Positions 1 through 64,000 of a stretch of 64,000 bases of DNA are shown here, piece by piece. Position 1 is the first letter of the stretch. Every line of letters begins with the position of its first letter. A program made the translations under genes and the position numbers. Origin of the DNA: Meandrina meandrites. Its lineage: Eukaryota; Cnidaria; Anthozoa; Scleractinia; Meandrinidae. A model generated the notes under the pieces. It was not told the DNA's origin. It saw only the letters and a program-made list of their open reading frames with translations, and made no database searches. The stretch spans positions 912,001 through 976,000 of the forward strand of contig OY855915.1 in NCBI GenBank assembly GCA_963693305.1, given 5' to 3'.

Positions 1-2
1 TC

Positions 3-1004
3 GACGCCTTAGAGGCCAAGGGACACTGGGCCACGCTCGAAGAGCTCTTGGAAGTCGTGAGGCGATACTTGCCGCGATACGAAAGCGTTCTGAAGTCATG
101 CAAGGATAATCCAGGTTCGATATCACCATTTGATTTATCTTTTGCTACCAAATTTCTCGCCGTATATTTGTTTATCAAGGTTAAAGGTTCGCGCCCAATG
201 ACATATCAGTATTTAACCGTTGAAATGGTGAAAAAAGCTAAAAGTAACGGTGGATTTATTGATCAGAAAATGTTCAAAACAGCAGGCAAATATGGCTTTG
301 ATTCTCTTTACCTGACCGAAACTAGCATGCAAGTGTTAGATGGCTACATCAATCACATTCGCCCTCTGCTCAAGCCGAACTGTGATTATGTTTTAGTAAC
401 GAGAAATGGAGGACAACATAACAAGCTAGGAGAACTGATGAGTAAACTGGTCTTCGATGCAACAGGCAAGTACGTTCATCCGACTCGCTATCGACAGATA
501 GTCGAGACGGCAAGTACTAGACATCTTAGCAGCAGTGCGCAGAGCACAATTTCCGAGGACCAGAAACACAGCTCAGTCGTGGCAAAGGTTCACTATCAAA
601 AACAACGGTCGCGCGAGGTCGCCAGCAAAGCGCACAAATGTTTGGAAAAACTACACGGCGACAAGGGAACAGAGCTAGAAATGGAAGTGCGCACGAGACT
701 TTCAGACAAGTCGACTTCTTCGCAAGAGCAAAATGATGACAAAAGCGATAGTTCTCCAACCGACGAGGACGAAACGAGCACTAAAACACGACATGCTAGA
801 CAAACAGAAATTGGCACAAGAAGAAAAAATGTGATGTTCACTCCAGAGGAAGACAGATATTTAAAAGTTGGACTCAAGCGACACGGCTTCGGTCAGTGGA
901 AAGCGATTCTCAGGGACCCCGATTTTCATTTTCACAAGGGAAGAACACCTAATTCTCTGCTGAGCCGGGCAGCAAGAAAATTTGGATCATATTCTAAAAG
1001 ATGA
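3..1004 (+). CDS. Tyrosine recombinase fused to Myb/SANT domain, 5' end outside window
   Basis: The reading frame is open to the first base, so the start lies upstream of the window. Numbering from the Leu codon at 48, the catalytic signature of a tyrosine recombinase can be followed: box I Arg in KGSRPMTY (about R49), a candidate Lys in the hairpin KTAGKYG, box II HPTR (H144, R147), the KHS histidine (H174) and the nucleophile in VHYQK (Y183). A low-complexity acidic and Ser-rich linker (about 215-255) leads to a Myb/SANT-like DNA-binding domain (about 260-313) with FTPEEDRYL, HGFGQWKAIL and a C-terminal third helix rich in Arg. This layout fits a Crypton-like or polinton-like-virus integrase. 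The enzyme would cut and rejoin element DNA, with the Myb domain giving target or end recognition; that role is inference. It is co-oriented with the cyclin-box ORF 145 bp downstream. Confidence 0.8.
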   Translation, partial: DALEAKGHWATLEELLEVVRRYLPRYESVLKSCKDNPGSISPFDLSFATKFLAVYLFIKVKGSRPMTYQYLTVEMVKKAKSNGGFIDQKMFKTAGKYGFDSLYLTETSMQVLDGYINHIRPLLKPNCDYVLVTRNGGQHNKLGELMSKLVFDATGKYVHPTRYRQIVETASTRHLSSSAQSTISEDQKHSSVVAKVHYQKQRSREVASKAHKCLEKLHGDKGTELEMEVRTRLSDKSTSSQEQNDDKSDSSPTDEDETSTKTRHARQTEIGTRRKNVMFTPEEDRYLKVGLKRHGFGQWKAILRDPDFHFHKGRTPNSLLSRAARKFGSYSKR

Positions 1005-1148
1005 GAGCATTATCCCAAGTTGGCAGTGATTGGTTATGGCTCCGCAAATCACAAACCGTTTTCGGTTCCAAAAGCATGTTTGGAAATGTTTCCTCGCTAC
1101 AAAATACGGACGACCTAGAACATTTTGCCTCTTTCTTTGCTGCGCCGA

Positions 1149-1529
1149 ATGAGAAAGATGGACAGGATTACAGAAAAACACCCCGCGCTTTCTTTGGGCG
1201 ATCTAAAATTTGCTGGAGAATTTTTGGAAGAAATTTGTGACTGCGACTACCCGAAAGAAACGGCTTTGTTGGCGGAAAGTCTGCTTTGGCGACACTTGAA
1301 CAAAACCTCGAACAGAAAAAGGTCTACATTTAAAGAGCTGATCCTGGCCTGTTTTTTTATCGCCATAAAACTGGAGGATCGCGATATTGCTAGAAATAGC
1401 CAATTCCTAGACACGATCTCGTCGCCGGTACAGCGATTGGACATTCTCCAAGAAGAACTTGGCGTGCTGCAATCAGTAAACTGGAGGCCCTTGGAACATT
1501 GGCGCATGATCGCAAAAGAGTCTCCTTAG
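1149..1529 (+). CDS. Short cyclin-box-like protein, 126 aa
   Basis: The start chosen is the first ATG in frame (GAATGAGAAAG). The protein has the helical pattern of the first cyclin fold: ETALLAESLLWRHLNK, then TFKELILACFFIAIKLED (matching the 'LQLLGATCLFIASKYEE'-type helix of cyclins) and LDILQEELGVLQSVNWRP (matching the 'EILKMELxVLxxLNW' helix). Only one cyclin fold is present, far shorter than cellular cyclins of 250 residues or more. It lies between the recombinase and the convergent helicase, so it appears to belong to the same element. A plausible job is to bind a host CDK or a cell-cycle regulator; this is inference. A second exon is possible but the frame ends in a normal stop. Confidence 0.6.
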   Translation: MRKMDRITEKHPALSLGDLKFAGEFLEEICDCDYPKETALLAESLLWRHLNKTSNRKRSTFKELILACFFIAIKLEDRDIARNSQFLDTISSPVQRLDILQEELGVLQSVNWRPLEHWRMIAKESP

Positions 1530-1839
1530 AAATCGAATCCGCCCAATTTGTAATAACTTAGACTACTAAAGACAATTCGTTAGCTGCTAACTTGACATTA
1601 ATTATTACCGTATACATGTATTACCACTTGTTCCCTTATGTATACATTTATTTCCTAGCATCACTCACGACTTGAAAAATACGATTCTAATTTCACGAAA
1701 GCAAGAACACTGAGTTTAATCTTTCGTTTCACAGAAAACGGATTTAATTAATGACATTGTCTGACTAATATCTCTCGTCAAGCATGGCCTACACGATTTA
1801 CCACATGTCTAATTAACTCTCACAAGATGTCCTCGAATG
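1530..1839. other. Convergent 3' intergenic stretch
   Basis: AT-rich spacer between the stop of the cyclin-box ORF and the stop of the helicase. A minus-strand AATAAA (TTTATT on the plus strand near 1646) could be the helicase poly(A) signal. No other feature seen. Confidence 0.4.
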
Positions 1840-4800
1840 TCACTCCTGGGTTGGTTGGAAAAAATGAGTTATTTGTCCTCTCTTGGAAACTTGACTACTC
1901 GGGCGGGCTGGCCGTTTCTTGGAATTGCGTCTGTGAATATCCTGGCTTGGGGGTCTCGATGTCGACGCTTGTGAGGACTGAGTGATGAACATGTCTTCTT
2001 CGTCGGAATCGTTTCCATCACAAGGAAACGGCAAAGGCGCCCATACACTCGTAACTCTTTGGGCCTGCTGTGTGGACAACCATTTCATGTCTATCGCTCG
2101 GCTTTTCCTCTCTGCGAGGACAAGTTTAGCGAGGCCTGGGGCATCTTCCCGCTTAAAGTTTAACTTCAGCGCTTCCGAAGTGACTCCTATCATGTACTGA
2201 AGGGCACGTTTTACTTCATCTTCCTTTTCTGCCTCCTCCTGCTCCTGTAGCTGTCGAAGCTCCTTCTCCTTTTCCCAAACCCATAGATTTTCGTAGTATT
2301 GGGCCGCCTTCTTTGCCAACATCTCTTGCTCTTGCTCTTTCTTTTTGGCGAAGTAATCCTCCCTTGACCGCTCAATAGTGGGATGGTATGGGCCCTCCAC
2401 CGTCTCAAGCAAGTGCGCATCCTCTTGTCTTATCATTCCGATCGAAATCCAGCGTTGTCTTGTCTCGTCTAGAATTCTCTCTCTAGTTCGCTCGGCTTCA
2501 TTTTCGATCTCTTTCGTAGCGCGTTTCACTCCGGACGCAATGAGCCCGAGTTGCCTCTTCTTTAGACTGTGGCATGGCTGCCGATCTTGAAGCTCCGAAA
2601 TCTTCTCAATGTTTCTTTCCCATCCACTAGGCTGAGAATCTGATTCGTCTTCTTCCTCCTCCATGCGGTCTTCTTCTGCCATTAGCTGCTCTTCTTCGCT
2701 CAACTCCTTGTCACTTTCACTATCATCCAGGTTCATGGTCATTATTCGGTTCTTTTCCTCCTCGTTGAAATCGCCCGGTCTTGCAACGGATCCAGGCGTC
2801 GGAGCTGGTAGTTCGTCTTCTGGAGTGCTGGCGACACTGCAAGCCCAGACAATGCAGTCCATTGCGTTTTCTCGCAACGCTTCCTGTACACCTGCCAATG
2901 GCGGAGAGCTTAGACTTTTGAAGTGGAACTTGCGAAGCCGGGCATCCATGGCGGCATTATGCTCGACACCGAAGTCCATCTCGGTTTGGCATGTGATGAA
3001 CATGGGGCACCGGATAACTGCTGGGGTAGATTTCTTGTATTTTCGGTCGTGGGCTGTTAGGCCACCTTGGGTTAGAATTTTCCAGTCGTCTGGTTCAAGC
3101 AGGCCGACATGAGCTTCATCCATGAAAATGACTTGGGTATTTTCGTCCACAAGACTCTTGTTAAATGCTTTTTGCTTGGTTACCATAGCAATGTATCTAA
3201 AAAACGAAAACGTAAAACAACTTCAATAAATTGCGCACGTTCATCAGAAAAATATGTCTTCAAATTCATTCTAAATTTAACACAGGTCTTTACGTGTGAA
3301 GAGCTTCCCACACCTAACAGCAAAGATACGCTCTTTTCTTATAGCTCAAGACCACTTGTCCGTTTTCATTTAGCGATGCGCACAATAAACACACTTGTAC
3401 TCCAGTATCCATCAAGTGGACAAGAGAGATGACATGTTTAAAAAAGATTTAGGTCCATTTTACCACGTAGCTTTTTATCCGTCGAAGACAGCAGGCTGGC
3501 TGCCGAAAGCTTATATTTTGTTTAACACATTTTCACCAGAGAACGCCTTTTTACAATTTTCTAATGAATCCTGCTATCGAATCTTCGATAATTTTTAAGA
3601 TACAAATAAGTAATTTACAATAGAAACAGCGCATACCTTGCAGGAACTATGCGAGTGATCGGCGTAAACAGACTGGTCTTGCCACTATTGGGTTCTCCGA
3701 TAAGACAAAGCACTTTTTCTTTGTGCTGCTTTATTCCATGGTTGAGTAGGCGAAGAAAATACTCGCAGAAGTGACTGACATCGGTTGGACTCAAGCTGTT
3801 TTGTAGGATTTCTTTGAAATATTTGGCATCTGGTTCCTTAGTGTGCTTGTATTGCAGAAATGCCCTGGGACTATCTTTGCCAACTTCTTTGATAGCGTTC
3901 TGGACGAATTTGCGTTCACTGATCGAGAAACACCATCCCTCCGACACCTCGATTAAGTCGAAATTGATTTTAAGCTGTGTAAAAAATTCGCAGTCGGGGT
4001 CGGCGAGGAACTTTTCCACCTTGCAGAAATTATTGACGATGATGTCCTTCAGCTGGTCGTTGTTCGCCAGGATTGACAGGAACCTTTTAGTGGAGCAAGC
4101 GTGTTCAAAGGTGAACTTCGATGCTGGGTTTCTCTTGAAAACTTCGCCTTTGTACAAAGCATAATCCAGTTTGGACATGGCTCGCGCAATTTTATTCAAC
4201 GCAACGACAACCGGGGACTTGCTTAGAGCTTTGCCGACGGGATGCTGAATTTCCGACTCTCTCGCTGTTTCTATACCGAATATGTCTAATACCAAGCCCG
4301 CTCTAATGAGTGCTGGGATCGCCCTGTTTTGTAATTCTGAAGCGAAAATGGGACTTGCAACTTGCAGGCGGAGCACACGTTCACTGCCGTGAATGGACGG
4401 AATTGGCTCTTCCAAAACCTGAGACTGTAGTTTCTCAAGGCAGTGCTGGAATGACAAATCAACTTTTCTCTGCAAGAAACTGTTATTATGATCCTTTACT
4501 GTGGTGCAAAGAGGGGTGACGACGTTCTCTTCCTTTCCTCTTGTGCAATCTTGTAGCGACTTTGCTGTCACTTCCATTTGCGTATCCAGAAGGGCCGAGT
4601 GAACGGGTATAGTTGACACTCTCACGCCATCCGGAGATTGTAGTGCTATCCAATAGGACATGGCAGGCCAGAAAATCATCTTCTTTCCTTGAGAAGTTCC
4701 TTCTTTTATTTCATCTTCTCCATCTTGTTCGTCATCTCCATCGTTTTCGTTCACTTTTTTCTCTACCACTGCTACAGAGGAAAAGAAAAAGGCCAGTCCT

Positions 4801-5287
4801 TTGATTTTCAATATGGCGTTGTCGCACTCGTCTCGTTTCGCACAAATTTGCGACCACAGATCATCAAGTTTTCCTGTTGCTTGGGGTGAATTGAAAGTCA
4901 CCTTTGCAGAGATAAGAGAACATTTTTCTTGCACGATAGGTAAGATCTTGCTTACAAGCGCACTTCGAATTTTCTGAAAGTGAAACAAATTCAGAATCAT
5001 AAATCTGAGTACTCTAACAAAAAAATCAGCTACAGCCTTGTTCTGTACCGGGTGATAGTGAGGGAGAGGGAGTTGGTACTTTTCTTTGATGACATAGCAG
5101 TGCCTGGCAACGGTGCGAAATATGTGTCAATCAAGCCATTTTGATTGACATAGCGCATTGGTACTGCGCACACTCAGTTGCCCGGCACCGCCCCTGTTCC
5201 CCATAAAACTAAAAACGCGTGCACTGCCAAGTTAAAAATCAAGGAACATACCTTACTGTTTAGTTGTCTAGCAGGAGCACTTGCCAT
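1840..5287 (-). CDS. SF3-type helicase of a mobile or virus-like element, three exons
   Basis: Exons in transcription order are 5287-5252, 5042-3637 and 3196-1840, together 932 codons plus stop. Introns have clean borders (AAG|GTATGT with a pyrimidine-rich tract ending CAG; AAG|GTATGC with TTTTTTAG) and the phases agree at both joints. Helicase motifs: Walker A GEPNSGKTSLF (about residue 461), Walker B VIFMDEAH (about 503), the Gly-Gly and Lys-rich stretch after it, motif C-like CPMFITCQ (about 544), and ARLRKFHF as an arginine-finger-like segment. This order and spacing is that of superfamily 3 replication helicases (parvovirus, papillomavirus and plasmid-like families). The N-terminal 450 residues are not recognised. 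The second half has a long acidic Glu/Asp block, a charged coiled-coil, a basic NLS-like patch, and ends in RGQITHFF, a PCNA-interacting-like motif. No internal stop or frameshift is seen. The first exon is the least certain part. Confidence 0.75.
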
Positions 5288-5339
5288 CTTGATGTCTACT
5301 TCTCAAATGGGAAGAGCATAACTTAGCGTGGTACTTTTA

Positions 5340-6090
5340 TAGCAATAGGGTTACCGAGCTCATTAGAATTCGCGCACTCTTTTAAGTTCCATCATTTTTT
5401 AACGACACACTGGCACAAAAATGCTCTTGAATATCGAATGTTACGCAAAACAATTTGTTCGCTTTTCATTTTAAAGAATAGAACACTGTTTTGGTCTCCT
5501 GGGCTCAAAAAGCTTCAATGAAAAAGTTTTCCAAGCTGTTTGGAATTCGCGCAACCTTTTGAGTTTCGTCATTTTTTAATGACACACTGGCACAAAAATG
5601 CTCTTGAATATCAGATGTTACGCTAAACAATTTGTTCGCTTTTCATTTTAAAGAATGGAACACTGTTTTGATCTCCTGGGCTCAAATAACTTCAATGAAA
5701 AAGGCTGCCCAACTCTTTGGCACTCTTTTGAGTTCCATTACTTTTTAATGACACACTGGTGCAAAAATGCTCTTGCATATGGAATGTTACGCAAATCAAT
5801 TTGTTCGCTTTTTATTTTAAAGAATGGAACACTGTTTTGGTCTCCTGGGCTTAAATAACTCCAATGAAAGGGGTAACCAAGCTGTTTGGAATTCGCGCAA
5901 TCTTTTGGATTCATCATTTTTTAATGACACACTGGGGCAAAAATGCTATTGAATTAACGTCACGCAACACAATTTGTTCGCTTTTTACTTTTAAAGTTCG
6001 CTTTTAAGTTTTGTTCGCTTTTTAGTTTAAAGAATGAATATGTTTTTTCTTCCATGGATTCAAATAACTTCGATGAAAATATTCTTTACT
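5340..6090. repeat. Tandem repeat of about 175 bp, four copies
   Basis: The phrase GACACACTGG followed by CAAAAATGCT recurs near 5405, 5582, 5750 and 5925, giving periods of about 178, 168 and 175 bp. Each copy also carries AATTTGTTCGCTTTT and GAACACTGTTTTGGTCTCC. The last copy is degenerate, with a short internal duplication of the TTTGTTCGC segment near 6000. ORFs here are by-products of the repeat. Confidence 0.85.
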
Positions 6091-6199
6091 AAGCCTTTTG
6101 TACTATAAAGATGCATTCTTCTATCAAAAGCAGTTCTAGTTGTTTTATTAAGAAAGGTGTTAAACATTACAATGCGCAAAACCGTCCTTGTACAAAGAG

Positions 6200-7385
<1,186 letters not shown>

Positions 7386-7389
7386 TTTC

Positions 7390-7824
7390 AGTTTAAATGA
7401 AAGTATTAAATAAAATGTCTCTCGTTTCCATCAAATCTGTAAGATCCCCCCCTTTCTAGTGATGTGTCTTAGAATAGTTTGAAGTTTTCAGTTTTATCTG
7501 CCCGCGAAACAGTGTGTATTTCTTTTTATCTGCGGCGCATTTCATGGATTTGGTGAAAATCGAAGTCGACCTGCTAGGTTGTCATTAAAAGGAACAATTA
7601 GACCTCTTTTTTGTGTTCCCTTACTTCAGATGGCAAACCACAAACTACTGCTGCTTAAATTGATGTACAAATCAAATTTAAATTAGCAGCCGTGAAAATC
7701 GCATGTTCACCAGATGCGTTATCAGACTTAAGGGTTGAAACGAGAATAAATCGGCTAAATGCAGGGATGAAGTTCAAAGTTTGAAAGGGAACATAATTTT
7801 TGGGAAACGATCATTATCATTATC

Positions 7825-7899
<75 letters not shown>

Positions 7900-8115
7900 G
7901 CTATAATTCCTTATATTTTATTTTAAGCCACATACACCTAGGATTCAAGTTTGCATGAAAAATTTTCAATAAAGTATTATTAAAAAAAAAAAAAAAAAAA
8001 AATAATAATTCCTTAAAGTCTTGCCATTTTTAACTTATGGTGCCGAGTTCAATCCATGAGCCTAGGGCAGTCATAAGTCTGCTGGATTACTTGATGGATA
8101 GAGTCCTCCTAAGTA

Positions 8116-8194
<79 letters not shown>

Positions 8195-8690
8195 TTAAAT
8201 TGAACAGTTTAAAAGTGAACCATAAATCCAAAGCCTTTTTTTATGGCCAAGGCAAAGACGAATATTGGGATGCCTTACACCATCGTTTATTTGTCTGAAT
8301 TAGAAAAGTTTGTGATGATATGCTTTGCCCTCTTTATATGGGTGTTTTGGTCTTTTGGGACTTTCTCTGACAGGATCTGTAGTGAACCCCCAAAAAAAAA
8401 ACTTTTCAAAGGCATCAGGCAAGCTTCCGGCAGTTAATAAAGTACGCATACGGACTGTATATTGCAAACAAGGACTAAACATTTTCATTTTTTTTTCCAA
8501 GAAAATTAAGTACTTTTTTAGGAAAACATGCAAATTAAAATGTAAATTTTGAAAGAAGTTCCTTTAAACAGCCGATTCCCGTGGAAACGTTAAGAGGAAA
8601 AAAGGCCAGGAAGACCTTATAAAACAAAGATCGTACATGACATAACAATTTGTTCCCAGGTAATAGTCACAAAGTTGTCACGTTAAACTT
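7390..8690. other. Non-coding stretch with microsatellites
   Basis: Contains a CATTAT repeat (7806-7850), an ATT tract (7850-7900), a 200-bp unique segment with AATAAA and a poly(A) run (7905-8000), and a second ATT tract (8113-8196). The last 480 bp before the terminal LRR exon of gene A might hold its final exon, but none could be shown. Confidence 0.6.
7900..8112 (-). mobile_element. Short insertion flanked by ATT microsatellite on both sides
   Basis: The reverse complement of 7915-7960 contains CCTAGGTGTATGTGGCTTAA, which matches the segment next to the retrotransposon remnant at 44340-44370 (CTTAGGTGTATGTGGTTAA). Both sit beside AAT/ATT tracts. This suggests a non-autonomous or 5'-truncated relative of a microsatellite-targeting retroelement. 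Confidence 0.4.
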
Positions 8691-8692
8691 AC

Positions 8693-10493
8693 AGGTAAAA
8701 TAGTTTATGCGTTTTTCTGAATAGCTTTTCGGGAAGGTGACGAATATCGTTCGAAAATAGATACCTAAGAAATAAAAAGAAGTTAATGTTAGACGGACTG
8801 CATGTGGCGGAATCCACAGTTTAAGTACAAATCGTCTAGTTGGGGAGGATTGACAGATCGACAGATTAGTTTACCCACTAAATGTTCTTTCATATGAATT
8901 TAAAGCCGTGCGGTATTATACAAGTAGAGAGAATATCGTTCATAATATAAAACATTCTCAGTTATAGTACTTTTTTCTACCTAACCAAGTTTGAATTTTC
9001 GTTACGAACTTCATATAAATTTCAGTGCCAATACAGACCAACCATTAACTTCCCCAATAAAGCCTAGTTTTCATCTAGCAGGAATGAATGGTAGAGACAA
9101 TTTGTCTGACCTGATAACTTGTGAAGGCTTTCTTTCTAGGACGCCCCAATCATTCTCAAAATAATACGGATACCTCCCTATTCACGGACATTCCACTTGG
9201 TTCGAAAGAAACCAAAACTCGAACAAACTCAGCTTTTAAATACGGACATTTAATAGTACTCACTTCTTTGTTCCTTTGATGTTCGAGACAAAAGGGATCG
9301 ACTGTTTATTGTCTTAGTACGCGCGCAACTTCAAATAGGGGCTAGGTTACGGTATTTCATTCTGTTGAACTTCGTTAATAATGTGCTCACTGCCAATCGA
9401 AGATGATTTCCAAACATTGCAAACTACATTTTCATACACACTGAGATAATCTCAAAAAAAAGGTAGGTCTAACGTTTTTCACGTTTACCCAAATGTAATT
9501 CGTTGTAATCTTCTGCAATTTTCTCCTTCCATGCTGTTTTTTGGCTATTCTGTGTTTCTTTGACTTCTTCTTCAGCATTACGTCGTTTTTGTGATAACTC
9601 ACTAAATTTAGTGGCAAGTTGCCCAGTGCTGAAATTCGTAAAATTGAGTGACCGAGTTCCTTTAGCAAGCGGTCATCAACATTTGCACCAAACTTACAGA
9701 TTTGTTAACTCATGAAGTTTGGAAAATACATTTGCAGTGAGCTTTTGGATATTATTAGTATTAAGGGTCCTGCAAAGACATTGAAATGAAACAATGTTTC
9801 AGATGACTTTATTATTGTGTAAGTGTATTATTGTACCTGGTGTTGGGCATGCATCAGTATCACGTGATTACATACGGAGGTTACAACATGCAAACCTTAG
9901 TTATTCAGTTTCAGTTGCACGAAATGTCAAACCCACTACTTTCCACACAGCAGGTCGGATGCTTTAACTACTAAGCCTTAGTAAGACCCGTGGCGAGCTA
10001 GACCATTTGCAAACCTACAAGCATTGGGACATGTGATTCTCAGAACGAAAATACACTGGTGTTATTAGCTGGCAAATAATCGTCCTCATGATCATCACAA
10101 CCACCACCACGATCACCATAATCATCATCATTCCCACTACCGTCTTCTTCTTCTTCTTCTTCTTCTTCTTCTTCTTCTTCTTCTTCTTCTTCTTCTTCTT
10201 CTTCTTCTTCTTCTTCTTCTTCTTCTTCTTCTATTTTCATAATCAGTAGCAGCAGCACCCTCATCGCAATTCTCGTTCTTCTTCTCTTTAAATCATAATT
10301 ATTGTCATCGTCATCATCATCATCATCATCGTCGTCGTCATCATCATTATCATCATCATAAAAATCATCATCAACATAATCAATAGCAACAGTTAAGGTG
10401 GCAGTATCATCATCCTCATCCTTGTACTCCCTCTCTCTCCCCACCCACCAACATGAACATCATCGCCATCATCATCGTTAATAACAACAACAA

Positions 10494-10547
<54 letters not shown>

Positions 10548-13131
10548 TAATAATAACAACAACAACTAATGTATCTATTAAAAGAAGGGTTGCTTAGACA
10601 ATGCAGGCAGCATAAATTAGCATCACTTACAACCACTGTAGATTTCTTAGACGGTCAAAGACTCTTTTCGGTAGATATGTTATAGCGTTTTCAGAAATAT
10701 CTCTAGGAAGAAGGAGTTAAGTAAGTAAGAAACGATAGGGTAATAAAATCGGATTACTAACAGTTTCTCACTAAGATAAAATACAAATTAATGACCACAC
10801 TATTTTTTTGAAATGTGTAGGCGTTAAACATTTTAATTACAGTTCTTCCAGATACCGCGGGATGGTAAATACTTCGCCAGGTCTAAATGCAAAACTGTTG
10901 GAAGATAAATACCTACGGAAGAAAATAGTAATGCTATAGTCCGATCACTTTCGGGACGTGGCATGAAGCGAGGAGGATAACTGCTACTTCAATTTAATAG
11001 GCTACTAATCCAATGCCTGTTTCCCTGTTTCCCTATGGAATTTTGTCGAACACCAACACCAGTAGTTCATAATGAGGTATTCATCGCTATGCAATCCATT
11101 TGTCAAAAAACTTGTTTTTTCGGCAGGAGATGACGATCATTAATTTGACGGCCAGACACGGGAAAATTCGACTTGAAAATTAGCGCGGGGTTTTAAGCAA
11201 ACCAATTTTCTTTACTATAAAACCTGAAGACTTCCAATTTTTATCGGCTTATTCTACATATTTTTCAGATTTTATTCTATAACATCTATGAAGTTTAAAA
11301 AATCCCACTCTTTCTCTATGGAAATGACAGGGTAAATTTAAGAAATTATTTACAATACTACCTTTATATCAAATAAACTGATATTTTGGAATAAAGCAAG
11401 GAAGAAATGACCTTTTAATTAAAATAAACTGATTTCATTGCTGTTCATAAAACGACTTCATTTTCTTTTGAGAATCTACGTTATATCAAACTACCGACCG
11501 TACCCATGTAAAAGCAAATTCATACTCCACAGTGGTGGTAGAAATTATGTATACACAGTAATGACATTTAATGTCCACTGCGGGACTGATAAACAGCCAC
11601 TGAAAGTTTTAGCGTCAAAAAACAGTGTCCTTTCCAAATTTCCAAAAAAAAAACTTTAAAAAGAAGGGGCCGTCCCCTCTGTTACTGGTGGCGTGAGACA
11701 AGAAAATAGATTCATTACACTTTGTAATATACTGGTAGTTAGGCTTATGCGAATTCTTAGCCTCTTCCAGGAGTTCGGTTAGTTGGGGGGCACCACGAAA
11801 TTCTTTGGAAATCCATGCTATTTGGACAGAGTAAGAAAAAGACTAATTTTTCTGTTGTGTTGTTATGTGCAATAAGTTTAACTTACAGAGTCTCAAGATT
11901 TTTCAGTGGGGAAAATATCCTGCCAAGAGCCGCAAGAGCGTTTGAAGACAAGTAGCTGTTTAATGGTGTCATCCAAAAATACAATTAAAATAATGAAAAA
12001 AAGGAAGAATGAGACTAAATTCCAAATGTGAAAACAACTGTTAATAGTGATTTATTTCATTAAAATCCCTGATGTTGAAATTGTCGTTGAAATACGTCAA
12101 ACGTACAGGCTTTTTAAATTTCCAAGTGTAGAAAATACATCCACGGAGAGATTTCGGATCTTATTAAAACCTAGGTTTCTGAAAAGGAATGAATAACAAA
12201 CATATAAAATTAACAAGATAAGGACTATGCGAGGTTTCGAGAAGTTATCCGAGTTATATAAGCATCTTATCTCTTCAATTCATCTCTTGTTAGTGGACAA
12301 ACTCAGACTGGAATAAATGGCTGGAATATATAATTCTTTTAAGCTATGTCAGGGGGATTATATTTTGTGAGTGTTTTGTCAAAACTATCCTGAAATTAGT
12401 GGTAGGCAACTTAGCCCATGAAGAACATTATCTTGAACATCTAAACGAAGATATGAATTTAATTTAAATCTGTTAAAATCCGTGAAAAAACCCCTTTAAG
12501 GATACTAACAGCTCTTCCAGATTTTTAAGCGTGGAAAACACTCTTACTGTAAGATTTGTAATTGCGTTGTAAGACAGATCCCTGCAGAAAAATAAACAAA
12601 TTTTGTTCATTATGTAAAATTTTGTGTGCCAATCCAAGTGATGCTACCATTGAACACAAAACGGTTTACTACTAATATTTATACGACAAATGTTTTGCCT
12701 AGAACATAAATGCGATGTCCAGTTTGGAAATGTACTGGAACTTTGCAGATAGTGAAGTGAAGCAGTGCAAATGAGTGAAGTAATAAAAAAAAAGAACCAA
12801 CTCGATTTCCAACAACAGCAAAGAATGTGCTTCTTCCCGTTTGGGGCTGGGTTAAAATTTCTCGTTCATTTTACAATTAGGACGTACGTGTACGTGTCTT
12901 GTTTGCGACACTTACTTTCAGTTAGATTAAAAACGTGAACACACGTATTGTTCTACCCAGGCCCACCCTGCCCGCTCCTTTGCACCGAAAATGGGTGGAT
13001 GTGTCTTATTCTATGACACTGTAAGTGAGTAATATGAAGCAGTGGCGGATCCAGACCTTCACCTAAGTGAGGAGGGGGGCACTTTTGAGGGCTTGAATAT
13101 AAATGTTGAATTCTGCGAAGATAATAAAGAC

Positions 13132-13170
<39 letters not shown>

Positions 13171-14459
13171 TAATGCCGTCAGATGAAAGAAAATGCGCTA
13201 TTTCTGAAAAAAAAAAAGGGGGGGGGGGGGGGGGGGGGCTCCCCTGGATTCGCCCGTGTGAAGGGTCCAGGAGTGATCCCTACTTGATAGCATTTATGCC
13301 CTCAATGACAATTTTCTTTACCGCAAGCAACTTGCCAAGAGAACGGCAACGTAGAAATATGTTAGTTCATATTACAAACAAATGACTGTAACATATCACT
13401 TACAGGTCTGTTAGACTTGTGAGCGTGGAAAACACAATTTCAGGTAGGAAAGAAATTTTATTTGCATACAGATGCCTGTGGAAAATTTCATCTTATCAGT
13501 AAAACCATTCAACCAACACGCATAAAATGTTAAAGAAAAATACTTGGACGTGCATAGTTAAATATATCTCAGCTGCAACAATTTTGGCGTATTTTTGTAT
13601 TAACTAGCATAGCGTACTAAAGTACAATTATCTTTCCACGTACAGGTTTTTCAGGTTGGTCAGGTTAGCAAACACTCTCTCGGGTAGAAACGCAATTCGG
13701 TTTAAAGCTAGATCCCTGTGCATTCAACAAATAAGCAAATAAAATTTAACACGGGTATATATTTTTTGTTATCAAGGATACATGTATTCATCTCTAAATT
13801 TTTGTATCTTTATTTTAACTTACAGCTTTTCTAATTTTATCATTGTCGAAAATAGTTCCTGCGGAAGAATTTTAATACCATTCGAGGACAAATACCTGTG
13901 AAAAATGGTTTATAGAAAACATTTAAAAAAACTGTGTTTCAAGTCTCAGTAAAGGCCAAATACAACAGTAGAATGCCTTTTGAAATAACACCTTTCCCAA
14001 CTATTTTTCGACATTTTAAATTACTGTTTACACGTAATTTAATTTGTGAAAATCAAACAAAAGTTTAAAAAAATTGTGAAAATTGTCTCTACTGCCAGAA
14101 TGGTTGGCTGTATCATATCGGATTTAGCAAAACGAATACAAGGTTCGCTGAACACTGTGTGCTAGCCATTCTGCATGTATTTCAATCTAAAAACAAAACA
14201 AATTCATGCGGATTCTGTCACGTTTACCCAATGCATGTCACTGAAACTACAATTTGAGACAGGAGAGTAGATTATGTTAATAAAACACTTTTTAGGCGTT
14301 GTCTTTGACGTTTCAACGTTGTTGCATTGACGTCACTCGTAGCAACATGTTGATTGACGGCATTTAGTCACTGTATTTCTGGCTTACAGCCGCCGTAGGT
14401 TTTTTAGGTCAGAAAACATTCCATCTGGGGGAAGCGAAAAGTTGCTAGCAGACACATTC
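8693..14459 (-). CDS. Gene A leucine-rich-repeat block, one repeat per exon
   Basis: Eleven exons: 14459-14388, 13895-13824, 13715-13644, 13475-13404, 12581-12510, 12178-12107, 11955-11887, 10912-10841, 10702-10631, 9769-9698 and 8764-8693. Ten are exactly 72 nt (24 residues) and one is 69 nt. Each starts with one base that completes a Leu codon and encodes the pattern LxLSxNxIxxLPxxxFxxLxxL, for example [18 protein letters not shown] or [18 protein letters not shown]. All are phase 2, so they can be added or removed without breaking the frame. Introns contain microsatellites and transposon debris. Confidence 0.85.
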
Positions 14460-17400
14460 CTGCAAGCAAACACAAGTTGTTTTCAGAACAGCTATTGCAA
14501 AAAGAAAAATTATGATACGTTTAAAGATACTATAATTTAAAAACGGAAGAAACAAATGGGCTAATAAATATATAACATAATTTAAAATAAATAGATTATT
14601 CTAATAAATGAATAATAATTAACTAACTAAATAAGTACGTAAGAACGTAAGTAAAATCCTGACTCAACCTTACATAAATTCAGTGATCGCAGGAACGCAT
14701 TTAATGACATCTGATGGTGACGTTAAGTTCTTGCAGAAGAAAGAATTTCCAAAATAATGTCGCCATCTATATTCACACAGAGGCTCACAATCTAATAAGG
14801 AAACATACAGGTTTATTAAAAACTAGCCACGGTGTATTGCAGCTCCTGGGTTTTGATTGGTTTACAGGCCATGGTATATAATCTCATATGCCATGGACCA
14901 CAAATATGGCAGGTCTACGCGTCGGGGAGAACAGCTGGGGAACTCAAAAACTGCCATTTTTTTGGTTGTTTTTAATATTTTTTTAATTTGATGTAGCCTA
15001 CAGCTAATTACTTTAGGTATAAACTACTTTCAACTACTGATTTTTCAAAATTTGTACAACCGAACGTGTTCTCATTGAGTCGTCGATAATACGAACATCT
15101 CCTACGGATGTTTCGGTGTGGCGATAATTGCATTAAGAATTTATGCAAGGGGTGTAAGCAAACCCGAAAGAAGCCTATGTTTAACAATTATTATATGAGC
15201 GCGCGTTACGCTGAGTTGGCTTTAGCTATTTCATATCCAAAAGCTCGAGTGGAATAATTGTTTTATTAAAAACACCCAAAAAACTACAATATTTGAGCTT
15301 CCTGGCTGTTCTCCCTGACGCGTACCCCAACCGCATTTGTGGTGCATGATATATGAGCTCATATACCATGGCATATAAACCAATCAAAACTCGGAAATTG
15401 CAACACACCGTGGCTAGTTTTGAATAAATGAAATAATTTTAAAACCACGACTTCAATTCAATTCATGTATAGATACTCTATGTTAATTTTTTCACATTTC
15501 ACTTTTGATAATGACGGCACGAGGTCGTCGAAACATCAAGTTACTTTTCTTTCGTTAATCTTCTTGTTAAAAAGACTTCAATTCAATTCTCATAATTTAT
15601 CAACTTTAAAATATTTTTTTTAGCTCAAGCTTAATCAACATGTTATAAGTCCAAATCAGTCTTATTCTGTCTAACCATGCATAAACTTGAAATCAATGCT
15701 GCATGAGTACTATTTTGAAAAAGAGCATCTTACCATTAAAAATGACTAAGAAATCTTTTACATCAACTCCATACTTGTTGATGGCCACGCAAGTGTAGTT
15801 TCCGTCCTTGTTTAACGGGATGGATGGGGTGTAAGAAGAATTAATTACCAATAAGGTATAAGAGTTCTGTATCATGGTTGTGTATATGGGAGAAGTTCCA
15901 GTGGCTAGGCATGACACTCTGTATCCTGGTAATGCTCGTACAACCGAAGGTAGCATTACTTTGGGAGAGGCTATTGAACAAACAAATTTTACAAATTTTA
16001 CTTCACCATACGCAGTACATCAATAACAGTTGTTACAATTCGTGTTATATTGGCAATCCACGAATCTGACTGGCTCTCACACGGTTTTTTTTTTCCTTGC
16101 ATAGAACTCGATCGCGCGCACTGCAATTTCTCTTGATTGTTGGCTTAAAAAGGTACATAAAATTCTTGGTTTTGAACTGCAATCCGTTTCTACTAACCAA
16201 AGGAGCCTTGGAAGTCCGCTTATTGTAAAAACATTTATCAAAATAAATAAACAAATAAATGAAGGGAAATGGTATTTCTGTGCTTCAACGATTTACATTC
16301 AATATGGTCATTTGGTTAAGGGGCCACCATTTGTAGATTCGTGTGGTATATTTTGGACCGTACTGTGTGATTCTAGGTTAATTTCAATGATACATTCTGT
16401 TCACAGTCCTCTATTTTTTCGTGTTTCTCTTCGATCGTCGACTGGGAAAGAGCAGCGAGTGAACTGGACGCCAGCGCAAACGAGAGGCGCGGGGAATGGG
16501 GGGCTTTGTTCGCCGACTCTCTCCCGTTTTTTTCAGTACTGGACGGTGATGACCAAGTAAAATATTTTTTTTAGTTTAAGAACAAATCTATCTTTCACAA
16601 CCTACCCTTCCCTACTTCAGCCATACCCGTACTGGTCTACAGTGTAGCATCGAACTGCATTTATTGTACTTACAAATTGGAACAGCAGTGAACATTAACA
16701 GAAATCCTTTTTCTTCAAAACTGTAGTCTGAGTGGAATGATATAACTGCATACTTCCCAGTTACAATAACTTGCTTATCAGTGATGTAACCACAGTGGAC
16801 TCCAAAGGTCTCGTTGTTTTCATTTGTAATCTTCACATAATCATTGCTACAAAAGAGTTATATCTTTTCTCAGTGTGTATATAAGTCTGAAGGCTGGCCA
16901 AACGCAGACACATGTTGCAATTTTACTCACAAGTGTAGGCAAATTGCAAAAAACAAGCCATTTCCAAGATATAGGCCTGAAACGCGCCTGGTCCAAATTT
17001 TAACAAGTGAGGTGCGATTAACTTACGATGGGTGGTCAAACAGAGAAACACTTGCGCCAACTTGCGTGCAAATTTGATCCTGACAAAAGTGAACGCAAAC
17101 CATCGCAAGTGTACGCAACTGTTTGGCGAAACGGGGTCACACAAATAGATTGAAATTGATAACAACTTATATACAAAATAAAGTACAACGTATGTTTTTA
17201 TTTCAACAATAAAACTTGCAAATTAAATTTAATATTATGCTACTGCTTACACGCAATCTGAAATATACTCCAGGCCAAAATCCCTGAAGTCAATGATCAT
17301 CTCCGTTTTTTGCGGAATAGGAACTGAATAAACACAATCCACGTTGTTTGGATAGTTGTTTGGATAACCGGGACTTTTCAGCGAGTCATTAACCACTGAC

Positions 17401-20400
17401 CCACATTCTATGAAATAAGGAAGAGCCAAGTGACTTAAACTACTACAAACGGTCTGCCGTTTTATGAACGCGTTAACTGAACGCATTAAATAAAGAAAAA
17501 TAAAACAAAATAAAATAAACTGACTTTTTAACGAGTCTTGCGACTGACAAACCTGTGGCCCTCAGATACCCGATCGAATTGAAATTTGGAAGTGTTGGTT
17601 TTTGTGAAGGGATGAAGACCAAAAAACCCGGAGATAAACCCTTATAGCAGGGGCGAGAACCAACAACAAACACAACTCACATATTACGCTGGGTCTGAGA
17701 ATCAAACTCGGGCCACATTGGTGGGAAACGAGTGCTCTCACCACTGCATGCGCTATCCCTGCTCCTTCACTATTCCACCAATAGTTATATAATATTGTAA
17801 AGTTAAACCTAAGTATGTATGAAACATGGGAAACACTTTATACGAGAAGTTACGATATATGTTGTATATGATTAAACAAAACTAAAATGAAACACCTTTA
17901 AAGAGCAGAAGGAGCAGTAACCTTATGGTTAGTGCGCTGAAATTGGGATCAGTGAAGCCGTCCTGGTTCAAGCCGAGGAGGGAGGTGCGGGGAGGAGGTC
18001 AATGTGCTGTTTTCTTGGGCAAGACACTATACTCTTTCCCACTTCCTCTATTAATAAATGGGTACCAGACTAAGCTCCGAGGCAAATCTGCTACGGACTA
18101 GCATCTCATTCGATGGGAGACTAGGAATACTTCTAGTCTGCTACGGAAAGTAGAGATGATAACCACCTGCCAAAAAATGACCACTGAGCTCGAACGTAGG
18201 CTATACATTACCTTTAAACGAGGGCAGTAGCGAGCCATTCCCTACGAAGATAAAAGAAAAAAAATGAAACTATAATTGTTATACACTATTGTGCATCAGT
18301 ATCATTAGTATGAAACTGATGATTTACTGCCAAAGACTAAATAATAAAATAGATTCTTACCAAGAGAGAAAACAGAGAAGTCTATCAAAAATCCTTTGTC
18401 TTGTCCAAATGTGTCCGTCTTGAATGTTATCAATGTGTAATTACCAGTAACAAGAATAACCTTGCCGGTCCATACACCACAGTATTTCCCGAATATCCGG
18501 CCTTTGTCGTTAGTTATCATCAAATAGTCCCAGCTATAAATAAAACAAAATCCATGTTATGTGGAGTTCAGGTAATTAACAGTTATTCACCGAAGTGGAG
18601 ATGAATAGTGGTGGATATCCATCAATTTTACCGAGACTAAGGTAAATAATTCTTTTAGTATATACCACAAAAGTTTTATAACTAGTGGACAAAAGTAATC
18701 ACTCTCGGTTACCGAAGCGAAGTGAGAAGCCATTTTGTTTCTCTTCGGCTGCTCGAAGGCAAAGTAAAAAAGTAGAGCAACTTTATTTATACACTGTTTG
18801 TGTTTAAACGTGGATGCTTGTGAGGCCGTGTATATGAAACAAATATAACATATTAAATGAGCATAACATGGTTAAAGATCCTAACTGGCAGGAGGAAGAC
18901 CAGTTGGCTATTTACAATCATGACCGAGGAGTTGAACTCGGGACAACCGAGAACAAATCCAGAATGTGGTCAGAATGGGACATGAACCCGGGACGTCCGG
19001 ATTTTAAGTTCGGCGCTCTAATCACAGGTAAACCAAGTATGACAATTGCATTTATTAAAATGGCGGTCTTTATATAAGAAGAGGCCCTATGCGCCAACTT
19101 GGCGCCAGGGGACAGGAACTTTATATAAGAAGTTGTATGGGTTTATAAACGGGAAGCTTTTAAGCAATAAATAAAAGCGAAATTACTAACTAAAGTCGAC
19201 GAAATATAACATGGTGTTATTTGCTAACGTTACAACGTGTTTGCAAGCAATTTGAATTTATTTTAGGTATAACTATTATTATCGTGTATAATACTATGAC
19301 AAGGTGGGAGACTTCAGTCAGTTCCAGCGTTTGACATCCAGCAGCCTCCTCATTAAAGATTATTATTATTTATTATTGACACGTGTTGAAATAAGCTCGA
19401 ATTTCACCCACAAAAATACTTTAAGCTGTTATTCGGATCCGCATGTGAATAAAACAATGGCACACGAATGCTTTTCTTAAAACTCTATCTCGTCTATCGC
19501 GGCAACTAGCCGCTTCTAAAATTTAAAAATCTGTTCAAAATAGCTGCCATATACTGTCGCCCACGACAGTAACAAAATAGCCCGAAACAGACTGGACACG
19601 AGTCAACGGAGAGGGGCATGTTATTTTTTGCTCGCGTTTTAATTTATTTCCACCACCACACGGTGAGGAAAAAATTGACGGCTTGTCACATTGTCCACGC
19701 GTGACAACATGCAGAATTTGTAATTAAGCGTAACGTAAATTATTATATTGAGACCGCCATTTTAATATATGCAAATATCATACTGGGTCTACCTGTGCCC
19801 TAACCACTCGGCCACGCTGCCTCCTAGGTGAATAGTACTTTGCTAACCACCTCCGAGTTAACCAATCAGAATACGCGGAAAGCACTTTTATAGCATAACC
19901 TAACAAAAATATTTTTCAGAATCGACCACAAAAAATATAATGCACTTCATTGCACCAAACTCTTTTTTTTATATCACGCATTAAGACTACTTACAAGCAA
20001 CAAAGAAATAATTTTCAGTTAAGGGAAAAAATTTACCGTGCCCTACAAAGGATGAAAAGCTTTTAGAAAAAATCAGTAAATTGCGCCGCAAAGATTTTTA
20101 AAAATACATTAAATTCATTATAGAAAATACAAATTATCCTCGTCAAAGTAATTCCTCTAACTGGTATCCTTTAGGGAAATCGGCAAAAAATGCACAACAT
20201 GTTGGCCTAAAATTTGTCTTCAGCATTATTTTAATTCAAGTCTAGCACTATACAAAGAGGCATCTAGATAAGATTTGACTTATAACACGTTTTCACCTTT
20301 TTTCAACCTTAAAACAGATAATTCTCTCGCCTTCCATTTAACAAAAAAAAAAAAATGCAGCGAGCCTTACAGTGCGGGCACTCGAACCATGAACGCCAAG

Positions 20401-23400
20401 GCTTTATTTTCACTTTATTTGTACTTTTTTATCACTTATTTTATTACTTTTTTTAGAACTAGCCAATCACAGCCGCTAGGCGATGCAACGGCCGAGACAT
20501 TTTTCCGCCTTTTTTCCTCCGAAAAGCGTGGCAAACGTTGCGTGGGACAATAAAAACACGGAAAACAGGAGAAAAAATGTCTGTGCGATTGCTTTGGTTC
20601 ACGGATGTGATTGGTTAGTTCTGGGAAAATGTAAAAAATAACTACAAAGTAACCGTGAATAAAAGTACAAATAAAGTGAAAAAAAAAGCCATATCGTTCA
20701 TGGTTCGAGTGTCCGCACTGTAAGGCAAAGATGGTAAAGACACTTTTTCATATCTTATTGTGGGTTTCGCTGCAGTTTTTAAGCCTTTCATGTGCCTAAT
20801 TTATATGTGGCTTTTCAGTCGCTTGAATGTAATTAAAGTCTCACAAATCTCGCTAAAATGGTTTATAAAAACATTGTTCAATTGTAGAACACATTCCTTT
20901 TATGAAGTTCTGCAAGGACACCGACTTAACTAATTAATGCGAAATTAGTTTACTCATAGACAATTACTACAAGGTCTTTTCCCTCTGCTCATCATAATTA
21001 TTTTATAGAGCTTTAACTATTTAAAACTCTCTTTTTTGTATATATATATATTTTAGTAGCTATTAATTTGTGACTCCAAATAAGTATGAGATTTTTCCAG
21101 GCTATGTGGTATTGACACGTTCATAAAGTTTTATATAACGTCCTAAATTACATTGGAAGAAGCTCAAACTCGACTACGAAACTTATATTTAGCGAATTAA
21201 TATGAAAAACAACACATTATGAAATACAAACATACGTAGTTACACTAAATAGCCACTTGTCGTATTATTTATTGTGCCTTCACTTACCTGCAGAATTCAT
21301 ATTCCTCTAGGCTAAAGTCTTGAAATTTAACCTCCATTGCTGTGCCGTGTGGTATTGGAACTGTGTAATTACAGTCCATCTCGGCTGGATAGTTTTTTGG
21401 ATATTTGGGACTTTTCAGCGTATTGTTTACTATTGAGCCACATTCTGTTAAAAAGAAAGGATATATTTCTAATCTTTAAGCCCGAAAATTTTAACAACAT
21501 TTAAGTGTTTAAAAATCTCTCGTCAGAGAATCGGTTAAGCAGTTGTCGTAAAAAGATGTTTCGAATTGAAATTTGGTTTTGGTTGAAGGGATGAAGACCG
21601 AAAAACCTGGAGAAAAACCCTTGTAGCAGGAGCGAGAACCAACAACAAACACAACTCACATATTACACCTGGTCCGAGAATCAAACTCGGACGACATTGG
21701 TGGGAAGCAAGTGCCCTCAACACCGCATGCGCTATCCCTGCTCCTCCACTATTCCACCAATAGTTATATTGGGGGTGGGGGGGGGGGGGGGGGGTGGGGG
21801 AAGAGGAGGTCAATGTGCTGTTTTCTTGGGCAAGACACTTTAGTCTTTCATTGCCCCTCTTCACCCAGCGATCTATTGATAAATGGGTACCAGACTAAGC
21901 TCCGAGGCAAATCTGCTATGGACTAGCATCTCATTCAGTGGGAGACTAGAAGTATTCCTAGTCTCTTACGGAAACTAGACATAACCACCTGCCACAAAAT
22001 GACCACTGAGCTCGAACGCAGGTTATACATTACCTTTAGGCGAGGGCTGTAGCGTGCCACCCCCTACGAAGATAAAAGAAAAAAATGAAACTATAATTTT
22101 TATACAATACTACTATTATTCATCAATAATATAATCATGAAACTGATGACTTAGAGCCAAACACTTAATGATAAAATAGACTTAGGATGCTTACCAAGAG
22201 AGACAACAGTGAATTTTATCAAAAATCCTTTGTATTGTACAAACGGGTCCGTCTTGAATGTTATCACTGCGTAATTACCAGTAACAAGGTCAACGTTGCC
22301 GGTCCATCGACCACAGTATTTCCCAAATACAATGCCTTTGTCATTAGTTATCATCAAATAGTCCAAGCTATAAATAAAACAAAATCCATGTTATGTAGAG
22401 TTCAGGTAATAACAGTTATTCATCGAAGTGGTGATGAATAATGATGGCTGTCCACACCACTTTTACGACACTAAGGTGAATAATTCGTATAGTATACATA
22501 CCAAACAAGCTAACTAACTAGTGGACGAAAGGAATAACTCTCGGTAACCAAAGCGAAATGGGAAGCCATTTTGTTTTTCTTCGGCTGCTCGAAGGTAAAG
22601 TAAAAAAGTAGAGCAACTTTAATAATATACAAGGTTCGTGTTTAAAGGTGGATGCTTGTGGAGCTGTGTATATGAAACAAATATAACATATTAAATAAAG
22701 ATAACATGGGTAAATATAAAAATCCCAACTGGCAGGAGGCAGACCAGTTGGCTATTCACAAGCATGACCGAAGAGTTGAACTCGGGACAACCGATAACAA
22801 ATCCAGATAGTGGTCAGAATGGGACTTGAAACCGGGACCTCCGGAATTCAAGTCCGGCGCTCTAACCACTCGGCCACGCTTCCTCCTTGGTCAATAGTGC
22901 TTTGCTAATCACCTCATGTGGAAAGCACTTTTGTAGCAGAAAATAACAAAAATATTTTTCAGAATCGACCACCAATATATAATGCACAAGGATGAAAAGC
23001 CTACAAAAAATCAGTCAATTTTGCTGCAAAGATTTTTTAAATTACTTTAAATTCATTCAAAAGATGCAAAGATGCAGACCTAAAATTTGTCTTCAGCATT
23101 ATTTTAATTCAAATGTAGCACTTTACGAAGAGGCGTCTAGATAAGATTTGACTTATAACATGTTTTCGATCTGGCTTGAAAAATAGATTTCGCTTATTTC
23201 TTGTGTGTTGCAAGACTTTCATGTACTTATACTAAAACCACAATCCGCTTGACCATATCATTTATTTTTTACGAATTTTTAAGGATTTTCGATTCACTTG
23301 AACGAGTGCTCGTAACGACCAATGTCAGGGCTTAAATTTACCACAACTTTCAAGATGAATTAAACAAAAACGAATAGCTTCTGTAACAAACAAACATTAC

Positions 23401-26400
23401 AGCCAGTTATATTATGTCGTTTTGATTTATCATACCGACTTTCATGAACATTGAGTTCGAATCAAGCCAGCAGCAAGACATTAACGACACCCCTATCGCA
23501 CATTTTGATGAAACACGCGAAAACGGATCAGATTCAAACTTTATTTTTGAAAAAGTGAGGCGGTCTATTTGAATTAAAAGTAGATACAAAAGGCAATGTC
23601 ACTACAGAAAGAAACTCTTTTACTTGTATAAGTAAATGAAAGTCTTGCAGCACACAAGAAATAAGCGAAATCTATTTTTTAAGCAAGATTGACCAGACCA
23701 CTTTTACAGAGAACGTCTCTTAACTAATAATACAATATTAGTTTACTCATAGACGATTGCTACAAGGTCTTTTCCCTCTGCTCATCATAATTATTTAATA
23801 CAGCTTCAATTATTTCAAATTCTCTTTTTTATATATATTTTTAGTATCTATTAATTTGTGTCCCCAAATAAGTATGAGATTTTTCCAGGCTATGTGGTAT
23901 TGACACGTTCATAAAGTTTTATCTTGTCTTATATTCCGACGGCTTGAGTTGCATTGGAGGAAGCTCAAATTCAACTATGGAACTTATATTCAGCGTATTA
24001 ATTTGAAAAACAAACAACAATTGCGGACATATGTAGTTAACTACATAGCCACTTGTCGTATTAATTATTTTGCCTTCACTTACCTGCAGAACTCATCATT
24101 CTCCAGCCAAAAGTCTTGAAATTTAATTTCAATTAATGTTCCGTTTGGTATTGGAACTGTGTAATTACAGTCCATGTCGCTTGGATAGCTGTTTGGGTAG
24201 CCGGGGCTTTTCAGCGTATTGTTTACTATTGAGCCACATTCTATTAGAAAGAAAGGATATATTTCTAATCTTTAAGCCCGAAGATTTTAACAACATTTAA
24301 GTGCTTAAAAATCTTTCGTCAGAGAATCAATTCTTATAATCAAGCAGCTGTCGTAAAGAGTTGTTTCGAAATACATTGAATAGTATATTCCCCGCAAGAT
24401 GTCCAGGAAAATGAAAAGAATTGTTACGAAAATATTGCCAGTTAAAGGTACCGGGTTTTGTCGAATTTTGCTCCACCCCCCAGCCCGACCTCTGCTTCCT
24501 CGGCGGGGCTCAAAGCCAACTTCACAGCTGCGGAAAAGAGAACCTATAAGGTATCTAGTGTGTCTAATAATCGTTACAATGTGGCACGATGACGTGATAG
24601 GACACAGAAATTACGTCATGATTCCCGAACAGCCACCATCGTCGATCTTTCGTATTAAATTCCTGTTTTCAAAGAGCCCGAAAAACTTCCTTACAAGCTG
24701 AAAAAATTAACATAAAATGATTTCTCTACAGAGATAAAAAACTAAAAAATTATTTTTATACTTTTTAGTCGTGTGTATATTGAATCATTTTTAAACTTTT
24801 AGCGAATATTATGTCGTCAAATAACGTGAACTGTGCTATTATGGTACAACAAAATGATATGTTATCGAAGAAGAGTCAAAAATATCATTTAACCACTTAT
24901 TTATCTTTTGAGGGTTCTGAAGGGGGATCCTAAATCCCAGTTCCCAGCCCAGTTTTGGTCCAAATCCCAGTTCCCAGGCTTATTTTGGTCGAAGTCCCAA
25001 TTCATAAACAAGAAATCCCATTTCCATAAGGACAGGTTAAAAACTTGTGCATATAATGACTAAAATATATTTTTTTTTTCAGAATTTTTTTTCAGAATAT
25101 TTTTTTGATTTTTTTTTTATTCAATTGCTTAGCTCGGAGGTAAAGTAAAAAAACACAAAACTGTAGAAACACACACAGTGCTTTCCTTCTTACACTATTC
25201 TAAACTAACACAACAAACGACAAAAAAATTACAACGCTCATAGTCACTGTACTTTCTCACATACACTATACTTACAATTAAACGAACAATACTAACGACA
25301 AGAAAAAACAATTACAGCACTAACGACTGCATTCACTATTTTTGCTCTTATCTACTACTTACTAATACAATACTTAAAACTAATATTACTTTAATTGATG
25401 CATACTTAGACCTATTCTACTGATAACTTAAACTAATTTGCGAAGATCAGGAATTGGCCTCACAGATACAAGCTAGTAACTAAATTGATTTAATTGATTT
25501 TATCAATAAGTTATTAATCATTCAAGGTGGTCAAATGTTTTTTCCCATTTTATATGGTGTGAGATAAGTTTGTTTCTCCTCCTCGCTATGTAGAGCTCGA
25601 TGCTGAGGACACGCTTTAACCGGGCAATAAAACCGTTTAATGAATTGTTCATATTTAGATGTTGATATTTGGATGTGTGTACCTTCATTTGGACTGAAGA
25701 AGAAGATCTCTTCACTTGACGCATTAAATAAAATAAAATAAAATAAATTGACCTTTTATCGAGGGTTGCGCGCAACAGTCTGTCGACTGACAAACCTGTG
25801 GCCCTCAGATTCCGGACCGAATTGAAATTTGGAAGTGCTGGTTTTTGTGAAGGGATAAAGACCGAAAAACCCGGAAAAAACCCTTGTAGCTGGGGCGAGA
25901 ACCAACAACAAACACAACTCACATATTACGCCGGGTCTGAGAATCAAACTCGGGCCAAATTGGTGGGAAGCGAGTGCTGTCACCACTGCATGCGCTATCA
26001 CTGCTCCTCCACTATTCCACCAATAATTATATTGGGGGGGGGGGGGGGGGGGGAAGGGAGGAGGGAGGGGGTCAATGTGTTGTGTTCTTGGGCAAGAGAC
26101 TTTCTCTTCACCCAGGTATCTATAAATAAATGGGTACCGGACTAAGCTCCGAGGTAAATCTGCTATGGACTAGCACCTCATTCAGTGGGAGACTAGAAAT
26201 ACTCATACCGAAACTAAATATAACCACCTGCCAGAAAATGACCACTGAGCTTGAACGCAGGTTATACATTACCTTGAGACGAGGACATTAGCGAGCCATT
26301 CCCTACGAAGATAAAAGAAAATAACTATAATTGTAATACACTATTATACATCAATTTTATAATCATGAAACTGATGACTTAGGACCAAACGAGAAAATAG

Positions 26401-29400
26401 ACTTAAATTAAGATTCTTACCAAGAGAGACAAAAGTGAAGTTTATCAAAAATCCTTTGTCTTGTCCAAATATGTCCGTCTTGAATCTTATAACTGTGTAA
26501 TTACCCGAAACAATAATGACCTTGCCGGTGGATACACCACAGTATACCCCAAATATTCGGCCTTTGTCGTTAGTTATCATCAAATAGTCCCAGCTATAAA
26601 TAAAACAAAATACATGTTATGTAGAGTTCAGGTAATTAACAGTTATTCACCGAAGTGGAGATGAAAAGTGGTGGATATCCACCAATTTTACCGAGACTAA
26701 GGTAAATATTTTTTTTTAGTATATACCACAAAAGTTTTATAACTAGTGGACAAAAGTAATCACTCTCGGTTACCGAAGCGAAATGGGAAGCCATTTTGTT
26801 TCTCTTCGGCTGCTCGAAGGTAAAGTAAGTGGAGATGAATAGTGTCAGAATGGTACTTAAACCTGGGCCTCCGGAATTCAAGTCCGGCGCTCTAACCACT
26901 CGACCAGGCTGCCTTCTAGGTGAAAAGTACTTTGCTAATCACCTCCGAATTAACCAATCAGAACACGCGGAAAGCATTTTTGTAGCATAAACTAACAAAA
27001 ATATTTTTCAAAATCGACCACAAATATATAATGCATTTCATTGCACCAAAACGTCGTTTGGTTTTAGTTTCAAAAACTCTATTTTTATATCACCCATAAA
27101 AAATTCTTACACACAACAAAGAAATCATTTTCAGTTAAGGGAAAAAATTACCGTGTCCTACAACAGGATGAAAGCTTATAAAAAAATCAGTGAATTGTGT
27201 CGCAAATATTTGTAAACTTACATTAAATTCACTAGGAGAAACAAATTATCTTTCGTCAAAGTAATTCTACTAACTGGTATCCTTCAGTGGAAGTCAGCAA
27301 AACATGCAAAACATGCAAAACATGCAAAACATGCAGACCTAAAATTTGTCTTCAGCATTATTTTAATTCAAATGTTACAGTATACGAAGAGGCGTCTAGA
27401 TAAGATTTGACTTATAACATGTTTTCACCTTATTCATACTTAAAACGGATAATTCTCGCGCCTTCCATTTAACAAAAAGAAAATGCAGCGAGCCTTAAGG
27501 CAAAAACAGTAAGCACACTTTTCCATCTCTTCTTTATGGGTTTTGCTGCAGTTTTTAAGCCTTTCATGTGCCTTAGTTATATGTGGCTTTGCAGTCGCTT
27601 GATTGTAATTCAAGTCTCAAAAATCTCGCTAAGGACCAAAGTAGAACACATTCCTTTCATGAATTTCTGCAAGGAAGCCGAATTAACTAATTAATGCGAT
27701 ATTAGTTTACTCATATAAGATTGCTGCAATTAAGGGCTGTTCCCTCTGCTCATCATAATAATTTAATACAGCTTTTTTGCGGTTTTCAATAACATGCGAA
27801 CTTTGAAGTTTAAACCCCAACTGACGATTTGGTTTTTCGCTGTCGTCAATCACAATTATGACGAGAGCCAAAGAATCTTGAAAAACAGAAAAAAAAAAGC
27901 AAAATGGATGGTAATCAACCAATCACGACCGAAAGACGTTACTTTCTGATCCAGCTGAAGTGAGCTTCTGTTTCCCGAGAGGTCCGCCTAGATGATTGAC
28001 GGCGGCGAAAAACGTAAGCCGTTGGCTGAGGTTTGAATTTCAGAGTTCGCATATTTTGTTTTTAAAAACCGCAATAATTATTTTAAATTCGCTTTTTTGT
28101 TGCGTTCGACGAAGGAGAACGCTGTCTAATCGGTAAACAGTCGAGTTTTTTTGGACTATGTATGGTTGTCAATTTGGCCCCACCCAGACAATTTTTCAGG
28201 GGCGAATGACGTCATTTTCATCCACGTGCTTCTGCTGTTTCGCTGTTTGGAGTGATTTCTCTCGACAAAGATGTCCTCTCTTATGGTCTCCTATCGCTGC
28301 TGTTTGGAAGTTTATAATTCAAGGAAGAAGAGTTTTAATCAGCCACCGAACGTCGTAAAAGGAGTGGAAATCGAGTAAGTTGATTCGTTGTTTTATAGGC
28401 AAGGTAAACCAGCGTGTTTAAATGAAAAAAAGATTCACAAAATTAGCTTAAATTACGAATCGTTAGCATTTCATGTAAAACGAGTGAGTAGAATAAGGAT
28501 CAAAATTGTTTTATCGCTTCTATGAATCTGTATTATATAGTTATTCGCAGAATTTTTAAGCATTTTGATGAGGAAATCATTATTGAATATTATGAGTGTA
28601 TTGATGACTATGAACGAAAAGTTGATGTGTTGTGCCTCTATTTTCATATGGAAGTGAAAGTATTTGTAGAAGTCTGTGGACTTTTAGAAGTTGTGTGGTG
28701 TCAAAAGATAATAACTGAAGTGAAATAAATAATAATTTGGCGTGTACATGATAATTCATTTCTATACCATATGAATTTTAGTGTAAAAGAAATAAATGCA
28801 AATTGCCCATTCATTTATGATTTTGTGCTTTCTGCTTTGTGAATGTCACATGAAGTGCTAGGAGCGACTTTGTTTTTACAATATTCTGAAATTAATGTGA
28901 ATTTGCCGTTCCATTCATTATCTGAGGTCCTTTTTGACCTTTGGCAAACAATCACTGCTATGAATTGTATGATGACACATCATGTTGCAGTCCGGTCCTT
29001 TTTCTGTAACATCCAAATTACGATAACATAGCTTACAAACAAAGAAACATTCTGCTTTAACATATCAAGAACTACTGCAGTATCGCAATTTTTTCACAGT
29101 GTATTAAACCCCTTCGAAAAAAACACAACCCATTTAATTTCTTGATGCGACGAGTTCCAATTCATTTTGCAGACAGATGTTCTTTTGGCTCGTCACGCAA
29201 TCTTTCCTCCAAAACGTTGTGTGATATGAGATTCCTCTCTCACTCATGAATCCCCATTGCTCCATTTGAGGAGTTTTCCAACAATCTTTCTCTTTTGCCA
29301 CTACCTGACTATCCATCTCTTCGGTCGAACGCACTCCCCTAATCTCTGATTACTACTAGTAAATTTTTTGGTAACTATTGATTTGTGTCCCCAAATAGGT

Positions 29401-32400
29401 ATAAAATTTTACCAGGCCATGTGGCACTGTCACGTTCATAAAGTTTTATCTTATCATATATTCCAACGGCTTGAATTACATTGGAAGAAGCTCAAGCTTG
29501 ACTATGAAACTTATATTCAGCGTATTAATGCTCCCAATCCATGAAAGTAAAACAACACAACACAAGTTCAATGTGAGAAAAGAGGTAGGGGATGAAGTGC
29601 TCATTAGGCATCATGCCGGATAACACACAGGTCAGTTGGTTGGCAACGAGGGGTTTAAGTCCTCTTCCTCAAGGCCCTTGGGAACAAACACAACAACATG
29701 CCCTTTACTGGGGTCCTTATCCCTAGGGCCTTTGGGAACAAACAAAACAACATCCCTTGGTTCCGAGACTATGCTGGGGTTCTAATCCCTAGGGCCTTTG
29801 AGAACAAACACAACAATGTGCCCTGATTCCCAGGTTATGCAGGCCTTTCGGAACAATCATAACAACAACTACAACACTGGGGGTCCCACTCTCCCAGGAA
29901 AGCTGACCATGTGAGTCTATGGGGCAAAAGGGCGACCTATACGGGGCACTTCATCCCCCCCCCCCCCCCCCCCCGCTCCTCCGTTGTTTATTTACTTCTG
30001 GAAAATGAGACTTAGAAGAAATAACAAATACTTGAGTTAGCATAATGCTAGCTTTGCACTAAGGGATACAATTATGACAATGTCTCAATAAGCAGACAGG
30101 CTGCTTACATTTGGAAGAGAAACCCTTACATACATACAACCCTTACATAGTAGTGCAATTGTGTGAAGAATTATAATCTAAATGATTCTTATTTTCGATA
30201 CTTAAATGTCTACAAGTACATGTACTATGCTTAACGAAAAACAAACAAGACCAAATGGTCATGATTGACATAAAGAAAAGCGGATATGTGATTGGCCGGA
30301 CCGGAATGGCACGTCATGCCGATACGAGAAGTAACTTTGACCTTTGAATGTAATGTAAGAGTGTTATTCATTCCAGAGTATTGCGTGACGGATCTGTTTT
30401 GGAGTAAAGAGCTAGTGCAGGCTATCTGATCTCACTTTCATGGTTGTCGCATTAACTTTAATTTATATTGCATATAAATTTGGCTTTAATATGAAAAACA
30501 ACACAATTATGGACATAATGTAGTTAAACTACATAGCCACTTGTCGTATTAATTATTGCGCCTTCACTTACAGGCAAAGTTCATCCTCCTCTAGTATGAA
30601 ATCTTGAAATTTTACCTCCATTACTGTTCCGTTTGGTATTGGAACTGTGTAATAACAGTCCATTTCGTTTGGATAGATGCTTGGATATCCGGGGCTTTTC
30701 AGCGTATTGTTTACTATTGAGCCACATTCTATCAGAAAGAAAGCATATATTTCTAATCTTTAAGCCCGAAGATTTTAACAACATCGAAGTGTTTAAAAAT
30801 CTCTCGTCAGGGAATCAATTCTTATAATCAAGCAGCTGCCGTTAAGAGTTGTTTCGAAATATATTGAGATAGTATATTCCCCGCAAGAAGTTCAGGAAAA
30901 TGAAAAGAATTGTTACAAAATACTGGCAGTTTAAGTACCGGATGTGGCTACACAAACTGAATCATTTTTAACCTTTTAGCGAATATTATGTCGTCAACTA
31001 ACGTGAACTATGCTAATATGATACAACAATCTGAAATTTATTGCAGAAGAGGTAAAAATATTATCCATCCATTTTTTTATCATATATATTATGTTTAGTT
31101 ATTTGAGGGTCCTGCAGGGGGGTCCTAAATCCACTTCCAAGCCCAATTTTGGTCGAAGTCCCAGCTCATAAACAAAAAATCCCATTTCCATAAGTACAGT
31201 TTAAAAAACCTGTGCATATAATGACTATAACAAATTAAAAGGGCAAACTGTTGATATTTAGAGGTATGTACCTTCATCTGGACTGAAGAAGAAATATATG
31301 TTATTTGCCGGCTGGGAGGTCCGTATCGTTAAAACTGTGACCGAGGTCTTGAAAATGCTGCCCGAGGCCGCCGGTAACTTAATTATTAACTTATTTTTTT
31401 CCTATTTGGTAAACAGTACTAACGGAAAAGGTCATCAGCAAAAAAGAAAAAAGAAACTTTAGAAAATTAAAAAGCACAATGTAGCAGCAAAAGAGAGCAT
31501 AAAAAAATCGCGAGTCACGAACGTGGAATTGAATGAAGCTGAACTGAATGTGTAGTTTGGCAGCCTACAAACGGCACAATTTTGCGAGAATTAATTTCAC
31601 TGTTCTTCATCAAAACAACTCATTTTCTTGAATTGTGATAAGTGGTATTCGGTTTCGGGGAAAAATTAGCAGAAATGCAAAGCGTTTGAAAGGATAAGTC
31701 GAGTCTGTAAACCAGCGACTTGCAGAAAACCGCCATACGGCGTGAAAATTAGTGCGAATGCACAAACAACGATCGACAAACTACGGCTAAAAAACTATAA
31801 CTTGATTTTGTCAAGTACAAAGAATACTCGCCTATTGGAGAACTACAAGGACTTCAATTCCGTTACCAATTTGGCTTTTGAAATAATAAATCGGGTATAA
31901 ACTTGCCTTTGGGAGAACTTCAAGGCCTTTAATTCCACTGCTAATTTTCCCTTTCACATTTACAACGCTTAGTGAGCATCACATCTACATTAGTTTTGCT
32001 GATTTGGTGAGCAAAACTTTCATGGGTTCTTCGTTGGTCTCGCCCCGAAATTAAAAACAACCCTGGAAAACTTGGAGCGGTCCGTACGCGGGGTCCGGTC
32101 CGGGGTCCCCCAGCAATAAATTCGCCGGTACCCATTTACACACCTGGTTGCAGAGAGGCACTATGAGAGTAAAGTGTCTTGCCCAAGAACACAACGCAGT
32201 GTCCCGGCCAGGGCTCGGCCAGGGCCGGAGTCCAGCGCACTAACCATTAGGCCACCGCGCCTCCCACGACGATTGAATAAAGTCAATTATTTATTTATTA
32301 GTCATTTCCTATAATTAAGCAGCTTTCATAAATAGTTGTTTTCGAAATATATTCCCCGATATAGGTACAAGAAAATGAAAAGAATTGGTACGAAAATGTT

Positions 32401-32908
32401 TGGAGTTTAAGGTACCGTATCTGGTTACCCAGACCGGGGCTTTCGTCTTGAGAGACCAGCTGGGTTGGATGGAATCCCCCCCCCCCCCCCCCCCCCCCCA
32501 CCTCGCAATACGATGTAAAAATTGTATTGAATTCCTGTTTTCAAAAAGCACAAACACTTTCTCAAAAGCCGAAAAAAAGTAACAAATAATTCTTCTACAA
32601 AGGTGAAATACCATAATTTTTTTTTTTTTAGTTTTTAATCTGGTGTGTATTACATGTAAATCAATTTTATCTTATCAACAAATATTGTGTCGTCAACTAA
32701 CATAAATTATGTTAACATGATACAAAAAACTTTATTTATCGCAGAAGAGTAATAGTGACGCGAAATGTGTACCTTGAGTGGCGAGGGAACCATCCTTTTC
32801 AATCCACATGAACAGAAATAGAAACAAAATCATTTTCTTTGTGCAGTTTGTCAGGACGTTAATTTCTATAGTCACACAAATGATTCCAAGGAACCATAAT
32901 TCCTGCAT
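8693..32908 (-). CDS. Gene A: signal exon, four CUB, Ig, Cys cap and eleven LRRs; 3' end not found
   Basis: Exons in transcription order: 32908-32773 (signal), 30728-30572, 26593-26421, 26302-26273, 24240-24084, 22367-22195, 22063-22034, 21444-21288, 18533-18361, 18241-18212, 17407-17251, 16846-16674 (four CUB domains and three linkers), 15970-15734 (Ig), 14791-14674 (Cys cap), then eleven LRR exons from 14459 to 8693. Every junction has GT/AG and the phases fit: phase 1 between domains, phase 2 inside CUBs and between LRRs. All exons are open. The product would be a secreted or membrane-anchored extracellular protein, suited to binding or recognition; a transmembrane exon was not seen, so the C terminus is unknown. 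Gene B at 51-63 kb is its inverted copy. Confidence 0.75.
10040..10560. repeat. Microsatellite cluster: (TTC)n and (ATC)n
   Basis: TTC units run from about 10143 to 10232, ATC/GTC units from about 10305 to 10365 and ATC units from about 10494 to 10547, all in an LRR intron of gene A. The poly-Glu/Asp ORF on the minus strand is an artefact. Confidence 0.9.
13130..13240. repeat. (TTTA)n tract and homopolymer A/G run
   Basis: TTTA units at about 13132-13171 and an A run followed by about 20 G at 13207-13239, inside the LRR4-LRR5 intron of gene A. Confidence 0.9.
14674..14791 (-). CDS. Gene A cysteine-rich cap exon before the LRRs
   Basis: A 118-nt exon (TTATTAG acceptor, GTAAGG donor) enters in phase 1 from the Ig exon and leaves in phase 2 into the first LRR. 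It encodes CEPLCEYRW, then FFCKNLTSP and VIKCVPAIT. Four cysteines in this position resemble an LRR N-terminal cap. Confidence 0.7.
14816..15428. mobile_element. Inverted-repeat (foldback) element in the cap-Ig intron of gene A
   Basis: The ends AAAACTAGCCACGGTG and its reverse complement CACCGTGGCTAGTTTT enclose about 610 bp with long imperfect inverted arms (CCATGGTATATAA, GACGCGTA, CTGTTCTCCC on both sides). No ORF of interest. The same element is at 63.45 kb in gene B, so it predates the duplication. Confidence 0.8.
15440..15620 (+). ncRNA. Penelope-like 3' tail with degenerate hammerhead-like motif
   Basis: TTGATAATGACGGCACGAGG followed by TCGTCGAAACATC resembles the hammerhead-ribozyme core at the ends of Penelope-like elements: a CTGATGA-like box, a GACG/CGTC stem II and GAAAC. 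The first box is not canonical (TGATAATGA), so activity is doubtful. The reverse complement copy is at 63320-63380. Confidence 0.35.
15734..15970 (-). CDS. Gene A Ig-like domain exon
   Basis: A 237-nt exon (TTCAATAG acceptor, GTAAGATG donor), phase 1 to phase 1. It has the Ig cysteine pair, [11 protein letters not shown] and [12 protein letters not shown], and the strand preceding it has LVINSSYTP. An I-set-like fold with a short middle. It has one residue more than the gene B exon (NSYTLL against NSTLL). Confidence 0.85.
16674..17407 (-). CDS. Gene A CUB domain 4 (two exons)
   Basis: Exons 17407-17251 (157 nt) and 16846-16674 (173 nt). First half [20 protein letters not shown] with DCVYSVPIP; second half with [20 protein letters not shown] and [13 protein letters not shown]. 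It has four Cys as in canonical CUBs. It is the most diverged of the four units and is followed directly by the Ig exon without a linker micro-exon. Confidence 0.9.
17545..17785 (-). mobile_element. tRNA-derived SINE, family B
   Basis: On the minus strand, GATAGCGCATGCAGTGGTGA has a box A-like part and GAGTTTGATTCTCAG a box B-like part, followed by a GTTGTTGGTTCTCGCC body. Sister copies are at 21.58, 25.79, 52.45, 59.33 and 61.07 kb, mostly at the same intron position ahead of a CUB first-half exon. Confidence 0.75.
17905..18180 (+). mobile_element. tRNA-like SINE, family C
   Basis: Head AACCTTATGGTTAGTGCGCT with a box B-like GGTTCAAGCC, then body CTTGGGCAAGACAC, AATGGGTACCAGACTAAGC and GACTAGCATCTCATTC. 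Related bodies occur at 21.8, 26.1, 32.1, 44.9, 59.2 and 60.7 kb in either orientation. Confidence 0.6.
18212..18241 (-). CDS. Gene A linker micro-exon 3 (30 nt)
   Basis: CTTCGTAG acceptor and GTAATG donor frame a 30-nt phase-1 exon encoding [10 protein letters not shown]. It lies between CUB3 and CUB4. Equivalent micro-exons are at 22063-22034 and 26302-26273. Confidence 0.75.
18361..21444 (-). CDS. Gene A CUB domain 3 (two exons, 2.75-kb intron)
   Basis: Exons 21444-21288 and 18533-18361. Second half encodes [19 protein letters not shown] and [16 protein letters not shown]. The intron is 2.2 kb longer than in gene B (515 bp) because it holds a family A SINE, a foldback element (19.03-19.79 kb) and a TA-inserted MITE (20.37-20.72 kb). 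Confidence 0.85.
18785..19031 (-). mobile_element. tRNA-Ser-like SINE (family A), split by a foldback insertion
   Basis: The tRNA-like head is divided: the part up to the D-arm side is at 19791-19830 and the rest is here. Comparison with the unbroken copy at 22.63-22.89 kb places the break inside GGCGCTCTAACCAC. Confidence 0.75.
19031..19792. mobile_element. Foldback element with ACAGGTA ends
   Basis: Left CACAGGTAAACCAAGTATGA and ATTAAAATGGCGGTCT; right GACCGCCATTTTAATATATG and CATACTGGGTCTACCTGTG, which are reverse complements. It sits inside a SINE with an approximate 6-8 bp target duplication (CTCTAA/CCCTAA). No transposase. Related to the element at 39.3-40.5 kb. Confidence 0.75.
20370..20720. 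mobile_element. MITE derived from the Tc1-like transposon at 36.8 kb
   Basis: Ends CAGTGCGGGCACTCGAACCA and TGGTTCGAGTGTCCGCACTG with TA on both sides. Internal segments (CTTTATTTTCACTTTATTTG, AGCCAATCACAG, TGTCTGTGC) match the terminal parts of the full element at 36822-38824 while the transposase is missing. Three paralogous sites without it (27.49, 55.20 and 57.79 kb) read CCTTAAGG. Confidence 0.92.
21575..21765 (-). mobile_element. tRNA-derived SINE, family B
   Basis: Same head (GATAGCGCATGC, box B-like GAGTTTGATTCTCGG) as the copy at 17.55 kb, in the intron ahead of CUB3. A poly(G) run of about 20 follows at 21770-21797. Confidence 0.7.
22034..22063 (-). CDS. Gene A linker micro-exon 2 (30 nt)
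   Basis: Phase-1 30-nt exon encoding [10 protein letters not shown], between CUB2 and CUB3, with CTTCGTAG acceptor and GTAATG donor. Confidence 0.7.
22195..24240 (-). CDS. Gene A CUB domain 2 (two exons)
   Basis: Exons 24240-24084 and 22367-22195. Second half encodes [20 protein letters not shown] and [16 protein letters not shown]. The intron holds a family A SINE and the [17 protein letters not shown] ORF repeat that is also found at 57.2 kb in gene B. Confidence 0.88.
22625..22889 (-). mobile_element. tRNA-Ser(UGA)-like SINE, family A
   Basis: Minus strand reads GGAAGCGTGGCCGAGTGGTT, with an anticodon-loop-like GGACTTGAATTCC and box B GGTTTCAAGTCCC, then a shared body (CTGCCTCCTGCCAGTTGG) and an AATAAAGTTGC-like tail. 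Confidence 0.8.
24300..25780. other. Intron of gene A, no gene seen
   Basis: Mostly AT-rich. A block with repeated TCCCAGTTCCCAG phrases (24.93-25.03 kb) recurs at 31.1, 51.4 and 54.0 kb. The 100-aa plus ORF at 24399 has no recognisable features. Confidence 0.5.
25790..26025 (-). mobile_element. tRNA-derived SINE, family B
   Basis: Same family and intron position as the copies at 17.55 and 21.58 kb, ahead of CUB2. A poly(G) run follows at 26033-26053. Confidence 0.7.
26273..26302 (-). CDS. Gene A linker micro-exon 1 (30 nt)
   Basis: Phase-1 30-nt exon encoding [10 protein letters not shown] between CUB1 and CUB2, same splice borders as the other two micro-exons. Confidence 0.7.
26421..30728 (-). 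CDS. Gene A CUB domain 1 (two exons, 4-kb intron)
   Basis: Exons 30728-30572 and 26593-26421. First half [20 protein letters not shown]; second half [19 protein letters not shown] and [16 protein letters not shown]. The intron contains a truncated family A SINE (26.85-26.93 kb), a MITE (27.78-28.07 kb) and an unassigned insertion of about 1.25 kb. Confidence 0.85.
27776..28068. mobile_element. MITE with TTGCGGTTTT ends
   Basis: Left TTGCGGTTTTCAATAACATG and right CATATTTTGTTTTTAAAAAC-CGCAA are inverted repeats that continue inward (TGCGAACT, CGTCAATC). About 290 bp, no ORF. It is missing from the matching place in gene B (near 54.9 kb), so it is a later insertion. Confidence 0.65.
28095..29345. 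other. Arm-specific insertion of about 1.25 kb, unassigned
   Basis: The flanks match the gene B intron near 54.8-54.9 kb but this stretch does not. It contains small ORFs (28522-28728 plus; 29134-29334 minus, [17 protein letters not shown]) that I do not recognise. Origin unknown. Confidence 0.4.
29640..29975. repeat. Minisatellite and poly(C) run
   Basis: Units with CCCTAGGGCCTTTGGGAACA and ACAACAACATGCCC recur about three to four times, followed by a run of about 18 C at 29957-29974. Within the signal-exon side intron of gene A. Confidence 0.7.
31000..32760. other. First intron of gene A, mirrored in gene B
   Basis: No exon seen. Segments such as CATCTGGACTGAAGAAGAAA (31.27 kb) and CATGGGTTCTTCGTTGGTCT (32.02 kb) appear as reverse complements at 53.9 and 52.9 kb. 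Contains a family C SINE fragment (about 32.10-32.27 kb) and a poly(C) run at 32469-32489. Confidence 0.7.
32773..32908 (-). CDS. Gene A exon 1: start codon and signal peptide
   Basis: ATG at 32908, GTACAC donor after 136 nt, phase 1. Two hydrophobic stretches: [16 protein letters not shown] and, after [22 protein letters not shown]. The second, with an internal Met, looks like a good signal peptide, so the true start may be the later ATG. The product then continues into CUB1 (Glu-Cys-Gly). Confidence 0.7.
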
Positions 32909-33009
32909 ATCAAGAAAAAGGTTATTAAAACTACTGTTGACTTTATTCCTTGAAAAACAACTTCGTAATAGCAAAACACGTAAATTAATTTTGTCATGTT
33001 TTGTGTGGT

Positions 33010-36000
33010 TAAATAGTATATAGATTTAGGCAGGCCTAAAAGCAGAACTCCCATTTGTTGAATTTACAGTGTTTTGATGTCCTTGCACTTTATTGGGTTC
33101 CTCACGTATGCACGGAGGCGCACATATCAAATTTTAGTATAAAAAACTTTTTATAACTTTTACTGTACACTAATAAACTTTCTAGAGTAAATCAGTGTAA
33201 AAAGGACCTCGATGAAGGCAAGGAAATTTGTTTTGATTTACTTCAAACAGTCAAGGCAACACAATCAACTCAAGGCAAAAAAAAAAAAAAAAAACATACA
33301 GCGCGAGACAAAGTCAACACGCGGCTAAAAGAAATGAGCTCACGCCAGAACAAAAAAAATCATGGCCGCAAAGCAAACCTGGTAAATTCATTGGGAACCA
33401 GTTATGCAAGTTGTTTTAAAGCAGTTTTTGTGTAAGAGTTGTGGCAGTTTGTGATTTTGAAGTGGTGCTCGCTATCTAACAGTACAAGCGAACAATGTAA
33501 TTTGAGCCGTCTTTATTTGGTTGAATGACTAACTATTCTGTTTTATCGTACACGTTGCTTAATACATTTAATAGAGGATTTTATGTAGAGAACTAAATGA
33601 ATTTTCTTCGTTTCTGGTAAGTAAATAAACGGTAGAAAAAGTCTGAGCTCACTCACCCAGGCACAGATAACACGCTATAAAACCGGTGTAAATAATTGTT
33701 GAGGAATCTTAAATCACGCGTACGATATTTAGCATGCACTCACTGAAATAAACAATGCGACCGAATAACTTAGGGCAGTTGGATAATAAACCGATTAAAT
33801 TCATTTTAGTGTGCAGTATCGTTGAGTAGTTTTACTAGTTTTGGTTTGGATTGTTTGCGGGATTTTCCTCAGTATAAGTGCAGTTTGTAATATTTTGCAA
33901 AGGCGAAGCGTTTTTTTCATCCGAGTACATGTAGCTCAATAATTTAATATTCTTTCAAATAAAAATCCAAAAATGAACTTTACAGTTTACTCCACTAACC
34001 AAAACACAACATTTCAAGCCAAACATTTAATAGACAATGTCTGTATAAAATGTACAAAAGTAAATTAAAGCTAAGAGGTTTGAAAGCAGCATTATGAAAT
34101 AATGGGATTTATAAATAATGTAAACCTACGGAGAGATCTGAAATTAATTAGTTCTTGTTCCTGTTTGTTGAATAAAAATTTACATTTACGACAGGAAACA
34201 AATACTCCAGGTGTACTACGCTTTAAAAGCTTTCCTAAAAATATAGTTTTTGATTTGATTAGTTTATTAGTTCGTTTTTTACTTTTCGATTACTCAGTGG
34301 AGACATGGTGTTTTCAAGAAAAACAAAAATATCATGTTACAAAAGTGAGATAAACAAAAGTGTCCTGTTACATGCGTTTTAAAAAACAAAGGTATGTTTT
34401 ATAGTGTTTGACAAAAACACAAAAGTATCCTGTAACAAACAAAAGTATCGCGTCACGGTTGTAAAAAAGTTAGCAACAAATAAAATAAGCGCTAACAGAA
34501 TAAGCCATTCCGTGACATTTTGACAATTAAATTAGCTCTCTTTTATTTTTCCAAATGATAAAAATTTACTATTGAACGAAACAGTTTTGACGTTGCAAAA
34601 ATTAATTGCACGTAAAAATTGTTTTGTCTACAAGCATTACTTTTCCAAAAAATGCGTCTTAGTCGTAGAAAGGGGCGATGTAGTTAGTGATGCACCATGC
34701 ACAAATAGCTCAACCATCCCAACAGGACTAACACCCAGTCTTACCTCAAGCAACCCAATCAATTGAAAAAATACCTCCTGCACGCTTAGCGTGCCTATGT
34801 TTTAGAATGACGAGTTCTATTTTTTATGCAAAATTTTAGGTTGTCAGAATCAAAAACAAAAACAAAAATGAATGAAGGTGAGCGTTTTACGGACACTTTG
34901 TGCTCACCGTGCTGGACGTTTTTTTCTGAATCTGTAGTCAACAAACCAACGGGAAGTAAAGGGAAAACTATTCATTGTAAGATGCAAAAGACAAACATGT
35001 TCTGAACCATTTGAATTTCATCTATGTTCCTCAGTACAATTGTTTTTAGAATTGGACATACAACAGGGACAAAATCTACACTGTTAACTCTTCCATTGTG
35101 CTATATATTTTACGGGAATCACTGCCCTGATTTCTATTAGTCTCTGAATTTTCTTTTCGTTTATTTATTTATTTATTTATTTTTTCATGGCATTTGATGC
35201 ACCATCTGTACCGTAAAGTAATCATCTGTTTGTTTACTCTTGCGTCCTATCACTGCGTAGTTGTAGTTTTCACGAAGTGAAACTAAACTTTCCTTCGAAA
35301 AACTAATATTTCGATTTTGCTAGGTTTCCTCGGTCTATAATCATATGTGTAATATATTAAAATTGATCAAAATTTTGTTCCAGACCCCTTATAAAAATTT
35401 GATCTTTTCTCAATCGAACGTACAAGTACAGCAAAAGAGACAAGAATTATGTCGGATCAAAGATTTTGATTTCGCTAATATATACTTCTAGTGTGGAAGT
35501 CTTTTCCAATTTCGTGCAATTTAATTCTTTCTCAAACGAGGGATTCGAATATCTTTTTGTATACCTTATTCTAGAAGAAGAACAATGTAGCAAAAATGTG
35601 TAAACCTCTATGTGAGTTCTAGTTTCCAAAATATGATCGTTAGAAACTTTCCTTAGCAACAAATTGTTAGTGCAGAATGACCTTTCTTAACAATCAGTCT
35701 GGCTTTTTTGGTGCTTCAACTGTCCCGCCAAACATGTATGCCTTGGTAACTTTGCCATCACCCAGATCACAGGTACAGCAAAGCTACTACGACCTTTTAC
35801 CGCTCGAAAACGACTGCCTTAATACTCTCTTTTAAAAAAAACATGATATTTGTGTTTTAGAAATCAATGACATCAGTAGTGCAATGGATCTATTACTTTC
35901 AAATGTGAAAAACAAAACGAATTTAAAAAGAAAAAAAGTTTCGTTTTGAATTACCTGCAAGGTGGCTGTCTTCCTTGGCTTTTGTTGAGCTATGAAAAGA

Positions 36001-36800
36001 TTTTGTTATCATCGCACCCTGAAATATATGGTTGTTACACAGAACTTTTCGTGATTAAGTTTTAGCTATAAGCTCCAACTGTTACTCCCACTGTTACGAT
36101 TGAATCTGGGAGTTATAAACAGTTTATTTATAGCGTCTGTTACAAATCAGAATAACGACAATTTGTTTTTCGTCAATTTACAGAATCGCTTTTGCAGTGT
36201 TTGAGAGAAAATACTGAAAAAGACAATCTATCTTGCATTGCAAGTCTTACTCCTTTTATAGGGTTTTGAGAATACGCTCTTACACTGTGCGACGAAACAA
36301 ATCTTTCATACTGATCAATCTGTATTCGCGGTTTAAATGCCCCCTGCATTGAAAAAATCACAGTGATATTGTTCAGTCTGAAACCATCTGATGCTATACG
36401 GTCTTCAAAGTTTAAAAAGTGGAATTTAATTCCATCAAACCGAAATATATTATCGTTAGTGACGAAATAGTTTGCCATGTGTTCGTTTTTCAAACGAATG
36501 AAACAAATCAAACGATTTCCAATTTGTACGCAGTTTCGTGATCAAGAAAAACGTTTCCCTGACATTGTTCAGTTATTCCCAATTAAATATTCCCTGATTG
36601 TCAATGAAACTGGTTTTAATTTAAACATAGACAACTTTTAATTCAACTTAAATTGCATATGTTGGAAAGCGATTGGCATTTGAAAACAATGTTGATCAAT
36701 AACCTTAGGTTTCGCTTTGTTAACTCAGGGTCTCAATGAAGGTTGCTTTGACGGGTTGACGATTTTGACGGTTGAAGGTTATCGAAATGAATTAATATTA
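33010..36800. other. Spacer between the gene copies, few features
   Basis: AT-rich. Possible minus-strand coding traces: an exon-like 36022-35956 (ATTTCAG acceptor, GTAATT donor, open in one frame) and a C-terminal-like piece ending near 35693 with KVTKAYMFGGTVEAPKKPD, plus a 112-aa ORF at 36511-36173. They could not be joined in phase and no family was recognised. A TTTA repeat lies at 35160-35183. Confidence 0.35.
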
Positions 36801-36821
36801 ACTTAATATTAAATATTTTTA

Positions 36822-38824
36822 CAGTGCGGACACTCGAACCAGCCAAAAGCTTTATTTTCACTTTATTTGTCTTTTTTATCACTTATTTTATTACTTTTTT
36901 TAGAACTAGCCAATCACAGAGGCGAGGCGATGCAACGGCCGAGACATTTTTTTCTGCCTTTTTCCACGTTATTTTTAAAGTGACGCCGTGATTTCACACA
37001 ACGGCGGAGACATTTTTTCATTTTTTTCCGCGTTTTTTATCAATCATGGTCGGCTTCCAATACTCGCCTTTCGGCTAACAATAACTTGCCTGGAGAGGGG
37101 AAGAAGGCATCGGGACCTTCTTGATCTAAACCCTCTATTTTCGAATTGTGTCGAGAGACGCTCCAGTTTCAGGCCTGGAGATAGAGATTTTAACCATGAG
37201 TGAACCTCTGACGGACCCAATACGGAAGAGTCTGAAGACCCAATGGATTTCGCCATCTTCTTTCAACACTCGTGTTTTTCCCACCATGGGGGCTATAAAT
37301 AGCTTGCGTGCAAGAGATCTGGAGATAAGCTGTCAATCATAACGTTACAAGTAACCGCAATTCCTAAAATATGCAACTGAATTTGAAGCATCTATTTTGG
37401 AAACAGCTTCGCCAATTGCTATTTCGGTCTCATTGAGAGTGAGCAATGTATTTTGTTTGAGGTAACATTTTACCTGGTTGAAGCAAAACTCGCAGGTATT
37501 TAGGTGCGGCAAGTACGAAGGCTGAAACAAAAGATTGATACCATGTTCTTGAAGGATATCCCTCAGTAACGGTTCGACTTGGTGTCCGTGGTGAAATCCA
37601 CAATTATCCATTATTATACAGTCACCGAGTTCCAATATTGGTGAGCCATCTGCTCTTTCTACTGCTAAAGCCTCATCGAAAAAGTTGAGCATTTCCATTC
37701 CATTAGAAGCGCCCCGTAAAATATTGTAGTAATCAACTCCTTGTATTGAGTGTAGCCTGTGTAGCAGGTTTAGCGTGTAGTTTGCGTTCGAGGCGTAGCG
37801 CTGGAATTCAATGGCAGGCTCGCCGATATATGAATTACCATATACACGATTTCCTGAAGTAATTTTGACACCGGACTCATCGAAAAAGTGAAGTGTAGTA
37901 CAGTCTAGTTGCGCGATTTGATCAAGAAAAATATCTTTATAGTTAATGACAATGACTTCGTCGGTACTTCCGTGAGTTTTTTCTTCGTCATAAAACAATC
38001 CTCCCGAATGCATTTTTTTTATTGCGCTTTGTGATGGCAAAAGATGAGGTGGCGAAACTCCATCCAGCAACAAGCGCTGTTGAAGTTCTGATGTGTACGT
38101 GCTGGGCTTGCATAATTTCTCAGATTCGATGTAATCGACAACGTCTTGTGTAACAACATTACGAGTCGCTAATTTTCGCGTCGGAGGAAGAGACGTGTTG
38201 TTGTCCACATAGTTGTCAACGACCTTATTTACATAGCCAATACTAACTCGCGCTGTGCCTGAAATTTGTCTTTGGGAAAATCCCTGGTGGTGGAGATCAA
38301 GAATTCTTTCTCGATAAATGTTTGGTAAAGCGCTTCCATTGTCGTAGATGCCTTGTTGCTGATTAATCCTGAGATTACACTGACCTAAATATCTCAAAAC
38401 AAATAATAGAAAATCATTTTTTCGTTCCTCAAAAGAGCTTCAATTCAAAAAAATATCTAAAAATGCATCTGTTTAGATGAAAGTAGTACTTGCTAGTATA
38501 ATTTGCTGGAGCGTAGGCCATTTCGCAGTGAACTGAAACTCGAGTCTGACTTCAGTGAGGGCAAATGAATTCCCGCCAAAAAAAATCCGCTAACGTTGTT
38601 TAGAATACAGGTATAACCGCGTACCGAAAAGCGTCTCAAACGTCGCGTGGGACAATGAAAACACGGAAAAAAGAAGAAAAAAATGTCTGTGCCATTGCTT
38701 CGCTTCACGAATGTGATTGGTTATTTCTGGAAAAAATGTAAAAATAACTACAGAATAAGTGAAAATAAAGTACAAATAAAGTTAAAAAAAAGCCATAGCG
38801 TTCATGGTTCGAGTGTCCGCACTG
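36822..38824 (-). mobile_element. Tc1/mariner-like transposon, 2.0 kb
   Basis: Terminal inverted repeats CAGTGCGGACACTCGAACCA and TGGTTCGAGTGTCCGCACTG lie inside a TA duplication (36820-36821 and 38825-38826). The next internal blocks (CTTTATTTTCACTTTATTTG and its reverse complement) extend the repeats. It encodes the transposase at 37345-38397 and is the likely parent of the MITE at 20.37 kb. Confidence 0.9.
37345..38397 (-). CDS. Tc1/mariner-like DDE transposase
   Basis: Residue numbers are from the first codon of the open frame. An N-terminal helix-turn-helix (about 28-60, GFSQRQISGTARVSIGYVNK) is followed by a DDE domain with HFFDESGV (D173), IIMDNCGFHHG (D264) and YLPHLNTCEF (E303), leaving 38 residues between the last two acidic residues. 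The first codon is TTG, not ATG; the true start is probably upstream across a short intron (TTTAG acceptor at about 38388) or is lost. No internal stop, so the copy may be recently active. Confidence 0.85.
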   Translation of the reverse strand: MRYLGQCNLRINQQQGIYDNGSALPNIYRERILDLHHQGFSQRQISGTARVSIGYVNKVVDNYVDNNTSLPPTRKLATRNVVTQDVVDYIESEKLCKPSTYTSELQQRLLLDGVSPPHLLPSQSAIKKMHSGGLFYDEEKTHGSTDEVIVINYKDIFLDQIAQLDCTTLHFFDESGVKITSGNRVYGNSYIGEPAIEFQRYASNANYTLNLLHRLHSIQGVDYYNILRGASNGMEMLNFFDEALAVERADGSPILELGDCIIMDNCGFHHGHQVEPLLRDILQEHGINLLFQPSYLPHLNTCEFCFNQVKCYLKQNTLLTLNETEIAIGEAVSKIDASNSVAYFRNCGYL

Positions 38825-39296
38825 TAATATTTAATTTTATGTTCTGGGAAATGTTTATTGGTCTTTCAGTAATGAAATCAAGTGAAATTTTATTAAGACT
38901 TTGGAAGCATGAATACCTGTTTACCAGTTAAAACGATTCTCTGACAGCCAAAAGTCCGAAATGAGAAACTGGAATCATGAAACCATGAAGACTTTGAAAC
39001 CGTTTCGACGGTTAATAATCACTACTTTTTGATGGTTAACATTAAATAGTACCCTTTTTGACGGTTGACGGTTGAATTTTAGGCTGTTTATTAAGACCCT
39101 CTTGTGTTCCTTAAACGGTGTTCGGGCTTACAGGATCTCACAGAGGCAGGAGTATCTGAAGCAAATAAGTTCTTCACCATCGATGCTCCAGGAATTATGT
39201 TATATAGTAATCTATACCAAGAACACTATATAAAAGGTTTACAGTTTATTTTGTAGTAGAGGCATATGTATATATTTGAACTTCGGTAGTTTGGAT

Positions 39297-40507
39297 ACAG
39301 GTAGATCGAGCATGATATTTACATATACTAAAATGGCGGCCTTTGTGAATAAGAATTTGTTTGGGTTTTTAAACGGGGAACTTTGAGCAATAAATAAAAG
39401 CGAAATTGCTAAATACGGTCGACGAACATAACATGGTGTTGTGTGTTTATGTTAGAACGTGTTTGTAAGCAACGTCCATTTACTATTACTGTGTATAATA
39501 ATATGACAAGGTAGGAGACTTCAGTTGCTTCTAGAGTTCGACACGTGTTGAAATTGGTTTTGGCTGTCATGCGGTTCCACATTTGAAAGCAATAATGACA
39601 CACGAATGTTTTTCTGAAAACTACTTGCTCATACCTCGACTGCCTCAGCAAATAGCCGCTTCTGAAAATCCACAATCTGAACATTCGCGTGTCTTTCACA
39701 TAGGGATCCGAATGACAGCCAAAACTATTTTTTGTGGGTGAAATTCGAGCCAATTTCAACACGAGTCGAACGCTGAAGTCTCCTACCTTGTCATATTATT
39801 AAACACGGTAATAATGAATAGACGATAAATAGCTCCAGATTTAGCCTGGAGTGCAGGCGTTTCTGGCGTTCAAACACTCAATAATAAAACTGGTCGATCG
39901 ACCGTGTTTAAATTGCCATCTTGGATGCTGGATGGGCCGAGGGTTGGGGCTAGTATGCGCTCAGCGGGCCAAGTCATCCAGGATGGCAGTCGAAATGTAA
40001 TCAGCAATCGCGCCCAATTAATACGCCTGCTCTGTAGGCTACTTCAGATTGCTTGCAAATACATTCTCGCGTTAGCAAACTACACCTTGTTATGTTTCGT
40101 CGACTTTAGTTTTTTTTTCGATATTATTTATTGTTCAAAAGTTCCCCGTACAAATCCCATACAAATACTTATATAAAGATCGCCATTTTAATATATAGAG
40201 GATATTACACGGTGGCGAGAAGATACGAATTTTATGTTCATGTTCTCGCCCTTGTGTTTTTCGAAATACCCATTCTTTTTCGTCGCCAAATAAACAAATG
40301 AAACCTGCTTGTCGAATTCTTACAACAAACGACACAAGAAACCAAAATCGTGACGTCAATGAGCGATATGGCACTCGCAAGCGTGTCATACGAAAAATAC
40401 GCCACTCAGGTCCCGGATGGAGTGGCGTTTGGAATCTACGAGTGGTTTAGTTCCCAGTAAAACACTCTCCTCCATATAATAAATGCAATATCATGCTTGG
40501 GCTACCT
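39297..40507. mobile_element. Foldback element with ACAGGTAG ends, carrying a nested insert
   Basis: Left ACAGGTAGATCGAGCATGAT, right CATGCTTGGGCTACCTGT, with GTTTGGA directly repeated outside. Inner inverted arms contain CTAAAATGGCGGCC, GACAAGGTAGGAGACTTCAG and its complement. About 280 bp at 40.20-40.48 kb starting ATATTACACGGTGGCG looks like a second, nested element. Related to the copy at 19.03 kb. Confidence 0.7.
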
Positions 40508-40718
40508 GTCGTTTGGAAACCTCTGTAACTACAACTAGACGTGATTTAAACAACCGAAGCTTCGTCAAAGGAATGGATAGAGGAAGGATTTATTCTGTTG
40601 GTGATTTTCAAATATTCATCCACTTTCTCGCTTCAGTTTGCCGAAGTAATCTTTCGCCAAATTTGTAAGCTTCTTCTGAATTAGAATTAAGTGATGTGCA
40701 TAATGGTTGATTATCTTG

Positions 40719-40913
40719 TTAACTGAAAAACAGCGAAAAGGCTGACCGTACGGTTGGATTGAACTTGTTAACCCCACAAACAGTCACCCTCGCATCATTT
40801 GATATAACAGTTACGCTGAATCCTTCATTGTAGATCTCAATTATCTCTTCTCTCAAAGGTTCAGAAAGAGCTTTCCCTGACTCGTAAAATAATCGATTTC
40901 GCTTCCCCGCCAT
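40719..40913 (-). pseudogene. N-terminal fragment of a Tc1-like transposase
   Basis: ATG at 40913. The 64 residues include ALSEPLREEIIEIYNEGFSV and DARVTVCGVNK, a helix-turn-helix like that of the intact transposase at 38.4 kb but from a different family member. The catalytic domain does not follow. Confidence 0.6.
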
Positions 40914-41107
40914 CGTCCTCCTTCCAAGCAGAAGTCCTGTTTCTTAGCATTCCAAATATGGTACAAGCGTTTTGATCATTAATCCAGTCAAAATTCGAGT
41001 ATTGGATCAAAAGGCATTCAGAATTTCTGATCGGATAAAAGATGGCGGATCCAAGATGGCGGCTGTTTCAATATTAAAGACATCTATTAATGACGTCTTT
41101 TTTTCAG

Positions 41108-41293
41108 GACACGAAAACGGCTTTCTTTGAGAAGAATTCACTGAAAGAACCCGAAACTAATCGTCTCACCCAAAGTAGACTATTATGCCCCGATGTACCG
41201 TTAGAAGGCTATTATGCGAACTTTGTCAGCACAAAACTGGAACAAGACCTTAAGCCTAAAGAATTCAAGCCGCTGATAGAGAATCATTTTTGA
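41108..41293 (+). CDS. Possible terminal exon of an unknown gene
   Basis: A strong acceptor (CTTTTTTTCAG) is followed by an open frame of 61 residues ending TGA, with a natural-looking composition (SLKEPETNRLTQSRLL, EQDLKPKEFKPLIENHF). No upstream exon or family recognised; chance cannot be excluded. Confidence 0.3.
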   Translation, partial: DTKTAFFEKNSLKEPETNRLTQSRLLCPDVPLEGYYANFVSTKLEQDLKPKEFKPLIENHF

Positions 41294-41712
41294 TTTGTTT
41301 ATTCTTTCTCATTTAATTGATGTTTGTGATGCGGATTATGTTCGCTACACTGTCTAACTACCTCACTAACGCATTGCTAAACATAAAGATTATCGGCCAT
41401 TGACAAGCATTTTCAGGAATCCTACGGTGATGTCAACGTTCTAAAAGAAAGCCATTTTCTTGTCTTAAAAATGCCAAACGAAATTTAATTGTTCGATCTA
41501 TGAGATGTCTGCATATTTGATTACGCGGGCGGACTCTACACATCCATCCACGGATAAGGATGGTGATGGATAATGGTTATCTTTTAAGACAACTAATTAA
41601 ATATTGACTCGGGAATAACGGTCGGTAGCATTTCAGTTTTCCTGCTTATCCTAGCAGCATGCAGGATGCGTGTCACATATAAACCAAGTAGAATTGCCGA
41701 GCTCACCAAGAG

Positions 41713-41790
41713 TCTCTCGCAACTCAGTGGTTAGAGCGCACAACCGGTATCATGGAGGCCACCACTTCGACTGAGACTTTGTTTTTGTCC
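41713..41790 (+). mobile_element. tRNA-like SINE head
   Basis: TCTCGCAACTCAGTGGTTAG is box A-like and CCACTTCGACTGAG a weak box B. It abuts the inverted-repeat element at 41.83 kb. Confidence 0.4.
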
Positions 41791-41834
41791 CACACTCGCA
41801 CATTTCATCTTTATCATTTATTTTCAGAGCTTAA

Positions 41835-42360
41835 AATTTATGACAAACAATACTGCAAGGCTGATCATACTGCATTACAAAAAGTGAACTTTGTGAGACA
41901 CTAACACGACTAGAACCGATATAGCAGGATTGCAACCGTGGACAGCTGTTTCGTCCTTATTAGGACTCTTCAGGACGGTGTAGCGAATCTAAATGAAGCC
42001 AGCGAAGGAGCCAAATATAGATTGCCCAATAACCCGTACACTATATCAAGTTCCGTACTTTGATCTCACTTGTCCGCCGAATCACGCACTGCCACATCAC
42101 GTGTTTCGGGGACAAGAAGACCAAAGTGTCACGATGATGTCTCACGAAGCGAATTGTACTAAATGTGGATGGCACAGCCATTCCAAACATTTAAGCGCAT
42201 GGATACGACCATGCCTTATCTCTTTCGCTGGCTTTATTTAGATTCGGTTGCAATCCTGCTATATCGGCTCTAGTCGTGTTGGTGCCTCACAAAGTTCACT
42301 TTTTTGCGTAGTATGATCAGCCTTGCAGAATTGTTTGTCATTTATTATTTTTATGCTGAT
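41835..42360. mobile_element. MITE with long terminal inverted repeats
   Basis: TGACAAACAAT-CTGCAAGGCTGATCATACTG at the left matches the reverse complement of the right end, and the inverted arms continue through CTCACAAAG, CGACTAGA and GATATAGCAGGATTGCAACC for more than 130 bp each. The 82-aa ORF in the middle is not recognised. Confidence 0.8.
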
Positions 42361-42663
42361 CAGATTCCTTGTTGGATCCTGCGTTAGCAGCATTTTCGTA
42401 TGCGGTCCCTTACTTCGTACAAACAGAAAGAAAGTGGATAGAAGACAATAAGAGAAAAAAGCTTCAGTTACAAAAAGGACGGATCTTCTAATGCTGAATC
42501 AGCATAAATCACCTTAATTTATTCTTTTCTACAAGTTTGGGCCCACACAAATACATCACTGTACTGGAAGGCATAGCTAATTGTGGCAAACAGCAAACGA
42601 CTGAAAAAAGCCTTAATTTAATCAACAAAACCGTGATTTACACAACTAGAAAGGTTTGGGTCC

Positions 42664-43495
42664 TCAGCGTCGTCCATATATTCCAGAATACACATGTCCA
42701 GAACCGCAAAACGCGTCTTTGTCGTCAGCAGCTGTGACGCATACTTGTTGTGGCGTTTGACAGTTCAATGAACTTTCTTCATTATCGGTACACTCTAGGA
42801 ATAAAATCAATGAATGCTGAAATACTGAAGAATAATTATGTATACATTTTTGTAGTGCTGACATTACCGGATAAACTGCTGTAATCAAATTGGACACACC
42901 ATCTTAAAAATATTAACCATCAAAAGTAAAGTTAAGAATACCCTGGCCTGGCCTGGCCTGGCCTGGCAACGAGATTGTGGCATCAATAATCCTGACCGTT
43001 GGAGGAAATTCACTGAATGTCTAAATAGATATGACCGAGTGTACTACCACGAATGGCAGCACATGAGTTGGTTTAAATTTAAAAGAAATTGTTCCCTTCC
43101 ACTTAGTTTTTTTTTCGTAACACAGTATCTCCACCACTTTGACCGTCACACCATGGTTTGTGAATATCGGCATAAGTACAGGAGTTGCATGTCCTCCCTT
43201 TACACCAGTGGGGTTAAATTGAAAATAGTGTTGTAGTTCAACAATAAAGGGTTCTCGTCAGCTTAGGTTCGTTTCTTACCGCAATAGCTCCAACGATTCT
43301 TCTGGTAAGTACTATCCCATGCACACCACGGTTTTGAAGCACTTGCATAAGTACAACCGCTGTGCGTTTCGCCACTATATACGAAAGGAAAATGGCAGTC
43401 CGCTCGTCCCCCGATCACTGCAAAAGAAAAGTTTTAAGCGTTAAATGTAAATTCATCGTTCGCTGACACGAGGTACTGCTTTTGCATTGATGGTG

Positions 43496-43572
<77 letters not shown>

Positions 43573-46107
43573 TGCCGCACAAGATCAAGCAATACGAACA
43601 AACTATATTAAAACGATGGTTGACAAGTCACAGAATGACCCAAAATGTAGGATCTGTAAACAGAGTAATGAGACCATTAGCCATATTGTAAGTTCGTGTT
43701 CGAAACTGGCACAAAAAGAATACAAAAGGAGACATGATAACGTGGCTACAGCAATCCATTGGGACCTGTCAGCAAAATGCGGGTTTGAACGAAAGGAGAG
43801 ATGGTATGAACATGTTCCAGAGAGTGTGCTTGAAAATGAGGATTACAAACTTCTATGGGACTTCAGTGTGCGAACAGACCATGAAATTGGGGCTAGGAGA
43901 CCGGATTTGGTGATCATTGACAAGAGAGACAAGAGCTGTCAGATTATAGATGTGGCAATTCCAGAGGATAATGGGGTGAGAGAGAAGGAAGATGAAAAAG
44001 TTGAAAAGTATCAAGATCTAGCAAGAGAAGTTCGAAAAATGTGGGGTGTAAGGACAAAGGTTATTCCAGTGGTAATGGGAGCATTGGGATCAATACCACT
44101 GAGATTGAATGACAATCTGAGAGCCATTGAGGTGGGCATTCCTGTTGGACTGATCCAGAGATGTGCATTGTTGGGGTCGCCAAGAATTCTTAGAAAGGTG
44201 CTGGAGAGGTAGAAAGAAGAGAAACAGCAAACAAGGGATGTTTCTTGGTTTCCCTAGGCAACTTGTTGTTGCCCGGAGCCAATGATGAAACCAGCTTCAA
44301 TAGCTGTGCCAATCTTTAATAATAATAATAATAATAATACAAACTAGAATCTTAGGTGTATGTGGTTAAAAAATAATAATAATAATAATAATTATAGTAA
44401 TAATGCACAAAATTACTTCGCAGAAGAGTTATTTCAAACAGTCCGACCGATTTCGTCAACTCTTTTAAAGATTTAAGTACCACTGTAGATGTTACTTCGA
44501 CCAAATTAGGAAACTGAAAGACGGAGGCTGTTCGGACGCTCCTCTAAACTTTGATTTAGGTACGTAGTAGTGGTAATAACTTGCTAGACTGATTCAGTGT
44601 AAGTTAGCTTATTGGAATGAAAACCAATCGGTACAAATGATACACAGAGACGAACTGCTGCTTGTCAACCTGTTGCAAAGAATGACGTCAACGCTATATC
44701 ATTTCGCACCTGCCCCGTACCGGTCAGTTGACGCGGTAAGGTTGGGAAACAGGGGGCGCGGAGGTAGATGGTTAGGGACCGACAGTCCCACAACGCCAAG
44801 CGATCCGCGAATTATCAATCCCTAACGCAAAGTGCACCGCGCGCGATCAGGGAGCGACGGCTGGGGACGAGGCAGATTTTGCAGAGTTATGCTAAAGCCC
44901 AGAATTACCAGGGACAATTGTCATTCATTCGTACCCAGGTACATAAATGGGTGCCGGCGAATCTACTGCTGGGAGTAACCCTGCGATGGACTAGCATCCC
45001 ATCCTGGGGGGATTAGAAATATTTCTAGTCGCTTCATGCTACGGACACCGGGATAAGCTCTGGCCTGATGGTGATATCAGGCTTAAAGGGCTGGGTATTT
45101 GGTCAAGATAGCTATCACATTTATGCAGCAGTTGAGACGCACAGAACAATAAAGCAGTTTTAAGAGCAAAATTAAGACGAAGTCGCTATTTGTAAAATCT
45201 ACGGTTAGGATTATCATGTTACCAGCTTGAATAAACTTAAATAGTTTACAAGCTTGTTTGAGGTCAAAAAAACTTTCACCGTGGCATATTAAAACTATTC
45301 GCATTTTATTAAAAAATAAGGTTTCAGAAAAGTCTTATAACTTAGACAAATCTTGCATGATCGTCACAATTTTAATGATTTTACATTATTGCAAGATTCT
45401 TCGGTCGGGCTTAAGCAATCCTCCTGTCCGATCTAAAAAGGGACCTGTCAGACTAATAAATACCCGCGGGCCACCATAACAGCCCAACTGGATACTGGAA
45501 ATATCAACGTCGAAAGTGTGAAGCGCGAAGTCTAAACATTTATCGCTGCCGATTTACTTAACTTGTTTCATACAGTAGACTCATGAGATGTGCTTACGTC
45601 AAGAAAAACAAATTTGTGTTACAAAGAAAAAGACGAACGTGCATGATTGAAGAAGAAAACGATATCATATTTTGTTAAAATACTGAAATTCATTTGCTTT
45701 CGACTAATTTAATCATTTCCATAGAATATATCATAGGTTTACAAGAAGCCAAATTCGTGCTCGAAAGAAACAGTGTGAAGGCACAGAAGAAATAAAAAGA
45801 AGTTTTGACTGCGTTTTGTGGATATAAAGAGTAATCCAGGCCAGTGTCACAGAACACGTGAAGACTATTGCTCTGTTGGTAAACTTCTTAACTCTTCCTC
45901 AAAAAAAATATTTACGGTTTAGAAGTGTTGGTAAAACCAAAGTGCAAAACATTACAAGCAAAGAAAAAGACGATCACCTTGAACTAATTCAAAAGTGTAT
46001 GCTGACACATTAATCAGGATTTTTATAACAAAAATCGATGAAAACGACTTACCACAAGACGGGAGCATGACCAAAACAGCAAAGGACAACGCTACCAGAA
46101 TCTTCAT
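42664..46107 (-). CDS. Small secreted fibronectin type II protein, three exons, 107 aa
   Basis: Exons 46107-46053, 43417-43280 and 42794-42664; 324 nt including stop, all junctions phase 1 with GT/AG. Exon 1 is a signal peptide (MKILVALSFAVLVMLPSC). Exon 2 is one FN2 (kringle-like) domain with its four Cys: DCHFPFVYSG, GCTYASASKPWCAW and NRWSYCG. Exon 3 is a cysteine-rich tail (ECTDNEESSLNC, QVCVTAADD, FCGSG) ending GIYGRR. FN2 domains bind collagen or glycans; the protein is therefore probably an extracellular ligand-binding factor. It lies in the spacer between the two CUB genes. Confidence 0.8.
43494..44395 (+). mobile_element. 5'-truncated R4/Dong/Rex6-like retrotransposon in an AAT microsatellite
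   Basis: An AAT tract (43494-43572) is at the 5' side; AAT tracts at 44316-44338 and 44371-44392 are at the 3' side. Between them is the 3' end of a reverse-transcriptase element (CDS 43574-44212) and a 3' UTR. The tracts on both sides suggest insertion into a TAA-type microsatellite, as known for Dong in Bombyx. Confidence 0.65.
43574..44212 (+). pseudogene. Retrotransposon ORF C terminus: zinc knuckle and restriction-like endonuclease
   Basis: CRICKQSNETISHIVSSC is a CCHC zinc knuckle. It is followed by WYEHVPESVLENEDYKLLWD and the PD-(D/E)XK-like site RPDLVIIDKRDKSCQIIDVA, then KEDEKVEKYQDLAREVRKMW. This pair is typical of the C terminus of non-LTR elements with a restriction-like endonuclease (R2, R4 and Rex6 groups). 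The reverse transcriptase is missing. The frame runs on into the microsatellite upstream. Confidence 0.8.
44400..46040. other. Intron of the FN2 gene
   Basis: Contains a family C SINE in plus orientation (about 44.72-45.07 kb, with GGTACATAAATGGGTGCC and GCGATGGACTAGCATCCCAT). Nothing else recognised. Confidence 0.55.
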
Positions 46108-46179
46108 TGTTGAGAGGTTCTTCCCTTGTTTTTTGCTTCTAACCAACTCGCGTCCCTCAGAAACTCGATAGAAGTTTGT

Positions 46180-47900
46180 TTATTCAGTGGGATTTTCGGG
46201 AGGTTTTCATGGCTCATCTAATAATTTATTGATCAGCATCAACAACGTACGTACTTGCGGTCGATTCTTTTGTCATGCATTGATAGCCAATCATATTCCA
46301 TCTCCCGCCACGCATCTATTTAACGTGTTTAACGTGACGAGCCCCTCGTGGGTAAAGTATTTTAGCATTTCAAAATTATTGATTGAACTTTTAAAGACGA
46401 TTGTGTTAATGATACGAGCGCATCTTGTAAAGGAAGTCTTATTTATAAAGTAAAACTCTATATAAAGTAAATTCAGTTTATTTAAAGGGAAGCTGGTTCG
46501 GCTGGTTAACCTGGTTTACCTGGTTTACCTGTGTCGCGATACAACTCTTTTCGTTAAAGCGACACCAAAGGGCAAAAGGGCAAATGTTGAAATGACATTT
46601 TATCAAACAGGTGATAGATTTTAATCAAAGAAGGAAAGAATCGACCCTCTTGTGGTTTCTATTCAGGGAAATCAGAGGAAGAAAATCATTATTTCTGTTC
46701 TTCTTCTCTCTGAAAATATAAAAACCAACGATGTGTTTCGCTGTTATAATTTATTAAAACTGACACGCCTCATACTGCCGTGGATTCTTTCGTCGTACAA
46801 GGATAACCAATCATATTTCATCTGCCTCCGCGTATCTATTCAGCGTCGTGAGCGCCTCAAGGGGTAAAGTATTTTAACATTTCGAAATTATTGATTGAAC
46901 TTTTTAAGACGATTGTGTTAATGATACGAGCACATCTTGTAAAGGAAGTTTACTGAAGAGAAATGAACACACTGTTGAGTTTAAAAGACATGTTTCGGTT
47001 ACAACCGTATATTCATCATCAGTTTCAAGATGTTTACAAGTTGTGAAAATATGTATATACAACAAGTGGTAGAAAATTACAATAATTGAACAATATAGCT
47101 AATTACATATTTGACATAATAATGAAATGGATACAAAATAATAATTGAACAATGTGACTAATTACAAGAAGAAATGTGAAACAAATTACATAATACTAAG
47201 AGGACACAAAAAGGAAAGGTGAAAAAATACAAATTAAAATAAAAACGTCAAACTAACATGTTTAGGGCTCCCGTTTAATGTGAAGGGCCTCTTTGATCTT
47301 GAGTTGAAAGAATTACAGTCTGAGTGTAAATTTACCGTCGAGTGGTTTCCCCGACATAACGGGCGTGACAGCCTGTACATGTAAATTTATAGACCATACG
47401 AGAACGCAAAGCATATGGAACCGACTCCTTCACTCCAAACATGTTTTTAACTTGTAAGGTATGAAAACTAAGAGAAATAAAACAAAATAAAGAAAAATAT
47501 TTAGTTTATATGAAGTCATTGACATTGTGGAAGATATCCGTTAGGTTAGCGAAGCTGGCTCGGCTGGCTACTAAAGGGCATTACCTGTGCCTTGATATAA
47601 CTCTATTCGTTAAAGCGACACAAAAGGGCAAATGTTTAAATAACATTTCATCGAACAGGTGGTAGATTTTAATCAAAGAAGTAAAGAATCGACCCTCTTT
47701 TGGTTTCTATTCAGGGAAATCAGAGGAAGGAAATCGTTTCCTGCCTCAAGAAAATTGCTTTGCTTTATGATACGAGCACGTCCTACTAAGGCGTTTATAC
47801 TTCTGGTCTTCTTATCTCTGGAAAGATTAAAACCAATGATATGTGTTCCACTTTTATAATTTATTAAGACTGATACACCTCATAGTGCCGTTGATTCTTT
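46180..47900. repeat. Duplicated upstream segments near the FN2 gene
   Basis: CAATCATATTCCATCT..CGCATCTATTTA followed by AAATTATTGATTGAACTTTT and GAGCGCATCTTGTAAAGGAAG recurs at 46.27-46.45, 46.80-46.95 and 49.21-49.36 kb. GGTGATAGATTTTAATCAAAG with GAATCGACCCTC recurs at 46.6 and 47.66 kb. These are plus-oriented paralogous blocks, possibly duplicated promoter regions. Confidence 0.6.
46980..47040 (-). ncRNA. Hammerhead-like motif of a Penelope-like tail
   Basis: Minus strand reads AACTGATGATGAATATACGG then TTGTAACCGAAACATG: a canonical CTGATGA box, a GGTT/AACC hairpin and GAAAC. Spacing between box and stem is longer than in a minimal hammerhead. Likely a remnant of a Penelope-like element end. 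Confidence 0.35.
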
Positions 47901-48089
47901 CGTCGTTCAATGATAAACAATCTTATTATTCCACTACTGCGCCATTTTACCATATTAGGGCAATAGAACGCGCAAAATTTGCCACGTTATTACACTGTAG
48001 AGCAGGGCAAAAATATGGACTGAAAGCGGAGCCACAAAACGGCCGAACCAAACTATATTTTATTATTGGAATAATAAATCCCTATGCGA

Positions 48090-48270
48090 TGGTTTGTATG
48101 TGTAATAGGACTACATGCTGTCCAATTTGGAAATAATTGGATGAAAAAAATTCCGAGGACAGCCAAAATTGGACGAGGCCGTAGGGCGAGTCAAATTTGC
48201 CTGTCAGAGAAATTTTTTGAATCTAATTATTTCCAAATTCGACAAGCATGTAGTCCTGTTACCTATTAAT
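48090..48270. mobile_element. Short MITE with GGACTACATGC inverted repeats
   Basis: TAATAGGACTACATGCTGTC and AATTTGGAAATAATT at the left are matched by AATTATTTCCAAATT and GACAAGCATGTAGTCCTGTT at the right. About 180 bp, no ORF. Confidence 0.8.
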
Positions 48271-48299
48271 TATATAGCTACAGTAGTCAGTCAATCCAG

Positions 48300-49480
48300 C
48301 GTAAACACTTATGTCCAGAACAGAAAACGCCTACAGTGATAGCAAGAATAGCATAGCACCTGCAACTCAGTGAAAGCATTGTCTTCACAAATAAAACTTA
48401 TTAGAACAGTGCAATTTTATTCACCTGAGTTTGTGAAGCTTGCTATAGGGCGAAAATACAGCATCGATCGATGAAAGTCGCAAACAAAGTGACACTCTGT
48501 AATTGTCTAAACGAGCTTTATAACTTCTTGAATCTGACATCCTCCTTTCCACTATCTGGTTCGTATTCGTCACATTTAAGCGAAAAACGACAAAGAATTG
48601 CTTCTACGTAGCCCATGGCGAGGAACAATTACCTTCCAACTTTAATACTCGCTTCGCTACGCTGCACTTACGTTCAGCCAAGTTTTCTTGTCTTGGAGGT
48701 GTTTTGGCTTTGGTTTTTCCTTTTTAGTCTAGCACTCTTCCCTTCTGACGACGTAGGAATTTCTCATTTTAGTTGCTGCTGTTGAAACGATCAGTAAAAA
48801 TTGAAATTTCATCAAATCTCCCTGATAAAATTCCGCCATTGTCAACTACTTACAGTTTACAGAGCTGACGCTACGCTTTGTGCTGATTGGCTAATCTCTG
48901 TTACATGTCGTTTTTTTGTTGCATTTGATTGGCTGAGAGAAACTGTCTTATTTTTCTTTAATTGGACAGCTCGTGCATGAGCCCTAAGTGAAGCTATCCA
49001 AATTTATCCTAAATTGGACAGCTGTAAGAAATTACAAAAAAAAATAGTTGTGCCGGCATTATAGGATTTACTGACAGCTATATAATAAAAATATAATACG
49101 AGCGGACATTTTGCTCATTGCTCGTAATTTTCTTCGCCCCTTCGGGGCTTGGAAAATACAACGCAACTCGCAAAATATCCGCGCATATTATATGTTAAAC
49201 CATCGAATAAGGTGTATATATTCCATCTGCCTCCGCGTATCTATTTAGCGTGGCGAGCCCCTGAATGGGGTCAAGTATATTTAAAGATTTCAAAATTATT
49301 GATTGAACTTTTAGAGACGGTTATGTTTATCATACTAGGACATCTTTTAAAGGAAGTTTAATTTATAGAAATAAACATTTAAGAAAAATGCACACACTTT
49401 TGAGCGTGACACGCTACTGATGGGGATACCTTATACCAACTACTGCTTTATATGAAAGTCAAATATGCTTAAGCGAATTC
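48300..49480. other. Intergenic, no gene seen
   Basis: AT-rich. AATTGGACAGCT occurs twice in the same direction (48.96 and 49.01 kb), related to the MITE just upstream. ORFs are short and without features. Confidence 0.5.
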
Positions 49481-49498
49481 ATTCTACTTGGAGTCGAT

Positions 49499-49906
49499 TT
49501 ATGCTAAATTGTTTGTTATACATTTCAATTTGAGACAAAGTAAGTGTTTTCCTTCCTTTTTCAAATGGCAGTATGCGTAAGCGTTGGCTAAACTAAGCAG
49601 TTTGCATGTCGAGTCAGTAACCAGCCCGTACCGAAGTTCTTCTTTCTGAGCAATGAATGTTAAGTGAATTAAGAAAAATTCAGTGACGAAATATGCCTTT
49701 CCCGGACGAGTTAATAACTCGAGCGAAGAACATCGAAGCCGACCTGTTTGCCGGAATAGATCAACTTCCATATTGGGTTGCACTTCAGATCTAATTCTAT
49801 GTTGCTGTTTTCCGTGTGCATGGACAACCAAACTGTTCGAAAAAACATATTTCAATTGGATAATCATAGTGCGCCGATAGCCATCGCTCATGCTGGACGC
49901 CGCCAT
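49499..49906 (-). CDS. Unknown 135-aa ORF, paralogue of 51.7-kb ORF
   Basis: Good start (ACAATGGCGGCG at 49906). Product not recognised. It shares LKYVFSNSLVVH and FVTEFF with the inverted ORF at 51701-52219 ([18 protein letters not shown]). No signal peptide or domain seen. May be one exon of a longer gene; the frame ends at 49499. Confidence 0.4.
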   Translation of the reverse strand: MAASSMSDGYRRTMIIQLKYVFSNSLVVHAHGKQQHRIRSEVQPNMEVDLFRQTGRLRCSSLELLTRPGKAYFVTEFFLIHLTFIAQKEELRYGLVTDSTCKLLSLANAYAYCHLKKEGKHLLCLKLKCITNNLA

Positions 49907-51181
49907 TGTGATGTTTGATTTCCGACACGTGCAGAGCTACTATCGCATGTCATTAATTTTATTGTTTTAAACAAACCGCTGATCACGGTCGACATGACAT
50001 GACCGCGGCGTAAAGCCTGGTAACGAGAACTTGCTTTTTTTGTGACATCAAAGTGGGATAATTCGAAGATTTGTGTGAAATTATAGAGTCAGTGACAAGA
50101 AGAGAAATCGCATTCACATTAATTTTTTCCAAAGTGTTTGTCCCATTCCCAGTGGTAAAAAACACAGTCCCAATGCACGAATACCATTTTTTAACCCCCA
50201 AAAGAGGCGAATCCCAGCTCCAGTGTTACCCCTTCAGGGCCCTCCAGTTTTTGGCGTTGCTTATATATCATCTAGAATCGCATAGCTCAAAGAATTCTCG
50301 CGCTTTGATTGGCTAGAGATGCGAGAGTATTCAGCGCGGTGTTGCGACTTGAAAGTGAGGCTGCGCTAAAATTCGCAACATTCACAACATTTTCATTTTT
50401 AAAACGGTATGCGGGTCAAGGAAAATCTAATACCTGTCTCGTGAATCCCACTTTAAATTTCACGCGAAAAACCGCGATTCGTGCGATATCGGTTTTTCAA
50501 GTGAAATCATATGGTGAAATTTAATGTGCAATTCAAAAGACAGGTAATGAATTTTCCTAAAGAATCAATGTATATTGTTCGAGAACAGCAGCTCGTTAAT
50601 TAACATGCAATTATTTACTTGCCAGCAATGCTTGAGCATGTGTTCTATTGAAACGACTGACAATATGCACACAAAAGTGCTACAGATGTTCTTTTGTTTT
50701 AACAATACCTGCTATTTTGTATTTGCAAGATACAAACTTTGAGCTATAAAAAATATACAAACATCTTACTTTTCGCTTGGGCGGTTTGTTTTCCTATTAC
50801 AGACCACGTGATATTCCCTAGAGATTTTTTCTTTTATCCACATAAAATTTATTCATTCATATACACGCAACTATTTGAAAATTTGAAAGCAGGAATTCTC
50901 AGAGTGTCATCACATGGTTTGTAATGGGGCAACAAAACGCCCAAGCGAAAAATGTCTATTCTTTCGTAAATCTGGGCAAACCAATAACTAACTTCCGAGA
51001 CTGATTCGGCAAACGCAAAAGGGCAAAAACGTTATGCAAATTAAACATAAGTTTTTCGATTCCAGGAGGTTTATTGACATGCAAATTTACATCTGGCTGA
51101 CCGCTCGCGAGTTCTTTTGTTTGAAAGCTAGATGTTTCCAAACCTCGGCTGAGAGTGCCTCGATTTCTCTACCGCGACAAT

Positions 51182-51317
51182 ATGCAGGAATTATGGTTCC
51201 TTGGAATCATTTGTCTCTCTATAGGAATTAACTTCCTGACTCACTGCACCAAGAAACTCATTTTGTTTCTGTTTCTGTTCATGTGGATCGAAAAGGATGG
51301 TTCCCTCGCCATTCAAG
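51182..51317 (+). CDS. Gene B exon 1: start codon and signal peptide
   Basis: 136 nt, ATG at 51182, GTACGC donor. [18 protein letters not shown], then [18 protein letters not shown]. The internal Met of gene A is Leu here, so if the later ATG were the start in gene A it is lost in B. Phase 1 into CUB1. Confidence 0.7.
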
Positions 51318-54300
51318 GTACGCATTTTGAGTCACTATTCTAACTGTTACGGCAATCGAGCCGAGTATCACAAGTTGTACCACGGTTATTCGCAGAGACT
51401 TAATTTGCTCAGACAGAAATAAGAGGGTCCTGACGTGGTAAAATAGGAGCTGGGATTTGCCTCTTTTTGGGCTCGGAAAATGGGATTCGTGCACTGGGAC
51501 TGGGATTTTACAATTGGAAATGGGATAAACACTTTGAAAAATTGGAATGGGATTACTCTTTTTTTGTGAGACTTGCTAAGTCAGTGACTCTACAATTTCA
51601 CCCAAATACTTCAATTATCCCACTTTGATGACACAAAAAGCAAGTTCTCGTTAGCAGGGTTTACGCTGAGGCCATGGCATGTTCGTGATCAACGGCGGGT
51701 TTGATTAAAAAAATAAAATTAATGACATGCGATAGTAGCTCTGAATTGAAATATGTTTCTTCGAACAATGCGGTAGTCCACACGGAAAACAGCAAGATCA
51801 AATTAGATCTGAAGTGCTACCCAACAGACTTGCAGGTAAGCATTGTGGAGAATTGTGGAGTTAAAGGCTCTGCTGCGAAAAGAGGATTTGGCGACTTTGT
51901 TACTGAATTGTTTTATGTGGATTTTGTTGAAGCGGGCAGCACGAAAAAGGCGCCTTTTGTTCTTAGAACGAAAAAACAATTAGAAATTTTTCGAGCCAGT
52001 GAATCCCGGTCACTACTGGTGAGGATCATCCAACGGGTTACGACATTTAAAAAGGCATCTGTGAACATTGTGTTCGAGAAAGCTTCAGAATCAACAGCCC
52101 CGGGAACTCAGGGTCAACGACCTCGTGCAGCACCGCAAGTGCCGTCACTGACGCGGGCAAAATGCCAAAGAAAGCAGCAAAGAAAACAAGAAGCATACCT
52201 GGCGCACACGAAAAATTGAAAGATTTGTTGGACAAAACTGGTGATGCAAGGCTAGCCGAAGATGGGTAAAGGGTACTTAAGGGGTCCTAAATCCTGATCC
52301 GCGAACCTATTCACCCCCTCGTTACTGCTCTTTAAAGGTGTTTCATTTTAGTTTTTTTTTTTTTTAATTTGTCATATACAGCATATATCGTAACTTGTAG
52401 TATCAAGTGTTTCACGTTCCATTACAATATTATATAACTATTGGTGGAATAGTGGAGGAGCAGGGATAGCGCATGCAGTGGTGAGAGCACTCGCTTCCCA
52501 CCAATGTGGCCCGACTTTGATTCTCGGATTCAGCGTAATATGTGAGTTGTGTTTGTTGTTGGTTCTCGCCCCTGCTACAAGGGTTTATCTCCGGGTTTTC
52601 TGGTCTTCATCCCTTCGCAAAAACCAGCACTTCCAAATTTCAATTGGATCTGGAATCTGAGGGCCACAGGTTTGTCATGCGTCAATTTATTTTATTTTAT
52701 TTAATGCAATCAGTTATGAAGGGATTTTATTTTTTTCCGAAGCTTCTCAGTGGTCCAGAATCCTGAATCTTCGAATCTGATTGGCTAATTCCGCGCGCTC
52801 CAGCTGTCCGAATTTTCTCATCCGGACCCCGCGTACGAACCGCTCCAAGTTTTCCAGGATTGTTTTTAAGTTTCGGGGCGAGACCAACGAAGAACCCATG
52901 AAAGTTTTGCTCTCCAAATCAGCAAAATTAATGTAGATGTGATGCTAACCAAGCGTTGTAAATGTGAAAGGGAAAATTAGCAGTGAAATTAAAGGCCTTG
53001 AAGTTCTTCCAAAGGCGAGTATTTATTTTCTTAATTGACAAAATCAAGTTGTACTAGTTTTGTGGCGGTAGTTTGTCGATGATTCGTTGTTTGTGCATTC
53101 GCACTGATTTTCTCGCCATTGTGCTTAACTGCAAGTCGCTGAGTTACATACCCAGTTTATTCTTTCAAAAGCCAAATTAGTAACCGAATAAAAGGCCTTG
53201 AAGTTCTCCAATAGGCGGGTATTCTTTAAACTTGACAAAATCAAGTTATAGTTTTTAAGCCGTGGTTTGTCGATCGTTGTTTGTGCATTCGCACTAATTT
53301 TCACGCCGTAATGCGATTTTCTGCAAGTCGCTGGTTTAGACTCGACTTATCCGTTCAAACGCTTTGCATTTCTGTTACTTTTCCCCGAAACCGAATACCG
53401 CTTATCGCCATTCAAGAAAATGAGTTGTTTTGATAAAGAACAGTCAAATTAATTCTCACAAAATTGTGCCGTGTGTAGGCAACCAAACTACACATTCAGT
53501 TCAGTTTCATTCAATTTCACTTTCGTGACTCGCGATTTTTTTATGCTCTCTTTTGCTGCTACATTGTGCTTTTTAATTTTAGAAAGTTTCTTTTCTCTTT
53601 TTACTGATGACCTTTTCCATGAGTACTGTTCACTTAAGCAAATGTATTTTGTTTGGCGGTAAACAGATCATTCTTCACTCTTGCCGTAGCTCAGCAATCG
53701 ATTCAACATTGGATGCGCGCGTGTAATACAACTGACACATTTTGCAAAATAATCTTTGTAGGTTTTTTTACCAAGTAGGAAAAAAAAGTAAGTCAATAAA
53801 TAAGTTACTGGCGGCCTCGGCATGGAAGGAATGTGTTCTACTTTGGTCCTTTCACGATACGGACCTCCCAGCCGGTAAATTACATATATTTCTTCTTCAG
53901 TCCAGATGAAGGCACATACATCCAAATATCAACAGTTTGCCCTTTTAATTTATTATAGTCATTATATGCACAGGTTTTTTAAACTTTTACTTATGGAAAT
54001 GGGATTTTTTGTTTATGAGCTGGGACTTCGACCAAAATTAGGTTGGGAACTGGGATTTAGGAACCCCCTTCAGGACCCTCAGATTACTAAACATAATAAA
54101 TTATGATAAAAAAAATGGATAAATAATATTTTTCACTCTTCTGCAATAAATTTCAGATTGTTGTATCATATTAACATAGTTCACGTTAGTTGACGACATA
54201 ATATTCGCTAAAAGGTTAAAAATGATTCAGTTTGTGTAACCACATCCGGTACCTTAAACTGCCAATATTTTCGTAACAATTCATTTCATTTTCCTAAACT

Positions 54301-57300
54301 TCTTACGGGGAATATATTATCTCAATGTTTTTGGAAATAACTCTTTACGACAGCTGCTAAATTATAAGAATTGATTCTCTGACGAGAGATTTTTAAACAC
54401 TTCGATGTTGTTAAAATCTTCGGGTTTAAAGATTAAAAATATATCCTTTCTTTCTTATAGAATGTGGCTCAATAGTAAACAATACGCTGAAAAGCCCCGG
54501 ATATCCAAACTTCTATCCAAGCGACATTGATTGTTCTTACACAGTTCCAATACCAGACGGCACAGTAATGGAGGTTAAATTTCAAGACTTTAGCCTAGAG
54601 AAGGATGAATTCTGCCGGTAAGTGAAGGCACCATAATTAATACGACGAGTGGCTATGTAGTTTAACTACATATCTCCACAATTGTGTTGTTTTTCAAATT
54701 TAAAATACGCTGAATATAAGTTTCATAGTCGAATTTGAACTTCTTCAAATATAATCAAGCCGTTGGAATAAAAGATAAGATAAAACTTTATGAACGTGTC
54801 AATACCACGTAGCCTAGAAAAATCTCATAATCATTTGGGGACACAAATTATTAGATATTAAAAAATATATGATAAAGAGAATTATAAAATAATTAAAGTT
54901 GTATAACATAATTATGATGAGCAGAGGGAACAGCCTTTGCAGCCATCGTCTATGAGTAACCTAATATTGCATTAATTCGTTAATTCGGCTTCCTTGCAGA
55001 GATTCATGAAAGAAATGTGTTCTACTTTGGTCCTTTTGATATGAACGCTGATTTTTATAAACCATTTGAGCGAGATTTTTGAGACTTGAATTACATTCAA
55101 GCGACTGTAAAGCCACGTATAAATTAGGCACTGCACATGAAAGGCTTAAAAACTGCAGCAAAACCCACAATAAGAGATGGAAAAGTCTGCTTGCCATTTT
55201 TGCCTTAAGGCTCCCTGCATTTTCTTTTTGTTAAATGAAGGCGCGAGACTAATCCGTTTTAAGCTTAAATAAGGTAAAAACGTGTTATAAAGCAAATCTT
55301 ATTTAGTCAAATGTTTGCGACACAATTCACTGATATTTTATAAGCTTTTCATCCTTTAGGTTGGGCACGGTAAATTTTTTCCCTTAGCTAATAATGATTT
55401 CTTTGTTGTATGTAAGTACTCTTAATGCGTGATATAAAAAAGGGTTTTCGAAACTAAAAACAAACAACGTTTTGGTGCAATGAAATGCATTTTATATTTG
55501 TGGTCGATTCTGAAAAATACTTCTGTTAGTTTATGCTACAAAAGTGCTTTCCGCGTGTTCTGATTGGTTAACTCGGAGGTGATTAGCAAAGTACTACCTA
55601 GGAGGCAGCGTGGCCGAGTGATTGGAGCACCAGACTTGAAATCTGGAGGTCCTGGGTTCAAGTCCCGTTCTGACCACCGTCTGGATTGGTTCTCGGTTTT
55701 CCCGAGTTCAACTTCTCAGTCATGCTTGTAAATAGCCAACTGGTCTGCCTCCTGCCAGTTGGGAATTTTAACCATGTTATGTTTATTCATTATGTTATAT
55801 TTTTCATATACACGGCCCCACAAGCATCCACCTTTAAACACAAACCGTGTATAAATAAAGTTTCTTTACTTTCTTACTTTACCTCCGAGCAGCCGAAGAA
55901 AAACAAAATGGCTTCCCATTTCGCTTCGGTTACCGAGAGTAATTCCTAGTTATTTAGCTTGTGTGGTATAAACTAAAAAAAATTTACCTTAGTGTCGGTA
56001 AAATTGGTGAATATCCACCACTTTCCATCAACACTTCGGTGAATAACTGTTGTTACTTGAACTCTACATAACATGGATTTTGTTTTATTTATAGCTGGGA
56101 CTATTTGCTGATAACTAACGACAAAGGCCGGACATTCGGGAAATACTGTGGTGTATCGACCGGGAAGGTTATTATTGTTACTGGTAATTACACAGTGATA
56201 ACATTCAAGACGGACTCATTTGGACAAGACAAAGGATTTTTGATAAACTTCACTGTTGTCTCTCTTGGTAAGAATCTTTAGTCTATTTTATCATTAAATG
56301 TTTGCCTCTAAATCATCAGTTTCATGATTATAATATAGATGCATAATAGTGTATAACAATTAAAATTCATTTTTTTCTTTTATCTTCGTAGGGAATGGCA
56401 CGCTACTACCCTCGTTTAAAGGTAATGTATAGCCTGCGTTTGAGCTCAGTGGTCATTTTCTGTCAGGTGGTTATCTCTATTTTCCGTAAGAGACTAGGAG
56501 TATTTCTAGTATCCAACTGAATGAGAATTGATTCTCTGACGAGATATTTTTAAACACTTAAATGTTGTTAAAGATTAGAAATATATCCTTTCTATCTAAT
56601 AGAATGTGGCTCAATAATAAACAATACCCTGAAAAGCCCCGGATATCCAAACAGCTATCCAAACGGCATTGACTGTAATTACACAGTTCCAGTACCAAAC
56701 GGCACAGTAATGGAAGTTAAATTTGAAGACTTTAGCGTGGAGGATGATGAATTCTGCAGGTAAGTGAAGGCAAAATAATTAATACGACAAGTGACTATTT
56801 AGTTTAACTACATATGTCCACAATTGTTGTTTGTTTTTCAAATTAATACGCTGAATATAAGTTTCATAGACGAATTTGAGCTTCCTCCAATGGAGTTCAA
56901 GTCGTTGGAATATAAGACAAGATAAAACTTTATGAATGTCTCAATACCACATAGCCTGGAAAAATCTCATACTTATTTTGGAAAACAAATTAATAGATAC
57001 TAAAAATATATAAAAACGGATCAGGTTCAAACTTTATTTTTGAAAAAGTGAGGCGGTCTATTTGAATTAAACCAACGCAGCCGAAAAGTAGATACAAAAG
57101 AGTCAATATAAATGCATTACAGTTCAAATGAAAGAGTTTCTTTCTGTAGCGACATTGTCTCACCGCCTCACTTTTTCAAAAATAAAGTTTGAATCTGATC
57201 CGTTTTCGCGTGTTTCATCAAAATGTGTGATAGGGGTGTCGTTAATGTCTTGGTGCTGGCTTGATTCGAACTCAATGTTCATGAAAGTCGGTATGATAAA

Positions 57301-60300
57301 TCAAAACGACATAATATAACTGGCTGTGGTGTTTGTTTGTTACAGAAGTTATTCTTTTTTGTTTAATTCATCTTGAAAGGTATGGTAAATTTAAGCCCTG
57401 ACATTGGTCGTTACGAGCACTCGTTCGGGTGAACCGAAAACCCTTAAAAACTCGGGAAAACTAAATGATATGGTCAAGCGGATATTGGTTTTAGTAAAAT
57501 CTTGCAACACACAAAACATGAGCGAAATCTATTTTTCAAGCCAGATCGACCAGACCGCTTTTACAGAGACCGTCTCTTAATTCGGCTGAACTTCATGGAA
57601 GGAATGTGTTCTACTTTGGTCCTTTTTATATGAACGCTGATTTTTATAAACCATTTGAGCGAGATTTTTGAGACTTGAATTACATTCAAGCGACTGCAAA
57701 GCCACGTATAAATTAGACACTGCACATGAAAGGCTTAAAAACTGCAGCAAAACCCACAATAAGAGATGGAAAAGTGTGCTTACCATTTTTGCCTTAAGGC
57801 TCCCTGCATTTTCTTTTTGTTAAATGAAGGCGCGAGACTCATCCGCTTTAAGTTTAAATAAGGTGAACACGTATTATAAGTCAAATCTTATCTAGACGCC
57901 TCTTCGTATAGTGCTAGATAATGCTGAAGACAAATTTTAGGTCTGCATCTTTTGCATCTTTTGCTGATTTCCCGTGAGGGATTCCAGTAGATAGAATAAC
58001 TTAGACGAAGATAATTTGTTTCTTCTTTTTGGAATTTAATGTAATTTTAAAAATCTTTGCAGCACAATTTCATCCTTGTGCATTATATATTGGTGGTCGA
58101 TTCTGAAAAATATTTTTGTTATTTTCTGCTACAAAAGTGCTTTCCACGTGAGATGATTAGCAAAACACTATTGACCTAGGAGGAAGCGTGGCCGAGTGGT
58201 TAGAGCGCCGGACTTGAATTCCGGAGGTCCCGGCTTCAAGTCCCATTCTGACCACTATCTGGATTTGTTCTCGGTTGTCCCGAGTTCAACTCCTCAGTCA
58301 TGCTTGTAAATAGCCAACTGGTCTGCCTCCTGCCAGTTGGGATTTTTATTTTTACCCATGTTATGTTTATTTAATATGTTATATTTGTTTCATATACACG
58401 GCCCCACAAGCATCCACCTTTAAACACAAACCGTGTATAAATAAAGTTGCTCTGCTGTTTTAATTTACCTCCGAGCAGCCGAAGAAAAACAAAATGGCTT
58501 CCCATTTCGCTTTGGTTACCGAGAGTTATTCCTTTTGTCCACTAGTTATTTAGCTTGTTTGGTATGTATACTATACGAATTATTCACCTTAGTGTCGTTA
58601 AAGTGGTGTGGACATCCACCATTATTCATCACCACTTCGGTGAATAACTGTTATTGTTATCTGAACTCTACATAACACAACCTCGTTCCCACGGTCTCTG
58701 TCTCCTGCCCGAGGTTGTACATAACATGGATTTTGTTTTATTTATAGCTTGGACTATTTGATGATAACTAATGACAAAGGCATTATATTTGGGAAATACT
58801 GTGGTCTATGGACCGGCAACGTTGACCTTGTTACTGGTAATTACGCAGTGATAACATTCAAGACGGACCCGTTTGTACAATACAAAGGATTTTTGATAAA
58901 ATTCACTGTTGTCTCTCTTGGTAAGAATCTTTAGTCTATTTTATCATTAACTGTTTGGCTCTAAGTCATCAGTTTCATGATTATAATATTGATGTATAAT
59001 AGTAATAGTGTATAACAATTATAGTTTTTTTTTTCTTTTGTCTTCGTAGGGGATGGCACGCTACTGCCCTCGTCTAAAGGTAATTTATAGCTTCCGTTCG
59101 AGCTCAGTGGTCATTTTCTGGCAGGTGGTTATCTCTAGTTTCCGTAAGAGACTAGGAACATTTCTAGTCTCCCACTGAATGAGATGCTAGTCCATAGCAG
59201 ATTTTCCTCGGAGCCGGTACCCATTTATTAATAGATCTCTGGGCGAAGAGGGGCAATAAAAGACCAAAGTGTCTTGCCCAAGAAAAGAACACATTGACCT
59301 CCCCCCCCCCCCCCCCCTAATATAACTATTGGTGGAATAGTGTAGGAGCAGGTATAGCGCATGCGGTGATGAGAGAACTTGCTTCCCACCAATGTCGCCC
59401 AAGTTTGATTCTCGGACCAGGCATGGTATGTTATTTGTGTTTGTTGTTGGTTCTCTCTCGTGCTACAAGGGTTTTTCTCCAGGTTTTTCGGTCTTCATCC
59501 TTTCAACCAAAACCAAATTTCAATTCGAAACATCTTTTTACGACAACTTCTTAACAAAATCTTCGGGCTTAAAGATTAGAAATATATCCTTTCTTTTTAA
59601 CAGAATGTGGCTCAATAGTAAACAATACGCTGAAAAGTCCCAAATATCCAAACAACTATCCAGACGAGATGGACTGTAATTACACAGTTCCAATACCATA
59701 CGGCACAGCAATGGAGGTTAAATTTCAAGACTTTAGCCTGGAGGAATATGAATTCTGCAGGTAAGTGAAGGCACAATAAATAATACGACAAGTGGCTATT
59801 TAGTGTAACTACATATGTTTGTATTTCATATTGTGTTGTTTTCAAATTAATACGCTAAATATAAATTTCATAGTCAAATTTTAGCTTCTTCCAATGTAAT
59901 TTAGGACGTTAGAATATATAACTTAATGAACGTGTCAATACCACATAGCCTAAAAAATCTCATACATATTTGGAGTCACAAATTAATAGCTACTAAAAAA
60001 ATATGTGCAAAAAAGAGAGTTTGAAATAATTAAAGCTGTATAAAATAATTATGATGAACAGAGGGAAAAGACCTTGTAGCAATTGTCTATGAGTAAACTA
60101 CCGAGAGTGATTACTTTTGTCCACCAGTTATTACGCTTTTGTGGTATATACTAAAAGAATTATTTACCTTAGTCTCGGTAAAATTGGTGGATATCCACCA
60201 CTATTCATCTCCACTTCGGTGAATAAATGTTAATTACCTGAACTCTACTTAACATGGATTTTGTTTTATTTATAGCTGGGACTATCTGATGATAACTAAT

Positions 60301-63141
60301 GACAAAGGCCGGATATTCGGGAAATACTGTGGTGTATGGACCGGCAAGGTTATTCTTGTTACTGGTAATTACACAGTGATAACATTCAAGACGGACGCAT
60401 ATGGACAAGACAAAGGATTTTTGATAAACTTCTCCGTTTTCGCTCTTGGTAAGAATCTTTAGTCTATTTTATCATTTAGTCTTTGGCTCTAAATCATTAG
60501 TTTCACACTTATGATACTGATGTATAATAGTGTATAACAATTACTGTTTCATTTTTTCCTTTCATCTTCGTAGGGAATGGCACGCTACTACCCTCGTTTA
60601 AAGGTAATGTATAGCCTACGTTCGAGCTCAGTGGTCATTTTTTTAGCAGGTGGTTATCATCTCTACTTTCCGTAAGAGAAGTAAGAAGTATTCCTAGTCT
60701 CCCATCGAATGAGATGCTAGTCCATAGCAGATTTGCTTCGGAGCTTAGTCTGGTACCCATTTATTAATAGATACCTGGGTGAATAGTGGCAATGAAAGAA
60801 TAAAGTGTTTTTCTTGGCCAAGAAAACAGCACATTGACCTCCTCCCCGCCCCTCCCAGCCTCGGCTTGAACCAGGACGGCTTCACTGATCCGAATTCCAG
60901 CGCACTAACCATAAGGTTACTCCTCCTTCTGCTCTTTAAAGGTGTTTCATGTTAGTTTTTTTAAATAATTAGTCATATACAACATATATCGTAACTTCTG
61001 GTATCAAGTGTTTCCCATGTTTTTTGACATACTTGGGTTTAACTTTACAATATTATATAACTATTGGTGGAATAGTGGAGGAGCAGGGAGAGCGCATGCA
61101 GTGGTGAGAGCACTTGCTTCCCACCAATGTGGCCCGAGTTTGATTCTCGGACCCGGCGTAACATGTGAGTTGTGTTTTTTGTTGGTTCTCGCCCCTGCTA
61201 TAAGGGATTTTTTCCGGGCTTTCCGGTCTTCATCCCTTCACAAAAACCAGCACTTCCAAATTTCAATTCGATCGGGTATCTGAGGGCCACAGGTTTGTCA
61301 GTCGCAAGACTCGTTAAAAAGTTAATTTATTTTATTTTATTTTATTTTTCTTTATTTAATGCGTTCACTTAACGCGTTCATAAAATGGCAGACCGTTTGT
61401 AGCAGTTTAAGTCATTTAGCTCTTCCTTATTTCATAGAATGTGGATCAGTGGTTAATAACTCGCTGAAAAGTCCCGGTTATCCAAACAAGTATCCAAACA
61501 ACGTGGATTGTGTTTATTCAGTTCCTATTCCGCAAAAAACGGAGATGATCATTGACTTCAGGGATTTTGGCCTGGAGTATACTTCAGATTGCGGGTAAGC
61601 AGTATCATATATTAAATTTAATTTGCAAGTTTTATTGCTGAAATAAAAACATACGTTGTACTTTATTTTGTTTATAAGTTGTTATCCATTTCAATCTATT
61701 TGTGTGACCCCGTTTCGCCAGGCAGCTGCGTGCACTTGCGATGATTTGCGTTCACTTTTGTCAGGATCAAATTTGCACGCAAGTTGGCGCAAGTGTTTCT
61801 CTGTTTGAACACCCATCGTAAGTTAATCGCACCTCACCTGTTAACATTTGGACCAGGCGCGTTTCAAGCCTATATCTTGGAAATGGCTTGTAATTTGCAA
61901 CTTGCCTACACTTGTGAGTAAACTTGTAACATTTGTCTGCGTTTGGCCAGCCTTCAGAGTTATATACACACTGAGAAAAGATATAATTACTTTGTAGCAA
62001 TGACTATGTGAAGATTACAAATGAAAACAACGAGACCTTTGGTGTCGACTGCGGTTACCTCTATGATAAGCAAGTTATTGTAACTGGGAAGTATGCAGTT
62101 ATATCATTCCACTCAGACTACAGTTTTGAAGAAAAAGGATTTCTGTTAATGTTCACTGCTGTTCCAATTGGTAAGTACAATAGATGCAGGTCGATGCTAC
62201 ACTGTAGACCAGTAGGAGTATGACTGAAGTAGGGCAGGGTAGGTTGCGAAAGATATATTTGTTCTTAAGCTAAAAAAAAATATTTTACTTGGTCATCACC
62301 GTCCAGTACTGTGCTATTAACTTCTCTTTTTTTTTTCAACTCCAAAAAACAGGAGAGAGTCGGCGAACAAAGCCCCCCCATCCCCCGCGCCTCTCGTTTG
62401 CGCTGGCGTCCAGTTCACTCGCTGCTCTTTCCCAGTCAACGATCGAAGAGAAACATGAAAAAATAGAGGACTGTGAACAGAATGTATCATTGAAATTAAC
62501 CTAGAATCACACAGTTTGGTCCAAAATATACCACACGAAACTACAAATGGTGGCCCCTTAACCAAATGACCATATTGAATGTAAATCGTCGAAGCACAGA
62601 AATACCATTTCCCTTATTATTTTATTTTGATAAATGTTTTTCACAATAAGCGGACTTCCAAGGCTCCTTTGGTTAGTAGAAACGGATTGCAGTTCAAAAC
62701 CAAGAATTTTATGTACCTTTTTAAACCAACAATCAAGAGAAATTGCAGTGCGCACGATCGAGGTCTATGCAAGGAAAAAAAAACGTGTGAGAGCCAGTCA
62801 GATTCGTGGATTGCCAATATAACAATATAACATGACTTATTGATGTACTACGTAATGTGAAGTAAAATTTGTTATTAATTTAACCAGTGTAATTAATATT
62901 TCAATAGCCTCTCCCAAAGTAATGCTACCTTCGGTTGTACGAGCATTACCAGGATACAGAGTGTCATGTCACGCCACTGGAACTTCTCCCATATACACAA
63001 CCATGATACAGAACTCTACCTTATTGGTAATTAATTCTTCTTACACCCCATCCATCCCGTTAAACAAGGACGGAAACTACACTTGCGTGGCAATCAGCAA
63101 GTATGGAGTTGATGTAAAAGATTTCTTAGTCATTTTTAATG
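51182..63141 (+). CDS. Gene B: inverted copy of gene A (signal, four CUB, Ig), 3' part outside window
   Basis: Exons: 51182-51317, 54461-54617, 56095-56267, 56392-56421, 56603-56759, 58748-58920, 59050-59079, 59604-59760, 60276-60448, 60574-60603, 61438-61594, 61998-62170 and 62908-63141, about 593 codons so far. All borders are GT/AG and phases agree with gene A exon by exon. No stop or frameshift was found. The cap and LRR exons are expected beyond 64 kb. Introns also match gene A but are shorter. Confidence 0.85.
51701..52219 (+). pseudogene. Unknown ORF, 5'-deleted paralogue of the 49.5-kb ORF
   Basis: After ATAGTAGCTCTG this copy jumps straight to AATTGAAATATG. The sister copy has about 75 bp in between that carry its start codon, so this copy has lost its first codons and would have to start at 51722. 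The frame is otherwise open for 172 codons and ends in a basic tail ([14 protein letters not shown]). Function unknown. Confidence 0.45.
52240..54440. other. First intron of gene B
   Basis: Contains a family B SINE (about 52.45-52.68 kb) and stretches mirrored from 31-32.2 kb. No exon seen. Confidence 0.65.
54461..56267 (+). CDS. Gene B CUB domain 1 (two exons)
   Basis: 54461-54617 encodes [20 protein letters not shown] and FCR; 56095-56267 encodes [19 protein letters not shown] and [16 protein letters not shown]. Four Cys, 110 residues. A tRNA-Ser-like SINE lies in the intron. Confidence 0.9.
55601..55862 (+). mobile_element. tRNA-Ser(UGA)-like SINE, family A
   Basis: Box A GTGGCCGAGTG, anticodon loop with TGA in GACTTGAAATCTGG, box B GGGTTCAAGTCCC, then a SINE body ending near AAATAAAGTTTC. 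The body shows it is a SINE, not a free tRNA gene. Confidence 0.8.
56392..56421 (+). CDS. Gene B linker micro-exon 1 (30 nt)
   Basis: CTTCGTAG acceptor, GTAATG donor, encodes [10 protein letters not shown] between CUB1 and CUB2. Micro-exons 2 (59050-59079, [10 protein letters not shown]) and 3 (60574-60603, [10 protein letters not shown]) are equivalent. Confidence 0.75.
56603..58920 (+). CDS. Gene B CUB domain 2 (two exons)
   Basis: 56603-56759 and 58748-58920. First half [20 protein letters not shown]; second half [20 protein letters not shown] and [16 protein letters not shown]. The best match in gene A is its CUB2. Confidence 0.9.
58179..58445 (+). mobile_element. tRNA-Ser(UGA)-like SINE, family A
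   Basis: GGAAGCGTGGCCGAGTGGTT head with box B GGCTTCAAGTCCC, in the CUB2 intron, the same relative place as in gene A. Confidence 0.8.
59050..59079 (+). CDS. Gene B linker micro-exon 2 (30 nt)
   Basis: Phase-1 exon encoding [10 protein letters not shown], with CTTCGTAG acceptor and GTAATT donor. Confidence 0.7.
59335..59545 (+). mobile_element. tRNA-derived SINE, family B
   Basis: AGGTATAGCGCATGCGGTGA head and AAGTTTGATTCTCGG box B-like part, after a poly(C) run at 59299-59316. Confidence 0.7.
59604..60448 (+). CDS. Gene B CUB domain 3 (two exons, 515-bp intron)
   Basis: 59604-59760 and 60276-60448. Encodes [20 protein letters not shown] (the usual PGYP is PKYP) and [19 protein letters not shown]. 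The intron lacks the SINE, foldback element and MITE present in gene A. Confidence 0.9.
60574..60603 (+). CDS. Gene B linker micro-exon 3 (30 nt)
   Basis: Phase-1 exon encoding [10 protein letters not shown] between CUB3 and CUB4. Confidence 0.75.
60680..60940 (-). mobile_element. tRNA-like SINE, family C
   Basis: Reverse complement of the 17.9-18.18 kb copy, at the equivalent place ahead of CUB4, so it was present before the inverted duplication. Confidence 0.65.
61065..61300 (+). mobile_element. tRNA-derived SINE, family B
   Basis: GGAGAGCGCATGCAGTGGTG head and GAGTTTGATTCTCGG box B-like part; matches the gene A copy at 17.55 kb. Confidence 0.75.
61438..62170 (+). CDS. Gene B CUB domain 4 (two exons)
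   Basis: 61438-61594 ([20 protein letters not shown]) and 61998-62170 ([32 protein letters not shown]). Compared with gene A, the second half differs in a cluster (VHCGYITDK against VDCGYLYDK), other positions being nearly identical. Confidence 0.9.
62908..63141 (+). CDS. Gene B Ig-like domain exon
   Basis: 234 nt, phase 1 to 1. [11 protein letters not shown] and [12 protein letters not shown] give the Ig Cys pair. Nearly identical to the gene A exon apart from one codon deletion and a few substitutions. Confidence 0.85.
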
Positions 63142-63446
63142 GTAAGATGCTCTTTTTTAAAATAGCACTGATGCAGCATTGATTTCAAGTTTATGCATGG
63201 TTAGACAGAATAAGACTGATGTGGACTTATAACATATTGATTAAGCTGGAGCCAAAAAATATTTTAAAGTTGTTAAATTATCAAAATTGAATTGAAGTCT
63301 TTTTAACAAGAAGATTAACGAAAGAAATGTAACTTGATGTTTCGGCGACCTCGTGCCGTCATTATCAAAAGTGAAATGTGAAAAAATTAACATAAGCTAT
63401 ATATATACATGAATTGAATTGAAGTCGTGTTTTTAAAATTATTTCA

Positions 63447-63595
63447 TTTATTCAAAACTAGCCATGGTGTGTTGCAATTTCCGAGTTTTGATTGGTTAAC
63501 AGGCCATCATGGACCACAAATGTGGTAGGGGTACGCGTCAGCGAGAACAGCCAGGAATCTCAAATATTGCAATTCTTTGGGTGTTTTTAATAAAA

Positions 63596-63626
<31 letters not shown>

Positions 63627-64000
63627 AATAGCTAAAGCCAACTCGGCGCAACGTGCGCTCATAGAATAATTTTTAAACATAGGCTTCTTTCCGGTTCGCT
63701 TACACCCCTTGCGTAAATTCTTAATGCAATTATCGCAACACAGAAACATCCGTAGGAGATGTTCGTATTATCGACGACTCAATGAGAACACGTTCGGTCG
63801 TACAAATTTTGAAAAGTCAGTAGTTGAAAGTAGTTTATACCTAAGGTAATTAGCTGTAGGCTACATCAAATTAAAAGATATTAAAAACAACCAAAAAAAT
63901 GGGAGTTTTTTAGTTCCCCGGCTGTTCTCCCCGACGCGTAGACCTGCCATATTTGTGGTCCATGGCATATAAACTTATATACCATGGCCTGTAAACCAAT
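63447..64000. mobile_element. Foldback element, cut by window end
   Basis: CAAAACTAGCCATGGTGTGT onward is the reverse-oriented partner of 14816-15428 in gene A, located after the Ig exon just as there. Confidence 0.8.

What the first reader, a model, noticed from the sequence alone, without database searches (positions are those of the whole stretch)
1..5340. Element combining tyrosine recombinase-Myb, a cyclin-box protein and a spliced SF3 helicase
Seen: three adjacent genes with a full R-K-H-R-H-Y recombinase set, a Myb/SANT domain, a cyclin-fold ORF, and SF3 Walker A, B and motif C in a phase-consistent three-exon gene. Known: recombinase plus SF3 helicase is a theme of polinton-like viruses, and Cryptons use the recombinase alone. 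Inference: this is an animal element that integrates by recombinase, replicates its own DNA with the helicase and adjusts the host cell cycle through the cyclin-like protein. I know of no described element with this set.
Basis: partly seen in the sequence, partly recalled or inferred. Interest (0 to 1): 0.88.

Follow-up and report, generated by a model that had tools for sequence, protein, structure and literature searches.

The report
Jumping gene with its own replicator
The three genes belong to one recently active 9.5-kb mobile element of a sea-anemone or coral-like animal, which pairs a cut-and-join recombinase with a virus-like DNA-unwinding helicase and, in one branch, a small cyclin that could act on the host cell cycle.

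Summary
Comparison with other copies in the same 551-Mb genome gives a 9,540-bp unit with sharp ends, from 1,730 bases left of the window to 7,809.

It carries a zinc-finger/tyrosine-recombinase/Myb protein, a cyclin-box protein and, facing them, a three-exon SF3 helicase. The remaining frames leave no room for capsid, polymerase or reverse transcriptase.

Recombinase plus convergent helicase is the core: 22 of 22 loci examined have both, some in part. The cyclin is in 7 of those 22. The nearest copy is 99.5% identical, so movement was recent.

Joined, the ends would form a classic recombinase site: imperfect inverted 12-bp arms around 8 bp. The helicase folds like AAV Rep, B19 NS1 and papillomavirus E1, and its family has a PCNA-box-like tail (40 of 60 homologues).

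Most likely a capsid-less, Crypton-like element that circularises, replicates with host machinery and reinserts. Integration by recombinase is well supported by sequence; replication and cell-cycle action are inferred. No described element of this kind turned up.

The parts
1..7809 (.). Right 7.8 kb of the 9,540-bp element; its left 1.73 kb lies outside the window (from C13:910270)
   Evidence: Alignment to 19 other copies; common left end in 17 of 20 loci and right end read in 9 of 20
3..1004 (+). C-terminal 333 aa of the 571-aa tyrosine recombinase
   Evidence: Catalytic residues conserved, Xer-like predicted fold, dN/dS 0.13-0.22 against L017-L027
837..968 (+). Myb/SANT domain of the recombinase, closest to telomere-repeat-binding factors
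   Evidence: PF00249; TRF1/TRF2 by profile and fold
1149..1529 (+). 126-aa cyclin-box protein
   Evidence: PF00134 34.0 bits; cyclin E1 1.4e-6 by profile; in 7 of 22 loci
5252..5287 (-). SF3 helicase exon 1 (start codon at 5287)
   Evidence: Splice reading; similar N-terminus in homologue P0021
3637..4973 (-). SF3 helicase exon 2 (N-terminal domain, Walker A)
   Evidence: homologue model
1840..3196 (-). SF3 helicase exon 3 (Walker B, B-prime, motif C, C-terminal region, stop)
   Evidence: homologue model
1858..1881 (-). RGQITHFF, PCNA-interacting-peptide-like tail of the helicase
   Evidence: Such a motif in the last 30 aa of 40 of 60 homologues; shuffled mean 0.32
5366..5996 (.). 3.6 copies of a 177-bp repeat beside the helicase start; candidate promoter or origin region
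   Evidence: Tandem Repeats Finder, the repeat finder
6329..7380 (.). Palindromic region: copies of CTCCGCCATCTCC in both orientations around a TAC/TAG microsatellite; candidate replication origin
   Evidence: Seven copies starting 6359-7339 (2 mismatches allowed), none in window 8001-64000; in 15 of 16 loci examined
7798..7809 (.). Right recombination arm TTTTGGGAAACG, followed by ATC(AT)
   Evidence: ATC follows in 9 of 9 right ends read; 10 of 12 match to the inverted left arm

Best explanation
A capsid-less DNA mobile element of anthozoans that integrates by a tyrosine recombinase and carries its own replication initiator. Shown by sequence: one repeated unit with fixed ends, open recombinase and SF3 helicase frames, many copies, recent spread. 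Inferred: the recombinase cuts at the two ends, joins them into a circle with a site of two inverted 12-bp arms around ATCATATA, and inserts the circle at a TC dinucleotide, often in ATC/ATT microsatellites; the helicase binds the repeat clusters left of the right end, unwinds DNA and recruits host PCNA and polymerase through its tail, so copies increase; the Myb and zinc finger hold the recombinase on DNA; in one branch a cyclin E-like box binds a host CDK and favours S phase.
Against: No circle, empty site, transcript or activity was seen. The recombinase model is weak (mean pLDDT 64.9, under 50 at 385-431, which holds the H-R pair), its best match has rmsd 12.8 over 204 residues, and Pfam finds no integrase domain. 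The cyclin is absent from 15 of 22 loci and a whole-genome cyclin search did not complete. The arms were chosen after seeing the ends, so 0.000125 is optimistic. Origin and PCNA recruitment rest on motifs. Right ends were read in only 9 of 20 loci. Close copies show few changes and higher ratios (helicase dN/dS 0.32-0.86 for L010-L014, recombinase up to 0.67). 14 of 40 recombinase loci had no convergent helicase.
Confidence: 0.75

Rival explanations
1. An endogenised or decayed DNA virus (parvovirus-, papillomavirus- or polinton-like) that lost its capsid genes and now spreads as a provirus.
For: The helicase is of the Rep/NS1/E1 kind; an E1-like replicase together with a capsid-like gene was assembled from sea-anemone data (passage in PMC11071296).
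Against: Two diverged loci whose helicases are 64-69% identical in exon 2 (L035, L036) show the same recombinase-helicase pair; no capsid-size extra frame in the element; no relative in viral contigs by pattern scan.
Confidence: 0.12
2. A Crypton-type cut-and-paste transposon in which the helicase helps excision or repair rather than replication, and the cyclin is a captured passenger with no role.
For: The cyclin is missing in 15 of 22 loci; helicase modules are swapped or truncated in many copies.
Against: Cyclin homologues 57-66% identical are kept as 117-121 aa frames (six of the 22 found), and the lysine I recall as a CDK contact is kept in 17 of the 20 that have a letter there; the helicase carries an SF3 core and a PCNA-box-like tail.
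Confidence: 0.2
3. Chance neighbours: separate repeats or host genes that happen to lie side by side.
For: Only the cyclin behaves like a separable part.
Against: One unit with the same ends and order on many chromosomes.
Confidence: 0.01

Closest known systems
Crypton DNA transposons (CryptonA of animals)
   Same: Tyrosine recombinase as the only integrase, no reverse transcriptase, proposed circular intermediate (PMC3212892: passages and section 8 read); shortened copies exist in both
   Different: That paper describes animal Cryptons without C-terminal domain and without terminal repeats; here there are zinc-finger residues, a C-terminal Myb domain, an SF3 helicase gene, sometimes a cyclin, and recognisable recombination arms
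Polinton-like viruses and virophages with tyrosine recombinase
   Same: Recombinase plus SF3 helicase in one integrating element (passages in PMC4642659)
   Different: They carry a capsid and packaging module, and several fuse the helicase to a polymerase-like domain; none of this is seen here, and the helicase is nearest to Rep/NS1/E1 among Pfam families
Papillomavirus E1, parvovirus NS1/Rep, RepE1 cressviruses of sea anemones
   Same: SF3 helicase of the same fold; E1-like replicases reported from anemone datasets (passage in PMC11071296)
   Different: No capsid frame; here tied to a recombinase in one repeated unit with still-open copies
Viral cyclins (herpesvirus type)
   Same: Selfish element with a cyclin box; profile match to V-CYCLIN at 0.0013
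   Different: One box of 126 aa, closer to cyclin E1 (1.4e-6); carried by a transposon-like element

Membership tests
Crypton | Catalytic tyrosine-recombinase set (R-H-R-Y) | tested here: met
   Six-residue set kept in 115-119 of 120 homologues; Xer-like fold of a modest model
Crypton | Recombinase of the described Crypton groups (DUF3504 or GCR1_C relatives) | tested here: inconclusive
   No such Pfam hit at E up to 0.1 in 14 members; no Crypton sequences were at hand for a tree
Crypton | Short direct repeats at both ends, circular intermediate | tested here: inconclusive
   TC shared by both ends, often ATCAT; circle not observed; one right-end-like stretch abuts the left end of L012
Crypton | Animal members without C-terminal domain, recombinase as the only gene (section 8 of PMC3212892 and its background passage) | tested here: not met
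   Myb domain in 13 of 14 members and convergent SF3 helicase in 22 of 22 loci
[quoted passage not shown]
   Outside the genes only ATG frames of 60, 67 and 93 aa at 60 aa or more, both strands; the stop-to-stop list adds only antisense, repeat and microsatellite frames up to 181 aa. Judged by frame length, not by profile search of these frames
DIRS/Ngaro retrotransposon | Reverse transcriptase and RNase H beside the recombinase | tested here: not met
   No frame of that size left in the element
SF3 helicase, Rep/NS1/E1 branch | Walker A, B, B-prime, motif C and SF3 fold | tested here: met
   Motifs read from the alignment; fold matches to AAV Rep68, B19 NS1 and E1. Motif C ends in Q where I recall N
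SF3 helicase, Rep branch | N-terminal HUH nickase | tested here: inconclusive
   N-terminal mixed alpha/beta domain; no HUH pair among residues conserved at 85%; the domain was not folded alone
Cyclin | Cyclin box with CDK-contact Lys and Glu | tested here: met
   PF00134; of 22 homologues K in 17 (2 gaps) and E in 15 (5 gaps). Contact role recalled

The most novel reading that the evidence does not exclude
Anthozoan genomes host a large class of integrating replicons, in effect animal plasmids without capsids: a recombinase inserts and excises them, an SF3 initiator copies them by borrowing PCNA, modules are swapped between lineages, and one branch has captured a cyclin to push the host cell into S phase for its own replication.
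Probability: 0.45. Interest if true: 0.92.

Novelty: new variant of a known kind. Interest (0 to 1): 0.8.

Why it matters
The animal tyrosine-recombinase DNA transposons I found described encode only the recombinase (PMC3212892, parts read), which leaves open how they multiply. An animal element that couples such a recombinase to a viral-type replication initiator with a PCNA-binding-like tail makes that question directly testable. It also blurs the line between transposon, plasmid and small DNA virus, suggests a route by which E1/NS1-like helicases could pass between viruses and hosts, and would be the first transposon I know of with its own cyclin.

Tried and rejected
Chance adjacency and separate repeats: rejected by common ends and order. 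Polinton-like virus and DIRS retrotransposon: rejected because the frames left in the unit are too short; these frames were not searched by profile. The trio as the defining unit: rejected, since 15 of 22 loci lack the cyclin by tblastn (with one query and with 22 cyclins at E 1e-3 for 20 loci; for 2 loci). HUH nickase in the helicase: not seen in conserved residues, left open. Same-length contigs in the protein tables hint at linkage elsewhere (helicase and recombinase: 717,496 and 167,208 bases, the latter Actinostola, and a 32-Mb Oculina contig; cyclin and recombinase: 550,198 and 921,035; none for helicase and cyclin), but these are long contigs, repeated genes and capped lists, so it is weak. 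No relatives in viral contigs or prokaryote contigs, both by short peptide patterns. PHROGs gave nothing convincing. The helicase profile found no SF3 structure in the PDB by sequence, only P-loop matches at E 0.32 or worse; fold comparison did. Paper search used whole phrases and returned 0, so it says little. Whole-genome cyclin and recombinase-protein searches did not complete. Flanks for an empty-site search were prepared; the search itself was not sent.

Results against my reading: recombinase model of low confidence; no integrase Pfam hit; 14 of 40 recombinase loci without a convergent helicase (four of these, L015, L018, L019 and L028, show at least part of one by tblastn; ten were not examined); 20 of 60 homologues lack the tail motif (several are fragments); many copies are broken, deleted or hold only part of the helicase; close copies have dN/dS up to 0.67 (recombinase) and 0.86 (helicase) on few changes; the 177-bp array was seen in the reference and its close copies, not in the five other loci scanned; L028 has no 13-mer.

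The 19 copies fetched were picked by me from the 45 other rows; L035 and L036 were picked from the helicase matches that had no near recombinase. The lists are capped, so copy numbers are lower bounds.

Full report
WHAT IS THERE. The window is C13:912001-976000 of a 551-Mb assembly in 56 contigs. Named protein relatives come from Nematostella, Actinostola, Oculina, Porites and Montipora, so the host is an anthozoan or close to one; its species was not determined. The left part of the window holds a recombinase (3-1004, +), a cyclin-box protein (1149-1529, +) and, facing them, an SF3 helicase in three exons (5287-5252, 4973-3637, 3196-1840, -) that reads as one 909-aa frame with GT-AG introns.

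ENDS. I fetched 19 other copies of the recombinase region, later extended six of them to the right, and compared them with the window copy plus its left neighbour. L010-L014 match over most of the unit, L011 from -1811 to 6026 at 99.5%; a second branch (L017-L025 and L027) matches at about 88-91% only up to about window 988, near the end of the recombinase; L016 and L026 are mosaics. The left end reads ...TCAT|ATACATTCCCCAAAATCGATGAC and was found in 17 of 20 loci (window copy included); the right end reads ...TTTTGGGAAACG|ATC... and was read in 9 of 20, the others lying beyond the fetched stretch or too changed for the pattern. TCAT precedes the left end in all 17 and ATC follows all 9 right ends, while the flanks differ, many being ATC or ATT microsatellites. 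The unit is thus 9,540 bp, from -1730 (C13:910270) to 7809. A pattern search finds 32 left ends in the genome with up to 2 mismatches and none for the reversed control.

THE ENDS AS A RECOMBINATION SITE. Joined head to tail the ends read TTTTGGGAAACG-ATCATATA-CATTCCCCAAAA. The arms match as inverted repeats in 10 of 12 positions (random 12-mer pairs of the window: 0.000125; the arms were picked after seeing the ends). A passage of PMC3212892 gives 11-13 bp inverted arms and a 6-8 bp spacer as typical for tyrosine recombinases. Beside L012 a 27-34 bp stretch like a right end directly abuts the left end, so such a junction exists there in tandem form; no other part of a neighbouring element was recognised in that 1.17-kb flank.

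CYCLIN. Cyclin_N at 34.0 bits; by profile nearest to cyclin E1 (1.4e-6), then V-CYCLIN (0.0013). 22 homologues were found, at 54-98% identity. It occurs in 7 of 22 loci: the window copy and L010-L015.

LINKAGE. By tblastn the helicase, whole or in part, lies downstream on the opposite strand in 20 of 20 recombinase loci, and in both of two loci chosen because their helicase (64 and 69% identical in exon 2) had no recombinase near it; there a 578-579 aa frame 61-62% identical to P0061 is present. With the 97 helicase matches listed for the genome, 26 of 40 recombinase loci have a convergent helicase within 8 kb; random placement gives a mean of 0.165 and at most 1 in 200 trials. Helicases of the two branches are saturated at silent sites while their recombinases differ by only about 0.27, and L016 and L026 have helicases with one half from each branch: the element recombines as modules.

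REPEATS. Between the helicase start and the right end lie a 177-bp array and a palindromic region with seven copies of CTCCGCCATCTCC (2 mismatches allowed) around a TAC/TAG array; there is no copy in window 8001-64000, and 15 of 16 examined loci have 1-8 copies. In L020, L025 and L027 other microsatellites (TC, AG, TA, TCTT) lie in that region. This is my candidate origin; it is an inference.

HOW IT LIKELY WORKS. Shown: unit, ends, gene set, conservation, recent copies. Inferred: circularisation and insertion at TC; replication by the helicase with host PCNA; cyclin-CDK action in one branch. The nearest known kinds are Cryptons for the integration and E1/NS1/Rep initiators for the helicase; it departs from the published description of animal Cryptons in gene content and domains, and from polinton-like viruses in lacking capsid genes.

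PRINT. Searches showed no such element; of papers I read passages of PMC3212892 (and its section 8), PMC11071296, PMC10175614, PMC3537659 and PMC4642659 and only listings of the rest. Most subscription papers, most preprints and Repbase were not searchable, so an unnamed or database-only description may exist.

Noticed in passing
window 37345-38439 (-): A 364-aa open frame joins a nearly full-length Paired box (PF00292, 61 bits) to a DDE_3 transposase domain (PF13358, 50.8 bits): a transposase, Tc1/IS630-like by recall, with a PAX-type DNA-binding domain.
   Followed up: partly
C13:904570-905930 (left of the window, L009 70-1430): About 20 copies of a 66-bp tandem repeat some 4 kb left of the element; a 63-bp array lies in L028 897-1846, upstream of its recombinase. 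Whether the two are related was not tested.
   Followed up: no
L012 1137-1170: The element's left end abuts a right-end-like stretch with no spacer, a natural head-to-tail junction.
   Followed up: partly
L035 4853-7624 (-): A related helicase reads from exon 2 to the stop in one 924-aa stop-to-stop frame, so the second intron of the window copy appears absent in that lineage.
   Followed up: no
C13:24.06-24.23 Mb: Five left ends and several recombinase pieces within about 170 kb, with one left end about 100 bp past the right end of L025.
   Followed up: no
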